Assembly (NCBI RefSeq): GCF_002836475.1
Contig: NZ_PJBJ01000030.1
Span: 1,054,001-1,118,000 of the forward strand
DNA: 64,000 nt
Origin: Flavobacterium sp. ALD4
Lineage (GTDB): Bacteria; Bacteroidota; Bacteroidia; Flavobacteriales; Flavobacteriaceae
Direction: 5' to 3'
Shown piece after piece: positions 1-64,000 of this stretch (position 1 is the stretch's first letter; the number at the start of each line of letters is the position of its first letter). The position numbers were made by a program, and so were the translations under genes. The notes under the pieces were generated by a model. That model was not told the origin of the DNA. It did no database searches and saw only the letters and a list, made by a program, of their open reading frames with translations.

Positions 1-3000
1 TATCGATTGGCAACTTCTCCTAATTGGACACGTTTACATAGCTATTATGGTAGCCAAGCATTTTATGATGATGCTGTTGTAAATGCTGAATCTGAAATTT
101 CTTTAATCAGTAGTTCGTCACTGTCCTATTCATTTGATATTGCAGGTTTGAATTTGCTAGATGGAGATTATGAAATTAGAGCTCGAAGTTCTTGTACAAA
201 TGACACAGAGTTTATTTCAGAAGTTATTACGGGTAGGATTGATTTACATGCGCCTCAAAAATTTGGGACACCATTGCCAATTGATGGTATTTTAGGTGCT
301 GGTGAAGATTTAAGAGTGAGTTTTAATGAAAACATCTTTTACAATCAGGCAGTAAGTACTATTGAGATTAAAGGACAAACAAATCAATTGCCAATCAATC
401 ATAATGTTTCATTACATTTTGAAGGTGCAACGAATACTACGGTTATCAACAGTCCAAAAATCACCGCAGGAGATATAACGTTGGAATTTTGGATGAACAA
501 TGCTACAATTGCTGGAAATGCAACTATTATTAAGCAAGAGGGCGGTTTAAATATTGGACTCAATAATGGTGAACTATTCTTTACGCTGGGAGGTATTACT
601 GTACAAGGAGGTATTGCAAATGATGGTTTATTTCATCATTATACATTTACCCATAAAAACAGTACTGGTGAAATAAGTATGTATCAAGATGATGTTGAAA
701 TTGCTGGTATTACAGCAAATCCTAGTTTAAATTTTACGAATAACAATCCATTAATAATTGGTGGTGGAGATTTTATAGGAAATATTCATGACTTACGCTT
801 ATGGAATAAAACGATAAGTTTAGAAAATGCATATGCTAAAATGTATGACAAGCTAATCGGGAATGAAGCCAATTTAATAGGGTATTGGCCAATGGATGAA
901 GGTAGAGGTGAACTAGCAAAAGACTTAGCCAGATTTAAACATGCCGCAGTAAATTCAGCTTGGGATATTAAGCCTAAAGGGAATTCATATGAATTTACAA
1001 ATGGCCACTATTTAGCATTAGACAATACAGGCTTTGTACAGTTGACAAATGAAATGGATGCTACTATCTCTTTTTGGATGAAAACAGGAGTTTCTCAAGA
1101 AGCAACCTTGTTTTCAAATGGTAAAAGTGATGGATCTGATATTGTTCAATCAAATGGGTTGACAAATAAATGGGCAATTAATATAACAAGTTCAGGAAAT
1201 TTAACATTAGATAGTGAAGGGAGCTCTTATTTATTAACGAGCCAATCTGTTGCAGATGACAATTGGCACCATGTAACCTTATTGTTTAACCGTATTGGAT
1301 CTTTGAGAACCTATGTTGATGCTGCACCAGTTTCTTCAAATTTAATGACAGATATTGGTGGTTTTTCAGGAAATAATATATGGTTAGGAGCAAGAGGATC
1401 AAAGGATCTAGCAGGTAATGAAACAGTTGATCGTGAATTCACCGGTAAAATAGACGAATTCCGTTTATGGAATACTTTAAGAAATGTGGAGCAAATAAGC
1501 AGAGATCGATTCAATGAAGTTGATATTGAAAGTATTGGGTTGGTATTATATGCAAGAATGAACGAGCCTGATCCTTCAAATGGAAATGGACCAAGTTATT
1601 ATCATGCGTATAGCAATCAAGCAGTAATTTCAAGTAATGCTGTTTTAAACAATGGAACTGTGAATTACTCAGATGATGTTCCTGCAATTAAACCAGAAAG
1701 AAATTTAATAAAATTCCAAGTGAATCATGTGATTAATGAGGATGAAATGATTTTAGAACCTGTAGTTTCGGATTGGGCTTCGTTAGAAGGACAAGTATTG
1801 GATATTACAGTGCATAGAATGTTTGACAATGCCAATAATATGCAGCAATCTCCAATAACTTGGACAGCTTATGTAAAGCGTAATGAAGTAAGTTGGTTTG
1901 CAGAAGGTTATAATGAAATTGTAGATATTGTAAAAAAGAGTGGTGAAGAGAAATCATTTGAAATTACAGTACTGAACAAAGGTGGAAAAGGACAACCGTT
2001 CACTATTTCAAATATCCCGAGTTGGTTAAAACTCAGTAGAAGCTCTGGGACCATCAATCCAGATAGTAAAATTATTATCATGGCAACAATTGATAAAGAG
2101 TTAACTGCGGGGGAGTACTTAGAGAATATGTATTTACAAACTGACTTTGGTTACGATGAAAAATTACAAATTAAACTTAGAGTTTTAGCACAAGAGCCCA
2201 ATTGGGCTGTTGACCCTAGTTTGTATAACTACAGTATGAACATTGTAGGAAGAATTAAAGTGGACGCAAAGTTTTCTGAAGATTCTTATGATAAAGTTGC
2301 AGCTTTTTATAATGGCGAAGTTAGAGGTTCCGTGAATTTGGTTTATAATTCAGCCTATCAAGAATATTTTGCCTTCTTAACGGTTTACAGTAATTCAGCA
2401 TTTGGCGAGAATATTGAATTTAAAATTTGGGATTCGTCACAAGGTAAAGTGATAGTCACAACAATAGACACAAATGCATCAGTTCCTTTTGAAGAAAATG
2501 GGGTTCTAGGAAAACTAAGTCTACCGGCGATTTTCGAAAATTCTGGCCTAGTCGAGCAAAAAATTGCTTTTAATAAAGGCTGGACTTGGATCTCGATGAA
2601 TGTGCTTGATGCTAATTTTGCAGATCTTAATCAATTGACTAACGGTTTAAGTTTAGAAACAAATGATCGAATTCAAAGTCATTCGCCCGCTCGTTTAGAA
2701 ACCTACACGTCACCAAATGGTTGGGATGGACAAATCAGTACTGGAGGAGGATTTACTAGTACTAAAATGTACAAAGTATTTACAACATATGAGCAATCAT
2801 TAATTATAAAAGGAGTTCCTGTAGAGCTTTCTACCTGGAGTTTCCCAATCCAAACAAATTGGAACTGGCTTCCTTATTCTTTATTAGGCAACCAGCCCAC
2901 TAACGAAGCATTAGCTTATTTTGATGCAACGGATGGTGATGTGATTAAATCCCAAAGTTTATTTGCCATTTATGATCCTATTGTAGGTTGGAACGGAACG

Positions 3001-3687
3001 TTGAATTATTTAGAGTCCGGAAAAGGATACATGATCAATTCTAGTAAAGACCAAACCTTCAAGTATCCAACTTATTTGGCAAAATCGGGCAAAATAGATG
3101 CGGGCAAAAATGCTAATAGTGTAACTGACTTAGGTCAAGAAACAATCAGACCAGAATTTACAAAGTATGCTGATAACATGAATGCCGTTGTTTCATTACC
3201 TCAAGGATATGACCAATTGTTTGTGTATGATGCAAGTGGGGTTTTGAAAGGAGCTACAGTGAATCAATATGTAAATGACACAGCACTTAGCTTTATAACT
3301 GTATATGGTGAAATTTCTGAGACATTGGTGTTTTATATAGGAGATGGAATCAATAAGAAAAGAACCTCTAAAAGTTTTAGTTTCAAGGGCAATGATGTGC
3401 TTGGAACTTTTGCCAAACCAATAGTTATTGAGGAGATTAAAGACAATGTTACGATTTATCCTAATCCATTTGACAATGAAATAACTATAAAAGTGAATGC
3501 AGTTGAGGATCAAATTGTTTCCATACAGTTGTATTCATTGACGGGTCAAATCCTACTTGATAAAAAACAAAATGTTGTAAGCGGTGAAAATGTATTAAAG
3601 ATCCAACCAAGGGTTGCATCAGGAGCGTACTTACTTCAAATTGAAATCAACGGAGAAAAGATCATAAACAAAGTGATGAAAAACTAG
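1..3687 (+). CDS. Large LamG-domain T9SS-secreted surface protein (5' end outside window)
   Basis: The reading frame is open from the first base, so the gene is truncated by the window edge and the TTG at position 7 is not its true start. About 1228 residues are visible. Two concanavalin A/LamG-like domains lie at roughly residues 130-290 and 330-520 (patterns such as ITLEFWMNN and ATISFWMKT). A BACON/Ig-like stretch follows at 630-710, then a beta domain at 725-820 containing YDKVAAFYNGEVRGSV that recurs in the next gene. The last ~75 residues (IYPNPFDNEITIKV ... GAYLLQIEINGEKIINKVMKN) are a typical type A T9SS sorting domain, so export to the cell surface or medium is expected. Ligand unknown; LamG domains often bind glycans. 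It is followed after 73 nt by a related exported protein. Confidence 0.85.
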   Translation, partial: YRLATSPNWTRLHSYYGSQAFYDDAVVNAESEISLISSSSLSYSFDIAGLNLLDGDYEIRARSSCTNDTEFISEVITGRIDLHAPQKFGTPLPIDGILGAGEDLRVSFNENIFYNQAVSTIEIKGQTNQLPINHNVSLHFEGATNTTVINSPKITAGDITLEFWMNNATIAGNATIIKQEGGLNIGLNNGELFFTLGGITVQGGIANDGLFHHYTFTHKNSTGEISMYQDDVEIAGITANPSLNFTNNNPLIIGGGDFIGNIHDLRLWNKTISLENAYAKMYDKLIGNEANLIGYWPMDEGRGELAKDLARFKHAAVNSAWDIKPKGNSYEFTNGHYLALDNTGFVQLTNEMDATISFWMKTGVSQEATLFSNGKSDGSDIVQSNGLTNKWAINITSSGNLTLDSEGSSYLLTSQSVADDNWHHVTLLFNRIGSLRTYVDAAPVSSNLMTDIGGFSGNNIWLGARGSKDLAGNETVDREFTGKIDEFRLWNTLRNVEQISRDRFNEVDIESIGLVLYARMNEPDPSNGNGPSYYHAYSNQAVISSNAVLNNGTVNYSDDVPAIKPERNLIKFQVNHVINEDEMILEPVVSDWASLEGQVLDITVHRMFDNANNMQQSPITWTAYVKRNEVSWFAEGYNEIVDIVKKSGEEKSFEITVLNKGGKGQPFTISNIPSWLKLSRSSGTINPDSKIIIMATIDKELTAGEYLENMYLQTDFGYDEKLQIKLRVLAQEPNWAVDPSLYNYSMNIVGRIKVDAKFSEDSYDKVAAFYNGEVRGSVNLVYNSAYQEYFAFLTVYSNSAFGENIEFKIWDSSQGKVIVTTIDTNASVPFEENGVLGKLSLPAIFENSGLVEQKIAFNKGWTWISMNVLDANFADLNQLTNGLSLETNDRIQSHSPARLETYTSPNGWDGQISTGGGFTSTKMYKVFTTYEQSLIIKGVPVELSTWSFPIQTNWNWLPYSLLGNQPTNEALAYFDATDGDVIKSQSLFAIYDPIVGWNGTLNYLESGKGYMINSSKDQTFKYPTYLAKSGKIDAGKNANSVTDLGQETIRPEFTKYADNMNAVVSLPQGYDQLFVYDASGVLKGATVNQYVNDTALSFITVYGEISETLVFYIGDGINKKRTSKSFSFKGNDVLGTFAKPIVIEEIKDNVTIYPNPFDNEITIKVNAVEDQIVSIQLYSLTGQILLDKKQNVVSGENVLKIQPRVASGAYLLQIEINGEKIINKVMKN

Positions 3688-3760
3688 TGTTAAAGTATAC
3701 AGCTCCTAAAGTACTTTCAAGAGAGTAGTTCGGCAGCTTTAATGAATTAAATTTCAAAAA

Positions 3761-4681
3761 ATGAAAAATTATATATATAGTGCCATCGCACTGTTTTTAA
3801 TAAGTAGTTCCATTTTTGGACAGGCTCCAAGTTGGTCTGTAAACGAAAATAACTATCAATATACGATGACCTTTGTGGGGTTTTTAAATAATGATGGAAA
3901 TGGATTAGTTAATCCGAATGACAAAGTGGCTGCCTTTGTAAATGGAGAGGTTTGTGGGGTTACTAATGTGATCTATGTGGAAAGTGAAAAGCGATATTGT
4001 GCTTACTTGACGGTGTTTTCGAACGTAAATAATGAAACGGTTAGTTTTAAAATTTATGATTCGGGAAAGGATAAAGTAAAAAGTGTTGATAAAACAGTAG
4101 CTTTTAAAGCAAATGAACATTATGGAAATCTGTTTCAGGCCTATCCTTTTGCTAGTCCAGCTTTAAAATCAGAGGTAGAGATACTTGATGTTAGCTTTGC
4201 TGGAGTTGTTAAAAACAACATTGTGATTGAAGGCTCCCAGGTAACAGTATACCTCAATAAAGATCAAGGAGTAACTGCCTTGAACACTAGTTTTAGTTTG
4301 AGTCTTGGTGCTTCTGTTTATATTGGAACTGTAAAACAAAATTCTGGGGCAAACGAACTTAACTTTACAAACCCAACCCTTTTTAATGTGCTTTCAGAAG
4401 ATCAATCAATAGTGCAGCAATGGACAATTGTTGTTAAAACGGCAACGGGTAACGGTAGCTATTATAAAAAAGAGGCAGTCTGTTACGAAGGAGGGTCGAT
4501 TAAGGTTTTATTTCCTATAGAAAAAGAAGAGGTTGTTTTAAGTACAGGAGGAATTATTTTAGGTACTCAAGTAGTTGATAATGGGCAGGCAATTTTCAGC
4601 AATTTAAGTGAAGGTACTTATGAAGTTAAAGTTGGTGGAAGTTTTAAAGAAATTGTAATTAATCTAAAAAACGCGTTATGA
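3761..4681 (+). CDS. Secreted protein sharing a beta domain with the upstream LamG protein
   Basis: 306 residues with a clear signal peptide ending IFGQ|APSW. Residues 20-115 (PSWSVNENNYQYTMT, NDKVAAFVNGEVCGV, CAYLTVFSN) match residues ~725-820 of the upstream LamG protein, which suggests a common module, perhaps for mutual interaction or the same ligand. The rest is beta-rich (VEILDVSFAGVVKNN, SVYIGTV) and resembles Ig-like/Calx-like surface repeats. It has no recognisable T9SS tail, so it may stay periplasmic or be surface-attached by other means. It lies between the LamG gene and a lipoprotein gene (4-nt ATGA overlap if the longest downstream frame is used), so the three are probably one operon. 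Molecular function unknown. Confidence 0.7.
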   Translation: MKNYIYSAIALFLISSSIFGQAPSWSVNENNYQYTMTFVGFLNNDGNGLVNPNDKVAAFVNGEVCGVTNVIYVESEKRYCAYLTVFSNVNNETVSFKIYDSGKDKVKSVDKTVAFKANEHYGNLFQAYPFASPALKSEVEILDVSFAGVVKNNIVIEGSQVTVYLNKDQGVTALNTSFSLSLGASVYIGTVKQNSGANELNFTNPTLFNVLSEDQSIVQQWTIVVKTATGNGSYYKKEAVCYEGGSIKVLFPIEKEEVVLSTGGIILGTQVVDNGQAIFSNLSEGTYEVKVGGSFKEIVINLKNAL

Positions 4682-4755
4682 TATTGCCAGTAACAACACC
4701 TAAAAATAGAAAGGCGTCAGGATCTATGACCAATCACAAATTAAACTTTACGTTT

Positions 4756-5145
4756 ATGAAATATAAATCATTTAGCATTATAATTGTATTTATAATTGTC
4801 TTAAGTAGTTGTTCAAAGGACGAAGAGTTTAAAACAATTGCTCCCGCTAGTATCGCTTTTGTTCATGAAGACGGTTCCGCTTTATTGCAAGGGGAATGCA
4901 TTAATCCCAATACTAACTATGCGTTATTAGTAAAAACAAATTCAGAAGGCAGCGGCATTTTTAAAGCAACAACAATTGAGTATACTTTAAATGGGGTGCC
5001 TTTTATTATGTCTTTTATGAGTGATGGGGAACAATTAAACCCAATTAAACTGGTAGATGGTCAGAATAAGGCACAGATTGTTGGGACTCCCTATAAGGCA
5101 TACCTTTCTTTTAATACGCATGATAATTTTGAGATAGTAGACTAA
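4756..5145 (+). CDS. Small lipoprotein, function unknown
   Basis: The ATG at 4756 is preferred because it gives a lipoprotein signal: MKYKSF, a hydrophobic stretch, then LSSC|SKDEE with the lipobox cysteine at residue 19. An ATG at 4678 overlaps the previous stop codon and is in frame, but it would add 26 polar residues in front of the signal. The mature part (~110 residues) is beta-rich and has no domain I can name. As the last gene of the LamG operon it may anchor or assist the two exported proteins (inference). A strong hairpin terminator follows. Confidence 0.6.
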   Translation: MKYKSFSIIIVFIIVLSSCSKDEEFKTIAPASIAFVHEDGSALLQGECINPNTNYALLVKTNSEGSGIFKATTIEYTLNGVPFIMSFMSDGEQLNPIKLVDGQNKAQIVGTPYKAYLSFNTHDNFEIVD

Positions 5146-5164
5146 AATAATTTTAGTGAGAATG

Positions 5165-5192
5165 AAAAGCCTAACATAACTGTTAGGCTTTT
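5165..5192. terminator. Bidirectional hairpin terminator
   Basis: AAGCCTAAC / GTTAGGCTT, a perfect 9-bp stem (11 bp with the A/T flanks) with a 6-nt loop, flanked by A-rich and T-rich tracts. It lies between the convergent lipoprotein gene (+) and the MocR regulator (-) and can serve both. Confidence 0.85.
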
Positions 5193-6689
5193 TTATTTTA
5201 GGGTCAAATCATAAGCCTGTTTCAATTTTTTCACTATGATTTCTATTTCTTCTTCATTCAAGTGACCAAAGCCTAAACGGATAGCGCAAGTGTCTTTGTC
5301 TTGATAAAGTATGGTTTTAGGTAAAAACAAATCATGTCGTAGTGCTTGTTCTGAAAGTTGAACCAATGAAATTACTGTATTAAACTGTAACCATATTGCC
5401 AAGCCGCCCGTTGGTTTTTTAAAACGGATAGCGTCTTTAAAATTTTCTTCAAGACATTGGTATAAAAAATCGCGTCTTTGTTTATAGACCAGTATGTTTT
5501 TTTTGAGTAATCGATGAATTTCACCTTCATAAATCAATTCGGATAGCATTTGTTCCTGTGTTAAATCGCCTTGGCGGTCTAGCATTTGCAAATAGTTCTT
5601 AGCTTCTGAGATTAAATTTTCCGGGGCTACCACAAATCCTGTTTGAAAACTCGGAAATAAAGATTGTCCAAGCTTTCCCAAATAAATCACCATTCCATTT
5701 ACATCCGAGCTAGCCATAGGTAGCATAGCTAGGCCGTCAAACTGAAAATCATAGTCATAATCATCTTCAATAATGGCAAACTGGTATTCCTTTGCAAGTT
5801 GTAAAAGTTTTAAGCGTCTTTCTGCTGTTAGTGAAACAGTGGTGGGATAATCACGATTAGTACAAATATAAACACAGCGAATTGCCCCTTTTACAAAATG
5901 GGTTTTAATATAATCGACATTTAAGCCTTGTTCGTCAATCGGGATCGTTTTGATACTGGCGCCCGATTGCTGGAAAATCATGTTGGCAGCATAATGGCTC
6001 AAATTCCCAACCAAAACCATATCTTTTGGGCGAATTAAAAGTTGCGATATGATGTACAAACTCATTTCGGTACTTCTTGTACTAATTACGTTTTTTGGGT
6101 TTATATGAAGTCCCCTTGTAGCGTTTAGATAATTACACAGTTGGTTTTCAAAGACGGAATACCCTGTTTTTTTATTTTGATTCCATTTCGAAATCAATGA
6201 TTTGCGTTTCATGGAAGCGCCATACCATTTTGAAAATTCATGAATGGGATGCAGCCTTAAATCGGGTTGTCCATCATTAAGTTCATACTTTGCGTCTGAA
6301 AATTCTGTTGTTGATGATAAATGGAAAGAGGATTGAAAGGGAAATCCAGTTGTTTCTGCAAAATTATAAATGTTTCCTATGAGGTTCGAACCCGCTTTTA
6401 TTGTAGCTGTTCTTTGTTCAGGAGCCGCAATAAAAGTTCCTTTGTTAGCAATTATTTCAACCCAACCTTGAGAAGCTAATTCGTCATATACCGCAACGGC
6501 CGTGTTGCGGTGGACATTTATTAATTGGCTAAAGGGTCTAGTTCCGGGCAATAAAGAGCCTCCTTCTAAATAACTACGCTGAATGGCATTGATGATTTGT
6601 TGGGAGATTTGGATATACACAGGGCTGGCACTTGATTTGTCAAAGTGGATAAGCCTTTTTAACAATGTATTAACCGGACTATCTATCAT
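5193..6689 (-). CDS. MocR/PdxR-type regulator (GntR winged helix + aminotransferase-like domain)
   Basis: 498 residues, the usual MocR length. The N-terminal GntR winged-helix domain spans ~15-90 (PVYIQISQQIINAIQ, LPGTRPFSQLINVHRNTAVAVYDEL). A fold type I aminotransferase-like domain follows from ~115, with EDDYDYDFQFDG and YPTTVSLTAERR. Where most MocR proteins have SKTLFP with the PLP-binding lysine, this one reads GKLGQSLFP: the aligned residue is Gln and the nearest Lys is three residues earlier. This may be a subfamily trait or loss of PLP binding. The gene is divergent from a TonB receptor and bioF-like gene; the 77-bp intergenic region has GGACTA/TAGTCC repeats over the receptor's promoter, so local regulation of that pair is likely. 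The effector is not known. Confidence 0.85.
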   Translation of the reverse strand: MIDSPVNTLLKRLIHFDKSSASPVYIQISQQIINAIQRSYLEGGSLLPGTRPFSQLINVHRNTAVAVYDELASQGWVEIIANKGTFIAAPEQRTATIKAGSNLIGNIYNFAETTGFPFQSSFHLSSTTEFSDAKYELNDGQPDLRLHPIHEFSKWYGASMKRKSLISKWNQNKKTGYSVFENQLCNYLNATRGLHINPKNVISTRSTEMSLYIISQLLIRPKDMVLVGNLSHYAANMIFQQSGASIKTIPIDEQGLNVDYIKTHFVKGAIRCVYICTNRDYPTTVSLTAERRLKLLQLAKEYQFAIIEDDYDYDFQFDGLAMLPMASSDVNGMVIYLGKLGQSLFPSFQTGFVVAPENLISEAKNYLQMLDRQGDLTQEQMLSELIYEGEIHRLLKKNILVYKQRRDFLYQCLEENFKDAIRFKKPTGGLAIWLQFNTVISLVQLSEQALRHDLFLPKTILYQDKDTCAIRLGFGHLNEEEIEIIVKKLKQAYDLTLK

Positions 6690-6698
6690 TTTAAAACT

Positions 6699-6734
6699 GG
6701 ACTATTTTAGTAGTCCGGAAAGGTACTACTTTTG
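6699..6734 (+). promoter_or_regulatory. Promoter of the TonB receptor with probable MocR operator
   Basis: The -7 box TACTTTTG is at 6727-6734, with T-rich TTTT (6705-6708) 18 nt upstream as the -33 region. An inverted repeat GGACTATTTTAGTAGTCC (6699-6716) covers the -33 box, and a further GGTACTAC half-site lies at 6722-6729. MocR regulators bind repeated half-sites next to their own gene, so this is the best operator candidate. Confidence 0.6.
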
Positions 6735-6766
6735 CAGCGTTTTAAAATAATTCAACACTTTAATAA

Positions 6767-8587
6767 ATGAAAAAGAAATACTTTTTAGCCTTTTTTTTTA
6801 TCTGTTCTTTGATAGTAAACGCACAACAAAACCAACAAAAGACAGATACCTTACAAGAAGTGGTTATTACATCCAGTAGGATTGATTTGCCTTTCAAAGA
6901 AAATTCCAGAACCATTCAGTTGATTACTGCTGAAGATATAAAAAAATCCGGAGTGACAAATGTTGCCGATGCTTTACAACAAATTGCGGGTATTGATGTA
7001 AGACGTCGCGGGACTAGTGGTATGCAAGCTGATTTATATATACGTGGTGGAAGTTTTGATCAAACGCTGCTCCTTATAGATGGATTCAAGTTAGACGATG
7101 TGCAAACTGGACATCACTCGATGAATTTAGCTTTGCCGATTGAAGTTATTAAGAGAATTGAAATTATAAAGGGGCCTGCGAGTCGTGTCTTTGGTCAAAA
7201 TGCTTTTACCGGCGCCGTAAATATAATTACAAAGGATTCGCTTGATAATGATGCTTCATTACGTCTTCAGGCGGGTTCTTATGGCCAATTTAGTGCTGCT
7301 GTTACCTCTGGAGTGAGTTTGAATGAAAGCAATCATATTGTGCATTTTTCAAAAAACATATCGAACGGGTATCGCTACAATACAGACTTCGACAATCAAA
7401 ATTTTGTATTGAAGAGTTTTTTTAATAAAAATAAATTGCCAATAACGATGTTGGTTGCTCTTTCAGACAAAAAATTTGGTGCAAATGGTTTTTATGCTTC
7501 GCCAGCAGCTATTGATCAATATGAGGAAACAACAGCTAGTTTAGTCGGTTTTTCAACGGTTATTAAAAAAGGTAATTTTACTTGGAAGCCAAAGGTATAT
7601 TGGAGACGTAATGAAGACGAATATATTTATATTAGAAAGAATCCGTCTATTTACAGGAATTTGCATATTTCAAACAAAATTGCCGCAGAATTAAATGGAT
7701 CGTATACGTCAAATATTGGTGTTACTGGCTTTGGTATAGAAACGGCTAAAGTGTTTCTTTCGAGTAATAACCTTGGGGATAATAACCGTTTTCTAAGTAC
7801 TTTGTTTTTAGAGCATCGTATGGAATTTTTTAATAAAAAATTAGATATCACGCCGGGAGTAGCTGTGACTTATTTTTCTGACTTCAAATTTTTTGCTTTT
7901 CCAGGTATCGATGTTGGATATCAATTGCTTGATAATGTTAAGGTATATGGTAATTTAGGTTATACCTACAGAATCCCCACTTTTACCGATTTGAATTATA
8001 AATCTCCTACTACGATAGGGAATACTAATTTAGAACCAGAGAAAGCATTTTCGCAAGAAATTGGTTTGAAATGGAATATGTCCAATTTTAATCTCTCTGC
8101 GGCGGTATTTAATCGTAATTCTAATCATTTAATTGATTACGTTAAAATGAAGGTTACGGATCCTTGGCAAGCGCAAAATATTCAAGATGTTATCACTAAA
8201 GGTTTTGAAACGCAACTGCTTTATAGCTTTAATCTTAATTCATTTGCGCAAAAAATACAATTTGGTTACTCTTTTATTCAGAATGATATAGAAGAAAGTA
8301 CCTATACGTTCTCACAGTATTCTTTGAATTCACTAAAGCATCAGTTTGTGGGGAGTTACAATATGAAATTTTTGAAAAATTTTACCAATACGATTTCGTA
8401 TCGTTATTCGGAACGAATTGCAGGAGATTCATATTCAGTTGTAGATTTGGGTGCTTCCTATACTTTAAATGCTTTTGAGTTGTCTTTGTTTGCTAACAAT
8501 ATTTTCAACACGGAGTATTCAGAAACAAATTTAGTCCCTATGCCAAAAGGCAATTTGTTATTTGGAGTGCAATATAACTTTAGATAG
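6767..8587 (+). CDS. TonB-dependent outer membrane receptor (BtuB-size)
   Basis: 606 residues with a signal peptide ending SLIVNAQ|QNQ. The plug domain covers ~35-150 (TLQEVVITSSR, GVTNVADALQQIAGIDVRRRG, IRGGSFDQTLLLIDG, RIEIIKGPASRVFGQNAFTGAVNIIT) and the 22-strand barrel follows. The C-terminus (NLLFGVQYNFR) ends in an aromatic as barrel proteins do. It lacks the CarboxypepD-like N-terminal extension of SusC proteins, so a small ligand such as a vitamin or metal complex is more likely than a glycan. The bioF-like gene follows after about 60 nt and is probably co-transcribed, which makes biotin or a precursor a candidate substrate (inference only). Confidence 0.85.
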   Translation: MKKKYFLAFFFICSLIVNAQQNQQKTDTLQEVVITSSRIDLPFKENSRTIQLITAEDIKKSGVTNVADALQQIAGIDVRRRGTSGMQADLYIRGGSFDQTLLLIDGFKLDDVQTGHHSMNLALPIEVIKRIEIIKGPASRVFGQNAFTGAVNIITKDSLDNDASLRLQAGSYGQFSAAVTSGVSLNESNHIVHFSKNISNGYRYNTDFDNQNFVLKSFFNKNKLPITMLVALSDKKFGANGFYASPAAIDQYEETTASLVGFSTVIKKGNFTWKPKVYWRRNEDEYIYIRKNPSIYRNLHISNKIAAELNGSYTSNIGVTGFGIETAKVFLSSNNLGDNNRFLSTLFLEHRMEFFNKKLDITPGVAVTYFSDFKFFAFPGIDVGYQLLDNVKVYGNLGYTYRIPTFTDLNYKSPTTIGNTNLEPEKAFSQEIGLKWNMSNFNLSAAVFNRNSNHLIDYVKMKVTDPWQAQNIQDVITKGFETQLLYSFNLNSFAQKIQFGYSFIQNDIEESTYTFSQYSLNSLKHQFVGSYNMKFLKNFTNTISYRYSERIAGDSYSVVDLGASYTLNAFELSLFANNIFNTEYSETNLVPMPKGNLLFGVQYNFR

Positions 8588-8647
8588 ACAATCACAATCT
8601 AAACTTAAAGTTTCAGATTATTGACAGACTTTTTATATTTTCGGTAT

Positions 8648-9799
8648 ATGAAATGTTTACCAAATTCAATACAGCCGGAACTAAATCAAGGGGAACAGAA
8701 CGATGCTTTGAAAAAAGGCTCTTTGCCCAACGATTTAATCGATTTCGCATCGAATGATTACCTAGGTTTTTCTCAGTCAGAAATCCTTTTTAAGGTTACG
8801 GACGAGTATTTAGTTAAAAATAAATGCATTGAAAAAGCAGCGACCGGTTCCCTATTTTTATCTGGGAACCGGTCGCTGTTTGAGGAAACAGAGGGTTTTG
8901 TTGCTAATTTCCATCAAACGGAAACAGCGCTACTTTTCAATTCGGGTCGCGATGCTACTATTGGTTTTTTTAGTGCAGTTCCTCAAGAAGGAGATTTGAT
9001 TTTATACGATGAATTGTGTAATGCTTCCATTCGGGACGGACTCCAGCGGTCGGATGCCATATCCCTTAAATTCGACCATAACGATTTTGAAGCTGTAGAA
9101 AAATTGATTTTACGGAATCCAAAGACGATTATTTATATCGTCACCGAATCTGTTTTTTCTATGGATGGCGATTGTCCCAATCTGGAAGAATTAGTGCGGA
9201 TTTCAGATAAGCAGCATTGTTATTTAGTAGTTGATGAAGCACATGCTTTGGGGGTTTTTGGTTTAAAAGGGGAAGGATTCGTTCAAATGCTTGGTTTGCA
9301 AGACTCTATTTTTGCTCGTATTATGACTTTCGAAAGTGCTTTAGGATGTACCGGAGCAGCGATTGTAGGTTCGGTTAATTTGAGGGATTGTGTAGTGAAT
9401 TTTGCCCAAAGCTTTAAGTATACTACAGGGCTATCGCTCCGTTCCGTTGCTACAATATTAATTGCCTACCAACATTTAGAAAAAGAACAACAAACCATAG
9501 CACAACTTCGGGAAAACATCATTCATTTTAGGCAAGAAAAGAATTTGTTGGGTTTAAAAGCGCTTTTTGTGCATGGTAAATCAGCAATACATTCGGCTAT
9601 TATTCCGGGAAATGAAAATGTTACATCCATATCTCAAAAACTGCAAGAAAAAGGATTTGATTTGAAAGCAATACTGTCGCCATCGGTTCCCGAAGGGCAG
9701 GAACGAATTCGTTTTTGTTTACATAGTTATAATTCTAAAGAAGAAATTAGCGAAGTGTTGCGATTGTTGAGTGTTTTTATTTTTTCGTCGCAGATTTAA
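8648..9799 (+). CDS. bioF: 8-amino-7-oxononanoate synthase-like protein with lost active-site residues
   Basis: The whole length matches BioF/alpha-oxoamine synthases: NDLIDFASNDYLGFS near the start, GSLFLSGNRSLFEETE, VDEAHALGVFG (PLP aspartate and histidine region), and SFKYTTGLSLRS. I start it at ATG 8648 (MKCLPNSIQPELNQ); the frame extends to 8621 but the added residues are not family-like. The normal enzyme joins pimeloyl-ACP and alanine in biotin synthesis. Here the PLP-lysine motif TFGKxLG reads TFESALG, the lysine being Ser, and the PLP-stacking His of the SHAS motif is Asn (CNAS). GYDAN is GRDAT. It is therefore probably inactive in the classical reaction although the frame is intact. 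It is in operon position behind the TonB receptor; no bioA or bioD is in the window. Confidence 0.8.
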   Translation: MKCLPNSIQPELNQGEQNDALKKGSLPNDLIDFASNDYLGFSQSEILFKVTDEYLVKNKCIEKAATGSLFLSGNRSLFEETEGFVANFHQTETALLFNSGRDATIGFFSAVPQEGDLILYDELCNASIRDGLQRSDAISLKFDHNDFEAVEKLILRNPKTIIYIVTESVFSMDGDCPNLEELVRISDKQHCYLVVDEAHALGVFGLKGEGFVQMLGLQDSIFARIMTFESALGCTGAAIVGSVNLRDCVVNFAQSFKYTTGLSLRSVATILIAYQHLEKEQQTIAQLRENIIHFRQEKNLLGLKALFVHGKSAIHSAIIPGNENVTSISQKLQEKGFDLKAILSPSVPEGQERIRFCLHSYNSKEEISEVLRLLSVFIFSSQI

Positions 9800-9868
9800 A
9801 AGATCCGTATGGTTATGAAAATAAAAAGCCCTTTTTTATCCGCAATATCCGTGTGTTCCCCGTTCCAT

Positions 9869-10342
9869 TTATTCTGTAGATTCAAATTCTTTAACTTTTT
9901 CATAGACTAAATTGCTCTCAAAACCGCGCCGAAGCAGATAGTCACAAAATTTCTTTCTTTTTTTTAGTATATTCGTTTCCCTTATAGTCTCCCATTGTCT
10001 TTCGGAAACGGTGTCAAAAGTTGCGGTATACTCTTCCTGTGGGATTTCTTTTAGTGCCAGGTTAATGTTGTAGGTGGTGATGTTACGAAATTTCAGCTCA
10101 TTTACGATTCGTACTCTTCCCCAATGTTTGATTCTGTGTTTTCCTCTAGCAAAACTGCAAGCAAACCGGCTTTCGTTAAGAAAATTAGAGCCGATTAGAT
10201 GGGCGATAATTTCATCAATTTCTTCAGAATCCATTTTCATGGTTCTCAATTTTTGTTCCACTTCAGTATGGCAGCGTTCCTGATAAGCGCAATAATGCTC
10301 TATTTTACTGATGGCTTCTTTTATGGAATACACTTCTTTCAT
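9869..10342 (-). CDS. recX: Regulatory protein RecX
   Basis: 157 residues, normal for RecX, which modulates RecA filaments. Three-helix repeats are visible: IEHYCAYQERCHTEVEQKLRTMKM, IIAHLIGSNFLNESRFACSFARGKHRIKHWGRVRIVNELKFRNI, and RKKFCDYLLRRGFESNLVYEKVKEF. No recA is in the window. A damaged second copy of the 5' two thirds of this gene lies at 13976-14330 as part of a tandem duplication, which makes this copy the functional one. Confidence 0.85.
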   Translation of the reverse strand: MKEVYSIKEAISKIEHYCAYQERCHTEVEQKLRTMKMDSEEIDEIIAHLIGSNFLNESRFACSFARGKHRIKHWGRVRIVNELKFRNITTYNINLALKEIPQEEYTATFDTVSERQWETIRETNILKKRKKFCDYLLRRGFESNLVYEKVKEFESTE

Positions 10343-10890
10343 TTCCGAAATTTAGGTAATTATTTGTTGGTAGCTCGTTGATTTTCGTTCAAAGTAAGAG
10401 ATTGGGTGGATGCAGGTATATTTTCATGTACAGAAAAGTATGAAAGTAGCTATGGAATTTAAAAATTTGAGGCCTTGTGCTGCAATGGAAAGTTTTTTTG
10501 CGATTGGGAGTTTATTATGATGCTTATTTCTTCTCCTTTTATTTCCGCCAATTTCGGTGTTTTGGCTCTTGGTTATAGCGTTCTTCGCGGACGGACTAAC
10601 TCGGCGGTTTCTTTTAGGTTTGCTTCCTTTTATCTGAATTTGAGAATTTAGTATTTGTAAATTGTTTTTCGTAAATTCTTTTTTAATAAATACGAAAAAT
10701 CTGACACAAAAACTTTCAAAATAAATAGTACAAGCGCTTTGTAACGGAAATATCTGCCGTTTAACGACTTTTGTGGGAAGCCGTATTTTTTGCATTTGTT
10801 TTTCAATTTGTTTTGCTTTCGGAACGTAATTGTCCTACGACGGTAAGTGCCGGTTGAGGATGGTTTACAAGTTAATTACTTTTTTTTATG
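9988..10890. repeat. Duplicated block, copy 1: recX 5' part plus leader region
   Basis: From the TCTCCCATTGTCTT inside recX through the 545-nt intergenic region to the start codon of the next gene. It recurs at 13978-14846, diverged by substitutions and small indels. Together with the near-identical 3' halves of the two following genes it marks a tandem duplication with a ~3.99-kb unit. Confidence 0.85.
10343..10887 (+). other. Long conserved intergenic leader before the T9SS protein gene
   Basis: 545 nt without a supportable gene. It contains blocks conserved in the copy at 14329-14843: AATTTGAGGCCTTGTGCTGCA-type sequence near 10460, CGATTGGGAGTTTATTATGA near 10500, GGTGTTTTGGCTCTTGGTTA near 10555 and CTGCCGTTTAACGA near 10755. 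Reading frames across it are not kept between the copies, so the conservation is not protein-coding. It may be a long 5' leader, a small RNA, or simply inherited spacer. No Bacteroidetes -7 box is convincing close to the gene. Confidence 0.45.
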
Positions 10891-13800
10891 AAGCAATATT
10901 ACACCAACAATACGATGTTTGTCATCAGTTTAGTTTTCTCTAAAATAAAAAGTTTTTGGGATTTTTGTGGTTTTGGGAATTTTGGTAAAAAGATTTTTTT
11001 TGCTTTTTTATTATTTTTTTTTCAGGCTGTAGTTTTGGCTCAAACTTATACAATTACTGGAAATATAAGTGCATCTACTTTAAGTTGCAGTACGCTCAAG
11101 ACTGCAGGTACAAAAGTAATAATTGTTGGTGATGGGTCTGCTGGTTCGAGTTTATTGATGAACGATAATTTAGACTTAACTTGTTTAGGCCCTATTCAAT
11201 TAATTATCAATAATAGTTCTAACATTGATTTTAGAATCCAAAATTATGACCTAACACTTGCTGCAGGGTCTTCAATTACATTTAATGGAAGTGGGACATT
11301 ACTTCCTATTACTGATGATAATGCTTGTAGTAGTTCAGATCGAATAAGAATAGGAGACCTTGTAGTGTCAAGTTGCACTGGACAAGGGGCGGGAGCTCAA
11401 AGTAGTTTTGTGAATTTAGTAAATCAAGGAGGATATAGCCCAATTACAGCTACAGCAATGCCTAGCTCAATTTGCGGTTCAGAGAGTTCTAAAATCACAG
11501 GAACAGCATCGCCTTCTGATGGGGCTTCTTTTAATTGGTATGATGTGCCAAGTGGCGGAACAGTTTTGCTAAGTGGAAATAATAGTATTTATAATACTGG
11601 TACAATTACTACGACAAAAACATATTATGTTTCTGCCACATATGCAGCTACAAATCGAACTTTAGCTTACACAACGGTAAGGAAAGCGGTTACGGTAACG
11701 GTGAATCCAGTACCTAATAATGTTTTAAATGGTTTTACTGGTGAAACCATTTGTAATGGTAGTCAAGGAACACTAAAATTTAACCCTGATAATACAGATT
11801 TTAGAGGGCCCTATACTATAGTATATACAGATGGGACTACTAACTGGACGGCAAATATCCAAACTGCTTCCTTAACACCTTTTAATGTTGCTGTCAATCC
11901 AATAATAACAACTAATTATACACTAATATCGATAACAAATGCAGTTGGTTGTATAAGGACAGCAGGTTTTGGGGACGCAACGGCACGTATAACTGTTAAT
12001 CCAACACCAACTGCACCTGCGTTTACTCAAGTAAACCCTACGTGTGCGGAACCTACCGGAGCGATAACGGTGACTGCTCCTGCTGGAACTGGAATCACCT
12101 ATAGTATTGACGGTGCAACTTATACTAACACTACTGGAACATTTACTAATGTGGCTGCTGGAGCTTATTCCGTTACGGTTAAAAATGCTGCAGGATGTAT
12201 CTCAACTCCTACTAATGTTACAATCAATACTTCTCCTGCTATTACTAATACCTGGAATGATGTATGGTCTACTGGCAGCTCACCAACTAGTTCTCAAGTG
12301 ATTGAATTTGCATCGAATTACGATTCTACAGCAAATCTAGAGGTTAACAAAGTGGTACTAGAAGGTTGTTCTTGTCAAGTAAATGCGGGTGTAAAAGTTG
12401 TTTTTTACTCAGGGCATACATTGAAAACACAGAATCAAGTTACTGTTGCGGCTTCAACTGCAACGAAAGCCGCAGGTATATTAGAATTTAAAAATTCAGC
12501 AAGCCTGGTCCAGGTTAATAACCCTGATCCAAATAATGCATTGACACAAAACACGGGGAATATAATTTATAATCGAGCGGTCACTGGAATTAAAGCGAAA
12601 GATTATGTTTACTGGTCTACTCCGGTACGAGGTCAGAAACTGGCTGATTTCTCTTCAACTATTAAATATTTGTGGAACGCAACGTTAAATAACTGGAGGG
12701 TGCCTGGACTACTTGATATGCAGATTGGCCAAGGGTATGTAATAAGACGGGATGAAGTTGGTAATTTTACGGGAACTTTTACGGGCATCCCTAATAATGG
12801 GAGTATTAAATTCTCCATAGGTGATATTGGTAGTTTTAATTTAATAGGCAACCCTTATCCTTCGGCTTTGGATGCGAGCCAGTTTTTAGATACCAACAGC
12901 GGAGTTTTGGGAGGTACTATTTATTTCTGGACGCATAGTACGGCAATCCAGGCAAGAATAAATATTCTACTGACAGCAGGCTCAGGTGATTTGGCTTATA
13001 CATCAGATGATTATGCAGCATGGAACAGTACAGGAGGGCTTAAGACTTACGAAGCAGCTAACGACATATTAGATCGCGTTCCGTCTGGTAAAATTGCAGC
13101 TGGACAGGCCTTTTTTGCAACTAGTATAGCATCGGGTAAACAGGCAGTATTTGAGAATATTATGCGACTAGATAAGGCGGGAGATATTCTGGATAATTCA
13201 CAGTTTTTTAAAATAAACTCAAATTCAAAAACCAGTAATACTATTGAGAAAAACAGGCTGTGGCTTAATTTAACAAATACTCAGGGAGCTTTCAAGCAAA
13301 CTCTGATTGGTTATATTAAAGGCGCAACAAATGAGTATGATAATGTCTATGACGGAGTCAGCTTCAATGGTAATGCCTACATTGATTTCTATAGTGTACA
13401 AAACAGTAAAAACTATGCTATCCAGGGAAGAGCCTTGCCGTTTGATGGTAATGATATCGTCCCTTTAGGTTACAAAACAACTATTGTAGGAGAATTTAAA
13501 ATAGCTATCGATGAAGTGGATGGTTTTCTTGTCAATAAGAAAATTTATTTAGAAGATAAACTATTGGATAAAACCCAAGACTTAAGTCTGGCGCCTTATA
13601 CTTTTACCACCGAAAAAGGGACATATAACGATCGTTTTGTACTGAGTTATACTAGCAAAACCTTAGCGACAGATGACTTTGAAACTGAAAAGAGCGGTGT
13701 GGTAATATCAAGTAAAAACAAGGAAATCAAAATACAGTCTAAAGTGGAACTGATCGATAAAGTGATGGTCTATGATGTTTCGGGAAAATTAATTAAGGAA

Positions 13801-13920
13801 AAGAAGAAGATTGAAAATACGGAATTGATACTTTCAGGTATAAATGCATCAGAGCAGGTTTTTATCGTAAAGGTTTTCCTGATAAACGGAACAACAATTT
13901 CTAAAAAGATCATTTATTAG
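10888..13920 (+). CDS. Large T9SS-secreted surface protein, paralogue 1 (ChiA-like type C tail)
   Basis: 1010 residues. The signal peptide is preceded by an unusually long N-region of ~35 residues (hydrophobic IFFAFLLFFFQAVVLAQ|TYT). An Ig-like T9SS-associated domain lies at about 185-275 (ITATAMPSSICGSESSKITG) and a SprB-like repeat at ~375-450 (ITYSIDGATYTNTTGTFTNVAAG). The C-terminal ~450 residues (NRAVTGIKAKDYVYWSTPVRG to the end) are shared almost unchanged with the next gene and more distantly with the 18-22 kb pseudogene. The final ~75 residues (GVVISSKNKEIKIQSKVELIDKVMVYDVSGK ... TTISKKIIY) resemble the T9SS type C sorting domain known from F. johnsoniae ChiA. No catalytic domain is visible; adhesion or matrix function is plausible. 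Confidence 0.8.
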   Translation: MKQYYTNNTMFVISLVFSKIKSFWDFCGFGNFGKKIFFAFLLFFFQAVVLAQTYTITGNISASTLSCSTLKTAGTKVIIVGDGSAGSSLLMNDNLDLTCLGPIQLIINNSSNIDFRIQNYDLTLAAGSSITFNGSGTLLPITDDNACSSSDRIRIGDLVVSSCTGQGAGAQSSFVNLVNQGGYSPITATAMPSSICGSESSKITGTASPSDGASFNWYDVPSGGTVLLSGNNSIYNTGTITTTKTYYVSATYAATNRTLAYTTVRKAVTVTVNPVPNNVLNGFTGETICNGSQGTLKFNPDNTDFRGPYTIVYTDGTTNWTANIQTASLTPFNVAVNPIITTNYTLISITNAVGCIRTAGFGDATARITVNPTPTAPAFTQVNPTCAEPTGAITVTAPAGTGITYSIDGATYTNTTGTFTNVAAGAYSVTVKNAAGCISTPTNVTINTSPAITNTWNDVWSTGSSPTSSQVIEFASNYDSTANLEVNKVVLEGCSCQVNAGVKVVFYSGHTLKTQNQVTVAASTATKAAGILEFKNSASLVQVNNPDPNNALTQNTGNIIYNRAVTGIKAKDYVYWSTPVRGQKLADFSSTIKYLWNATLNNWRVPGLLDMQIGQGYVIRRDEVGNFTGTFTGIPNNGSIKFSIGDIGSFNLIGNPYPSALDASQFLDTNSGVLGGTIYFWTHSTAIQARINILLTAGSGDLAYTSDDYAAWNSTGGLKTYEAANDILDRVPSGKIAAGQAFFATSIASGKQAVFENIMRLDKAGDILDNSQFFKINSNSKTSNTIEKNRLWLNLTNTQGAFKQTLIGYIKGATNEYDNVYDGVSFNGNAYIDFYSVQNSKNYAIQGRALPFDGNDIVPLGYKTTIVGEFKIAIDEVDGFLVNKKIYLEDKLLDKTQDLSLAPYTFTTEKGTYNDRFVLSYTSKTLATDDFETEKSGVVISSKNKEIKIQSKVELIDKVMVYDVSGKLIKEKKKIENTELILSGINASEQVFIVKVFLINGTTISKKIIY

Positions 13921-13941
13921 AAACTTAAAAATAGAGATGCC

Positions 13942-14330
13942 TTAAATCCCATTCGTTATCGCGAATGGGATTTTTATTCTCCCATTGTCTTTAGTAAACG
14001 GTGTCAAAAGTTGCGGTATACTCTTCCTGTGATTTTTTTTTAGTGCTAGGGTCATGTTGTAGGTGCTGCTGTTTCTAAATTTCAGCTCATTTACGATTCG
14101 TACTCGTCCCCTATGCTTGATCCGGTGTTTTCCTATGGCAAAACTGCAGCTGAAGCAACCTTCATCGAGGAAATGATCGTTGATAAGATCGAATATGATG
14201 ACACTCGTTTCTTCAGAATCCATTTTCAGGGTTCTTAATTTCTGTTCCAGTTCAGTATGACAGCGTTTCTGGTAGCACAATAATGCTCCATCTTATGGAT
14301 GGCTTCTTTTATGGAATATACTTCTTTCAT
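13942..14330 (-). pseudogene. Truncated and frameshifted recX copy
   Basis: Starts MKEVYSIKEAIHKMEHYCA like recX (ATG at 14330), then loses one base so that the frame jumps to YQKRCHTELEQKLRTLKMDSEE. It shifts again after TLALKK, and the homology stops at QW(E), directly at the terminator of the preceding gene. Two frameshifts and a missing C-terminal third make it non-functional. It is the left end of the second unit of the duplication; recX homology itself runs from about 13976. Confidence 0.85.
13944..13973. terminator. Hairpin terminator
   Basis: AAATCCCATTCG / CGAATGGGATTT, a perfect 12-bp stem with a 6-nt loop followed by T5, behind T9SS paralogue 1. Nearly the same arms occur in the terminator at 22025. 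Confidence 0.85.
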
Positions 14331-14846
14331 TGTCAATTTTTAGAAACTCGAAATTCAGGTAATTATTTGTTGGAAGCGAGCTGATTTTCATGTAGAGAAA
14401 AGTATGAACCTCGCTTTGGTATTTAAAAATTTGAGGCCTTGTGCTGCATTTAAAATTTTTTTTTGCGATTGGGAGTTTATTATGATGCTTTTTTTCTCCT
14501 TTTATTTCCTTCAATTTCGGTGTTTTGGCTCTTGGTTATAGCGTTCTTCACAGACGGAGTAACGTGGCGGTTTTTTTTGGGTTTGCTTGCTTTTATCTAA
14601 ACTTTAGAATTTAGCATTTAGAAATTGTTTTTCGTGAATTCTTTTTTAATAAGTACGAAAAATATAATACAAAAACTTTCGAAATTGATGTTATGTGTGC
14701 TTTATAGCCGATATATCTGCCGTTTAACGATTTTATTTCAAAGTCCTATTTTGCTTGTTTAATTTGCAATTTCGTCAATAGTATAATTTTCCGAAGCAGG
14801 TAAGTACTGATTGAGGATGGGTAACAACTTAGTCAATTTTTTTATG
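13978..14846. repeat. Duplicated block, copy 2: recX remnant plus leader region
   Basis: Counterpart of 9988-10890. The homology begins exactly after the terminator of paralogue 1, which places the duplication junction at about 13977. Copy 2 is ~35 nt shorter because of small deletions. Confidence 0.85.
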
Positions 14847-17765
14847 AAGCAATATTACGCTAAAACTACGATATTTATCATCAATTTAATTTTCTCAAAA
14901 ATAAAAAATTTTAAAGTTTTTTTTATTTTAGGTAATGCTGCTAAAAAAACAGCTTTCGTCATTTTTTTAATTTTGATGCATGGTACTTGTTTTGCGCAGA
15001 CAATTACAACGCTAACTTCGGGGAATTGGTCATCATCTTCAACATGGGCGGGCGGAGTAGTGCCGGGTCCAAACGATATTGTAACTGTTAATCATGCTAT
15101 TATTTTAGATGTAAACCTCACAATTGGTACAGGAGAATATACTTTTAATTCAAATGTAACTGATGATGGAAGTAGTCGTCAACTAACAGCTATGACTTCG
15201 GGTGGAGTATTAATAATAGCAAATAATAGCACAACAACTTTTGGTGGCGAGGCCTTTTTAGATAATTCTGTTTTGACTGTTACCGACGGTTCAACTCTTA
15301 TAACGGGTACTTTAACTATAGACAATGGAACAAGCATCACTATTAATGGAACTTTAGAAGTAAATGGAAATGTAACAGATAACAATAATGGCAAAGGAGG
15401 AGGATTTGATGTTGCTGGATACGTCCAAATTAATGGTAATTATAACGCTACTGTCGGAAACGTCCAAGTGGATGGGAGTGGAGTTTTTCAAACTACAGGA
15501 ACAATTACTACAACTGGTAGCTCAACAGTAGGTGATTCAACAAATAACTGTACTACAGGTCCGTGTTCGAGTGGTTCTATTTCTTGTGAAAATAATACGT
15601 CATCGATTTCGCCAAGCAATCAGAGCTTGTGTGCTGATCAATCAGTCGCGCCATTAATTTTTAGTAGTAATAGTGCAATTAGTTCGTATCAGTGGCAAAA
15701 AAGCACCACTAATGGAGGATTAGGATTTACAGATATAGGAGAAGCAACAAGCAATACTTATTCACCAGGTTTTATTGATGGTACTACATGGTACAGAATA
15801 AAATACTCAAAATCAGAAAACGGATGTGCCAACTTAATATCGCCTTCTGTTAAAGTAACGATAGTAAGTAATTCAGCGCCAACATTTGCGCTGGGAGATA
15901 TCGTCCAGCCAACTTGCGTCCAGCCAACAGGTAGTGTTTTTTTAAGTGGATTGCCAGCAGGGACCTGGACACTAACAAGAAGTCCAGGTGATGTAGTAAC
16001 AGGTGGCTCAGGAACTACGATGTCTATTGATGGGCTGGTTGCTGGAACGTATAATTTCACCGTTAGAGTTGATGATTGCGAGTCGGTACCATCAGCCAAT
16101 ATAGAAATTGTAGCTCCAGTTTCTGCAATTTGGGACGGGACAGAATGGACAAATGGTCCTCCAACGATTAATAAAGTACTTGTTTTTGAAGGGAATTACA
16201 GTGAAAATGTAGATGTGGAAGGCTGTGCTTGCGAAGTAAAAGCGGGAACAGTTGTTATCCCAAATGGAAAGTCCATCACAATTACCAATGATATGGTAGT
16301 TTCTGGTGGATCTCTTATTTTCAAAAATAACGCCAGTTTAGTACAGGTAAATGATGCTGCTGACAATTCAGGTAATATAACTTATAATCGAGCGGTCACT
16401 GGAATTAAAGCGAAAGATTATGTTTACTGGTCTACTCCCGTACGAGGTCAAAAATTGGCTGACTTCTCTTCAACTATTAAATATTTGTGGAACGCAAAGT
16501 TAAATAGCTGGAGGGTGCCTGGACTACTTGATATGCAGATTTGCCAAGGGTATACAATAAGACGGGATGTAGCTGGTAATTTTACGAAAACTTTTACTGG
16601 CATCCCTAATAATGGGATTAAGGATATCAGCATAGGTGATAAGGATAGTTTTAATTTAATAGGGAACCCATATCCTTCAGCTATAGATGCGGATAAGTTT
16701 TTATTGGAGGATAATAATAAGTTAGTGCTAGGAGGAACTATTTATTTCTGGACTCATATTACTCCTATAACGTTAAGAGATGAACTTCCTGCAGGAACTG
16801 CCGGCTCTGGAGATTTAGCTTATACGTCGGATGATTATGCTTCGTACAACATAACTGGTGGTGTTGGTGTAGAAAAAGGTACAAAAGCAAAAAGTGATAA
16901 CAATGTTGGTGAAATTAGATATAAGCCTACGGGTAAAATTGCAGCTGGACAGGCCTTTTTTGCAACTAGTATAGCATCTGGTAAAAAGGCGGTATTTAAA
17001 AATTCTATGCGAGTAGGTGCCGATGATACGCCTCTAGATAATTCACAGTTTTTTAAAATAAAGTCAAATTCGAAAACTAGTAATACTATTGAGAAAACTA
17101 GGGTATGGTTAAATTTAACAAACACTGGTGGGGCTTTTAAACAAACCTTGATTGGCTATATTACCGGCGCAACAAATGAGTACGATAATGTCTATGATGG
17201 AATCAGCTTTGATGGTAATACTTATATTGATTTTTATAGTACAAGTAAGGATAAAAATTTTGTTATCCAGGGAAGAGCCTTACCGTTTGATGATAATGAT
17301 AAGGTACCATTGGGTTATAAGACGACTATTGTTGGAGAATTTAAAATAGCTATCGATGAAACGGATGGTTTACTTGTCAATAAGATAATTTATTTAGAAG
17401 ATAAACTATTGGGTAAAACCCAAGACTTAAGTCTAGCGCCTTATACTTTTACCACCGAAAAAGGGACATATAACGATCGTTTTGTATTGAGTTATACTAA
17501 CAAAACTCTTGTTACAGATGACTTTAAAGATTTGAATTATGGTGTCTTAATTTCTAATAAAAATAGAGAAATTAAAATCAATGCTTTAGTAAATTATATA
17601 GACAAGGTATTTGTTTATGATATAACAGGGAAGCAGATTTTCTCAAAATCTAAAATAGATAAAAATGAATTTATCATGAGTAACTTAGAATCTAGTAATC
17701 AGGTTTTAATTGTAAAGGTTTTATTGCAAAATAATATAGTTGTTACTAAGAAGGTTTTATTTTAA
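14844..17765 (+). CDS. Large T9SS-secreted surface protein, paralogue 2 (ChiA-like type C tail)
   Basis: The ATG at 14844 (MKQYYAKTTIFIINLIF) aligns with the start of paralogue 1; the frame opens at 14811 but that extension is not shared. 973 residues, signal peptide ending HGTCFAQ|TITT. The N-terminal half is unrelated to paralogue 1: a G8/beta-helix-like region (LTSGNWSSSSTWAGGVVPGPNDIVTVNHAI, then repeated ITGTLTIDNG and EVNGNVTDNN) followed by Ig-like repeats (SQSLCADQSVAPL-type). From VTGIKAKDYVYWSTPVRGQKLADFS to the end it is nearly identical to paralogue 1, including the T9SS type C-like tail. The passenger half has thus been exchanged on a conserved carrier half. Function unknown; probably an adhesin or matrix protein. 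Confidence 0.8.
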   Translation: MKQYYAKTTIFIINLIFSKIKNFKVFFILGNAAKKTAFVIFLILMHGTCFAQTITTLTSGNWSSSSTWAGGVVPGPNDIVTVNHAIILDVNLTIGTGEYTFNSNVTDDGSSRQLTAMTSGGVLIIANNSTTTFGGEAFLDNSVLTVTDGSTLITGTLTIDNGTSITINGTLEVNGNVTDNNNGKGGGFDVAGYVQINGNYNATVGNVQVDGSGVFQTTGTITTTGSSTVGDSTNNCTTGPCSSGSISCENNTSSISPSNQSLCADQSVAPLIFSSNSAISSYQWQKSTTNGGLGFTDIGEATSNTYSPGFIDGTTWYRIKYSKSENGCANLISPSVKVTIVSNSAPTFALGDIVQPTCVQPTGSVFLSGLPAGTWTLTRSPGDVVTGGSGTTMSIDGLVAGTYNFTVRVDDCESVPSANIEIVAPVSAIWDGTEWTNGPPTINKVLVFEGNYSENVDVEGCACEVKAGTVVIPNGKSITITNDMVVSGGSLIFKNNASLVQVNDAADNSGNITYNRAVTGIKAKDYVYWSTPVRGQKLADFSSTIKYLWNAKLNSWRVPGLLDMQICQGYTIRRDVAGNFTKTFTGIPNNGIKDISIGDKDSFNLIGNPYPSAIDADKFLLEDNNKLVLGGTIYFWTHITPITLRDELPAGTAGSGDLAYTSDDYASYNITGGVGVEKGTKAKSDNNVGEIRYKPTGKIAAGQAFFATSIASGKKAVFKNSMRVGADDTPLDNSQFFKIKSNSKTSNTIEKTRVWLNLTNTGGAFKQTLIGYITGATNEYDNVYDGISFDGNTYIDFYSTSKDKNFVIQGRALPFDDNDKVPLGYKTTIVGEFKIAIDETDGLLVNKIIYLEDKLLGKTQDLSLAPYTFTTEKGTYNDRFVLSYTNKTLVTDDFKDLNYGVLISNKNREIKINALVNYIDKVFVYDITGKQIFSKSKIDKNEFIMSNLESSNQVLIVKVLLQNNIVVTKKVLF

Positions 17766-17787
17766 ACATATCAATTAAACTTTTTTT

Positions 17788-17824
17788 AAAACACCCCATT
17801 ATACAATTGTATAATGAGGTGTTT
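17788..17824 (+). terminator. Hairpin terminator of T9SS paralogue 2
   Basis: ACACC...ATTATACAATTGTATAAT...GGTGT, a long near-perfect palindrome with one mismatch, followed by eight T. The rest of the gap to 18139 (about 310 nt, AT-rich) holds nothing I can identify. Confidence 0.8.
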
Positions 17825-18139
17825 TTTTTGGAAGCATGATATGTAGTGGAACAATTTTTCTTATTGGGTTCATAGATTTAAAACAAAGCTTGTTTTTTGC
17901 TATATATTATACTTTCTCAAATAGCTAATGGTGTTTTTCGGTATATGTTTAAAGTCAGTGTTTTATGGTTTAAAAATCACTGAAAGTGGGTAATGTGGAG
18001 AGAGAATATTAAGAATAGTTTTATAAGAGATTGTTTGTAAATGGCTAGTTCAGTAAATACTGAGTTAAAGAAATTAAAAGCAGTTTTCTTAGTTTAAAAA
18101 ATGTCTTTTCTCAGTATTAATCTTTAATGCCTTTTCAAT

Positions 18140-21100
18140 ATGAATTCAAAACTACGTTGTTATTTGCTTTTGATATGTTTTCTTTTTTTAGGAAGTATTA
18201 TGGCACAGCAAGGTGTATTAGATGTTACATTTAATACGGTTGATGATGGACTTCAAGGAGATGGTTTTGATAATATAGTTAGGACTGTAGCTTTACAAGC
18301 TGATGGGGATCTCATTGTAGAGGGAGATTATTTATACTTTAATGGTATTTCATTGCCGTATTTAAGTAGATTAAAACCAGATGGTACGGTTGATGCCTCG
18401 TTTAATTTAGGAAGTGGTTTTAACGGTAAAGTGTATAGTACCTTAATACAACCCGATGGTAAAATCATTGTTGGAGGCTCTTTTACAAGCTATAATGGTA
18501 TCGCAGTAGGGAGATTGATACGACTCAATAGTAATGGTTCTAGTGATACTTCTTTTAGCACGGGTTTAGGCGTTACTAATAATATTGTATACGCAACGGC
18601 ACAGCAGTCAGACGGAAAAACCATTGTTGTAGGGAGTTTTACAAAATACAATACAACAAATGCGAACAGGGTCGTACGAATTTTGCCTGATGGAAGTCTC
18701 GATTCTACTTTTGCGATTGGATCGGGGGCAAGCGGACTTGTGGGCGAGGTTAAAGTACAAACGGCTGGTTAAATAATTCTAGCGGGCTCCTTTGATACGT
18801 TTTATGGTGTTGTGTAATAAGATAATCAGACTCAATCCAAACGGAAGTATTGATACTTCTTTTATCACAGGTATTGGTTTTAATGATCATACAACCGCAT
18901 TATTCCTTCAGGCTGACGGGAAAATTTTACTGGGTGGAGTTTTTACGGCTTATAACGGAAAGATTGCTAATAGAATCATAAGGCTAAACAGCAATGGATC
19001 AGTCGATTTGTCTTTTGTGTCGGGAAATGGTTTTAGTACTGGTGGAGTAAACGTGATCAAAGTAGCTTCTAACGGTTCTATTATGCTTGGTGGGGCTTTT
19101 AGTCAAAAATACAATGGTTCAGATGTCAATAGGTTAGTGCTGTTAGATAGTAATGGGGTAATTGTTATAGGCTTTGATATTGGTTCCGGACCTTCAAGTG
19201 CTGCCGTATATACTATAGAATATGCATTAGATGGGTCTTGGTTCATAGGAGGTTCTTTTTCTATCTTCGAATCTCAAAATCAGGGAAGATTGGCAAAATT
19301 AGATCCTGATGGAACACTTGATATAGCTTACCTCACTCCCGGGGTTGGTTCTGATAATGCAGTTTATGAACTAATTGCTTTGGCTGATAATAAATCGATG
19401 ACTTTTGGAGGTTTTACTCGTTTTAATGGAGTGAATTCGCCACGGATCGCCCGTTTACTTGAGGACGGAACATTGGATCGCACATTTAATTTTACTGTTG
19501 CAGGTGCTAATAATATTGTGATAAGTGCGGTTATTCAACAAGACGGGAAAATAGTTATAGCGGGAAGTTTTACCAGTTATAATGGAATAATTGCAAATAG
19601 GATTACAAGAGTATTAGCTGATAGTGCCGTAGGATGCTACGTTTACGATTGGAACAGCGGCGAATAATCAGATCTATGATCTCGCAATCCAAGCAGACGG
19701 AAGAATAATTGTTGTGGGAAATTTCACTTTGTATAACGTTGTTGTAGCCAATAGGTTTTTTCGGTTATTGCCTAGCGGTGACCTTGACACCAGTTTTAAT
19801 GTGGGCTTGGGTGCAGATGGAATAGTGGAAGCTGTTTTAGTGCAATCAGATGGTAAAATTGTAGTTGGTGGACGTTTCTCCAACTTTAATGGAATTAGTG
19901 ATAATAGGCTTGCTCGTCTGAATCCGGACTGAAGTTTGGACAGAGGTTTTTCTGTAGGTGCTGGCTTTGATAAAAATGTTTATGCATTAGCAGTACAGTC
20001 CGATAGTAAACTAATTGGTGGTGGGATTTTTTTAAATTATGGGAACAGTAGCGCAAACGTATCTTAAGATTAAATACGAATGGATCTTTAGACAGTTCTT
20101 TTGCTATGGGCACTGGTTTAAGTAATGGGAAGTGCGTTCTCTTTTAGTGCAAGCTGATAATCGAATTTTATTCGGGGGTACGTTCTCAGGTGACTACAGC
20201 GGTATTTTGGTTAAGAGAATGGCCCGTTTGGTGAATAATGGAATATACGACACCACTTTCTCTTTGGCTTTAAATAGTACTGTATTTAGTAGTTGTTTTA
20301 GGGCAGATAACAAAGTGATAATTGGAGGGAATTTTAATTCGGTTTTAGGAGTGTCTAAGCACCGTGTTGCCCGTATTAAATTATGTATAAACAGTTCCGT
20401 TTGGGACGGTTCTGTTTGGGATAATGGATCTCCATCGGTTGATAAAACGCTCGTGTTTAACGATAATTTAGAGGGTTTACCCACCTCTAAAGCTTGTTCA
20501 TGTGTAGTCGCATCAGGTAAGACAGTAACTATTCCGGGAAGTAATTCGTTATCTTTAGTGTTTGATTATTCGGGTTCTGGAACCTTAGTCTTAGAAAGCA
20601 ATGCAGTCCTTTAGCAGTCAGATGATGAGATAGTGAACACGGGAACTATTCAGCTTACAAGAAAGACAACACCCATTTTGAAATATGATTATACGTATTG
20701 GTCTTCTCCGGTGGCAAATCAATCATTGTATAATACATCACCTAAAACACTTTCAGGTAAATTCTATTCTTTTAATTCAAGTTCAGATAATTGGCTTGTT
20801 GAAGCTCCCAGTAAAATTATGGTTGCCGCCAAAGAGTATATTATTCGAGGACCAGAAAGTTTCTCTGCAACAACTAGAACTATTTATGAGGCTAGTTTTA
20901 CGGGGATTCCCAATAATGGCGAAAAGATAGTGCTTCTTGGACCTGCAGCAAGTTTTAATTTGGTAGGAAATCCATATCCTTCAGCCATTGATATAGATGT
21001 TTTTTTAAAGGAAAATGCCGCTTTACTAAAAGGGACAATATATCTATGGTCACATAATACGCCTATTACAAATAATATGTATACTTCAGATGATTATGCT

Positions 21101-21997
21101 GTTTATAATTTATTAGGAGAGGTAGGTACAAGTCCCTCAAAAAATATTGGTGTTAATAATTTCAGACCAGATGGTAAAGTGGCTTCTGGTCAGTCTTTTT
21201 TTATAGCAGCTGCTAGTGGAGGGGGGATTGCAAAATTTAATGATAAAATGCGGCTTGTGGGGCAAAATAGTAATTTTTACAAAATGAACAATTCGCAAAA
21301 GTCTACAGAGTTGAACGCTATTGAAAAGCATCGATTTTGGTTAAATATATATAATACTGAAGGCGCATTTAAACAAGTGTTAGTGGGGTATATGACAGGA
21401 GCAACAGATGCGTATGACCCTTTTTTAGATGGAACTACTATTAATGCCAATAAATACATAGATTTTTATAGTATTTGTGGAGAGAAGAACTTAGTGATAC
21501 AAGCTAAAGGTTTGCTTTTTAATGATCAAGATGAGATAACTCTAGGATACAAAACAACAGTGGATGGGAATTATACCATTGATATCGATGAGGTTGACGG
21601 CGACTTAAAGGGGCAGGATATATATATAGATGATAAACTGAACAGTTCGACTCATAATTTAAAACAGTCTTCGTATCATTTTTTCACTCAGAAAGGCACT
21701 TATGACACTCGTTTTGTGTTGCGCTATACCAGTGGTACTCTGGGTGCTTCTGATTTTGAACGAACAGGGAATGGAGTTTTAATTTTTAAAGAGAAGAAGG
21801 AATTGAAAATTAAATCGGAATCGGAAAATATAAAACAGGTTGTTATTTTTTATATGCTTGGAAAAAAAGTATTTGAAAAAGAGGCTATAAATGATACAGT
21901 ATTCCAGGCATCAATTGCTTTCTTGAAGGATCAAATAGGAATAGTGAAGGTCTCTCTAACTAATGGTGAGGTGATTTCTAAAAAAGTAATCTTCTAA
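18140..21997 (+). pseudogene. Delta-60-repeat T9SS surface protein, disrupted
   Basis: The starting signal peptide MNSKLRCYLLLICFLFLGSIMAQ is intact. About ten delta-60 repeats follow (QPDGKIIVGGSFTSYNG ... RLIRLNSNGSSD), a family predicted to form a beta-propeller. The C-terminal half is the same carrier module as the two upstream paralogues (YDYTYWSSPVANQ, type C-like tail ending EVISKKVIF). The frame is broken by in-frame stops at 18770 (TAA), 19930 (TGA) and 20612 (TAG) and by frameshifts near 18817, 19633, 20055 and 20135. Joined, it would encode ~1280 residues. With this many lesions spread over the gene it is certainly dead; the fragments are not separate genes. Confidence 0.9.
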
Positions 21998-22024
21998 AAG
22001 GTAGTTTTATTTTCATGGTTAAAA

Positions 22025-22056
22025 AAAATCCCATTCGCTGCGGTGAATGGGATTTT
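22025..22056. terminator. Bidirectional hairpin terminator
   Basis: AAAATCCCATTC / GAATGGGATTTT, a 12-bp perfect stem with an 8-nt loop, A-tract before and T-tract after. It serves the delta-60 pseudogene (+) and bioB (-). Confidence 0.85.
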
Positions 22057-22071
22057 TATAACTGTAAAATA

Positions 22072-23157
22072 TTATTTTCTTTTACCTGATGCTTCAAGGT
22101 TTTTCTCAATAGTGTGACCTGGTCTCGACCATTTTGGTTTTTCTCCAAGTGTAGTAAATTGAGAATTTGCAGCTTCAACTGTTGCTGGTTGAGAAACTTT
22201 AGTAAATGGTTTTTGTGGGTTTAAACCCAACATTTCAAACATTTTCATGTCTTCATTTACGTCTGGGTTTGGAGTAGTCAATAATTTGTCTCCAGCAAAA
22301 ATAGAATTTGCACCAGCAAAAAAGCACATTGCCTGACCTTCGCGACTCATGTTTATTCGTCCGGCGGATAAACGCACCTTAGTTTCAGGCATGATAATTC
22401 GGGATGTGGCGACCATGCGGATCATTTCCCATATTTCGACTGGTTTTTCTTCTTCCATCGGGGTCCCTTCAACGGGGACCCAAGCGTTAATAGGTACAGA
22501 TTCCGGTTGAGGATTTAATGTTGAAAGAGCCACTAGCATTCCTGCTCTGTCCTCAATACTTTCTCCCATTCCTATTATTCCACCGCTGCAAACCGTAACA
22601 TTCGTTTTACGAACATTTTCTATTGTTTGTAAACGGTCTTCAAATCCACGAGTTGAAATTACTTCTTTATAATATTCCTCAGAAGTGTCTAAATTATGGT
22701 TGTAAGCATATAAACCTGCTTCGGCTAAACGATGGGCTTGATTTTCGGTAATCATTCCAAGCGTGCAACAAACTTCCATTTCGAGTTTATTGATTGTTCG
22801 AACTATTTCTAAGACTTGATCAAATTCAGGACCGTCTTTTACATTTCTCCAAGCTGCTCCCATACAAACCCTAGAGGAGCCACTTTCTTTTGCTCTCAAA
22901 GCCTGCGCTTTTACTTGATTAACAGACATCAAGTCATTCCCTTCAACCGAGGTATGGTATCTTGCTGCTTGCGGACAGTAGCCAAAATCTTCTGGACAAC
23001 CGCCAGTTTTTATAGACAATAAAGTGGATACCTGAACCACGTTTGGGTCATGGTGTTCTCTATGTATGGAGGCTGCTATATACAGCAAATCCATCATCGG
23101 TTTATTATATATTGCAATAATTTCTTCTTTTGTCCAATTATGTCTAGTGGTGCTCAT
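22072..23157 (-). CDS. bioB: Biotin synthase-like protein lacking one radical-SAM cysteine
   Basis: 361 residues matching BioB throughout. BioB inserts sulfur into dethiobiotin. The [2Fe-2S] ligands are all present (SSRVCMGA, EVCCTLGMI, TVCSGGIIG, LSAGR). However, the CxxxCxxC motif that holds the SAM [4Fe-4S] cluster reads CPEDFGYC: the middle cysteine is Phe (codon TTT at 22993-22995), which should abolish the radical SAM chemistry. Other normally fixed positions also look altered (NALVAVEGTP reads NAWVPVEGTP; SAGRTNMSR reads SAGRINMSR; LLYEAA reads LLYIAA). I infer relaxed selection on a gene with an intact frame. A monocistronic gene, not linked to other bio genes except the bioF-like gene 12 kb away. 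Confidence 0.85.
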   Translation of the reverse strand: MSTTRHNWTKEEIIAIYNKPMMDLLYIAASIHREHHDPNVVQVSTLLSIKTGGCPEDFGYCPQAARYHTSVEGNDLMSVNQVKAQALRAKESGSSRVCMGAAWRNVKDGPEFDQVLEIVRTINKLEMEVCCTLGMITENQAHRLAEAGLYAYNHNLDTSEEYYKEVISTRGFEDRLQTIENVRKTNVTVCSGGIIGMGESIEDRAGMLVALSTLNPQPESVPINAWVPVEGTPMEEEKPVEIWEMIRMVATSRIIMPETKVRLSAGRINMSREGQAMCFFAGANSIFAGDKLLTTPNPDVNEDMKMFEMLGLNPQKPFTKVSQPATVEAANSQFTTLGEKPKWSRPGHTIEKNLEASGKRK

Positions 23158-23256
23158 AGATTCGGTTTTTTAATGTTTTAAAAGTACTCAAATTCTTCTA
23201 ATGAAGCAATGCAATATACTTTAAGTAGCCAACGGTAAATAATGTAGAATTGAGAT

Positions 23257-23683
23257 TTAGTCAGAGGTGAGTCGGTTGTTCCAATATAGCATTAGTAGCA
23301 TGGCAACGATTACAGAAGATGCTATTCCTTCAAAGGATAGAGAAATAGAATAAGCAAAAATAGAAGGGTTCCCCCAAAAAAATGTTTCTGAAAGCGATGT
23401 AACATAAGAATCGCCTCCTTATAAATAACTGTAAATCATTTGACTTATAATACTCAAAAACAGACCAACAAGCGAAGTTAGTGGTGTCGCAACACTATTA
23501 GGGACAAATTTTTTTCACCTTCAGCTACATTCATTTTATTGGTTTTATTGACTCCACAAAAAACACATGAATTAGGCGTAAACAGAACAAATGGCCTTAA
23601 CCTACAGTAGTCATTAGTAAAAAAAAAGCTCTCGTCGCAGCAAAAATAATACAACCATTCACAAATTCTTTAAGTGATTTCAT
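23257..23683 (-). pseudogene. Dead paralogue of the neighbouring small membrane protein
   Basis: Reading the - strand from ATG 23683 gives MKSLKEFVNGCIIF, parallel to MKIPKELYNGIIIW of the gene at 23790-24227. It then stops at a TAA after ~28 codons. Further downstream, other frames give GLFLSIISQMIYSYL, a stop, GGDSYVTSLSETFFWGNPS and FEGIASSVIVAMLLMLYWNNRLTSD, all matching the intact protein. At least two stops and several frameshifts. Confidence 0.8.
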
Positions 23684-23789
23684 CTTGTCAGCTGTTAAAA
23701 ATATAAATCAAATCTAATAAATTTCTCGTTTACGGTCATTTTTTCGAAACTTCATAAAAAGAAATAATGCTGTTGATTTTTGCTTGTCA

Positions 23790-24227
23790 CTAGTCAGAAG
23801 GATAACGCTTTTTCCAAAATAACATTAAAGTGTAAGTTACGATTACTGCAGATACTATACCTTCAAAGAGTAAGGAAATACCGTAGGTTACGACAGTTGG
23901 GTCTCCACCAAATAAAAATGAGGCCGAAAGTGATTCGATATATTTATCACCACCCTGAAGGTAACTGTAAAATACTAATCCAATAATACTAATAAACACA
24001 CCAATAAGAGCTGTCACAAGGGCAGAGGTTGCATTAGCTGGAAAACTAGTTTTCCCTTCTTTGTAATTGCTTTTTAACATTCTGTTTGCGCCATAGTAAA
24101 TAAAGAGAATATTTAGCGCTCTGAGATAGAATAAATCCGCAAGGTTTAAAGCTTTCATTGTTAGGAAATAAACACTAATTCCTATCCAAATAATAATTCC
24201 GTTGTACAATTCTTTAGGTATTTTCAT
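23790..24227 (-). CDS. Small four-TM integral membrane protein, function unknown
   Basis: 145 residues with four hydrophobic segments at about 10-28, 35-50, 68-92 and 112-138, and a short basic C-terminus (FWKKRYPSD). It resembles the small Bacteroidetes membrane proteins of DUF4199 type, but I cannot assign it firmly. A decayed tandem paralogue lies immediately downstream, showing an old local duplication. No operon partner; ribF is 117 nt upstream in the same direction. Confidence 0.65.
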   Translation of the reverse strand: MKIPKELYNGIIIWIGISVYFLTMKALNLADLFYLRALNILFIYYGANRMLKSNYKEGKTSFPANATSALVTALIGVFISIIGLVFYSYLQGGDKYIESLSASFLFGGDPTVVTYGISLLFEGIVSAVIVTYTLMLFWKKRYPSD

Positions 24228-24343
24228 ACATTTTATTTTTGACGGTTAAAAAGCAGTATGTTGTAATACAGGTTGGTTACTATCAAATTTACTAAAAATA
24301 TAGGAATATATTTGAAGTAGCTTAAGATTTTTTCTAATAAAAG

Positions 24344-25273
24344 TTAAAGTTGGTGTAGATAAGTGATTGCGGTACTTTTATCTTTTTCCAATTGTTCGGT
24401 CAGTAAATCAACGGAATCGAATTTTTGCTCAGGTCGGAGGTATTTAAGTATTGAAACGGTTATTTTGTGGTCGTAGAGATTGACATCGAAATCAAAAAAA
24501 TGGATTTCTATGGATAGTTTTTCTCCTGATACAGTAGGGTTAAACCCAATGTTCATCATCCCAAAAATGGGTTTTTGATTGATGATACTCTTTACCACAT
24601 AAACACCATTAAGGGGAATCAGTTTGTAGTCTTCTTTTATTTTTAAGTTTGCGGTGGGGAATCCAATGGTTCTTCCGAGCTGCTTTCCTTTGAAAACAGT
24701 TCCAGATAAAAAATAGTCATAACCTAAGTATTCATTCGCCAAAGGCATATTTCCTTCTGAAATAGCATTTCTGATTTTGGTCGAACTTACCGAAAGATCA
24801 TTTATTTCTTGTACAGATATTTGTTCTACCTCAAATCCATATTTTTTTCCAAAACCAATAAGGTCGTCAATGTTGGCTGTACGATTTCTTCCAAATCTGT
24901 GGTCATGACCGATAATTATTTTATGGATGTCAAATTGATTCACCAGAACTGTTTGTACAAATTCTTCAGCAGTTAATTGGGAGAAAATCGCATCAAAAGG
25001 ATGTATGACAAGGTTTTGAATCCCTATTGCTTCCAATAAGTGAATTTTTTCCTCGATGGTGTTCAGTAATTTTATTTCTAATTTTTCCTGTAAAACCATT
25101 CTGGGGTGTGGAAAGAAAGTAAGAACAAGACTTTCGTATTTTTCGTTTACAGTATTATCAATAAGATTTTCCAGAATTTTTTGATGCCCTATGTGGACAC
25201 CGTCAAAAGTACCCAAGGTGAGAATCGTTTTCTTTGTAGTACTGAAATCTTTTATAGAATGAAAAATCTTCAA
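24344..25273 (-). CDS. ribF: Bifunctional riboflavin kinase / FAD synthetase
   Basis: Makes FMN from riboflavin and FAD from FMN. The FAD synthetase half has TLGTFDGVHIGHQ, GHDHRFGRNR and SSTKIRNAI; the riboflavin kinase half has GRTIGFPTANLK, LNGVYVV and MNIGFNPTV. Start: the frame opens at ATG 25297, but a promoter with -7 box TAAATTTG lies over that ATG (25295-25302), so transcription should begin near 25288. Family members start MKIFHSI-; the equivalent codon here is TTG at 25273 (TTG AAG ATT TTT CAT). I therefore take TTG 25273 as the start, giving 309 residues. Confidence 0.85.
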   Translation of the reverse strand: MKIFHSIKDFSTTKKTILTLGTFDGVHIGHQKILENLIDNTVNEKYESLVLTFFPHPRMVLQEKLEIKLLNTIEEKIHLLEAIGIQNLVIHPFDAIFSQLTAEEFVQTVLVNQFDIHKIIIGHDHRFGRNRTANIDDLIGFGKKYGFEVEQISVQEINDLSVSSTKIRNAISEGNMPLANEYLGYDYFLSGTVFKGKQLGRTIGFPTANLKIKEDYKLIPLNGVYVVKSIINQKPIFGMMNIGFNPTVSGEKLSIEIHFFDFDVNLYDHKITVSILKYLRPEQKFDSVDLLTEQLEKDKSTAITYLHQL

Positions 25274-25294
25274 AGCAAATGTTTTATAGTGCTG

Positions 25295-25323
25295 CAAATT
25301 TATACTATCTATATGAAATGCAA
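25295..25323 (-). promoter_or_regulatory. ribF promoter
   Basis: On the - strand TTG (25321-25323), an 18-nt spacer, then TAAATTTG (25295-25302). Its position over the first ATG of the frame supports the downstream TTG start of ribF. Confidence 0.6.
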
Positions 25324-25356
25324 TAGTAAATAGAATCGATTTTCGATGAAAATCTT

Positions 25357-25403
25357 AAATTAAAGAATTTATCTAAATTTTAGATTTAAATTCTTTAATT
25401 TTG
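25357..25403 (+). promoter_or_regulatory. Promoter of the metalloprotease gene inside a 15-bp inverted repeat
   Basis: AAATTAAAGAATTTA (25357-25371) is perfectly repeated in inverted orientation at 25387-25401. The right arm overlaps a -7 box TAATTTTG (25396-25403), 20 nt before the ATG at 25423. It may be an operator that controls the protease or a hairpin at the divergent ribF/protease boundary. Confidence 0.5.
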
Positions 25404-25422
25404 AGACATATACGATATAACC

Positions 25423-28113
25423 ATGAAAAAAAGTCTTCTTATCCTGTTAATTGCGGTGTGGTGTTTGCCAATCCATGCTCAAAACGAGCCGCTCTGGAAG
25501 AGGGTAGGTAAAGACATGGAGTCAAATAGTGTTAAAAACATTGGTAAATCCAAGCCAAACCAAGAATTTTTATTTCGTTTAGATGAGGATGGATTTAAAA
25601 AGTTGTTGTTGTCTAACCAAAATAAGACTTCAAAAAGTAGTGGTGTCGAAATCACCATTCCAAATTTAAATGGGGTTTTAGAAAAGTTTTTAGTTTGGGA
25701 GTCCTCCAATTTCGAGCCGGAACTTCAAGCCAAATATCCTAATATTAGAGCATACGCAGGGGTAGGTATTACAGATCCAAGAGCTTCACTTAATTTTAGT
25801 TTGTCGCCGCAAGGACTGCAAACTATGATTCTTAGAGCCGATAGCGGTTCAGAATTTATAGAGTCTTATCAGGAAAACCCTTCTTTATACGTTCTTTTTT
25901 CTTCTAAGAACAGGGATAAAGAAAACTTGCCATTTGTCTGTAAAACGGAAGATTTGACTTTAAACAAGCAATTGCTAAACGAGACGACTAAAATAGCGTC
26001 AAATAACAAGGTTTTTAATACTTTGCGGTTGGGTTTATCTTGTACTGGTGAATATGCAGCTTACCATGGTGGAACGAAGGAAAAAGCACTTGCGGCAATG
26101 AATGCGACCATGTCTAGAGTGAATGGTATATTTAATAAAGACTTGGCTGTCCAACTCGTTCTTATCGCCAATAACGATGCTATAGTTTATCTCGATGCTG
26201 CAACTGATCCTTACTCAGCCGCTTCAACAGGTGCAACTGGTGCTTGGAGTCAGGAGGCTCAGGCTACTTTAACGAATGTGATTGGGGAGGGCAATTATGA
26301 TATTGGTCATTTGTTTGGGGCTACCGGTGGAGGTGGAAATGCGGGATGCATCGGCTGCGTGTGTGTTTCACCTACTATTAATATTCCGTTGGGGAAAGGA
26401 AGTGCTTACACTTCGCCTGCGGATGGGGTTCCACAAGGCGATACTTTTGATATTGATTTTGTTGTGCATGAAATAGGACATCAGTTGGGTGCAAATCATA
26501 CTTTTTCGCATGAGCTGGAAGAAACTCCTGTAAATGTAAATGTAGAACCGGGAAGTGGTTCAACAATTATGGGGTATGCTGGTATTACAACTGATTATGA
26601 CGTTCAGGCTAGCTCTGATGATTATTTTGCCTATGTTAGTATTTTGCAAATTCAAACTAATCTTGCCACAAAAACCTGTCCTACTAAGGTGATGATCAGT
26701 AATAATCCTCCTGTAGTAAACGCTGGAGCAGATTACACTATTCCTAAGGGGACTGCATTCGTTTTAAAAGGAACCGGAACAGATGCTACAGGTGATGTTC
26801 TTATGTACACGTGGGAACAAAATGATGCTGCGGTAACTTCCAGTGGAGACATTAGTTTGGCTGTTGCTACAAAACCTGATGGTCCTCTCTTCCGATCTGT
26901 ATATCCTAGCGCTAGTCCTGTGAGGTATATGCCATTGTATAGTAACGTATTGTCAAATAAGTTAAGAAGTAAGTGGGAATCGGTTTCGGATGTTGCCCGA
27001 GCGCTACATTTTACATTAACAGCAAGAGATAATGCGCCACAGGGAACTGCACAAACTAATACAGATGGGATGACCGTGAATGTCAGCGGAACAGCAGGAC
27101 CATTTGTAATTACGTCCCAAAATACAGATAATTTAAGCTGGTTTCAGGGGCAAAGTAATACAATCAATTGGTCTGTAAATAATACTAATACATTGCCTGG
27201 TTCCGCTAATGTGAATATTAGACTTTCTGTTGACGGGGGAGCTACTTTTCCAACGCTATTGGTAAGTAACACCCCAAATGATGGCTCTGAGGTAATTATA
27301 GTTCCAAATGTTACGGCTAAGAACTGCAGGATTTTAATTGAGCCAGTTGGTAATATTTATTATGTAGTGAACAGTACCGCTTTTGCCATAGGATATTCAG
27401 TTGAGTCTACTTGCACTACTTATACATTTGCAGCTCCTTTTGTTATTCCGGAACAAGTTGCCTATACTGCTAGAACTATTACTGTTCCGTCTACTTTAAG
27501 CTCGGTTGCTGACGTAAACTTTAATGTAAGCCTAACTCATTCTTATTTATCTGATGTTGAGATGGAAGTAATAAGTGCACAAGGAACGACGGTAAAATTG
27601 TTTGATAGGAGTTGTGGTAATACAAATAGTACATTACTGCTTAGCTATGACGACTCTGGGACTGATCTAGTATGTGCTGCAACATCGCTGCAAACGGTAG
27701 TTCCTTTTCAAGCATTAGCTGTTTTTAATGGAGAAAACCCTCAAGGGGATTGGACTTTTAAAATAAGAGATGCGTATAAAACTGATGCTGGCATGTTAAA
27801 TTCCGCTTCTATTAATATTTGTACCAAAAATTACACCTTGGTTGAGCCCGATTTTGAATTAACTAATTTTATTTTGTATCCAAATCCGAATAAAGGAAGT
27901 TTTATTCTTCAGTTTATTAGTACGTCAAAAAGTGGAATTAAAATAGTAGTTCATGATGTATTAGGTAGAAAAATATTCGAGAATGCGATGAGTTATAGGG
28001 GTAATTATGATTATAACGAAAATATTCAATTGGTAAATACGCAGCCAGGATTTTACTTTTTAACAATTATTGATGGAAGTAAAAAGGAAATAAAAAAGAT
28101 ACTGATTTATTAG
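25423..28113 (+). CDS. Secreted reprolysin-type zinc metalloprotease with P-domain and T9SS tail
   Basis: 896 residues; signal peptide MKKSLLILLIAVWCLPIHAQ. A propeptide runs to about 190. The catalytic domain (~195-420) contains HEIGHQLGANHTF at ~350 with the HExxHxxGxxH zinc ligands and catalytic Glu, followed by the Met-turn SGSTIMGYAG. Next are an Ig/PKD-like region (~430-560, PPVVNAGADYTIPKG), a further beta domain, and a proprotein-convertase-type P domain (~680-800, SDVEMEVISAQGTTVKLF). The C-terminus is a T9SS type A sorting domain (LYPNPNKGSFILQF ... KKEIKKILIY). Expected to be an extracellular protease for nutrient acquisition or tissue degradation. Monocistronic, with its own promoter. 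Confidence 0.9.
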   Translation: MKKSLLILLIAVWCLPIHAQNEPLWKRVGKDMESNSVKNIGKSKPNQEFLFRLDEDGFKKLLLSNQNKTSKSSGVEITIPNLNGVLEKFLVWESSNFEPELQAKYPNIRAYAGVGITDPRASLNFSLSPQGLQTMILRADSGSEFIESYQENPSLYVLFSSKNRDKENLPFVCKTEDLTLNKQLLNETTKIASNNKVFNTLRLGLSCTGEYAAYHGGTKEKALAAMNATMSRVNGIFNKDLAVQLVLIANNDAIVYLDAATDPYSAASTGATGAWSQEAQATLTNVIGEGNYDIGHLFGATGGGGNAGCIGCVCVSPTINIPLGKGSAYTSPADGVPQGDTFDIDFVVHEIGHQLGANHTFSHELEETPVNVNVEPGSGSTIMGYAGITTDYDVQASSDDYFAYVSILQIQTNLATKTCPTKVMISNNPPVVNAGADYTIPKGTAFVLKGTGTDATGDVLMYTWEQNDAAVTSSGDISLAVATKPDGPLFRSVYPSASPVRYMPLYSNVLSNKLRSKWESVSDVARALHFTLTARDNAPQGTAQTNTDGMTVNVSGTAGPFVITSQNTDNLSWFQGQSNTINWSVNNTNTLPGSANVNIRLSVDGGATFPTLLVSNTPNDGSEVIIVPNVTAKNCRILIEPVGNIYYVVNSTAFAIGYSVESTCTTYTFAAPFVIPEQVAYTARTITVPSTLSSVADVNFNVSLTHSYLSDVEMEVISAQGTTVKLFDRSCGNTNSTLLLSYDDSGTDLVCAATSLQTVVPFQALAVFNGENPQGDWTFKIRDAYKTDAGMLNSASINICTKNYTLVEPDFELTNFILYPNPNKGSFILQFISTSKSGIKIVVHDVLGRKIFENAMSYRGNYDYNENIQLVNTQPGFYFLTIIDGSKKEIKKILIY

Positions 28114-28181
28114 TTTATATATTATTTTCAATGGTTTGAAATATGCAAAAATCAAATAATAGTGATTATCGATTTTAATAG

Positions 28182-28213
28182 AAAAGGGAAACATGATAGC
28201 ATGTTTCCCTTTT
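28182..28213. terminator. Bidirectional hairpin terminator
   Basis: AAAAGGGAAACATG / CATGTTTCCCTTTT, a perfect 14-bp stem with a 4-nt loop, between the convergent metalloprotease and pth genes. Confidence 0.9.
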
Positions 28214-28214
28214 T

Positions 28215-28889
28215 TTATTTTCCATTAAATGCAGTCATGGTATTTTCTAATCCAGCAGTCCCGAAAGAGGTTATTATTTCGGATGCCAGTGCTAGTCGTT
28301 CTGGAAGTGCAGTTTTTTCAGCATCATCCCAATCTCCAAGAACGTAATCGATTTGCTTTCCTTTTTTAAACTCATCGCTAATTCCAAAACGGAACCGGGT
28401 ATATTGGTTGGTGTTCAGGATTAAGTTGATGTTTTTTAATCCATTGTGGCCGCCATCACTTCCTTTTGGTTTGATGCGAATCGTTCCATAAGACAGGTTC
28501 AAATCATCGGTAATGACCAGGATGTTTTCAAGCGGAATGTTTTCTTTGTCCATCCAGTATTGGACTGCTTTCCCGCTTAAGTTCATGTAGGTATTTGGCT
28601 TTAAAAGAAAAAAAGTTCTTCCTTTAAATTTGTACTCTGCAAGAGCACCCAGTTTGACTGTCTGAAATGAAAGCTGTTCTTTTTTAGCAAAATAATCCAG
28701 TATTTTGAATCCAATGTTATGGCGTGTATTAACGTATTCAGCGCCTATGTTTCCTAGTCCTACTATTAAAAATTTATTACTCACGCTTTCTATATTGTTT
28801 TTTTGGTGTTCGTGAACCTCCGGTTTCATACAATCGGTATTGGCTTCTTTTTGTTTTGATGAAAATATATCTGATATCCATTTAAGCAT
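28215..28889 (-). CDS. pth: Peptidyl-tRNA hydrolase
   Basis: Releases peptides from peptidyl-tRNA. The core from ~39 reads FLIVGLGNIGAEYVNTRHNIGF with the catalytic His of TRHNIGF, then LKPNTYMNLSGKAVQYW and KGSDGGHNGLKNI. An N-terminal extension of ~38 residues is usual in Flavobacterium. A -7 box TACTTTTG (28894-28901) ends only five bases before the ATG at 28889. Either the mRNA is leaderless or translation begins at the in-frame Met21 (28829). Confidence 0.9.
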   Translation of the reverse strand: MLKWISDIFSSKQKEANTDCMKPEVHEHQKNNIESVSNKFLIVGLGNIGAEYVNTRHNIGFKILDYFAKKEQLSFQTVKLGALAEYKFKGRTFFLLKPNTYMNLSGKAVQYWMDKENIPLENILVITDDLNLSYGTIRIKPKGSDGGHNGLKNINLILNTNQYTRFRFGISDEFKKGKQIDYVLGDWDDAEKTALPERLALASEIITSFGTAGLENTMTAFNGK

Positions 28890-28893
28890 TGTG

Positions 28894-28924
28894 CAAAAGT
28901 AAGCTTAATTAGATAATTTGTCAA
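28894..28924 (-). promoter_or_regulatory. pth promoter
   Basis: TTG (28922-28924), a 20-nt spacer, TACTTTTG (28894-28901) on the - strand. The expected transcription start falls on the annotated ATG. Confidence 0.6.
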
Positions 28925-29163
28925 TGAGATATTTAGATAATTTGATGGAGGAGGCTGAAGGAGTTATCCGAGGATAATAAAGCGTTGTAAAACAGATCTC
29001 ATAGCAGTGAAAATCTTTTTCCCCCTGTCTTTGGTAGACAAAAATATTGAACCGTCCCGAAGTTCCGTTAGTGGAGCAACTGATGTGGATGAAGAGGTGA
29101 TTGTGTTCCTAATAATTAAGAGCCTGAAATAATCGTGAAAGCTTTCGGGACACATTAAATAAA
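28925..29163. other. Intergenic insertion between rplY and pth, no gene supported
   Basis: Relatives usually have rplY and pth close together. Here ~320 nt intervene, holding the rplY terminator and about 240 nt of sequence. A 63-codon - strand frame (28964-29155) has no start context and no recognised homology. It may be a remnant of an insertion. Confidence 0.35.
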
Positions 29164-29193
29164 AAAAGCACCAGTTTTACAACTGATGCTTTT
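29164..29193 (-). terminator. rplY terminator
   Basis: AAAGCACCAGTT / AACTGATGCTTT stem with one mismatch and a 4-nt loop. On the - strand a run of U follows. Confidence 0.7.
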
Positions 29194-29212
29194 AAATTTG
29201 AGTGAAAAAATA

Positions 29213-29827
29213 TTATTTTTTCTTTCCTTTTGCAGGAGCTCCTTTTGCTGCTTTCGCTGCTTCTTGTGCTGCTTTCATAGCTGCACGAGAGATTCTTACT
29301 TGAGCAACAACTGTGTTGTCTTGGTGAATCAATTTGTATTTGTCAGAAACAAGTTTCGTAACGTACAATTTGTTCCCCATCATAAGTGGAGTAATATCAG
29401 CTTCAATAAAATCCGGAAGATCTTGTGGTAAAGCTTTTACTTTAAGTTTACGAGTATTCAAACGTAAAACACCACCTGCAAGAACACCTTGAGATGTACC
29501 TACCACTTTTACTGGAACTTCCATAGTGATTTCTTTGTCATCAAATAATTGAAAGAAGTCAATATGTAAAATTTTGTCTGACACAGGGTGAACCTGAATG
29601 TCTTTTAGAATAGCATTGAATGATTTTCCTTCTCCAAGGTCGATCACAACTGTGTGAGCGTTTGGAGTGTAAACCAAGCTTTTGAATGCTTTTTCTTCTG
29701 CTGAAAAATGTACTGGCTGATCTCCTCCGTATAACACGCAAGGAACCTCTCCAGCATTACGTAAGGCTTTAGTTGCTACTTTGCCTACGCTTTCTCTTTC
29801 TGATCCTTTAATTGTAATCGATTTCAT
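29213..29827 (-). CDS. rplY: 50S ribosomal protein L25 (CTC family)
   Basis: 204 residues: an N-terminal L25 domain ([35 protein letters not shown]) that binds 5S rRNA, a C-terminal TL5/CTC beta domain ([16 protein letters not shown]), and a low-complexity Ala/Lys tail. Co-directional with prs, 29 nt downstream of it, probably one transcript, as in other Flavobacteria. Confidence 0.95.
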
Positions 29828-29856
29828 TGTAAAAAAAATATAGTTATTAAATAATA

Positions 29857-30798
29857 TTACATTATAAACTTCCCACTAATGGAATTGTTGTGATGCACCA
29901 TGTGCATAACATCGGCAAAGAGAGGTGCACAACTCAACACTCTTATCTTATTTGATTCTTTCTTTAAAGGAATAGAATCGGTAACTATTAATTCTAATAA
30001 TTTAGAATTCTCTATTTTTTCGTAGGCGTCTCCTGATAAGATGGCGTGAGTACAAATTGCTCTTACGCTCAATGCTCCTTTTTCCATCATCAAATCAGCG
30101 GCTTTCGCCAAAGTCCCTCCGGTGTCAATCATGTCATCTACCAAGATTACATTTTTACCTTTAACTTCACCAATCAATTCCATTTTGTCGATAATGTTGG
30201 CCTCTTTTCTTTGTTTGTAACAGATAACTACGTCTGACCCTAAAAATTTAGAATAGGCATACGCTCTTTTTGAACCTCCCATATCTGGAGAGGCAATCGT
30301 TAAATTGTCCAGTCCTAAACTTGTCACGTAAGGTAAAAAGATAGTTGAAGCAAAAAGATGATCAACCGGTTTTTCAAAAAATCCTTGAATTTGATCTGCA
30401 TGCAGATCCATTGTCATTACTCTAGTCGCTCCGGCAGTTTCTAACAGTTTTGCGGTTAGTTTTGCTCCTATCGGAACTCTTGGCTTGTCTTTTCTATCTT
30501 GTCTCGCCCAACCGAAGTAAGGTATTACTGCTGTAATATGTCTTGCTGATGCGCGTTTTGCCGCGTCAATCATAAGTAGCAATTCCATCAGATTGTCTGA
30601 ATTTGGAAAAGTGGAACAAACGATAAATACGCGTAAACCTCTGATAGACTCTTCGTAAGAAGGTTGAAACTCTCCGTCACTGTATTTAGCCATGGTAACT
30701 CTACCTAATGGAATTCCGTATTGCTTTGAAATTTTTTCAGCCAGATAGACACTTTGTGAACAAGCAAAAATTTTAGCTTCTGGTTCTAGGTGTGACAT
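29857..30798 (-). CDS. prs: Ribose-phosphate pyrophosphokinase
   Basis: Makes PRPP from ribose 5-phosphate and ATP. 313 residues, full length. Family motifs: [61 protein letters not shown], and the PRPP loop [20 protein letters not shown]. First gene of the prs-rplY unit. Confidence 0.97.
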
Positions 30799-30847
30799 TT
30801 AATTTGTTGTTTTGTAGTTAGTTAGTGTGTACCGTTTTATGGAGGTG

Positions 30848-30855
30848 CAAATTTA
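30848..30855 (-). promoter_or_regulatory. prs -7 box
   Basis: TAAATTTG on the - strand, 50 nt upstream of the prs ATG; no good -33 box at the usual spacing. Confidence 0.4.
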
Positions 30856-30921
30856 TAAAATTTATTCAACTCTGAAAGGAAAATTTTAAGTATTTTTAGT
30901 AGAATTTTTAATATTATTTTT

Positions 30922-30929
30922 TACATTTG
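30922..30929 (+). promoter_or_regulatory. tRNA-Leu -7 box
   Basis: TACATTTG fits TAnnTTTG, preceded by a T-rich -33 region near 30895. Transcription would start about 80 nt before the mature tRNA. Confidence 0.5.
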
Positions 30930-31017
30930 CACCGTGTTAAAGGAATCGATGGTTGATTTTATTACAATCTCATCTTTTATTGCGTTGAAATAACTGTCGT
31001 TATTTCATGTCTGCTAA

Positions 31018-31097
31018 GCCCGGATGGCGGAATTGGTAGACGCGCTGGTCTCAAACACCTGTGGGAAACCGTGCCGGTTCGACTCCGGCTCCGGGTA
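31018..31097 (+). tRNA. tRNA-Leu (CAA)
   Basis: Acceptor stem GCCCGGA/TCCGGGT, D-arm GGCGGAATTGGTAGACGC, anticodon loop CTCAAAC giving CAA, long class II variable arm (TGTGGGAAACCGT) and T-arm GCCGGTTCGACTCCGGC. CCA is not encoded. A hairpin terminator follows immediately. An integrase relic lies ~350 nt downstream. Confidence 0.95.
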
Positions 31098-31100
31098 CTT

Positions 31101-31146
31101 AAAAAGTCTGTAATTGCTTGTTTATCAAGTATTACAGGCTTTTTTT
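31101..31146 (+). terminator. tRNA-Leu terminator
   Basis: AAAAGTCTGTAAT ... ATTACAGGCTTTT stem with an internal TGCTTG/CAAGTA extension, followed by T7. Confidence 0.75.
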
Positions 31147-31439
31147 AATTGTAGTTGCCAAACCTTTGCCAAACCTTTTGATATTTTCGTTTTTTAATAA
31201 ATTTTAATTCTATTCAAAACAGGAGATACTTCTTTTTTGTCCTTTTTATTTTTGTAATTGCAGGTAACTCGCATATATGTTTGACAAAACCACACAAAGT
31301 CATCTTTTTTTAGTTAAATATGTGAGATAAGCATCACGCAATGGCGTATTTATTGAATATAAAATAATTTCAAATGTATAATAAAAAACTCATAAATTAT
31401 CGAACAGATTTTATATTTTTCACAGGCTTTTGTACTTAC

Positions 31440-31570
31440 AAGACTCTATATTTCAGTGGTTTTGCCGCTATTGCCCTAATAATTCCTGCATATCGTGAAG
31501 TAGTTCCGGTGTCTAATAGGTTTTTAGCGTAGCTATGTCTGAGTCAATTGAAGGTGTTGGGTTTTGTTGT
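31440..31570 (-). pseudogene. Tyrosine recombinase (integrase) C-terminal relic
   Basis: On the - strand, pieces in alternating frames read TPSI, LRHSYAKNLLDTGTT, MQELLGQ and GKTTEI. In order, this is the catalytic C-terminus of phage-type integrases (LRHSxATHLLexGtd ... iQelLGHxSxkTTeiYTH). Several frameshifts and stops. Its position beside tRNA-Leu suggests an old element integrated at the tRNA 3' end. The rest of the 31147-32070 gap is AT-rich; a tandem TTTGCCAAACC repeat at ~31155-31178 is the only other pattern I see. Confidence 0.65.
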
Positions 31571-32070
31571 TTTTGTTTCATGCTCTAATTATACTTCACT
31601 TTTTATAATGTATAAGTATCTCTATCATGATCCGCAAAATATTGACCTAGTCTATATTGTTTTTCTATGATTATATCATTGATGAATGTCTTTGACTTCA
31701 ATGCAACGCGTTTGCGATGTGTCTCCATACCTTCTACAGGAGAACATAAGGTTGTAGATCAATATCCGTAATACAGTAATGGAAATTGGTTTATATTTTC
31801 TGAGGTATAACTTTTTAAACTCCCTAAAAAACATCATTTTCAACAAAAATAAATGTTTTGTTTTGAGTGTATTTATGTCACTTTTTGCACAAAAAAACGC
31901 CATGGAATATTATTGCATTAAGTATAACAATTAAAACATTTTAGGATCTGAGCTTACACCCTCATTACATACAGGGCCAAAAAGTAATCTTATTTAGTAA
32001 CCTTCTGTGATGACTAAGTTAGCATGTCCAATCAAAATATGTTAGTATGCAATATAGTATTGGGTAGTAT

Positions 32071-32943
32071 CTATTTTAAATAGGAACGCAATTCTTGACG
32101 GTATTGTGATGCACTTTTACCTGTAAACTCCTTAAAGGATTTATTGAAATGGCCGAAGTTGTTAAAGCCACTTTCACAGCAGACGTCAGATATGCTGATG
32201 GGCTTTTCAGCTAATAATTTTGATGCATGAACCAATCGATAATCATTTAAGAATTTAGTAAAGGTTCTATTGGTTATCTTCTTAAAATAACGGCAAAATG
32301 ATGGGACAGTCATGGAGACAAGCTCCGAAATTACTTCCAGGCTAATATTATTCTGAAAATTATCTTTTACATAATTGTAGACAACATTCATTCGGTCGTT
32401 ATCTTGCATTTGCATTTCGAATGAAAAGCCTTCGGCATTCAAAATCACACTATCTGTAGATAATTCCAACTCGTTTAAGATGGATAGAATATTCAACAGT
32501 CGCTCTAGTTGCGTTTGTTCATCAAGTGCCTCTATTTTTTCGCCAAGTATTTTTTTGGTTTTGCCAGTAAAGGAGATGCCTTGTTTGGCTTGGCGGAATA
32601 AGTTTCTAATATTTGTCATTTCAGAAATTTCAAAAAAAGCATTTCCAAGAAAGTCAGGCTTCATTTGTATCACTGTTTCTTTTTTATTTCCCGTCTCTTG
32701 ATCTGTAAACCCACAGTGAGGGAGATTACTACCTATTAGTATTAAATCACCATCGTTATAATAAGAGACGTGATTGCCTACTTGTCGCTTACCTGAGCCT
32801 CCATTAATGTAGACCAATTCAATTTCTGGGTGGTAATGCCAGTGGCCGGCGTGGATATTTGTATTTTCTTCGTGTTTACTGATAGAAAATGAACTACCAA
32901 AAGAAGGAATTATGATTTCTAAGTTAGGGAGTATAGGTCTCAT
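32071..32943 (-). CDS. AraC-family transcriptional regulator with cupin sensor domain
   Basis: 290 residues. An N-terminal cupin-like domain (HAGHWHYHPEIELVYINGGSGKRQVG, YYNDGDLILIGSNLPHCG) is followed by a two-helix-turn-helix AraC domain at ~190-288 (ISLEVISELVSMTVPSFCRYFKKITNRTFTKFLNDYR; ISISDVCCESGFNNFGHFNKSFKEFTGKSASQYR). Such regulators often control sugar utilisation. A Gfo/Idh/MocA-type pseudogene lies nearby, but no intact catabolic target is adjacent. A TAAATTTG -7 box is at 32967-32974. Confidence 0.85.
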   Translation of the reverse strand: MRPILPNLEIIIPSFGSSFSISKHEENTNIHAGHWHYHPEIELVYINGGSGKRQVGNHVSYYNDGDLILIGSNLPHCGFTDQETGNKKETVIQMKPDFLGNAFFEISEMTNIRNLFRQAKQGISFTGKTKKILGEKIEALDEQTQLERLLNILSILNELELSTDSVILNAEGFSFEMQMQDNDRMNVVYNYVKDNFQNNISLEVISELVSMTVPSFCRYFKKITNRTFTKFLNDYRLVHASKLLAEKPISISDVCCESGFNNFGHFNKSFKEFTGKSASQYRQELRSYLK

Positions 32944-32966
32944 ATTCTACTTTTATCGGATTTATG

Positions 32967-32974
32967 CAAATTTA
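32967..32974 (-). promoter_or_regulatory. -7 box of the AraC regulator gene
   Basis: TAAATTTG on the - strand, 24 nt upstream of the ATG. Confidence 0.45.
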
Positions 32975-33082
32975 CACAATATTGCGAAATTGTTGAGTTT
33001 TTTAACCTTTATCGATTTCGTTAAAGGTAAAATAGCATAGAATTGTGAAAACTCTGCATTATATTCAACGGAATGATTGACT

Positions 33083-33090
33083 TAAATTTG
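33083..33090 (+). promoter_or_regulatory. -7 box of the 197-residue secreted protein gene
   Basis: TAAATTTG, with transcription expected from about 33097 and the ATG at 33129. Confidence 0.5.
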
Positions 33091-33128
33091 TAAAGGTTAA
33101 AAGGAATACAAATTTAAAAATTACAATT

Positions 33129-33722
33129 ATGAAAAAGGTTTTAAAATTTAGTTCAGTAGTAGCGGCTTTATTGACTGTTTTGAATGTAAGTGCATTAGGA
33201 AATGACTTTTCTCTAGTTGTAAAAAAAGGACAAGGAAAGAAAGTGACTTTTGTTCTTAATGAGGTAAATAAAGTAGAATTATCAATTTTTGATTTAGATA
33301 ATAAATTGATACATTCAGAAAATATAAATTCCAAAGAAAGTGTCAATAGAACTTATGATCTAAATGCTTTACCTGAAGGAACTTATTTTCTTGTCGCAGA
33401 ATCTGACACAAAAATTTCGAAATATGAAATTTCTGTGATAGGGAAAACGGCTATTCTTACTTCAAATGCAGTTAAAGAGACATATAAACCAATGTTAGTG
33501 AACAAAAATGGATTAGTTTCTGTAAGTATTTTTAATGTTTATCAAAATCCAGTGACTATTAAAGTTTATAATGCTGCTGATGAGTTAGTATACAGTAGTC
33601 CACTGATAGAAGAGCAATACATTTCTAAATATTTCGATATTAAAAACTTAGATAATGAAGAATATACGTTCATCATGAGTTATGCGGATAAGGTTTTTGT
33701 TAAAAAGATTAGCGCTAAGTAA
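33129..33722 (+). CDS. Small exported protein with two beta-sandwich repeats
   Basis: 197 residues; signal peptide MKKVLKFSSVVAALLTVLNVSA|LGN. The mature part holds two similar ~85-residue units (FSLVVKKGQGKKVTFVLNEVNKVELSIFDLDNKLIHSENI / YKPMLVNKNGLVSVSIFNVYQNPVTIKVYNAADELVYSS), each resembling the Por-secretion/T9SS-tail fold but without the conserved sorting motif. It is probably periplasmic. Monocistronic with its own promoter and a strong terminator. Role unknown. Confidence 0.7.
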   Translation: MKKVLKFSSVVAALLTVLNVSALGNDFSLVVKKGQGKKVTFVLNEVNKVELSIFDLDNKLIHSENINSKESVNRTYDLNALPEGTYFLVAESDTKISKYEISVIGKTAILTSNAVKETYKPMLVNKNGLVSVSIFNVYQNPVTIKVYNAADELVYSSPLIEEQYISKYFDIKNLDNEEYTFIMSYADKVFVKKISAK

Positions 33723-33745
33723 TTAGTGAGTTAATAATATGTAGT

Positions 33746-33776
33746 AAGAAACAGCTCTATTTTAGAGCTGTTTCTT
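33746..33776 (+). terminator. Strong hairpin terminator
   Basis: AAGAAACAGCTCTA / TAGAGCTGTTTCTT, a perfect 14-bp stem with a 3-nt loop, followed by T-rich sequence. Confidence 0.9.
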
Positions 33777-33809
33777 TTTATAATATATTCTCAATAATTT
33801 TGTCCAAAA

Positions 33810-34766
33810 CTAGCTTGTATGAGTTGCCGTATTTCCATCAGAAGGGTTTATACTGTTAGAGGTTAAGCGTTCGTACATCTTTTACACATGGTATAATTGA
33901 ATATTTTCTGGGTGTACTATAATAAGAGTAGTTTCACTTTCATCTTTTGTTCGCTGTAGCAGTATATTATCGAATACAGAAAAATTATTTTTCCTTTACT
34001 ATCGTATATTTCAACGATATCTTCTCTAATAAAAGAACCAAAGTTCCAACTCGCAGAACCGCTAATTCCTGATTCATGAAGCCAACTTGCCGATACGGCA
34101 TCTTCGGCAGAATATAGCCCTTGTTGTTTCAGAATCAGTCCTGAAGCTTCTTTTATGTTTCTTAAAAGGAGTACTAATAAGTCTAATCCGTGAATAGCTA
34201 GATCATCAAAACAGCCAGCGGTAGCTACCTTTGAAGTGGTACGCCAGTTATAAACCTGTGATAGATCTTATTCAGAGACTGGTTTGCTTAGATGACAGTT
34301 GATATGTCTGACTTCTCCAATGCTGTATGTGTCTAGCTTGTTTTTTATTCGGATAAATCGAGGTAAAGTCCTTCTCTAATAAGCTACAAATGATAGAACG
34401 TTGTTATTTTGATAGGCTTAGTATATAGTGTTATTGTCTTTATAGTTTTCAGATAAGGGTTTTCGACGCAGCATATTTTGCCTGCTTCGGCAACCTTTAG
34501 ATTGTAAAATTTGTACGAGTCAGGGGGCATCGCAATATATGGCATCTATATCTGGATCATTGATTAGTGCATCGGCATTAGTATAGTATTTACTAATGTC
34601 GTTTCTATTTGCATAATCTTGCGCTTTTTTCCCTTCTCTTTTCCATTACGGCATTTATCTCGAATCACCGTATTTTTGATAAGCGGGGCTGCTTTTTTTC
34701 GGTGACATTACTACAGACTAATATTCCCCGCCGTACAAAAGTTGTTTTCTTAAGTACAGCAAACAT
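33810..34766 (-). pseudogene. Gfo/Idh/MocA-family oxidoreductase, disrupted
   Basis: Reading the - strand from ATG 34766, pieces in changing frames match sugar dehydrogenases of the family: RGILVCSNVTE, KSSPAYQKYG, KAQDYANRNDISKYYTNADALINDPDIDAIY, PPDSYKFYNLKVAEAGKICCVENPY, AIHGLDLLVLLLRNIKEASGL, and SWNFGSFIREDIVEIYDSKGKIIFSV. The end is PENIQLYHV. There are many frameshifts and stops. The normal protein would be ~320 residues and use NAD(P) on a sugar or inositol. Confidence 0.85.
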
Positions 34767-34777
34767 TTTGTTTTTTT

Positions 34778-35494
34778 TTAGTTGCACCCGTCTACACCAC
34801 AGCTATCTTCATTTGGTGAATTTAGGATCGTAATTTTGGATTCAAAATCGCCTTCTTCCCATACTTTCTCTAATGTTTTCACAAAGGTTTCCACGTGTTG
34901 AGCTCCAGAAACAGCATATTTATTGTCGAAAACGAAGAAAGGAACGCCTTGAACTCCTACTTTCTGCGCCATTTCGATGTCTTGTTTCACGGCTGCTCCG
35001 TAAGCGCTTGAATGTAGTACCGTTTCAATTTCATCTTTCTCTAGCCCAGCTTTAATCCCCAGTTCGCTTAAGGTATCTAAATCGTTGATGTTTTCACCTT
35101 CGGTCAGGTAGGCTTTAAACAATAGTTCTTCCAACTCGTCTGATAGGTTGTGTTTCTTTGCCAAATGTAGCAGACGATGTGCATTAAAAGAATTCGCCAT
35201 TACCGCTTTTTCAAAATGGAAATCCAATCCTGAATTTTTAGCGTTTTCCGTCATGCTGTCCATCATTTCTTGGGCCCATTTTTTGTCTTTTTGGTATTTC
35301 GTGGCAAGGTGTTCTACCATATCGTCATCTTCCGACGCAACGAAGTTGGAGTCTAACTGGAAACTTTTCCATTCGATTTCAACGGCATCTTTGTGCTCAA
35401 ATTGTGCGAGAGCGCCTTCAATCCTTCTTTTTCCTATGTAACAATAAGGACACATGATATCGGACCAGATTTGTATTTTTAATTTATTTTCCAT
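34778..35494 (-). CDS. DsbA-family (FrnE-like) thiol oxidoreductase
   Basis: 238 residues without a signal peptide, hence cytoplasmic. The thioredoxin-fold CxxC is at ~15-18 (IWSDIMCPYCYIGKRRIE), followed by the helical insertion and the cis-Pro region QGVPFFVFDNKYAVSGAQ. A C-terminal SCGVDGCN adds two more cysteines. FrnE-like proteins act in disulfide chemistry or oxidative-stress tolerance; the substrate here is unknown. A TACATTTG promoter box with a palindrome lies upstream. Confidence 0.9.
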   Translation of the reverse strand: MENKLKIQIWSDIMCPYCYIGKRRIEGALAQFEHKDAVEIEWKSFQLDSNFVASEDDDMVEHLATKYQKDKKWAQEMMDSMTENAKNSGLDFHFEKAVMANSFNAHRLLHLAKKHNLSDELEELLFKAYLTEGENINDLDTLSELGIKAGLEKDEIETVLHSSAYGAAVKQDIEMAQKVGVQGVPFFVFDNKYAVSGAQHVETFVKTLEKVWEEGDFESKITILNSPNEDSCGVDGCN

Positions 35495-35524
35495 TGTATT
35501 TTTTATTTATTGGAGCTTCAATTG

Positions 35525-35542
35525 TTTGTATATACAAATGTA
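35525..35542 (-). promoter_or_regulatory. Promoter of the FrnE-like gene with palindrome
   Basis: -7 box TACATTTG (35535-35542, - strand) overlapped by the perfect 14-bp palindrome TTTGTATATACAAA (35525-35538), a possible repressor site. Confidence 0.45.
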
Positions 35543-35578
35543 AGGAAAGATATTCGGATTTGAATTGGGTTTGTATTT

Positions 35579-36010
35579 TTATTGGGAATTTGCAGGTCGA
35601 GTTTTATTTAAAGAGAAGGCAATTATTAGAATTATTAATGGTAAAAATAAAGAAGTAAAAAAATATTGAAAAAAATAATTTCCGTTTTCAGATTTATATT
35701 TCTCAATCAAATCTAAATATTTTTTATTTTTAAAAATTAATAAATAGTTAATCAATAAAGGCGGTAAAAAGAACAATATAAATCCAGAAAGTAAATCGTT
35801 TAAAATTTTAACAGCAAACAAATTGATTTCGATGTCATAAAAAGAAAAATTAAATATATTTCTTTGAAGAACAGCAAGTAAGAACATTAAATTCAATGCC
35901 ATTGCTATCGCCATATAAATTTGAACCATCCACTTCCAATCTTCCTTTCGCAAAGGATTTCTTCTTATTTTTAGTATAGCATTTACCCAAATTTTAAAGT
36001 ATAAACTCAT
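35579..36010 (-). CDS. Hypothetical membrane protein
   Basis: 143 residues, with hydrophobic segments at ~28-48, 65-90 and 112-132. The N-terminal region (MSLYFKIWVNAILKIRRNPLRKEDWKW) is amphipathic and basic. I recognise no family. It stands alone between the nuo operon and the FrnE-like gene. Confidence 0.6.
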   Translation of the reverse strand: MSLYFKIWVNAILKIRRNPLRKEDWKWMVQIYMAIAMALNLMFLLAVLQRNIFNFSFYDIEINLFAVKILNDLLSGFILFFLPPLLINYLLIFKNKKYLDLIEKYKSENGNYFFQYFFTSLFLPLIILIIAFSLNKTRPANSQ

Positions 36011-36138
36011 ATTAATTTTATTATTTAGATCATGGATTAACTTTGTACAGCCATAAACTTGTGCTCAGCTGCTATTTTATGTAGTATATATAGCATAAAT
36101 ATGTCAGCGCGTTAGTTTTACATAAACAGATTCAAGCA

Positions 36139-36172
36139 AAAAACCCATCAAAATTTATCTTGATGGGTTTTT
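36139..36172 (-). terminator. nuo operon terminator
   Basis: AAAAACCCATCAA / TTGATGGGTTTTT, a perfect 13-bp stem with an 8-nt loop, just beyond the nuoN stop codon on the - strand. Confidence 0.85.
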
Positions 36173-36193
36173 GTATATTATCGTGTTGAATTA

Positions 36194-37564
36194 TTATGCA
36201 AGCAAGTCTAGAACTAAAGATGGGAATAAACCCAAAGCGATATTCAAAACAATGGCGATAACGGCAACTGCATAAATTACCACAGGGGTTCCTGTTCTTT
36301 CTTCATTAGGCTCTTTGGTATACATCGCCAGTATCAATTTAAAGTAGTATCCTACGCTTATAATCGAATTCACTACGGCAACTATCACTAAAGCGATAAA
36401 ACCCGCTTGTAGCATGTTATTGAATAAAAATAGTTTGGCAAAGAAACCTGCGAAAATTGGAATACCAGCCATAGAAAATAAAGAGGCCGTTAAGATAGCC
36501 GCTAATAAGGGGTTGGTTTTTCCTAATCCGTGGAAGTTGGTCATGTCTTCATTTTCATTGTCTTTACAAACGTAGATAATTACACTAAAGGCTGCGATTC
36601 CTGCTAATGCGTAAGCTGAGCTGTAATATAATAATGTTCCTGCTGCATTTGTAGTACTAAGTAAAGTCATCAACATAAAACCAGCATGGGATATTCCCGA
36701 ATATGCCAGTATTCGTTTTACGTTGACTTGTCGCAATGCCATTATATTTCCTACGGTCATCGAAGCCATAGAAATGATAACAATAATAAGTTGAAATGAA
36801 GGCGAAATATCGGCGTTCATAATCGTTAGCAATTTAAATAAAGTGGCAATAGCCACCACTTTTGCTAATGTACTCATTAAGGCAGTGGTCAAAGTAGGAG
36901 AGCCTTCATATACATCAGGAGCCCAGAAATGAAATGGTACTGCTGCAATTTTGAAAAACATTCCGATAGTTACTAGTACAATTCCAATAGGGAACCAAAC
37001 CGGCAATTCCGCGGATTGTGATAATTCGCTAATTTCAATGACATCAAAACTTCCCATCGCTCCGTATATTAAACAGATACCGAAAAGGATAATACCGGAA
37101 GCAAAAGATCCCATCAAGAAATACTTTAAACCTGCTTCGTTGCTTTTTAAACTCAATCTGTTGCTCGCTGCCAAAATGTATAAGGCAATAGATAAAACTT
37201 CTATTCCTAAAAAGAACATGGCTAAGTTTCCAAAAGAAACCATGGCAACCGTTCCTGCCAATAAAAACACTTTTATGGCAATAAAATCAGAGATTTTAGT
37301 TTGATGATGTTCGTAGAATTTATGACTCAGTGCCACTAAAAAAATGGTTAAGATGATAAATAGACCACTGAATGCAGTCGAAAATTTACTTACAATAATC
37401 ATGTTGTTGTAGTATGCGGCAGGGGAATTGAATTCAGAGATATCAAGTCCAAGTATGGCCAGTAACCCAATAATTGTTATGGGTATAATGGCTTTTCGTA
37501 AATCTAAAATTTCAAATAAAAGGCATAAAACACCTAATCCTATTATAGCTATTAATGTATTCAT
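36194..37564 (-). CDS. nuoN: NADH-quinone oxidoreductase subunit N
   Basis: Antiporter-like membrane subunit of complex I, 456 residues with ~14 transmembrane helices. The key Glu is in MFFLGIEVLSIALYILAA, the broken-helix lysine region is in PFHFWAPDVYEGSPTLTTALMSTLAKV, and RILAYSGISHAGFML is conserved. Last gene of the nuo operon, 13 nt behind nuoM. Confidence 0.95.
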   Translation of the reverse strand: MNTLIAIIGLGVLCLLFEILDLRKAIIPITIIGLLAILGLDISEFNSPAAYYNNMIIVSKFSTAFSGLFIILTIFLVALSHKFYEHHQTKISDFIAIKVFLLAGTVAMVSFGNLAMFFLGIEVLSIALYILAASNRLSLKSNEAGLKYFLMGSFASGIILFGICLIYGAMGSFDVIEISELSQSAELPVWFPIGIVLVTIGMFFKIAAVPFHFWAPDVYEGSPTLTTALMSTLAKVVAIATLFKLLTIMNADISPSFQLIIVIISMASMTVGNIMALRQVNVKRILAYSGISHAGFMLMTLLSTTNAAGTLLYYSSAYALAGIAAFSVIIYVCKDNENEDMTNFHGLGKTNPLLAAILTASLFSMAGIPIFAGFFAKLFLFNNMLQAGFIALVIVAVVNSIISVGYYFKLILAMYTKEPNEERTGTPVVIYAVAVIAIVLNIALGLFPSLVLDLLA

Positions 37565-37577
37565 TTTTTTTACTTGA

Positions 37578-39020
37578 CTAGTTAATTCTATTAATATGAG
37601 TTAAAATATTTTCCAAACTTGGTGTGATTAAGTCTGTAATTGGTTTTGGATACATCCCAAAAAAGAATAAAACCGCTATGATAAGAACCAAAGCAAATCC
37701 TTCTTTAAAAGTAACATCCGCAAACACTTTTGTATTCGTTTCTCCAAGCATAACTTGTTGGTACATTTTCAACATATAGTATGCTCCCAGGATGATAGTC
37801 ATTCCGCCTAAAAAGGCAAACCATACATTAATTTGGGAAAGACTATATAACACTGTGAATTCACCAACGAAGTTGAAAGTAGTAGGAAGTGCAACAGATG
37901 CTAATACTAAGAGCAAGAACATCGAAGCAAATTTTGGTGATTGAGTACGAATACCACCCATTTCAGCAATAGTGCGAGATTCATATCTTCTAAAAATTAT
38001 TTCAGATATGAAAAACAGGCCAACTACCACAAAGCCGTGAGCAATCATCTGTAGCACCGCACCGCGTAATCCATCAATAGTAAGTGTATACGTTCCCGCT
38101 GCAATTAACCCAACATGGGCTAAGGAAGAATAAGCCAGTAACTTTTTCAAGTCTTTCTGTCTCAATGCGACAATTGAACCATAGATCACTCCAGCAATTC
38201 CTAAGCTGATGAAGATATACATGTATTCTTTTGCTGCAAGCGGAGCGATAGGCAATTGCCAGCGAATAATGCTATACAGTCCCATTTTTAGCATAATCCC
38301 TGAAAGCAACATTGTTCCCACTGCAGGTGCTTTTTGGTATACGCTTGCTTGCCAAGTATGGAATGGAATAAGTGGAATTTTAATAGCGTAGGCTAAGAAA
38401 AAGGCTAGGAATATCCATAATTGCTCTGTTGCAGATAAATTTAATTTGTATAAATCTTCTAATAAAAAACTTCCCGCTTTTTGGTACAAATAAACGAAAG
38501 CTAGTAGCATAAATAAAGATCCTGCTAAGGTGTAGATGAAAAATTTCACCACCGCTTTCTTACGTTCTTCAACATCACCATTACCCCAAATTAGGGCAAT
38601 GAAATAAATAGGGATTAAGGACAATTCCCAGAAGATGTAATATAAAAGACCGTCCGAAGCTAAGAATGTTCCTGCCATGGCAAATGCCATAAATAGGATT
38701 AGAGCATAAAACGCTTTTGCATTTTTATAAACATTCCCAAAAGAAGAAAAGATAATTATAGGTGTCAACGATAATGTCAATAAAATCATCGCGATTGACA
38801 AACCATCTGCTTGTAGAGCAAATGAAATATTAGGTTGGTTGATCCATTGGTAGATCACACTAATGTTTTCACCAGCGTTAAATTGATTTAACAATACGAT
38901 TGAAAATCCCAAAGAGGATAAGGCAAAGAATAATGCTACTTTTGAAGCCAGTTTGTCACCAGCCAGATACGTTGCAAATGCGCCAACAAAAAGTATAATT
39001 AGTAGTATAGATACATTCAT
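37578..39020 (-). CDS. nuoM: NADH-quinone oxidoreductase subunit M
   Basis: Antiporter-like proton-pumping subunit, 480 residues. The conserved Glu is in FWELSLIPIYFIALIWG, the helix 7-8 region in IPLIPFHTWQASVYQKAPAVGTMLLSGIMLKMG, then KKLLAYSSLAHVG. 9 nt after nuoL. Confidence 0.96.
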   Translation of the reverse strand: MNVSILLIILFVGAFATYLAGDKLASKVALFFALSSLGFSIVLLNQFNAGENISVIYQWINQPNISFALQADGLSIAMILLTLSLTPIIIFSSFGNVYKNAKAFYALILFMAFAMAGTFLASDGLLYYIFWELSLIPIYFIALIWGNGDVEERKKAVVKFFIYTLAGSLFMLLAFVYLYQKAGSFLLEDLYKLNLSATEQLWIFLAFFLAYAIKIPLIPFHTWQASVYQKAPAVGTMLLSGIMLKMGLYSIIRWQLPIAPLAAKEYMYIFISLGIAGVIYGSIVALRQKDLKKLLAYSSLAHVGLIAAGTYTLTIDGLRGAVLQMIAHGFVVVGLFFISEIIFRRYESRTIAEMGGIRTQSPKFASMFLLLVLASVALPTTFNFVGEFTVLYSLSQINVWFAFLGGMTIILGAYYMLKMYQQVMLGETNTKVFADVTFKEGFALVLIIAVLFFFGMYPKPITDLITPSLENILTHINRIN

Positions 39021-39029
39021 GGTATAAAA

Positions 39030-40913
39030 TTATTGAGCTAAAAATAAATAGGTTACAATGGCACACATGCCTAAAACAAACGCAAAAAGATAACGTCCGA
39101 TACTTCCGTTTTGTATATTCTTTCCTTGAAACCCTATTTCGTTGGTTACTTTTCCTAAACCGAAAACTAAAGAGCTTAAAGTGGTTTCCACAATGTCTCT
39201 AGAGAATCTTGACAAGCTGTTAATTGATTTCACGAATAAAAAGTCATAAATTTCATCTATGTAATATTTATTGTATAGCACTTTTGTAAAACCCGTTATT
39301 GCAGCATCGTCAGCAGGAAGTTCATTTTGCTTGATGTATTTTGCATAAGCAATTCCAATTCCTATTAACCCTCCGATTACGGCAACTAGCATTAAGAGAT
39401 ATTCTGATGTTCCAAAGTGGTGCTCTTCTGTAGCTACTTTAGTAAATAATGGAGCTAGATATTCGTTCAGCCAGCTGTTTGTAGGTAAACTAATTAGTCC
39501 CCCTAATGTTGCTAAAATTGCCAGAACAATTAAAGGAAACGTAATCAAAGCAGGACTCTCGTGTAAATGATTTTTTTGTTCTGCCGTACCTCTGAATTCT
39601 TTGAAGAAAGTAAGGTATAACAAGCGAAACATATAGAAGGCTGTCATAATGGAGGCCAATGAAGCAATGAACCAAAGTATTTTATTGTGCTCAAACGCAA
39701 CCATCAATATTTCGTCTTTCGAGAAAAATCCCGAAAAAGGAGGGATACCTGATATTGCCAATGAAGAGATTAGGAAGGTAATAAATGTGATTGTCATTAC
39801 CTTTTTCAATCCACCCATTTTGCGCATATCCTGTTCTCCGTGTAAAGCGTGGATAACAGATCCGGAACCTAAGAACAATGAAGCTTTAAAGAAAGCGTGT
39901 GTAATAACATGAAATACGGCTACTTCGTATGCGCCAAGACCTAAAGCCAAGAACATCAATCCCAACTGAGAAACTGTAGAGTAAGCTAGTACTTTTTTAA
40001 TGTCTGTTTGAACCAAAGCGATGGTGGCTGCTACAAGAGAGGTAACGGCTCCTACAATGGCAATAATATTTTGAACATCTGGTGCTAAATCAAACACAAA
40101 GTTTAATCGTGTAATCATGAAGATACCTGCAGTAACCATTGTCGCAGCATGTATTAATGCTGAAACAGGTGTTGGACCCGCCATGGCATCTGGTAGCCAA
40201 GTGTATAATGGAATTTGTGCTGATTTTCCACAAGCTCCTATGAATAAAGCAAAAGCGGCAGCAGAGATCCAATACATATTTAAATCTGTAGCACCGGCAA
40301 TGGCTGTTTTTAAAGTAGCATAATCTAAAGTAGAGAATAGAGATCCTATGATAAAGATTCCAATCAGTAAACCTAAATCTCCGATTCGGTTCATGATAAA
40401 TGCTTTTTTAGCCGCATCATTGAATTCTTGGTTTTTATGCCAAAACCCGATAAGAAGGTACGAACAAAGACCAACGCCTTCCCAACCGATAAAAAGAACC
40501 AATAAATTACTTCCGATTACCAGGGTAATCATAAAGAAGATAAAAAGATTCAAATAAGCAAAATACTTATGCATGTTTTCATCATCAGCCATGTAGCTTA
40601 TGGAGTACATGTGAATCAATGCGCCAATTCCAGTAACAAAAAGCAGCCATAAGATAGATAACTGGTCCAATAGAAAACCGAAATCTACATTAAAGTTGCT
40701 GATTTGAATCCAATCAAATAATTGAATTTGGATGGCTTGATGCGTTTGATTTATTTGGAGGAAAAAATAAACCGACACTGCAAACGAAAGGGCAACAGTC
40801 AGAGTTCCGATTATGCCAGAAGCTGGTTTCCCGATACTTTTTCCAAAGAAGACATTAAATATAAACCCTATAAAAGGAGCTAGTAATAAGAGTAAAGCTA
40901 AACTTGTATCCAT
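39030..40913 (-). CDS. nuoL: NADH-quinone oxidoreductase subunit L
   Basis: Distal antiporter-like subunit, 627 residues. Conserved motifs: FIGWEGVGLCSYLLIGFW, SAQIPLYTWLPDAMAGPTPVSALIHAATMVTAG, and KVLAYSTVSQLGLM. The C-terminal part includes the long lateral helix region and ends with a final TM helix (RYLFAFVLGMCAIVTYLFLAQ). 6 nt after nuoK. Confidence 0.97.
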   Translation of the reverse strand: MDTSLALLLLLAPFIGFIFNVFFGKSIGKPASGIIGTLTVALSFAVSVYFFLQINQTHQAIQIQLFDWIQISNFNVDFGFLLDQLSILWLLFVTGIGALIHMYSISYMADDENMHKYFAYLNLFIFFMITLVIGSNLLVLFIGWEGVGLCSYLLIGFWHKNQEFNDAAKKAFIMNRIGDLGLLIGIFIIGSLFSTLDYATLKTAIAGATDLNMYWISAAAFALFIGACGKSAQIPLYTWLPDAMAGPTPVSALIHAATMVTAGIFMITRLNFVFDLAPDVQNIIAIVGAVTSLVAATIALVQTDIKKVLAYSTVSQLGLMFLALGLGAYEVAVFHVITHAFFKASLFLGSGSVIHALHGEQDMRKMGGLKKVMTITFITFLISSLAISGIPPFSGFFSKDEILMVAFEHNKILWFIASLASIMTAFYMFRLLYLTFFKEFRGTAEQKNHLHESPALITFPLIVLAILATLGGLISLPTNSWLNEYLAPLFTKVATEEHHFGTSEYLLMLVAVIGGLIGIGIAYAKYIKQNELPADDAAITGFTKVLYNKYYIDEIYDFLFVKSINSLSRFSRDIVETTLSSLVFGLGKVTNEIGFQGKNIQNGSIGRYLFAFVLGMCAIVTYLFLAQ

Positions 40914-40919
40914 TGAAAT

Positions 40920-41240
40920 TTATCCTTTTAAGTTTTTTAAATTATTGATGTCAATTGAGCCTAAATTTCTAAAGATAGAAACTAGAATGGCTAAACCTAC
41001 AGCAACTTCGGCAGCAGCTACAGCCATAGAGAAAAAGACGAAAATTTGTCCTTGTGCATCTTGGTGATAGGTAGAAAATGCAACAAACAAAAGATTGACC
41101 GCATTTAGCATAATTTCGACAGACATAAATACGATAATTGCGTTTCGTCTGTATAAAACTCCAAAGACTCCAATACAAAAAAGTATCGTAGAAAGGAAAA
41201 TATAGTTTTCGATACCTATTTCATTTAAAATATTGTTCAT
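40920..41240 (-). CDS. nuoK: NADH-quinone oxidoreductase subunit K
   Basis: 106 residues from ATG 41240 ([21 protein letters not shown]). The frame extends to 41285, but that start would lie inside nuoJ and add a basic tail foreign to the family. Three TM helices with the conserved Glu residues ([31 protein letters not shown]). One base separates it from nuoJ, so translational coupling is likely. Confidence 0.95.
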
Positions 41241-41241
41241 G

Positions 41242-41754
41242 TTATTTCTCTGTTTTTTCTTTTTTAGACAATAAAACCGTTCCAATCATTGCTACTAAAA
41301 GTAATATAGATGCAAATTCAAACGGTACCATATACTCATTCAGTAAGACTTTACCCAATACTTTGATAGATTGGTAATCTTCGCCGGTACTTATGTATTC
41401 TCCAATGATAGGCTTAGAATTGATGAAAACTAAAATCAAAACTACACTTATCAAGCAAAAAGAAACAACTGCTCCTAATCTTGTAATTCGTGGTTTATGG
41501 ACTTCATTTTCTTTATTCAAGTTCATCAACATGATGGTGAATAAAAATAGAATCATAATGGCTCCGGAGTAGACAATGATGTGAACAATCGCCAGAAACT
41601 GAGAGTTCAATAATAAATAATGTCCTGCTATTGTAAAAAAACAAATAACTAGATATAAGGCACTGTGAATGGGGTTTCTGCTAAAGATGGTCAGAAAAGC
41701 GGTGGCGATAGTGACAGCTCCCAAAACACAAAAGATAATTAATATAGTCGACAT
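41242..41754 (-). CDS. nuoJ: NADH-quinone oxidoreductase subunit J
   Basis: 170 residues, five TM helices. [47 protein letters not shown] carries the pi-bulge helix typical of NuoJ. The ATG overlaps the nuoI stop by one base. Confidence 0.95.
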
Positions 41755-42299
41755 TAGTTGGCGTTTTTAAGTTGTGCGTTTTTCATAGCGATATCTAAAG
41801 GCATAACTAGTCTATCCTTTCCATAAATAAAATCTTCTCTCTCATAACTAGATGCTACAAGTGTTTTTGAGGTTGTCAAATAGACAGCGTCTTTTGGACA
41901 TGCATCTTCACATAAACCGCAAAAAATACAGCGCAACATATTTATTTCATATATCGAAGCATATTTTTCTTCTCTGTATAAGTGTTTTTCGTCCGGCTTG
42001 CGCTCTGCTGCTGTCATTGTGATTGCTTCGGCAGGACATGATAACGCACATAGACCACAAGCAGTACAATTTTCTCTACCTTGTTCGTCACGTTTTAATT
42101 GGTGTTGACCGCGGTAAACTGGACTTCGTTCTCGAACTTGCTCAGGGTATTGAATGGTAACTTTTCTTGTAAACAAATGTTTAATTGTGATGATCATTCC
42201 CTTGACAATCGCAAGTAGATACATTCTTTCTAAAAAAGACATCTCTTTGTGAGAGACTAATTTTTTTCTTCCAGATAAGGATATTGTTTCTATTGACAT
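41754..42299 (-). CDS. nuoI: NADH-quinone oxidoreductase subunit I
   Basis: 181 residues. Two [4Fe-4S] ferredoxin motifs, CTACGLCALSCP and CIFCGLCEDACP, hold clusters N6a and N6b in the peripheral arm. An amphipathic N-terminal region contacts the membrane. A 107-nt gap separates it from nuoH. Confidence 0.97.
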   Translation of the reverse strand: MSIETISLSGRKKLVSHKEMSFLERMYLLAIVKGMIITIKHLFTRKVTIQYPEQVRERSPVYRGQHQLKRDEQGRENCTACGLCALSCPAEAITMTAAERKPDEKHLYREEKYASIYEINMLRCIFCGLCEDACPKDAVYLTTSKTLVASSYEREDFIYGKDRLVMPLDIAMKNAQLKNAN

Positions 42300-42406
42300 T
42301 TTTTATTTTTTTGAAGCTATTCCTGCTTTTCGTTAAAATTCATCTTAGTAAAGTAAGCAAGATGAGGTTTTCACTGTCATCAGACCTAGACATTTGTAAA
42401 TGTTAC

Positions 42407-43459
42407 TTAAAGTCCTAAGTAAATTGCTATTTCTGCTCTCAATATTACAATCCCGGTTATAATGATATTGACGATAGATAATGGTATTAATACTCTCCAT
42501 CCCAAATGCATCAGCTGATCGTATCTAAATCTTGGAATAGTCCATCTTACCCACATGTAAAGGAAAATGAAACCGCATATTTTTATAAATAAAGCGACGA
42601 TTCCTAATACATTAGCAAAGTTTACACCCCAGTTTTCTACTGCCCAACTCATTCCAGGATAGTTATATCCTCCAAAGAATAAAACAGCAAGAATGGTAGA
42701 AGAAATAAACATATTTGCGTATTCAGCAAATAAATAGAACCCCATCTTCATAGAGGAGTATTCTGTATGGTACCCACCAATTAATTCCGTTTCACATTCT
42801 GCTAAATCAAAGGGAGTTCGGTTTGTTTCTGCAAAAGCACAAATTAAGAAAATTAGGAAAGACAACGGTTGGTAAAAAACGTTCCAGTTCATTCCAGACT
42901 GCTGCGCTGAGATTTCGCGTAAACTTAATGTTCCGGTCATCATCAATAATGCTATTAATGATAGTCCCATGGCTACCTCGTAAGATATCATTTGGGAGGC
43001 GGCACGAACAGCACCAATTAATGAAAATTTATTATTGGATGCCCATCCACCAATCATGATACCGTAGACACCTATTGACATTACTCCAATAAGGTAAAGT
43101 AAAGCAACATCAATGTCAGTTGCCTGTAATATTATGTCCTTACCGAAGAGATGAAATCGATCACCCCAGGGGATCACAGCACTTGTCATTAAAGCAGTAG
43201 TCATTGCAATCGCTGGTCCTGTAAAAAACAAAAAGCGGTTTGGGGTATCAGGTTCAAATTCTTCTTTGGCAAACAATTTTAATCCATCTGCAAGAGGTTG
43301 TAATAAACCACCTTTACCTGCTCGGTTGGGACCGACACGATCTTGAAGCCAAGCGGCTACTTTTCTTTCAGCTAAAGTGGAATACATCGCCATTAACATG
43401 GTGATTCCAAAAACTACCAAGATAATGACGCTTTTCTCTATAATTATACTACTATCCAT
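42407..43459 (-). CDS. nuoH: NADH-quinone oxidoreductase subunit H
   Basis: 350 residues, eight TM helices, forming part of the quinone chamber. Conserved LAERKVAAWLQDRVGPNRAG, the acidic loop FAETNRTPFDLAECETELIGGYHTEYSSMK (given in part of the family pattern), and WVRWTIPRFRYDQLMHLGW. 3 nt after nuoG. Confidence 0.97.
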   Translation of the reverse strand: MDSSIIIEKSVIILVVFGITMLMAMYSTLAERKVAAWLQDRVGPNRAGKGGLLQPLADGLKLFAKEEFEPDTPNRFLFFTGPAIAMTTALMTSAVIPWGDRFHLFGKDIILQATDIDVALLYLIGVMSIGVYGIMIGGWASNNKFSLIGAVRAASQMISYEVAMGLSLIALLMMTGTLSLREISAQQSGMNWNVFYQPLSFLIFLICAFAETNRTPFDLAECETELIGGYHTEYSSMKMGFYLFAEYANMFISSTILAVLFFGGYNYPGMSWAVENWGVNFANVLGIVALFIKICGFIFLYMWVRWTIPRFRYDQLMHLGWRVLIPLSIVNIIITGIVILRAEIAIYLGL

Positions 43460-43462
43460 ATT

Positions 43463-44506
43463 CTAAATGTTACCAAGTTTAAAATCGTCTGTTTCTGCCT
43501 TATTCAAGGGGATAGCAGGCATGCTTATTTTTAAACGGTCTTGTTCTCTACCTTTTAATATGAAATCTTCGGTATCGATTACAACTGTCTCTAATTTTTG
43601 AGTATAATTATTTTGATTGATAACGGAGTCTTTGTCAAAAGCTCTTGGTCCTTCAATAACCCAGTGAGTTGGGTCTTTGTGGTCAAAACGACATCCGTTA
43701 CATATAAATTCGTCAACTTCGTGGTAAACGTCTTTACGTCCTGTTACTCTTTGAATTTCGCCTCCAAACATCCAAAGGGTTGTTTTACCAGAACATTTAT
43801 CACAATCTCTATGTGCAGTATAAGGCTTATTGAACCAAACTCGTGATTTAAATCGGAATGTTTTATCGGTTAGTGCACCTACAGGGCAAACGTCAATCAT
43901 ATTTCCTGAAAACTCGTTGTCGATCGCTTTAGAGATGCAAGTCGAAATATTAGAATGATCTCCTCTGTCCATCACACCATGTACGCGATTGTCTGTCAAT
44001 TGATCAGCGACCATGACACAACGATAGCAAAGGATACAGCGATTCATGTGTAATTGAATATTTGGCCCAATATCTTCAGGTTCAAAAGTTCTTTTATCTT
44101 CTATAAATCTACTTTTACCTTTTCCGTGTTCAAAACTCAGATCTTGTAAATCACATTCTCCCGCTTGATCACAAACTGGGCAATCTAGTGGGTGATTAAT
44201 CAATAAAAATTCGGTTACTGATTCTCGTGCTTCCTTAACTCTGTCTGAAGATTTGCTGTTGACCTCCATGCCGTCCATGCATCCTGTGACACAGGAAGCC
44301 ATTAGTTTTGGCATTGGTCGTGAATCTGCGTCACTTCCTTTAGCGACTTCCACTAAACAGCAACGACATTTTCCTCCGCTTCCTTCTAATTTAGAGTAAT
44401 AGCACATCGCTGGTGGAACAGATTCTCCACCTATCATACGTGCTGCTTGTAGAATGGTTGTTCCTGGTTCTACTTCAATTGCTTGACCGTCTATTGTTAC
44501 TTTCAT
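43463..44506 (-). CDS. nuoG: NADH-quinone oxidoreductase subunit G, short form
   Basis: 347 residues instead of the ~900 of E. coli. It keeps the N-terminal [2Fe-2S] domain (CYYSKLEGSGGKCRCC), the His-Cys [4Fe-4S] motif HPLDCPVCDQAGECDLQ, and a further cluster motif CILCYRCVMVAD ... CPVGAL. The molybdopterin-like domain is reduced to a short segment (DCDKCSGKTTLW, CNGCRFDHKDPTHW). The short form is usual in Flavobacteriia. It carries electrons from NuoF/E towards NuoI/B. Confidence 0.93.
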   Translation of the reverse strand: MKVTIDGQAIEVEPGTTILQAARMIGGESVPPAMCYYSKLEGSGGKCRCCLVEVAKGSDADSRPMPKLMASCVTGCMDGMEVNSKSSDRVKEARESVTEFLLINHPLDCPVCDQAGECDLQDLSFEHGKGKSRFIEDKRTFEPEDIGPNIQLHMNRCILCYRCVMVADQLTDNRVHGVMDRGDHSNISTCISKAIDNEFSGNMIDVCPVGALTDKTFRFKSRVWFNKPYTAHRDCDKCSGKTTLWMFGGEIQRVTGRKDVYHEVDEFICNGCRFDHKDPTHWVIEGPRAFDKDSVINQNNYTQKLETVVIDTEDFILKGREQDRLKISMPAIPLNKAETDDFKLGNI

Positions 44507-44568
44507 TTTTATTTATGCCTTAATGTTAAATGTTTTACAACGTTTAACCTTTTAACTTTCGACTCAAC

Positions 44569-45936
44569 TTATACTATTACTTTAGAAACTAAATGCTTTA
44601 CTTTTTCAAAAGGTTCGGCAACAAAATGGTTTCTGTTTTTTATTTTTTCTGGGAAACGAATGTGATATTCAAATTCATCTCTGAAGTGACGAATAGCTGC
44701 TGCTACTGGCCATGAAGCCGCATCACCTAGCGGACAAATTGTGTTTCCTTCAATTTTGCTTTGAATACTCCATAGCAAATCAATGTCTTCTTCACGTCCC
44801 TGACCGTTTTCGATACGCCATAAAACTTTTTCTAACCATCCCGTACCTTCACGACATGGGGAACATTGTCCACAACTTTCATGATGGTAAAAACGGGCAA
44901 AGTTCCAAGTGTTACGTACGATACAAGAAGTGTCATTATAGACGATGAATCCTCCAGAACCTAACATTGATCCTGTTGTAAAGCCACCATCACTTAACGA
45001 TTCGTATGACATCAAACGGTCTTCACCGTTAGCTGTTTTGTATATTAGCTCTGCAGGTAATATGGGCACTGATGAACCTCCGGGTACTAATGCTTTCAAG
45101 GGGCGGTCAGAACTCATTCCGCCTAAATATTCATCTGAATTCATGAATTCGTAGACACTAAGTCCTAATTCAATTTCATATACGCCAGGATTTTTTACGT
45201 GCCCTGAAGCAGAAATTAATTTAGTTCCAGTAGATCTTCCGATTCCAATTTTAGCATAATCATCGCCAGAGTTGTTAACAATCCATGGCACTGATGCAAT
45301 GGTTTCGACGTTATTCACCACGGTAGGATTTGACCATAAACCTGAAACTGCAGGGAATGGTGGTTTGATACGGGGATTACCTCTTTTTCCTTCCAATGAT
45401 TCGATAAGTGCTGTTTCCTCACCACAAATGTAGGCACCGGCACCAATATGAACATGCAGTTCTAAGTCGTATCCGGTTCCTAATATGTTTTTACCCAACC
45501 AACCGGCAGCTTTAGCTTCAGCAATGGCTCTTTCCAGGATTTTATAAACCCACATATATTCTCCACGAATGTAGATGTACGATAGGTTTGCACCCAAAGC
45601 AAAACTGGAAGTAATCATTCCTTCGATCAATAAATGAGGAATAAATTCCATCAAGTAGCGATCCTTGAATGTTCCTGGTTCAGATTCATCTGCATTACAA
45701 ACTAAATGTCTTGGTTTTCCTGATTTTTTATCAATAAAACTCCATTTCAATCCAGCTGGGAATCCAGCACCACCTCGACCGCGAAGTCCCGATGCTTTTA
45801 CTTGCTCAACAACTTCGTCAGGAGTCATTGCTTTCATTGCTTTTTCCACTGAAGCGTAACCACCGTTTTGGCGATAAACTTCATAGGTTTTGATTCCTGG
45901 AACCTTAATTTTGTCTAATAATATCTTTTTTGACAT
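44569..45936 (-). CDS. nuoF: NADH-quinone oxidoreductase subunit F
   Basis: 455 residues, the NADH-binding flavoprotein. GLRGRGGAGFPAGLKWSF is the NADH/FMN glycine-rich loop, followed by VCNADESEPGTFKDR and YICGEETALIESLEG. The N3 cluster ligands are in ESCGQCSPCREGTGW and NTICPLGDA. It follows nuoE after one base. Confidence 0.97.
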   Translation of the reverse strand: MSKKILLDKIKVPGIKTYEVYRQNGGYASVEKAMKAMTPDEVVEQVKASGLRGRGGAGFPAGLKWSFIDKKSGKPRHLVCNADESEPGTFKDRYLMEFIPHLLIEGMITSSFALGANLSYIYIRGEYMWVYKILERAIAEAKAAGWLGKNILGTGYDLELHVHIGAGAYICGEETALIESLEGKRGNPRIKPPFPAVSGLWSNPTVVNNVETIASVPWIVNNSGDDYAKIGIGRSTGTKLISASGHVKNPGVYEIELGLSVYEFMNSDEYLGGMSSDRPLKALVPGGSSVPILPAELIYKTANGEDRLMSYESLSDGGFTTGSMLGSGGFIVYNDTSCIVRNTWNFARFYHHESCGQCSPCREGTGWLEKVLWRIENGQGREEDIDLLWSIQSKIEGNTICPLGDAASWPVAAAIRHFRDEFEYHIRFPEKIKNRNHFVAEPFEKVKHLVSKVIV

Positions 45937-45937
45937 A

Positions 45938-46468
45938 TTATTTATCTTGTAATATTATTTTTCCGTCTTTACAATCAATGATTAATTGATCGATTTTTTC
46001 CTCTGTTAGATGCTCTTTGTAAAAATCTCCTAATTGCATCATCGGTGCGTAGCCACATGCTCCTAAACATTCTACTCCTTTTACTTCAAAAAGTCCATCT
46101 GTTGTAATTTCTCCCATTTTAACACCTAGTTTTTCACAAGTGTAATCCATTAAATCTTCCGTTCCGTTTAAGCAACATGGTGATGTTTGACAAAACTCAA
46201 ACATATACTTTCCGACTGGTTTTTGATTGTACATGGTATAAAAAGAAACCACCTCATATACCTCAATTGGCAATACTTGGATGACCTCAGCTACCTTATC
46301 CATTAATTCTGTGCTCAACCAATTGTCGTGAGCATCTTGAACTTCATGCAAAACGGGCAGTAAAGCTGATTTTCTTTTATCTTCGGGATAGTGGCTTATT
46401 AATTCATTGATGCGGTTCATCAATGTTTCCGTAATATTTATTTCTTGCTTGTAATGTGTTCTTTCCAT
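45938..46468 (-). CDS. nuoE: NADH-quinone oxidoreductase subunit E
   Basis: 176 residues. The thioredoxin-like [2Fe-2S] protein has ligands in FEFCQTSPCCLNG and VECLGACGYAP. Pairs with NuoF in the NADH-oxidising module. Confidence 0.96.
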   Translation of the reverse strand: MERTHYKQEINITETLMNRINELISHYPEDKRKSALLPVLHEVQDAHDNWLSTELMDKVAEVIQVLPIEVYEVVSFYTMYNQKPVGKYMFEFCQTSPCCLNGTEDLMDYTCEKLGVKMGEITTDGLFEVKGVECLGACGYAPMMQLGDFYKEHLTEEKIDQLIIDCKDGKIILQDK

Positions 46469-46518
46469 TTTTCTTTTAAATCTGAAATTTAAAATCGTTA
46501 TTCTTCAATCTGAAATCT

Positions 46519-47757
46519 TTACGCGTCTAATTCTCCTGCAATTACATTTAAACTTGATAAAATTACAATTGCATCAGATAGTAATGCTCCTTTTATCATT
46601 TCTGGATAGGCTTGATAGTAAATAAAACAGGGTCTTCTAAAATGCAGTCTATATGGAGTACGACTTCCGTCAGTTACTAAATAAAAACCTAATTCTCCGT
46701 TTCCTCCCTCTACAGGGTGGTATATTTCCGCAACTGGAATAGGGATTTCACCCATTACAATTTTAAAGTGGTATATCAAGGACTCCATACTGGTGTAAAC
46801 ATCTTCTTTTGGAGGCAGGTAATAGTCAGGAACGTCAGCATGAAAATCATTGCCTTCTGGCATTTTTTCCAAAGCCTGACGAATGATACTTAAGCTTTGC
46901 CAAACTTCAGCATTACGCACGCAAAAACGATCGTAGGTATCTCCCGATGTTCCAACAGGGATTATAAAATCGAAATCGTCGTAAGAGCTGTACGGTTGTG
47001 CGATACGTACATCGTAATCAACTCCTGCTGCACGTAAGTTAGGTCCTGTAAAACCATAAGAAATTGCTTGTTCAGCAGAAATTGCACCTACATTTATAGT
47101 TCGGTCCATGAAAATTCTATTTCTTTCGAATAAATTCTCGAATTCTTTCCAAGCTACAGGAAATTCTTCTAAAAAAACATCTAACTTTCTAAAAGCTTCA
47201 GGTGACCAGTCTCTTTCGAAACCACCAATTCTTCCCATATTGGTAGTCAGTCGAGCTCCACAAATTTCTTCATAAATCTCATATACTTTTTCCCTAAACT
47301 GAAAAACATAAAGAAATCCAGTGTAAGCACCTGTATCAACTCCTAAAATAGAATTACAGATAAGATGATCCGTAATTCTTGCTAATTCCATTACAATAAC
47401 TCGTAAATACTGAGCACGTTTTGGCACTTCAACATCGAGTAGTTTTTCTAAAGTCATCCACCATCCCATATTATTGATAGGAGAGGAGCAATAGTTCATT
47501 CGGTCTGTAAGGGGAGTTATTTGGTAGAAAGGTCGGTTTTCTGCAATTTTTTCAAAAGCGCGGTGTATGTAACCAATAGTTGGTTCGGCTTCTAAAATAC
47601 GTTCCCCGTCCATTAATAAAATGTTTTGGAAAATTCCGTGCGTAGCAGGATGAGTAGGACCTAAATTTAATATGGAAAGTTCGCTCCCATCTTCATTTAG
47701 CTTCTCTTTCATTATTTTAGCATAGCGATGCTCTGGTGGTAATAATAGTTCTGACAT
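46519..47757 (-). CDS. nuoD: NADH-quinone oxidoreductase subunit D
   Basis: 412 residues, 49-kDa subunit. LGPTHPATHGIFQNILLMDGE, the quinone-site His/Tyr region, GYIHRAFEKIAE, and a C-terminal SLNVIAGELDA instead of the classical DPVFGEVDR ending. Separate from NuoC, not fused. Confidence 0.96.
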   Translation of the reverse strand: MSELLLPPEHRYAKIMKEKLNEDGSELSILNLGPTHPATHGIFQNILLMDGERILEAEPTIGYIHRAFEKIAENRPFYQITPLTDRMNYCSSPINNMGWWMTLEKLLDVEVPKRAQYLRVIVMELARITDHLICNSILGVDTGAYTGFLYVFQFREKVYEIYEEICGARLTTNMGRIGGFERDWSPEAFRKLDVFLEEFPVAWKEFENLFERNRIFMDRTINVGAISAEQAISYGFTGPNLRAAGVDYDVRIAQPYSSYDDFDFIIPVGTSGDTYDRFCVRNAEVWQSLSIIRQALEKMPEGNDFHADVPDYYLPPKEDVYTSMESLIYHFKIVMGEIPIPVAEIYHPVEGGNGELGFYLVTDGSRTPYRLHFRRPCFIYYQAYPEMIKGALLSDAIVILSSLNVIAGELDA

Positions 47758-47789
47758 TTATTGAATGTGAAAAATTATAAATTCTATTT

Positions 47790-48311
47790 TTAGCAATTGT
47801 CGATTGTTCTGCCGAAAAAACGATCGTCTTTATCGGTGCGTCCTCCATCTTCCATGGGAAATTCTTTGCGCATAGGAAACGAAACCATTTCATCCATGTT
47901 CAAAATACGCTTTAATTGTGGATGTCCAATAAAATCTACACCGTAAAAATCATAGGTTTCTCTTTCCATCCAGTTTGCACAGAGGAAAATGTTAGAGATG
48001 GTTTTTATCTCAGGCTTTTCACCACTAATAAACGTTTTGATTTTTATACGTTTATTTTCATACCAATTGTGCATATGATATACGATTGTAAATTGTCGGT
48101 CAACTTCATTATCCGGATAGTGTATTCCACATAAGTCGGTCAAAAAATTAAAACGCAGTAAAGGGTCATTTTTTAAAAAGAGAATAATCGCTGTAATTTT
48201 ATCAGCAGGTATTTCAAACGAGAAGATATCTTTTTCTTGCTTGAAATGAAGCACATTTTCGCCAAACGCTGCCGTTAATTTATCTTGGATAACTGTGTTT
48301 TCTAATGCCAT
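47790..48311 (-). CDS. nuoC: NADH-quinone oxidoreductase subunit C
   Basis: 173 residues, 30-kDa subunit. NWMERETYDFYGVDFIGHPQLKRILN is the family signature region, followed by FPMRKEFPMEDGGRTDK. 4 nt after nuoB. Confidence 0.96.
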   Translation of the reverse strand: MALENTVIQDKLTAAFGENVLHFKQEKDIFSFEIPADKITAIILFLKNDPLLRFNFLTDLCGIHYPDNEVDRQFTIVYHMHNWYENKRIKIKTFISGEKPEIKTISNIFLCANWMERETYDFYGVDFIGHPQLKRILNMDEMVSFPMRKEFPMEDGGRTDKDDRFFGRTIDNC

Positions 48312-48315
48312 GGTA

Positions 48316-48864
48316 TTATTTGATATTATAAGAAGCCAATAATTCTTGGTATTCAGGTGAACTTCTTCGTCTTACGTTTTCCGTTCTAACTAATTCTTGT
48401 AATTTCATTACGCCATCTACGATTTGCTCCGGTCTTGGAGGGCATCCAGGTACGTAAACGTCAACCGGTATAACTTTGTCAATTCCTTGAAGAGTAGAGT
48501 AGGTGTCGAAAATACCTCCTGAGGAAGCACAAGCGCCAACTGCAATAACCCATCTTGGCTCTGACATTTGCTCGTATACCTGACGTAAGATAGGTGCCAT
48601 TTTTTTAGAAATAGTACCCATTACCATTAACATATCTGCTTGACGGGGAGAAAAACTAACACGTTCAGATCCAAATCGAGCTAAGTCATAATGAGAGGCC
48701 ATGGTAGCCATGAACTCAATACCGCAACAAGAAGTTGCAAAGGGCAATGGCCAAAGTGAATTGGCGCGAGCCATACCTACAACATCATTTAGGGTTGTGG
48801 CGAAAAATCCTTCTCCAACAACGCCTTCTGGCGGCTCAACTATTTTTATGCTTGAATTACTCAT
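48316..48864 (-). CDS. nuoB: NADH-quinone oxidoreductase subunit B
   Basis: 182 residues. N2 cluster ligands are visible in FATSCCGIEFM, VGACASSGGIF and VPGCPPRPEQI. Transfers electrons to quinone. Confidence 0.97.
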   Translation of the reverse strand: MSNSSIKIVEPPEGVVGEGFFATTLNDVVGMARANSLWPLPFATSCCGIEFMATMASHYDLARFGSERVSFSPRQADMLMVMGTISKKMAPILRQVYEQMSEPRWVIAVGACASSGGIFDTYSTLQGIDKVIPVDVYVPGCPPRPEQIVDGVMKLQELVRTENVRRRSSPEYQELLASYNIK

Positions 48865-48941
48865 CGTTTTATATTTTGAATTAGAAAATTTGGATCATAA
48901 ACCATACAAGTTGGTTGTGATCCAATGTTTATCATAATTTC

Positions 48942-49307
48942 TTATTCCCATTCTAGCGCTTTCTTTTTGATAATGTAGAAAAACCCCACCAAAAGGAGAA
49001 CCATAAATATGACCATTTTGACCATGCCTTCCATTCCTAACTCTTTAAAATTGATTGCCCAAGGATATAGGAAGATGACTTCTACATCAAATAATACAAA
49101 CAAAATAGCAACTAGAAAGTATTTTACAGAGAATGGAATACGTGCGTTTCCTATCCCTTCAACCCCACATTCAAAGTTTTTATTTTTTATTTCTGATTTC
49201 CTTTTAGGTCCCAGTTTACCGGAAACAATAATAGTTCCCACAACAAATCCCGCAGCTAATAAAAACTGTAATAAAATCGGGACGTAACTTAATTGATCAG
49301 ATTGCAT
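48942..49307 (-). CDS. nuoA: NADH-quinone oxidoreductase subunit A
   Basis: 121 residues, three TM helices, conserved KNFECGVEGIGNARIPFSVKYFLVAILFVLFDVEVIFLYPW region with acidic residues in helix 2 (family pattern). First gene of the 14-gene nuo operon. Confidence 0.96.
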   Translation of the reverse strand: MQSDQLSYVPILLQFLLAAGFVVGTIIVSGKLGPKRKSEIKNKNFECGVEGIGNARIPFSVKYFLVAILFVLFDVEVIFLYPWAINFKELGMEGMVKMVIFMVLLLVGFFYIIKKKALEWE

Positions 49308-49339
49308 AATTTATGATGTTTATGTACTAAAATAAGCAA

Positions 49340-49370
49340 CAAAGATAGGTTTCAAGGATTTAAAACACAA
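49340..49370 (-). promoter_or_regulatory. nuo operon promoter
   Basis: TTG (49368-49370), 20-nt spacer, TATCTTTG (49340-49347) on the - strand. The start is expected near 49333, 26 nt before the nuoA ATG. Confidence 0.6.
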
Positions 49371-49489
49371 GTGGAATACAAAATTTAGTTGCATGGAGAA
49401 TCCAATTGGCTTATAATTTTTAATCATTATGAATAATAATTTCAATTCTTTCCTTTTAGGTCAATTTTTGAGGTGTAACCAAAAAAAAA

Positions 49490-49513
49490 ACGTTTCGAAA
49501 TAAATCGAAACGT
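49490..49513 (-). terminator. Terminator of the cold-shock gene
   Basis: ACGTTTCGA / TCGAAACGT, 9-bp stem, followed on the - strand by a run of at least ten U. Confidence 0.85.
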
Positions 49514-49548
49514 CTTAGACATTCGTAGGCAAAAAATAAATTTTTTGC

Positions 49549-49743
49549 TTAGATAACTGCTACTTTCGCAGCAACTTTTCCTTTTCTTCCTTCTTCTTCT
49601 TCATAGCTAACTCTGTCACCTTCGCGCAATTCTTCCGCGTTGATTCCTGATGCATGAACAAAAATGTCTTTTCCTGTTTCTTCGTCTGTAATGAATCCGT
49701 AACCTTTTGATTCATTGAAAAATTTAACTGTACCTGTACGCAT
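49549..49743 (-). CDS. Cold-shock domain protein
   Basis: 64 residues, full length for a CspA-type RNA chaperone. GTVKFFNESKGYGFIT contains RNP1 and DIFVHASGI contains RNP2. The second half is unusually acidic (YEEEEGRKGKVAAKVAVI). Its leader is short (about 22 nt from the promoter), not the long thermosensor leader of E. coli cspA. Confidence 0.95.
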   Translation of the reverse strand: MRTGTVKFFNESKGYGFITDEETGKDIFVHASGINAEELREGDRVSYEEEEGRKGKVAAKVAVI

Positions 49744-49771
49744 TGTAATTGTAATAATAATTTATAATGGG

Positions 49772-49779
49772 CAAATGTA
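49772..49779 (-). promoter_or_regulatory. -7 box of the cold-shock gene
   Basis: TACATTTG on the - strand, 28 nt upstream of the ATG. Confidence 0.5.
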
Positions 49780-49871
49780 ATATTTAATATCATATGATTG
49801 TTATTAAATATTCTTTTTTTTTGAAAATAATTGATATTCAACGTTTTCCGACATTTTTTACCGATGAAGTA

Positions 49872-51620
49872 CTACATGTTTAATTTTATATGTAGCTCTT
49901 TTAACTGAGATTCATCAATTGCCGATGGAGCATCGATCATAACGTCTCGTCCGGAATTATTTTTTGGAAAAGCAATAAAGTCACGTATGGTTTCCTGTCC
50001 TCCAAGAATGGCAACTAATCGGTCTAGTCCAAAAGCAAGTCCTCCGTGTGGGGGTGCTCCAAACTGGAATGCGTCCATCAAGAACCCAAACTGTTCTTTG
50101 GCTTGTTCTTCCGTGAAACCTAAGTATTTGAACATTAGCTGCTGTGTCGCCTTATCGTGAATACGTATAGATCCGCCTCCTATCTCATTTCCGTTCAACA
50201 CCATATCATAAGCATTGGCACGTACTTTTCCAGGATTTGTTTCTAATAAGTGCATGTCTTCTGGTTTAGGGGAAGTAAACGGATGATGCATCGCGTGGTA
50301 ACGGCCACTTTCTTCGTCAAATTCCAATAATGGAAAATCAACAACCCAAAGCGGTGCAAATTCGGTTGGTATTCTTAATCCCAATCGCGTAGCTAATTCC
50401 ATACGTAATGCGCTTAATTGTGTTCTTGTTTTATCGGCAGGACCGGATAGAACAAAAATCATGTCGCCTACTTGTGCTCCGGTCGTTTTTGCCCAAGTAC
50501 TTAAATCATTTTGATCATAGAATTTATCTACTGATGATTTGTAACTGCCATCTTCGTTGCATTTTACATAAACCATTCCCGAAGCACCTACTTGTGGACG
50601 TTTTACCCATTCGATTAAAGCGTCGATTTCTTTTCTAGTATAGTTTCCAGTGCCTGGAACTGCAATACCCACAACTAATTCTGCAGCGTTGAAAACAGGA
50701 AATTCCCTGTTTTTTGCCACTTCGTTCAATTCGCCAAATTCCATTCCGAAACGGATGTCCGGTTTGTCATTTCCGTATGTTTTCATTGCGTGATCGTAGG
50801 TCATACGAGGGAATTTGTCCACTACGATGCCTTTAATTTCTTTCAACAGGTGTCTTGTCAGTCCTTCAAAAACATTCAAGATGTCTTCTTGTTCCACAAA
50901 GGCCATTTCGCAATCAATTTGAGTGAATTCCGGCTGTCTGTCTGCGCGTAAATCTTCGTCACGAAAACATTTTACGATTTGGAAATATTTGTCCATTCCC
51001 CCTACCATCAATAATTGTTTGAAGGTTTGTGGAGATTGCGGTAATGCATAAAATTGCCCTTCATTCATTCTAGAAGGAACAACAAAATCACGGGCTCCCT
51101 CAGGAGTTGATTTTATTAAATAGGGTGTTTCTACTTCGCAAAAATCTAAATCAGAAAGGTACTTGCGTACTTCCATAGCTACTTTGTGACGAAATAGCAA
51201 ACTGTTTTTCACTGGATTTCTCCTTATGTCAAGGTAACGGTATTTCATTCGAATGTCTTCTCCACCATCTGTTTCGTCTTCAATAGTGAAAGGAGGTGTC
51301 AAAGCGGCATTTAAAATAGTTAGTTCAGTAACTAAAATTTCGATTTCACCTGTTGGGATGTTTTTGTTTTTAGCTTCACGTTCGATAACGGTTCCTTTAA
51401 CCTGGATTACGAATTCACGACCCAACGTTTTTGCCAATTCAAAAACTGTTTTTTCGGTACGACCTTCGTCAAAAATTAATTGTGTTATTCCATAACGGTC
51501 ACGCAAATCAATCCAATTCATGAATCCTTTGTCTCTAGATTTTTGAACCCAACCGGCAAGAGTAACTTCAGTATTTATATGTGAGGCGTTGAGTTCACCA
51601 CAGTTATGACTTCTATACAT
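49872..51620 (-). CDS. aspS: Aspartyl-tRNA synthetase
   Basis: 582 residues, class II synthetase. An N-terminal OB anticodon-binding domain ([26 protein letters not shown]) is followed by motif 2 ([21 protein letters not shown]), the bacterial GAD insertion domain at ~290-400, and motif 3 ([13 protein letters not shown]). The first eight codons (MYRSHNCG) are repeated 102 bp upstream within the leader. Confidence 0.97.
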
Positions 51621-51621
51621 T
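51598..51621. repeat. aspS: Direct repeat, copy at the aspS start
   Basis: 24 nt covering the aspS start codon and first codons; matches 51700-51723 at 23 of 24 positions. Confidence 0.85.
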
Positions 51622-51663
51622 TTATTTATTTTTATATGCTGTTTTTACTAATGCAAAATACCT

Positions 51664-51680
51664 GAAGCCCGCTGGGCTTC
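51664..51680. other. Hairpin in the aspS leader
   Basis: GAAGCCC / GGGCTTC with a 3-nt loop, between the mini-ORF and the real aspS start. It lacks a U-run, so it is not a standard terminator. Confidence 0.6.
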
Positions 51681-51699
51681 CTCCTTTTAATTTCAAATG

Positions 51700-51723
51700 C
51701 CACAATTATGACTTCTATACATT
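51700..51723. repeat. Direct repeat, leader copy encoding MYRSHNCG
   Basis: On the - strand ATG at 51722 begins MYRSHNCGI followed by TGA: a nine-codon mini-ORF identical in its first eight residues to AspRS. The ATG lies about 12 nt after the expected transcription start, the position where an undisturbed aspS would begin. Confidence 0.75.
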
Positions 51724-51740
51724 ATCAAAATTTTAGGATA

Positions 51741-51748
51741 CAAAAGTA
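51741..51748 (-). promoter_or_regulatory. aspS -7 box
   Basis: TACTTTTG on the - strand. The transcript would start near 51734 and carry a ~113-nt leader with the mini-ORF and hairpin. Confidence 0.55.
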
Positions 51749-51875
51749 ACGACAAAAATTAAATTAATCCCGAAAACGGGGAAACTTCAATAAATTAATT
51801 TTTTGTTAATTTATTATTAGGCTTAAGAAAATGAAATCACGTGTTATTAATCGTAAGAAAACTAGATTTTAGGAA

Positions 51876-52836
51876 TGAAATATTTTTATAACATTAGTGT
51901 TGGTTTGCTCTTTTAGTGGAATTAGGTAGACAAAAGAAACAGTTTCTTTTAAGGCAGAGATTGCTAACACAAACACTTATTCAATTAGTATTCTTTACAG
52001 GAATAATGGAAAGGAAATTAAAAAGATTTAAATTGGTAGTCATGGTGTTATTAAGGATTCTTTTACGGTGGAAGAGGTGTTTTATATGTTGTTTTACGTT
52101 TGGAGTATACCCAACTGTTTCTCAAAAATTTGATGAATCGATTGTCTACTCTGAAAAAGATGCTCGGGAAAATAATTTTTTGGCAGAAAACGCAATAGCG
52201 TATACTAAATACGATTATAATACGCTTTTGGCTTCAAGCACTGTTGATTTTGCGAAGCTTGTTAACGAAAAAAAGGCGCCCTACTTTTTAAAGTTAAACG
52301 ACAAAAAGTTAGATCCTAATTGCGTAATCCTGTAAAAGAAAATTATAGAAATGTCTGTGAAATTTTGGACTAAATATAATAGACAAATAAGGGAGGCTAA
52401 TAAGCTAAATTTTAATTTGTCGCCTTCTTTTGATTGCGATAACTATTATGGCGGAAAAACGAAACTCGAAGATTTTAAAGGGAAATATGTTTACATTGAT
52501 GTTTGGGCTACTTGGTGCGGTCCTTGTCTTGCCGAAATTCCTTCTTTAAAAAAGATAGAAGAGAAGTTCCATGATCGAAACATTGCTTTCGTGAGTATTT
52601 CCAATGACAAACTAGAGGATATCGAGAAATGAAAATCGATGGTAAAAGGCAAAGAATTAGGCGGAGTTCAAGTTTTTGTTGATAATGACTGGAATTCTCA
52701 GTTTGTAAAGGACTATGCTATCTCAGGAATCCCAAGATTCATTCTGACAGATCCAAATAGAAAAATTGTAAAAGCTGATGCTGCTAGACCTTTGTCACCG
52801 AGTCTTGAAGGAGAGGTGGATGCACTTTTAGATTAG
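51876..52836 (+). pseudogene. TlpA-type thioredoxin-domain protein, disrupted
   Basis: From ATG 51876 (MKYFYNISVGLLF then a stop), the N-terminal DUF4369-like part reads ETVSFKAEIANTNTYSISILYRNNGKEIKK and GSHGVIKDSFTVEE in one frame. It then continues in another (QKFDESIVYSEKDARENNF). In-frame stops follow at 52333 (TAA) and 52630 (TGA, where KWKSMV is expected). The thioredoxin part (YVYIDVWATWCGPCLAEIPSLKKIEE) still has its CxxC. It would have been an exported disulfide reductase of ~310 residues. Confidence 0.85.
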
Positions 52837-52874
52837 GGGCTTCATATTAAACACAAAAAAAGGTTCATCATTTT

Positions 52875-52960
52875 TTAGACTGTACCCAAAAGTGTGGACA
52901 AATTTATAAGTAATTGTAATAATAATGAGCTCGATATTGTGTCGAGCTCATTCCTTTTAG
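52875..52960. other. Intergenic region with palindrome and possible IS end
   Basis: GACTGTACCCAAAAGTGTGG (from 52880) looks like the terminal repeat type of IS3-family elements, but no transposase or partner end is present. AATGAGCTCGA / TCGAGCTCATT (52924-52952) is a perfect 11-bp inverted repeat. Nothing else is identifiable between 52837 and 53140. Confidence 0.35.
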
Positions 52961-53148
52961 ATTTGTTTCTCCTGTTATTATAGTTATTAAGTTTAACGCT
53001 ATTTCATTAATCGCTTTAGCGAAAAACAATCAATACAAGGAATGTGTGTTTGTAATTAGATAGCATAGCTCATGAATTTCCAATGTTAAGTTTTTACTCA
53101 ATGTTATTAAATTGTTATCAAATTGTGTTTTAAACGTAAATAATCTTT

Positions 53149-53156
53149 TATATTTG
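53149..53156 (+). promoter_or_regulatory. -7 box of the MORN-like gene
   Basis: TATATTTG, 28 nt before the ATG at 53184. Confidence 0.5.
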
Positions 53157-53183
53157 TTAGAGAAACAATTAAAATAGTACGTC

Positions 53184-53531
53184 ATGAAAATATATATAGC
53201 TATAGCCACCGTCTTCATTTCAGGAATGATTTTCGCTCAAAATGAAAAGCCACAGTTAGAAGCTGTTGGAAAGTTAGTTAAAGCAACCTCCTTTCATGAC
53301 AATGGTAAGATGCAGCAAGTAGGTTTTTATAAAAACGGGAAATTACAAGGAGAATGGACTTCTTATGATACCGATGGTAATAAAACAGCTATTGCAGTAT
53401 ATGATAAAGGTCAAAAAACTGGGAAGTGGTTTTTTTGGAATAATGCTACTTTAAGTGAAGTAGATTATTCAAATAATAAAATTGCTTCGGTTAAAAGTTG
53501 GAAACATGATGCTTTGGTTATTGCTGAATAA
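53184..53531 (+). CDS. Exported MORN-like repeat protein
   Basis: 115 residues; signal peptide MKIYIAIATVFISGMIFAQ. Three to four short repeats follow of the form FHDNGKMQQVGFYKNGKLQGEWTSY and AVYDKGQKTGKWFFWN, as in the YwqK/MORN family. These are common in Flavobacteria, usually of unknown function. Monocistronic between a promoter box and a hairpin terminator. Confidence 0.8.
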   Translation: MKIYIAIATVFISGMIFAQNEKPQLEAVGKLVKATSFHDNGKMQQVGFYKNGKLQGEWTSYDTDGNKTAIAVYDKGQKTGKWFFWNNATLSEVDYSNNKIASVKSWKHDALVIAE

Positions 53532-53551
53532 GTAAAAAAAAATAATTTTTT

Positions 53552-53584
53552 AAAAAGGCTTTCGTTACTGACGGAAGCCTTTTT
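53552..53584 (+). terminator. Terminator of the MORN-like gene
   Basis: AAAAAGGCTTTCGT / ACGGAAGCCTTTTT, 14-bp stem with one G-T pair, followed by T-rich sequence. Confidence 0.85.
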
Positions 53585-53629
53585 TTATTTAGTAAAGTTG
53601 GGAATGCAATAATACAGTCTAACGCAAAA

Positions 53630-53663
53630 AAAATTCCTGTTCAAACTAATGAACAGGAATTTT
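53630..53663 (-). terminator. Efflux operon terminator
   Basis: AAATTCCTGTTCA / TGAACAGGAATTT stem with a U-run on the - strand, just downstream of the RND gene. Confidence 0.85.
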
Positions 53664-53683
53664 TGTGTTTTAAAGAAATACCG

Positions 53684-56600
53684 TTACCCTTTATGCTCCT
53701 TATTATATTCATCCTCGCTCAATACTTGAGGTTCATAATCAGCGACTATCAGCGCGTCAAAATCTGTTTTCTTTCCTTTTGTAAATTTATAGATTAGTTT
53801 TTCCATGATTTCATAAATTACCGGAACAATAATCAACGTGAGGAATAGTGAACTGATTAAACCACCAATGATTACCCATGCTAATCCATTTTTCCATTCG
53901 GCTCCTGCTCCGGCTGCTAAAGCAATAGGGAACATACCAAATACCATGGCGATTGTTGTCATCAAAATAGGACGCAAACGGGCGTGATTGGCTTGGATTA
54001 ATGCGGTTCTGATTGTTTCACCGGCAGCTCGTCGCTGGTTCGTGTAATCCACAAGCATAATCGCATTTTTACAAACCAGACCAATTAGCATAATAACTCC
54101 AAGAATGGTAAATATATTTAAAGTGTTGTTTGTTAAAGCTAAGGCTAACAAGGCTCCAATAAAGGAAAGGGGTATGGCAAATAATACCACAAACGGGTGA
54201 GCAAAACTATCATATAATCCAACCATCACGAGATAAACCAGGATGATAGCAGCTAATAAAGCAAAACCTAAGGTTCCAAAACCTTCACTTTGATTTTCTT
54301 GATCACCACCCCAAATATAATTCACTCCAACCGGTTTTTTCATTATCGTCAATTTCTCTTCAAGTTGAGCAACAACTGTTCCTACTGGAACACCAACAGT
54401 TTGTCCTTTTACGGTAACGGATGCTGTTTTGTCTCTACGTTCTAATTGACTTGGTCCTGAACCTTCTTTGATAGTGGCAAATTGAGATAACTTTATTTGT
54501 TCCCCTCTGTCATTCATAAAAATAAGGTTGCTTACATCATTAATACTTTTCCTATCGAAACTACTGTACTTGATGTTGATATCGTACTCATATTCACCAG
54601 CTCTAAATTTACCGTCCGTATTACCGCTATAAGCAGTTTGCATGGTCATACCAACAGTTTGCAACGAAAGTCCAAGGGCGGCCATTTTATCTCTGTCGAC
54701 CTGAACGTTAATTTCAGGGTTTCCAGTCTCTACAGATAATTTAACTCCAGTAGCACCGGGGATTTTGTTTAGTTCTTTTTCGGCGGCTTTTGCAAAAACC
54801 ATCGCGCTTTCTAAGCTTGTTCCTGTAACAATTAATGCAATAGGTGCATCTTCGGCAGTTCCAAGAATACCTACCGGCACTGTTTTTACTTTGGCACCAA
54901 CCAATATTTTTTCTAATTGCAACTTCATCCTGGCGGCATAGACGTATGAATCATCTGTCCTGTCTTTTTGATCAATCATTTTCACATCAATCTCTGATTT
55001 GTATGCAGTAGATTGAGAAGCACCCATGCCTTCACTGGTTTGGCCTACCTTAGTAATCAGACTTTTCACATATTTTTGTGTGTTCAAAAAAGCTTCTGCC
55101 TTTTGCGCCATAAAATTACTTTGTTCCAATGACGCATCTTTTGGCAATTCTATTTGAACCAAAAATTCTCCACTATCTGATTTGGCAAAAAACTCTCCAC
55201 CAATGAATCCAAACGGAACTAATGCTATTGAACTAAAGAATAAAACCAGCACAACAGCTAAAGTAGTTTTGTAATGATCTAAACACCATTTTAATAAATT
55301 GGTAATCCAATTAGTAAAACGAGTTAATATTTTTTCGAATCCAAGAATAACTCTTCCAAAAGCATTTTTACCTTCAATATGTTCTAGTTTCCCAAAACGA
55401 GAAGACAACCAAGGAATTATCGTAAATGACGCCAGTAAGGAGAATAAAGTGGAGATAATTACCGTAACACAAAACTGTGTAATGATATTTGAAACTAATC
55501 CCGTACTCATCGCAATCGGTAAGAATACGACAACAATTACTAGGGTAATGGAGGTTACGGTTCCGGCTATTTCGGCTGTTCCTTCATAAGCTGCACGCAC
55601 CCTGTTTTTTCCCATTTCCATGTGCCTGTAGATATTCTCTAATACCACAATGGCATCATCAACAAGAATACCCACAACCAGCGATAGTCCCAATAAACTC
55701 ATTAAGTTTAAAGTATATCCCAGATAGTAAAATCCGATGAAGGTAGAGATCAAAGAAGCAGGAATAGAAACCATCACAATCAAGGAGTTTCTGATACTGT
55801 GCAAGAAAAATAACATGACAAAGGCAACAAGAAATACAGCAATCAATAAATCATGGATTACCGAATCAGCAGCTTCTAAGGTAAAAATAGTACTGTCATT
55901 AGCGACATTCAATTTCACTGCGTTTTCTTTATAATCGTTTTCTAATTTCGTGATGGTTTTATACACTTGCTCACTAACTGCAACTGCATTGGCATCCGAT
56001 TGTTTCACGATTTGTAAAATGATAGCGCTCTTTTGATCAACACGAGCAATTTTTTCAGCTGTTTTTTGTCCATCTTGAACATCTGCAATATCACTTAAAC
56101 GAATTTGGATTCCGTTTTTTGAAGACACGACTAAATTTCTTAGCTCTTGTACATTTTTGTATTTACCAGCTAAACGAATCAATATTTTTTTGTCACGTGT
56201 TTGAATATTACCAGTAGGAAAGTCTAAGTTAGAGGATAAGATTATCTGTTGTACTTGCGGGATTGAAAGGCCATACCCTTGCATTTTAATAGCGTCAAGA
56301 CTCACTTGTATTTCACGTTCCTGTCCACCAATAATGTTTACCTGAGCCACTCCATTTACACGGGATAAAACGGGAGCTATTTTTTTATCGATTAAGTCAT
56401 AAAAAGCAACTTCATCCATATTACCATTGGCACCAATGGTCATAATTGGTAAATCACTTAATGAGAATTTGCTTAAGGACGGTGCTTTAGCATCTTTAGG
56501 TAAATCACTTATGATGGCATTTATTTTACGTTGCGCATCGTTTAGTGAAAGATCGACTTTTGCTTTCGTGTTCAGTGTAATGGAAACTGTCGATAAACTT

Positions 56601-56857
56601 TCGTACGAACGAGAGTCAATTTTTTTAATGTTTTCCAAAGAAGCTACAGCGTCTTCAATTTTTTTAGTTACCGTATTTTCTACTTCAGAAGGAGAAGCAC
56701 CAGGGTATATGGTTGCCACAGTAATAACATTCTGTTCAAATTTAGGGATTAATTCATAGCCCAATTGACTGTAGCTAAAGAGCCCGCCAAGAATCAAAAT
56801 CGTAAACAGTACAATTACTAACGACGGACGTTTTATGGATATTTCTGCTAATTTCAT
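53684..56857 (-). CDS. RND efflux pump, inner-membrane transporter (AcrB/HAE1 type)
   Basis: 1057 residues, full length, 12 TM helices with two large periplasmic loops. Proton-relay residues are visible: the Asp pair in GILVDDAIVVLENIYRH and Lys in VCKNAIMLVDYTNQRR. YPGASPSEVENTVTKKIEDAV is the porter signature. A drug/hydrophobic compound pump is more likely than a metal pump because CusA-type Met residues are not seen. Last gene of the SDR-TetR-TolC-MFP-RND operon. Confidence 0.95.
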   Translation of the reverse strand: MKLAEISIKRPSLVIVLFTILILGGLFSYSQLGYELIPKFEQNVITVATIYPGASPSEVENTVTKKIEDAVASLENIKKIDSRSYESLSTVSITLNTKAKVDLSLNDAQRKINAIISDLPKDAKAPSLSKFSLSDLPIMTIGANGNMDEVAFYDLIDKKIAPVLSRVNGVAQVNIIGGQEREIQVSLDAIKMQGYGLSIPQVQQIILSSNLDFPTGNIQTRDKKILIRLAGKYKNVQELRNLVVSSKNGIQIRLSDIADVQDGQKTAEKIARVDQKSAIILQIVKQSDANAVAVSEQVYKTITKLENDYKENAVKLNVANDSTIFTLEAADSVIHDLLIAVFLVAFVMLFFLHSIRNSLIVMVSIPASLISTFIGFYYLGYTLNLMSLLGLSLVVGILVDDAIVVLENIYRHMEMGKNRVRAAYEGTAEIAGTVTSITLVIVVVFLPIAMSTGLVSNIITQFCVTVIISTLFSLLASFTIIPWLSSRFGKLEHIEGKNAFGRVILGFEKILTRFTNWITNLLKWCLDHYKTTLAVVLVLFFSSIALVPFGFIGGEFFAKSDSGEFLVQIELPKDASLEQSNFMAQKAEAFLNTQKYVKSLITKVGQTSEGMGASQSTAYKSEIDVKMIDQKDRTDDSYVYAARMKLQLEKILVGAKVKTVPVGILGTAEDAPIALIVTGTSLESAMVFAKAAEKELNKIPGATGVKLSVETGNPEINVQVDRDKMAALGLSLQTVGMTMQTAYSGNTDGKFRAGEYEYDINIKYSSFDRKSINDVSNLIFMNDRGEQIKLSQFATIKEGSGPSQLERRDKTASVTVKGQTVGVPVGTVVAQLEEKLTIMKKPVGVNYIWGGDQENQSEGFGTLGFALLAAIILVYLVMVGLYDSFAHPFVVLFAIPLSFIGALLALALTNNTLNIFTILGVIMLIGLVCKNAIMLVDYTNQRRAAGETIRTALIQANHARLRPILMTTIAMVFGMFPIALAAGAGAEWKNGLAWVIIGGLISSLFLTLIIVPVIYEIMEKLIYKFTKGKKTDFDALIVADYEPQVLSEDEYNKEHKG

Positions 56858-56937
56858 ATATAATTTAGTTTCAGGTTTCAGGGGGTAAAATTTTAGTTTA
56901 ACAAACTTGAAATTTTACATCTGGAACAATTTTCGAT

Positions 56938-58005
56938 TTATTTGATAATCTCCACTTTTGTTCCGTCAGTCAAGTTAATTTGACCCGTGACAATTACAAT
57001 TTCATTATCAGAAAGTCCGTTTAAGATCTCTACTTTATCACCAAGAATTCTTCCTGCCGTTACATTCTTTAATTTAGCTATTCCGTTTTCTACGACAAAA
57101 ATCTGGTTGCTGCTTACACTTCCCACAAAGGCATTTCGAGGTACTACCATCATAGATTGTTTTTGTTGTTTTGAAGCAAATTCTGCCGTTCCATACATTC
57201 CCGCTTTTAGGTCATTAGAAGCGCTGTTTGTAATTTCTATTTCTACTGGAAAGTTTAAGCTGGAATCTGCTTTTTGAGCGATGAAAGTAATTTTTCCGGT
57301 AAAGTTGACATCAGGATAAACACTCGCGGTAACGTTTACTGGACCTCCCAATTTTAAATTAGCAACCTGGCTTTCGTCAACTGTAACAGTCAACTTTAAT
57401 GAGGAAACATTTACAATTTCAAACATTGCCGTAACAGGCATCGCAGTCAGCATAGAACCCGGCTCAATATATCTTTTGTTGATAAATCCTTTTATTGGCG
57501 CTTTTACCTTGGTGTCGCCTACGTTAATATTCGCTTGTTTCAAGTTAGATCCCGCATTAGTCATAGCTAATTTCGCTTGGTCTAATTGTTGTTTGGTGAC
57601 TCCTCCGGAATTAAACGCATTTTCATATCTGGCATAATCCGCTTGGGCGTTATTATAAACCGCTTTAGCCATTTGGGCATTTACATTTATAGCGTCGCTT
57701 CTAATAATGACTAATGTTTGACCTACTTTTACATAATCCCCTTCGTTTACAAGAACACTAATCACTTTCCCCGATTTTTCAGCTGAAAAAGTTAACTCTT
57801 GTATCGGTTCAAAATTTCCATTTACTGAAAAGTCTAAAGAAATTTCTTCGGTCTTAACTGCTTCTGTTTTCACGGATACACTAGCATTTTTTTCTGCGAC
57901 AATCGCGGTTTTTGCTGCGTTTTCTTTTTTGTTATTCATTAAAGTAAAAGTAATAAGCCCCAATGCGCCGAGTATTACAATTGCGATAGTTATATTTTTT
58001 TTCAT
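56938..58005 (-). CDS. RND efflux periplasmic adaptor (membrane fusion protein)
   Basis: 355 residues with an N-terminal membrane anchor (ITIAIVILGALGLITFTLM). Lipoyl-type hairpin halves (GKVISVLVNEGDYVKVGQTLVII and APIKGFINKRYIEPGSML) flank an alpha-hairpin (~105-160), then beta-barrel and membrane-proximal domains. Connects the RND pump with the TolC-like protein; 5 nt after the tolC-like gene. Confidence 0.94.
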   Translation of the reverse strand: MKKNITIAIVILGALGLITFTLMNNKKENAAKTAIVAEKNASVSVKTEAVKTEEISLDFSVNGNFEPIQELTFSAEKSGKVISVLVNEGDYVKVGQTLVIIRSDAINVNAQMAKAVYNNAQADYARYENAFNSGGVTKQQLDQAKLAMTNAGSNLKQANINVGDTKVKAPIKGFINKRYIEPGSMLTAMPVTAMFEIVNVSSLKLTVTVDESQVANLKLGGPVNVTASVYPDVNFTGKITFIAQKADSSLNFPVEIEITNSASNDLKAGMYGTAEFASKQQKQSMMVVPRNAFVGSVSSNQIFVVENGIAKLKNVTAGRILGDKVEILNGLSDNEIVIVTGQINLTDGTKVEIIK

Positions 58006-58009
58006 TGTA

Positions 58010-59353
58010 TTAATTATTTAGTAGTGATTTTAGTTCTCCTTTGGATTTTATTAGTTGAATTTCTGCTAGTTTGTAATCTAAGATTGCAGAGGTGTAGTTG
58101 TTTTGTGCCTCAGTAAAGGCATTTTCCGCATCTAATAAATCAGTTAAAGAAGCTAAACCCTGTATGTAATTATTTTTGGTGTTTTTTAATACGTCTTGCG
58201 CTAATTGTGCATTCCCTTTTTGGTTCTGTATCGTTATAATACTATTGTCAATTAGAGTTTTTGCATTGGCATAAGCCAAATCAAGAGATAGTTTTGTGTC
58301 TATTAAATCTTCTTTTACAGCTCTTAATTGGATATCTGCTTGTCTAACTTTAGAGCGTGTCTCAAATCCAGAGAAAATAGGGACTCTCAAATTTAAACCT
58401 ATCGAGGAAAAATCAGTCCAATAAACTCCATCGGTCGGTTTTGCTCCCCAAGGCATTTTTGGACCTTGACCTATATAATTGTATCCTGCAGAAAGCGATA
58501 GTGTTGGGTAGTAACCCGCAATCACTGATTGTTTTTGGAATTCTAACAGTTGTTCCTGTTTTTTCATCAGTAAAAACTCTGTTCGGGTCTCCGTATTCGG
58601 TATTTCTGAAAATGCCTGAGGCGTTACTTCAAAAGCAGCTTGGGGAATTTCAATTTTTGATTCAATTGGCATTCCCATATAAAATTTCAAGGCATTTTCT
58701 TGAATTTGAACGCCATTCAATACTTGTTGTCGTTGTGTTTTTATATTTGAAAGTTTCACTATAATTCGATCCAAATCAATTTTTTTTGATAAACCATTTT
58801 CATAGCGTCCTTTTATAATATTTTTCACTTTAGCAGTGTTTAAATAAGTGCTGTCCAAAACGTTTAAATTTTGTCGGCGAACATAGACTTGGTAGTAGTT
58901 ATTTGCCACTCTCTCGATTACTTGTTCTTCCGTTAACTGTTCATTTATTTGGTAAAACTCTCGGGTTGTTTTAGCCGCTTGTAAACCAGTGAAAACAGAT
59001 TGGTCAAATAAGTTTTGAGTCAAAGAAACCCCAGCAGTTGAAACCCATTTTTGACCAAAAGTAGCCTGAATAGTAGTTCCCGGCTCTCCTCCGAAAGATC
59101 CTGCATCGAGAAAAGTAGTTTGCAAAATGGGATTGTAAGTCAGTCCTCCATTCGCATTAATTTTCGGTAAGGCTCTGGAACGAACTTCCTGAATTTGGTA
59201 TTTGCTATTTTCTACTTTAAGTCTTGCTTTTTTAGCATCAGATTTGTTTTCTAAAGCATAAGTAATAGCGTCCTTCAAGGTAAGTGATTTTACTTCTTGT
59301 GCATTTGCCATAAAAGCAAATGTTAGGAATGATATTAAAATTAATCTCTTCAT
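58010..59353 (-). CDS. TolC-family outer membrane efflux protein
   Basis: 447 residues; signal peptide MKRLILISFLTFAFMANAQ. Two OEP repeats with long coiled-coil helices (SLTLKDAITYALENKSDAKKARL and AYANAKTLIDNSIITIQNQKGNAQLA). The C-terminus has ASLTDLLDAENAFTEAQNNYTSAILDYKLAEIQLIKSKG. Its start overlaps the tetR stop by one base. Confidence 0.94.
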   Translation of the reverse strand: MKRLILISFLTFAFMANAQEVKSLTLKDAITYALENKSDAKKARLKVENSKYQIQEVRSRALPKINANGGLTYNPILQTTFLDAGSFGGEPGTTIQATFGQKWVSTAGVSLTQNLFDQSVFTGLQAAKTTREFYQINEQLTEEQVIERVANNYYQVYVRRQNLNVLDSTYLNTAKVKNIIKGRYENGLSKKIDLDRIIVKLSNIKTQRQQVLNGVQIQENALKFYMGMPIESKIEIPQAAFEVTPQAFSEIPNTETRTEFLLMKKQEQLLEFQKQSVIAGYYPTLSLSAGYNYIGQGPKMPWGAKPTDGVYWTDFSSIGLNLRVPIFSGFETRSKVRQADIQLRAVKEDLIDTKLSLDLAYANAKTLIDNSIITIQNQKGNAQLAQDVLKNTKNNYIQGLASLTDLLDAENAFTEAQNNYTSAILDYKLAEIQLIKSKGELKSLLNN

Positions 59354-59949
59354 TATATTGTCGGATTTAGTAAATGTTTTTCAAGTTCGATTAGTCCAGC
59401 AGCAGTGGCCATAGCTCTGGTATGGTATTCTAAAATTTCTAATTCTAATTGTTGTGATTCTTTTTCTGAACTGGTACTTTCTTTTATGGAAAAGATTAAG
59501 TTGTAATAAAATCTTGTATAGTTTTCAATATTTATATTTTCTCGATAAAGTCCTTGTTTAATACCTTGTTCAATATTTTTTTTAAAAACAGTATTACATT
59601 CATTTATCTCTCGTAGCATTACTTTTTCATGAATTTCAGGATAATGTTTTTTTAATTGATAGATAGGAGAGGTATCTGATGATTGAAACATTTCTTTGAA
59701 CATTTTTCGAATTTCAAAATTTTCTCGAATTGCATTGTGCTCTTTACTTACAATGTTGTTAATGATTTCGTGTATCTCTGTATGCATTAAGGCGGTGCTT
59801 TCTTCAATTAGAATTTCTTTATTGCAAAAATATTTGTAAATCGTTTTTTTAGAAATAGACATTTCACCGGCGATATCGTCCATTGTAATACTCTTAAAAC
59901 CTAGTTTTATAAACATTTCACTTGCTTTGCTAATTATTTTCTCTTTCAT
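59353..59949 (-). CDS. TetR-family transcriptional regulator of the efflux operon
   Basis: 198 residues. The N-terminal helix-turn-helix is in ASEMFIKLGFKSITMDDIAGEMSISKKTIYKYFCNKE; the C-terminal ligand-binding helices are divergent as usual. It overlaps both neighbours by one base, so it is within the operon it probably represses. The GGAAACT-N14-AGTTTCC palindrome at the operon promoter, repeated at yceI, is the likely operator. Confidence 0.92.
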   Translation of the reverse strand: MKEKIISKASEMFIKLGFKSITMDDIAGEMSISKKTIYKYFCNKEILIEESTALMHTEIHEIINNIVSKEHNAIRENFEIRKMFKEMFQSSDTSPIYQLKKHYPEIHEKVMLREINECNTVFKKNIEQGIKQGLYRENINIENYTRFYYNLIFSIKESTSSEKESQQLELEILEYHTRAMATAAGLIELEKHLLNPTI

Positions 59950-60725
59950 TATTTATCTTGGATTAATCTAACCAGTTTTACGGTTAGAGCTCTTGGTGTA
60001 AACCGAATTGAATTTGCCATGATGGAATTGAATAAACCATGAATTGCGACTCTTTTTCCTTTCATCATTGCTCTAAAACCATATTCTGCCACTTCTTTTG
60101 ATGTTGGTAATTTTCTGCCTTTTACTAATTTGCTTTCATTCATGTCAGCGGCATCTTGAAATCCACTTTCGGTGGCACCGGGACACAATGCGGTCACAGT
60201 AATACCTTTATCACGAACCTCATTGTCAATTGCCTCTGAGAAATGCAATACATAGGACTTTGTTGCATAGTATACCGCCATTGTTGGCCCTGGTTGAAAT
60301 GCAGCAGTAGAGGCAACATTCATTATTTTGCCTTTTTTTTGAAGAACCATGTCTTTTAAAAAGAGCTTGGTGAATTGGGTTAATGTTGTAATATTCAATT
60401 GAATCATTTCTTCTTCTTTTTTCCAATTGGTATCCGTAAACATTCCAAAATCTCCAAATCCGGCATTGTTTATCAAATAATCAATAACAATGCTTTTATT
60501 TTTTAGTTCATTATACACTTCTTGAGCTGAATCAATTTTTGATAAGTCTTTTGCAATAATGAATGCTTTTATTGAAAATTCTTTTTCAAGACTGTTTTTT
60601 AGTTCTTGAAGTTTCGAGACATTTCTTGCGACCAATACAAGATCATTTCCTTCTCTGGCAAATATTTTAGCAAGTTCAAATCCTATTCCGCTAGATGCTC
60701 CGGTAATAAGGGCTGTTTTTTTCAT
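59949..60725 (-). CDS. Short-chain dehydrogenase/reductase
   Basis: 258 residues from ATG 60725 (MKKTALITGASSGIGFELAK). The frame extends to 60800, but that would cross the promoter and operator. Rossmann TGASSGIG, NNAG (LINNAGFGDFG), Ser of the triad in NVASTAAFQPG, and YATK catalytic Tyr/Lys. Classical SDR of DltE/YqjQ type; substrate unknown. First gene of the efflux operon, so possibly linked to modification of the exported compound or of a lipid. Confidence 0.93.
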   Translation of the reverse strand: MKKTALITGASSGIGFELAKIFAREGNDLVLVARNVSKLQELKNSLEKEFSIKAFIIAKDLSKIDSAQEVYNELKNKSIVIDYLINNAGFGDFGMFTDTNWKKEEEMIQLNITTLTQFTKLFLKDMVLQKKGKIMNVASTAAFQPGPTMAVYYATKSYVLHFSEAIDNEVRDKGITVTALCPGATESGFQDAADMNESKLVKGRKLPTSKEVAEYGFRAMMKGKRVAIHGLFNSIMANSIRFTPRALTVKLVRLIQDK

Positions 60726-60747
60726 TTGTCGTGAAGTTTTTGCAGCA

Positions 60748-60787
60748 CAAAAGTATTGCGGAAACTTTGAACACCAAAATAGTTTCC
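60748..60787 (-). promoter_or_regulatory. Efflux operon promoter with TetR operator
   Basis: On the - strand TTTG (60775-60778), exactly 19 nt, TACTTTTG (60748-60755): a consensus Bacteroidetes promoter. A palindrome GGAAACT-N14-AGTTTCC (60760-60787) covers the -33 box and spacer. The same 28-bp site, 25-26 bp identical, occurs at the yceI promoter. Confidence 0.8.
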
Positions 60788-60819
60788 AAAGTATTTGCAT
60801 AAGTTTAACATTATATGGA

Positions 60820-61362
60820 TTAAATCATGAACTCCAAGTTGGCGATCAGTTTAATGTCCTGACCTAAAGCAAGCCCAGCTGTTTGCGTATAGGAGTTTGT
60901 TGTGAGGTCAAAATCTCTACGATTTATTTGTCCTGTAATTTCAAACAATGCTTTTCTTTTTCCTTCACAAGTGGTTATCGCAATTAATTCGGCATCAAGT
61001 TCAATTACTTTCGTAATATTTTTAATCCTGAGGTTTCCTTTCAAGAAATTGATGTTTTTACTTATTTTTTGAAATGATGTTGATTTGAAATGGATAGAAG
61101 GAAAGGTGTCAATGTCTAAATAATCATTTAGGATTAAATGATTGTCAATGTGATCGATGCTGGTTTCATTGTTTTTGACATCTAATTGAAATTCAACTGA
61201 GGCATCTTCTATCTCATCTTCATAAATATCTAAATGTCCATTAAATTTATTAAGAGAGCCTGCTATGTATGCGATTATGGAATGTCTTGCTTTGATTAGA
61301 ACATCAGATTGATTGGAGTCAATAGTCCATTTTGTGGCTGTAATGGGGAGGGATGAATTCAT
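60820..61362 (-). CDS. YceI-family lipocalin-like protein
   Basis: 180 residues, an isoprenoid-binding-type barrel: TKWTIDSNQSDVLIKARHSIIAYIAGSLNKFNG, NDYLDIDTFPSIHFKSTSF, LRIKNITKVIELDAEL, and INRRDFDLT. It has no signal peptide, so cytoplasmic. YceI proteins bind polyisoprenoids or fatty amides. It has its own promoter with the efflux operon's operator, hence likely the same regulon; the divergent gene makes polyprenyl diphosphates. Confidence 0.9.
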   Translation of the reverse strand: MNSSLPITATKWTIDSNQSDVLIKARHSIIAYIAGSLNKFNGHLDIYEDEIEDASVEFQLDVKNNETSIDHIDNHLILNDYLDIDTFPSIHFKSTSFQKISKNINFLKGNLRIKNITKVIELDAELIAITTCEGKRKALFEITGQINRRDFDLTTNSYTQTAGLALGQDIKLIANLEFMI

Positions 61363-61388
61363 GATGATAATAAGTTAAATTGCGAATG

Positions 61389-61428
61389 CAAATGTAATGC
61401 GGAAACTTTGAATACTAAAATAGTTTCC
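61389..61428 (-). promoter_or_regulatory. yceI promoter with second TetR operator
   Basis: On the - strand TTTA, 19 nt, TACATTTG (61389-61396). The palindrome GGAAACT-N14-AGTTTCC at 61401-61428 has the same position relative to the boxes as in the efflux promoter. The transcription start is expected ~20 nt before the yceI ATG. Confidence 0.8.
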
Positions 61429-61518
61429 GTTGTTTTTTTTATTTATTTTACAGTTCATTTAAAAACGTAGTTTGTAATGAAGGATGAATGCTGTAAATTA
61501 GCCCAAAAATTTAGTTTT

Positions 61519-62493
61519 ATGCATGCCATTGACCAGTTTCAGGATTTTTTCATCACTTATTTAGAAAAGCAGGCTATTACTAAAGAGCCTGAAAATTTGT
61601 ATGAGCCTATTGCCTATATATTAGGGTTAGGTGGAAAACGAATTCGTCCAGTCCTAACATTAATGACTACAGAAGTTTTTAATGGAGATTATAATAAAGC
61701 GCTTCCTGCAGCTATGGCTGTAGAGGTTTTTCATAATTTTTCCTTAGTTCATGATGATATTATGGATGATGCCCCTTTGAGAAGAGGGAATATAACTGTT
61801 CATGAAAAATGGGGTGTTAACACTGGGATTTTATCGGGTGACGCCATGCTTATTTTAGCATACCAATATTTTGAACAATATGAGCCAGGTGTTTTTATGA
61901 GATTGGCAAAATTATTTAGCAAAACGGCACTCGAAGTTTGTGAAGGGCAACAATGGGATGTCGATTTTGAAACCCGAGATGACGTTACCATTCCGGAGTA
62001 CCTTAAAATGATTGAGTATAAGACAGCGGTTCTTGTGGCTGCAGCCATGAAAATGGGAGCTATAGTAGCTGAAGCTTCAGTGGAAAATGCTGAGTTGATT
62101 TATGAGTTTGGGTTAAATTTAGGTTTGGCTTTTCAATTGCAGGACGATTATCTTGATGCTTTTGGCAATCCAAAAACTTTTGGAAAGCGAGTAGGGGGTG
62201 ATATTATAGAAAATAAAAAAACATACTTGTATTTAAAAGCTATCGCGTTTTCTTCAAAAGAAGAAGCAGCTCAATTACAGCAGTTATTTTCGACGCAGCT
62301 TGAGGATAATTTAGTTAAAATTGACTCCGTAAAAGAAATTTTTAATAATTCAGGAGCATCTAAAGCGACTCAAGACGCAATACAAGATTATACTTTTAAG
62401 GCTTTTGAAACCTTGGAAAAAATGAATATCGAAGAAGCGAAAAAGGATGTATTAAGAGTTTTTGGCAAAAATTTAATGGGGCGAAAGGTTTGA
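61519..62493 (+). CDS. Polyprenyl diphosphate synthase (IspB/IspA type)
   Basis: 324 residues from ATG 61519 (MHAIDQFQDFFITYLEKQ), which fits relatives; the frame opens at 61477, with a cysteine-rich extension not expected. The first Asp motif is in LVHDDIMDDAPLRRG, the second in FQLQDDYLDAFG, and GGKRIRP binds IPP. Makes trans-polyprenyl diphosphate for menaquinone or related lipids. Followed by a conserved small gene 63 nt downstream, probably in the same transcript. Confidence 0.93.
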   Translation: MHAIDQFQDFFITYLEKQAITKEPENLYEPIAYILGLGGKRIRPVLTLMTTEVFNGDYNKALPAAMAVEVFHNFSLVHDDIMDDAPLRRGNITVHEKWGVNTGILSGDAMLILAYQYFEQYEPGVFMRLAKLFSKTALEVCEGQQWDVDFETRDDVTIPEYLKMIEYKTAVLVAAAMKMGAIVAEASVENAELIYEFGLNLGLAFQLQDDYLDAFGNPKTFGKRVGGDIIENKKTYLYLKAIAFSSKEEAAQLQQLFSTQLEDNLVKIDSVKEIFNNSGASKATQDAIQDYTFKAFETLEKMNIEEAKKDVLRVFGKNLMGRKV

Positions 62494-62556
62494 TTTTGCA
62501 GATAGTTATGCAAAATATCTAGTCGAAAAATCAACAGTATACAATCAAAAACAACC

Positions 62557-62910
62557 ATGTTTATAGCTCCTAAAAATACAGATTTACTATTTTCTGAAGC
62601 AGAAAAAGAAGCTTTATATCTTAAATTAGTTGAACAAATTAATAAGGATTTTAATTTAGCCAATGAAGCGATAGATTTTCCAATCAGTATTTCTCCCAAT
62701 GAATTAAAAATTCAATTGCATGAAAAAATATATCGATTGATTCAGTACAAATTTGCCGAATACCTCAATCTGCTATATATTATCGATGTCTCTGAAGATG
62801 AAGTCAAAAAAATGGACGGTTCAGATTTGGTCATATTGGCAGAGCAGGTCTCTTTTCTGATACTAAAAAGAGAATGGCAAAAAGTTTGGTTTAAAAATAA
62901 ATACAGTTAG
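62557..62910 (+). CDS. Conserved hypothetical protein, likely cotranscribed with polyprenyl synthase
   Basis: 117 residues, soluble, mostly helical: DLLFSEAEKEALYLKLVEQINKDF, IYRLIQYKFAEYLNLLYIIDVSEDEVKKM, VSFLILKREWQKVWFKNKY. To my memory near-identical proteins sit beside this gene in many Flavobacteria. No function known. Confidence 0.8.
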   Translation: MFIAPKNTDLLFSEAEKEALYLKLVEQINKDFNLANEAIDFPISISPNELKIQLHEKIYRLIQYKFAEYLNLLYIIDVSEDEVKKMDGSDLVILAEQVSFLILKREWQKVWFKNKYS

Positions 62911-62991
62911 AGGATCGGTTTTATTGGGTTTAACGCGCGACTACCTTCGGTTCTTTAGTCTATTCTCTTTAATCTATATTCTATTTCTTTC

Positions 62992-63534
62992 TCAAAAATA
63001 AACCCTGACAAAAGGCATGAAAGCGCTACCGTAAATATTATTGGTATCGTTTAGTACATTGTAACGGGCTCCTATGGTCGCATTTCCGCTACGGTATCCA
63101 GCTCCTAAAAACAAACCGGTATTCCAATAATCTTGAGAGTTACTGTTAGATCCATCTAAATTGATATTGACACGCAGCTCTTCTAATTCGGCAGAAAGCT
63201 GGATTGCTTGAATGGGATTAAACAACCCTATAATACTGCCGCCATATAAATGGGACGCATAGTAATTTCGTTGTTTTAGATAGGTGTATTGAGCTCCAAT
63301 ACCTAAAGCTACATACTCATTAAAATTATAAATGGCACTTGGAGCCAAAGAAATATCAGTATAATCAGATCCAAAGCCTAAACCAATTCCTCCTCCATAC
63401 TGGACATTTTTCCAGAAATTACCGCTCAATTTAGGTGTAATTGTTTGTTGTTGTGCCAACAAAGTATTTGAAATTAATGTGCTAAAGACAATCAAAACGG
63501 ACTTTGAAATAGTCTTATATCGGTTTTTTCGCAT
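62992..63534 (-). CDS. Putative small outer-membrane beta-barrel protein
   Basis: 180 residues; signal peptide ending LISNTLLAQ|QQT. Alternating amphipathic strands (YGGGIGLGFGSDYTDISLAPSAIYNF, VALGIGAQYTYLKQ, FLGAGYRSGNATIGARYNVL) and a terminal aromatic (MPFVRVYF) fit an 8-strand barrel. Function unknown. Convergent with the small gene upstream and divergent from sucA. Confidence 0.75.
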   Translation of the reverse strand: MRKNRYKTISKSVLIVFSTLISNTLLAQQQTITPKLSGNFWKNVQYGGGIGLGFGSDYTDISLAPSAIYNFNEYVALGIGAQYTYLKQRNYYASHLYGGSIIGLFNPIQAIQLSAELEELRVNINLDGSNSNSQDYWNTGLFLGAGYRSGNATIGARYNVLNDTNNIYGSAFMPFVRVYF

Positions 63535-63595
63535 AAGTATTTATTCTTTTAACATATTAATATATAAAAGTAAATATAAATTTAGCGGATTATTG

Positions 63596-63603
63596 TACTT
63601 TTG
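63596..63603 (+). promoter_or_regulatory. sucA -7 box
   Basis: TACTTTTG, 37 nt before the sucA ATG. Confidence 0.5.
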
Positions 63604-63640
63604 TACGACTATTTTAACTAAAAGTATATTCACTAATATT

Positions 63641-64000
63641 ATGGATAGGTTTTCATTTCTAAACGCAGCACATACAGAATTTTTCGCACAATTATACGAT
63701 CAGTACTTAGACAACCCAGATAGCGTAGAGCCAAGTTGGAGAAGTTTTTTTCAAGGTTTTGACTTTGGAATGGAATCCTTCGACGGGGAGGCTCCAGCAC
63801 AAAGCGTTGCCAGCCCATCTGCTGGAACCGCTGACTATGATCAAATTTCGGAAAAACTTCACAAAGAATTTAACGTACTAAAACTGATAGAAGGGTACCG
63901 TACCCGTGGGCATCTGTTTACAAAAACAAATCCCGTTAGAGACAGAAGGGTTTTTGAACCTTCCCTCGATATCAGTAATTTTGGACTTTCATCTGCGGAT
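63641..64000 (+). CDS. sucA: 2-oxoglutarate dehydrogenase E1 component, N-terminal part
   Basis: The first 120 residues from ATG 63641 (MDRFSFLNAAHTEFFAQLYDQYL); the gene runs off the window. The N-terminal DxVxPSWRxFF pattern (DSVEPSWRSFFQGFDFG) and VLKLIEGYRTRGHLFTKTNPVRDRR are typical of SucA. TCA cycle enzyme, thiamine-dependent. The variable Ala/Ser linker (~55-70) is normal. Confidence 0.95.
   Translation, partial: MDRFSFLNAAHTEFFAQLYDQYLDNPDSVEPSWRSFFQGFDFGMESFDGEAPAQSVASPSAGTADYDQISEKLHKEFNVLKLIEGYRTRGHLFTKTNPVRDRRVFEPSLDISNFGLSSAD

Follow-up and report, generated by a model that had tools for sequence, protein, structure and literature searches.

The window, by which we mean the whole stretch of 64,000 nucleotides from Flavobacterium sp. 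ALD4 analysed here, contains a minus-strand gene cluster encoding a YceI-family protein, an SDR, a TetR-family regulator and an RND efflux system, with a polyprenyl diphosphate synthase gene diverging from it. The palindrome GGAAACT-N14-AGTTTCC is present twice in this cluster, once ahead of yceI and once ahead of the SDR gene. The features are listed below in order of position.

53684-56857, minus strand: RND efflux permease, AcrB/D/F family (PF00873)
56938-58005, minus strand: periplasmic adaptor, MFP (TIGR01730 RND_mfp, above cut-off)
58010-59353, minus strand: TolC-type outer membrane channel (PF02321)
59353-59949, minus strand: TetR-family regulator, the presumed repressor at both sites (PF00440, 39.1 bits against a cut-off of 24; fold model)
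59949-60725, minus strand: SDR (PF00106), apparently a recent insertion between operator B and tetR
60748-60755, minus strand: -7 box TACTTTTG (TAnnTTTG), directly after operator B (sequence reading and comparison of site loci)
60760-60787, minus strand: candidate operator B, GGAAACT-N14-AGTTTCC, preceding the SDR-tetR-tolC-MFP-RND operon; an equivalent site precedes tetR in relatives
60775-60778, minus strand: -33 box TTTG within operator B, 19-nt spacer (direct sequence reading)
60820-61362, minus strand: YceI-family protein without signal peptide (PF04264, 103.8 bits against a cut-off of 23.7)
61389-61396, minus strand: -7 box TACATTTG (TAnnTTTG), directly after operator A (sequence reading and comparison of site loci)
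61401-61428, minus strand: candidate operator A, GGAAACT-N14-AGTTTCC, preceding yceI and upstream of the divergent polyprenyl synthase gene
61416-61419, minus strand: -33 box TTTA within operator A, one base from TTTG, 19-nt spacer (direct sequence reading)
61519-62493, plus strand: polyprenyl diphosphate synthase, conserved divergent neighbour, probable start at MHAIDQ (PF00348)

Pfam and NCBIfam profiles confirmed the identities that a first-pass annotation had assigned to the RND, MFP, TolC, TetR, SDR, YceI and polyprenyl synthase genes, and both palindromes lie exactly where it had placed them. The gene order tetR-OMF-MFP-RND is present and, because the genes overlap or sit closely spaced, SDR-TetR-TolC-MFP-RND is likely to be a single operon.

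Palindromes and promoters at the locus

The palindrome did not occur in 100 dinucleotide shuffles of the window. A search of the whole genome, which the first-pass annotation had proposed, covered 3,365,212 bases in 30 contigs (99.98% complete); far from being common throughout the genome, the palindrome has only these two exact copies, both at the locus, and the reversed control pattern was not matched exactly anywhere in the ALD4 genome. Allowing up to three mismatches, we obtained 213 matches to the site against 262 to the reversed control. Since the matches do not exceed the control, we treat the mismatched copies as noise and reject them as further regulon members; at that threshold the genome gives no hint that the regulon reaches further. 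The two operators are parts of a 49-nt direct repeat, with 84% identity between copies 641 bp apart, which includes the -7 box. Each operator has arms of 7 bp and an inner 14 bases that are scarcely palindromic, and operator B lies directly past the yceI stop codon, 34 nt from the start of the SDR gene.

On the minus strand, the promoter of the SDR gene reads TTTG-N19-TACTTTTG and that of yceI reads TTTA-N19-TACATTTG, TAnnTTTG being given as the Bacteroidetes promoter consensus in PMC5682007. The -33 position and the spacer lie under each site, and the exact TAnnTTTG follows 4 nt further on. The earlier description of these elements as textbook -33/-7 pairs with 19-nt spacers is correct for both spacers, for both -7 boxes and for the TTTG of the SDR promoter, but not for the -33 box of yceI, and this imperfect TTTA is a point against reading the palindrome as an operator. 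Among the site loci fetched from the family and genus searches described below, an exact TAnnTTTG stands 4-6 nt past 65 of 71 sites. In five Flavobacterium loci (L087, L088, L097, L098, L100) we also observed a double operator, a second full site being located 45-51 bp downstream of the first, past the -7 box and before yceI.

A further short element, TGTTAA, is found upstream of operator B at 60805-60810 (minus strand). The same hexamer occurs within 40 nt upstream of 45 of the 71 sites, mostly at -23 or -22, with TGTAAA often next (loci L015-L104), and is not conserved at the class site loci; it is perhaps an activator or UP-type element. We dropped the idea that it is the polyprenyl synthase promoter, as it also occurs at sites with another upstream gene (operator B of the window, L086, L092) and in stretches that contain no polyprenyl synthase (family loci L163, L172).

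Distribution of the site and the TetR lineage

The same search in related genomes, likewise proposed at the outset, found the exact site in 234 of 299 genomes of the family and in 178 of 199 genomes of the genus. By our own count, these amount to 242 sites against 18 control matches in the family, where TetR homologues at E <= 1e-15 occur in 279 of the 299 genomes, and to 256 sites against 2 control matches in the genus, where 57 genomes have two or three sites. From other genomes we fetched 60 site loci, 30 from the family search and 30 from the genus search, and TetR adjoins the site in 59 of them; the exception, L043, is without TetR and without polyprenyl synthase. Starting instead from the protein, we found the exact site in 27 of the 30 best TetR loci of the family search (3.6-kb stretches, the window's own included). 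A set of 22 further TetR loci with listed TetR coordinates (20 plus L144 and L146) came nearly all from genomes that have no exact site, and 20 of the 22 have a site with at most two mismatches: 16 with one mismatch, two with two, L144 with one mismatch and a 13-nt gap, and one exact, the last being L182, the second TetR of genome G134. One of the 22 has a site with four mismatches and one has none, which counts against the operator reading. The L144 locus (G134:C6), whose TetR-pump operon lies beside a phage-type integrase in a stretch with no polyprenyl synthase, was possibly acquired horizontally.

At the level of the class, RGAAACT-N14-AGTTTCY was found in 91 of 247 genomes, with 106 sites against 37 control matches by our own count. 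Given so many control matches, this count is weak by itself, and the evidence lies in where the sites are. Of the 28 site loci fetched from outside the family (L186-L213), 23 have a TetR homologue of 25-34% identity that starts 53-85 bp after the first base of the site; TolC was detected in 21 of these 23, and an exact TAnnTTTG is present in 17, mostly 1 nt past the site. The remaining five of the 28 have no TetR homologue, a point against the operator reading. Conversely, when class loci were picked by TetR similarity and gaps of 12-16 were allowed, a site with at most two mismatches lay upstream in 20 of 23, compared with 1 of 460 shuffled regions. It must be weighed against this that the site is unchanged in only one of the 23 and that the gap is 15 nt in four of the 20 near matches. 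As the near matches mostly take the form GGAAACN...NGTTTCC, we take GGAAAC-N16-GTTTCC to be the core of the candidate operator.

The AlphaFold2 model of the TetR protein (pLDDT 89.9) has ten helices in the all-helical TetR fold and, among its best 50 structural matches, resembles many TetR repressors at 10-19% identity with TM up to 0.74, including the acyl-CoA-binding FadR, Cytophaga 3f0c (TM 0.74) and DNA-bound QacR 1jt0 (TM 0.68). Judged from the model, these matches do not single out a ligand. The protein also fails as an NCBIfam FadR or AcrR equivalog, scoring 32.9 of 200 bits and 19.7 of 271 bits, respectively, below both cut-offs. In the helix-turn-helix region, S33, K34, K35, T36, Y38 and K44 are identical in all 174 aligned rows, and S33, K34, K35, T36 and Y38 are residues of the recognition helix. 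This alignment includes the window's own copy and leaves out matches that start after residue 12, have no nearby start, are incomplete, are of odd length or are duplicates.

A few sites and loci fall outside this general picture. At its 3' end, uvrC of two species of one genus (g34; G033 and G259) carries one more site, the same in both (L138, 3033-3060; L139, 2816-2843), which in L138 lies upstream of a patatin-Omp85 gene and is a possible distal regulon member; the second, distant sites in G072, G212, G221 and G258 are probably due to chance. Flavobacterium-like TetR loci, at 71-73% identity, were also encountered on MAG contigs labelled Rhizobium, Chitinophaga, Lentimicrobium, Bdellovibrio and Klebsiella (L271, L283, L294, L306, L313, L315), and these contigs are probably mislabelled or mis-binned.

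Genes that change under the site

For loci with named records, we took the best 80 of 329 by TetR similarity, the nearest among these being Flavobacterium sp. ACAM 123 (92%) and F. frigoris (89%). The exact site is present in 71 of these 80 loci, polyprenyl synthase in 69 and yceI in 48. That yceI belongs to the TetR regulon, as had been suggested from the window, agrees with the finding that the site precedes yceI in 47 of the 48 named Flavobacterium loci (45 exact, two with one mismatch), compared with a best match of four mismatches when the same 48 regions were shuffled; in the one exception, L312, yceI starts 65 bases from the end of the contig. A second site between yceI and tetR is exact in 13 of the 48 and has at most two mismatches in six more. 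From this, yceI normally heads the operon presumed to be repressed, and the two-promoter layout of the window is one variant. Nor is that layout fixed, since operator B is missing from the yceI-tetR interval of ACAM 123, the closest relative among the best 80 of 329 (best match seven mismatches), which we counted against the operator reading.

The 32 named loci without yceI have the site before tetR, exact in 19 and with one mismatch in seven, except for six in which it is missing directly before tetR (L249, L260, L261, L262, L279, L290). In these six the slot is occupied by an SDR with 27-30% identity to that of the window, and an exact site lies ahead of it. The window's own SDR has no homologue above 50% identity at the loci of the best 80 of 329 named relatives; at E <= 1e-60 a homologue occurs in only four of 121 genus genomes, the window's included, and the nearest (67%, G360) is at an unlinked locus with no site. 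From its distribution, then, this SDR appears to be a recent, lineage-specific insertion: its proposed place in the regulon holds for the ALD4 genome, where it stands under the site, but does not extend to the 80 named relatives' loci. Other genes occupy the slot elsewhere. In a non-random set of 35 further loci we found an MBL-fold hydrolase (L127, L128, L129, L134), an NDH-2-like FAD oxidoreductase (L130, L131, L133) and a cNMP-domain protein with an SMR pump (L132).

The nearest solved structure to the window YceI is TT1927b (1wub, E 9.5e-22), a YceI lipocalin of the same family, followed by 5w2d, which is named a polyisoprenoid-binding protein. By eye, no signal peptide is present at its start, so that the periplasmic or secreted character usual, though not universal, in the YceI family is not seen here. 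The window frame is open for only 184 codons, compared with 180 in the gene. Among the yceI genes of the 48 relatives, the frame stays open upstream for no more than 12 codons in 29; in the other 19 (up to 56 codons) the frame alone would allow an earlier start. Two other YceI proteins of the ALD4 genome have hydrophobic N-termini. On the basis of its sequence, we consider the window YceI to be probably cytoplasmic. BcnA of Burkholderia, by comparison, is described in PMC9113575 as a secreted protein with a linked gene for a cytochrome b561, whereas the window YceI is without signal peptide and linked to a TetR-RND operon.

The pump itself is exchanged. Two RND/TolC types were found downstream of closely related TetRs. 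A TetR tree of 105 rows requires at least 14 switches of pump type, judged by TolC identity, at least six of them forced by starred branches; the tree was built by a quick method, and support is weak for 43 of its 100 inner branches. In three genomes (G446, G447, G464; L135-L137) two complete tetR-pump operons stand in tandem; they differ in pump type, and each has a TetR and a site of its own. Because pump types have been swapped under related TetRs and the tandem operons each keep their site, we regard the regulator and operator as the constant part of the system and the pump as the variable part. The locus thus reveals repeated exchange of pump genes under a near-fixed regulator-operator pair.

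Repression model and the nature of the signal

From these observations we propose, with a probability of roughly 0.88, that the palindrome is the operator of the TetR protein encoded at 59353-59949, which would repress both yceI and the SDR-tetR-tolC-MFP-RND operon in which its own gene lies. The TetR would sit on GGAAAC-N16-GTTTCC as a dimer or a pair of dimers, covering the -33 box and spacer and so blocking RNA polymerase at two promoters, that of SDR-tetR-tolC-MFP-RND (autoregulation) and that of yceI. A hydrophobic or amphiphilic effector would release it, and release would raise the pump, the YceI protein and the SDR together. The role of TetR as autoregulator of the pump operon and regulator of yceI, first suggested from the window alone, is strongly supported by the comparative genomics. 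QacR of Staphylococcus aureus, a pump repressor of the same fold (1jt0, TM 0.68/0.71) at 17% sequence identity, binds its 28-bp operator with two dimers. Unlike the window tetR, which lies inside the presumed repressed operon, QacR is not known to control itself.

Two systems of the same general kind have been described. For BmeR5 of Bacteroides fragilis, a TetR regulator from the same phylum, PMC4790292 gives a proposal that it represses the RND tripartite pump BmeABC5 by binding between bmeR5 and bmeC5; the likeness is one of description, and the description in that source contains no operator sequence, YceI, SDR or polyprenyl synthase, unlike the window. The RaeR-RaeC-RaeA-RaeB system of Riemerella anatipestifer shares the gene order tetR-OMF-MFP-RND, and its source names RaeR regulation as future work; it differs from the window in that no operator or YceI is described there, and neither 'palindrom' nor 'polyprenyl' occurs in the main text (PMC5727081). 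Likened to these by gene order and description, the system is best regarded as a well-defined new variant of the TetR-repressed RND operons of Bacteroides and Riemerella. Locally repressed RND operons were already described, and it is the operator that is newly defined: among the literature matches listed (titles and abstract starts, covering few subscription journals), none describes GGAAACT-N14-AGTTTCC. We thus provide a defined candidate operator for a widespread local efflux repressor of Bacteroidia, from which regulon members are predictable from sequence alone, and bring into an efflux regulon a YceI protein that has no signal peptide.

As to the effector, we consider it fairly probable that the TetR-operator circuit is that of an ordinary local multidrug repressor responding to a broad set of foreign hydrophobic compounds, with YceI, SDR and the small genes as general detoxification accessories and the synthase as a mere neighbour. 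The repeated changes of pump type point this way, as do the accessory genes that vary by species (MBL-fold hydrolase, NDH-2-like oxidoreductase, two different SDRs, SMR pump) and the analogues BmeABC5 and RaeCAB, which handle drugs or detergents according to PMC4790292 and PMC5727081. We stress that a TetR-operator pair so little changed over the whole class, and lying beside the synthase in 58 of 60 family loci, would also fit a constant endogenous signal.

The first-pass annotation had suggested that an isoprenoid or other hydrophobic molecule is sensed and exported. We find its specific form doubtful, according to which a polyprenyl or quinone-like lipid would be bound by TetR, carried by YceI and exported by the pump, with the synthase co-regulated. 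In its favour, most YceI structures hold an isoprenoid or ubiquinone-8, according to PMC9113575, and the NDH-2-like oxidoreductase joins the locus in three of the 35 loci examined. The divergent synthase flanks the site in 58 of the 60 fetched family and genus loci, being absent from L043 and L102; however, the site ends 52-180 nt (median 92; 119 loci) before the synthase start, and a synthase promoter overlapping it was not found in those 119 loci. TAnnTTTG was seen before the synthase in 61 of the 119, with a fitting -33 box only in L080, and was not seen there in the window. In 15 of 27 family-sample loci (among L015-L044) this candidate -7 box lies exactly 12 nt before the synthase start, clear of the site, which suggests a near-leaderless transcript; as an argument against co-regulation this has a weak point, none of the 15 having a usually spaced -33. 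Beyond the family, moreover, the 28 site stretches that we fetched, of up to 3 kb, yielded no polyprenyl synthase. With the TetR-site pair present elsewhere in the class in fetched stretches that lack the synthase, and the pump swapped repeatedly, sensing and export of an isoprenoid are not established, and we give a sensor of foreign hydrophobic compounds better odds than one dedicated to isoprenoids.

A broader endogenous role can be imagined, speculative and in our view improbable, as a class-wide stress circuit of Bacteroidia: one TetR lineage with its near-fixed GGAAAC-N16-GTTTCC operator would sense damaged or excess endogenous isoprenoid lipids or quinones and serve as a landing pad for species-specific pumps and lipid-handling enzymes (an intracellular YceI carrier, SDR, MBL-fold hydrolase, NDH-2-like reductase); in Flavobacteriaceae, polyprenyl synthesis is encoded alongside.

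It is very unlikely that another, unlinked regulator binds the palindrome and that tetR is merely one of its targets. Non-local regulators can act at efflux promoters, and the TetR-site pairing itself rests on sequence; yet the site stays with the TetR lineage through changes of pump type, polyprenyl synthase and inserted genes and through operon duplication, and the recognition helix is invariant along with it. It is extremely unlikely that the palindrome acts as a hairpin in RNA or as a terminator, or that the similarity of the copies reflects only a recent promoter duplication, despite the 49-nt repeat and the position of operator B directly past the yceI stop codon, since across hundreds of genomes the arms keep their sequence and only the bases between them vary, and since the site precedes the -7 box and is therefore outside its own transcript.

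Beside the polyprenyl synthase gene, at 62557-62910 of the window, lies a gene for a 117-aa protein with no Pfam or NCBIfam match at E 0.001; open reading frames of 115-118 aa occupy the same place beside the synthase in many relatives.
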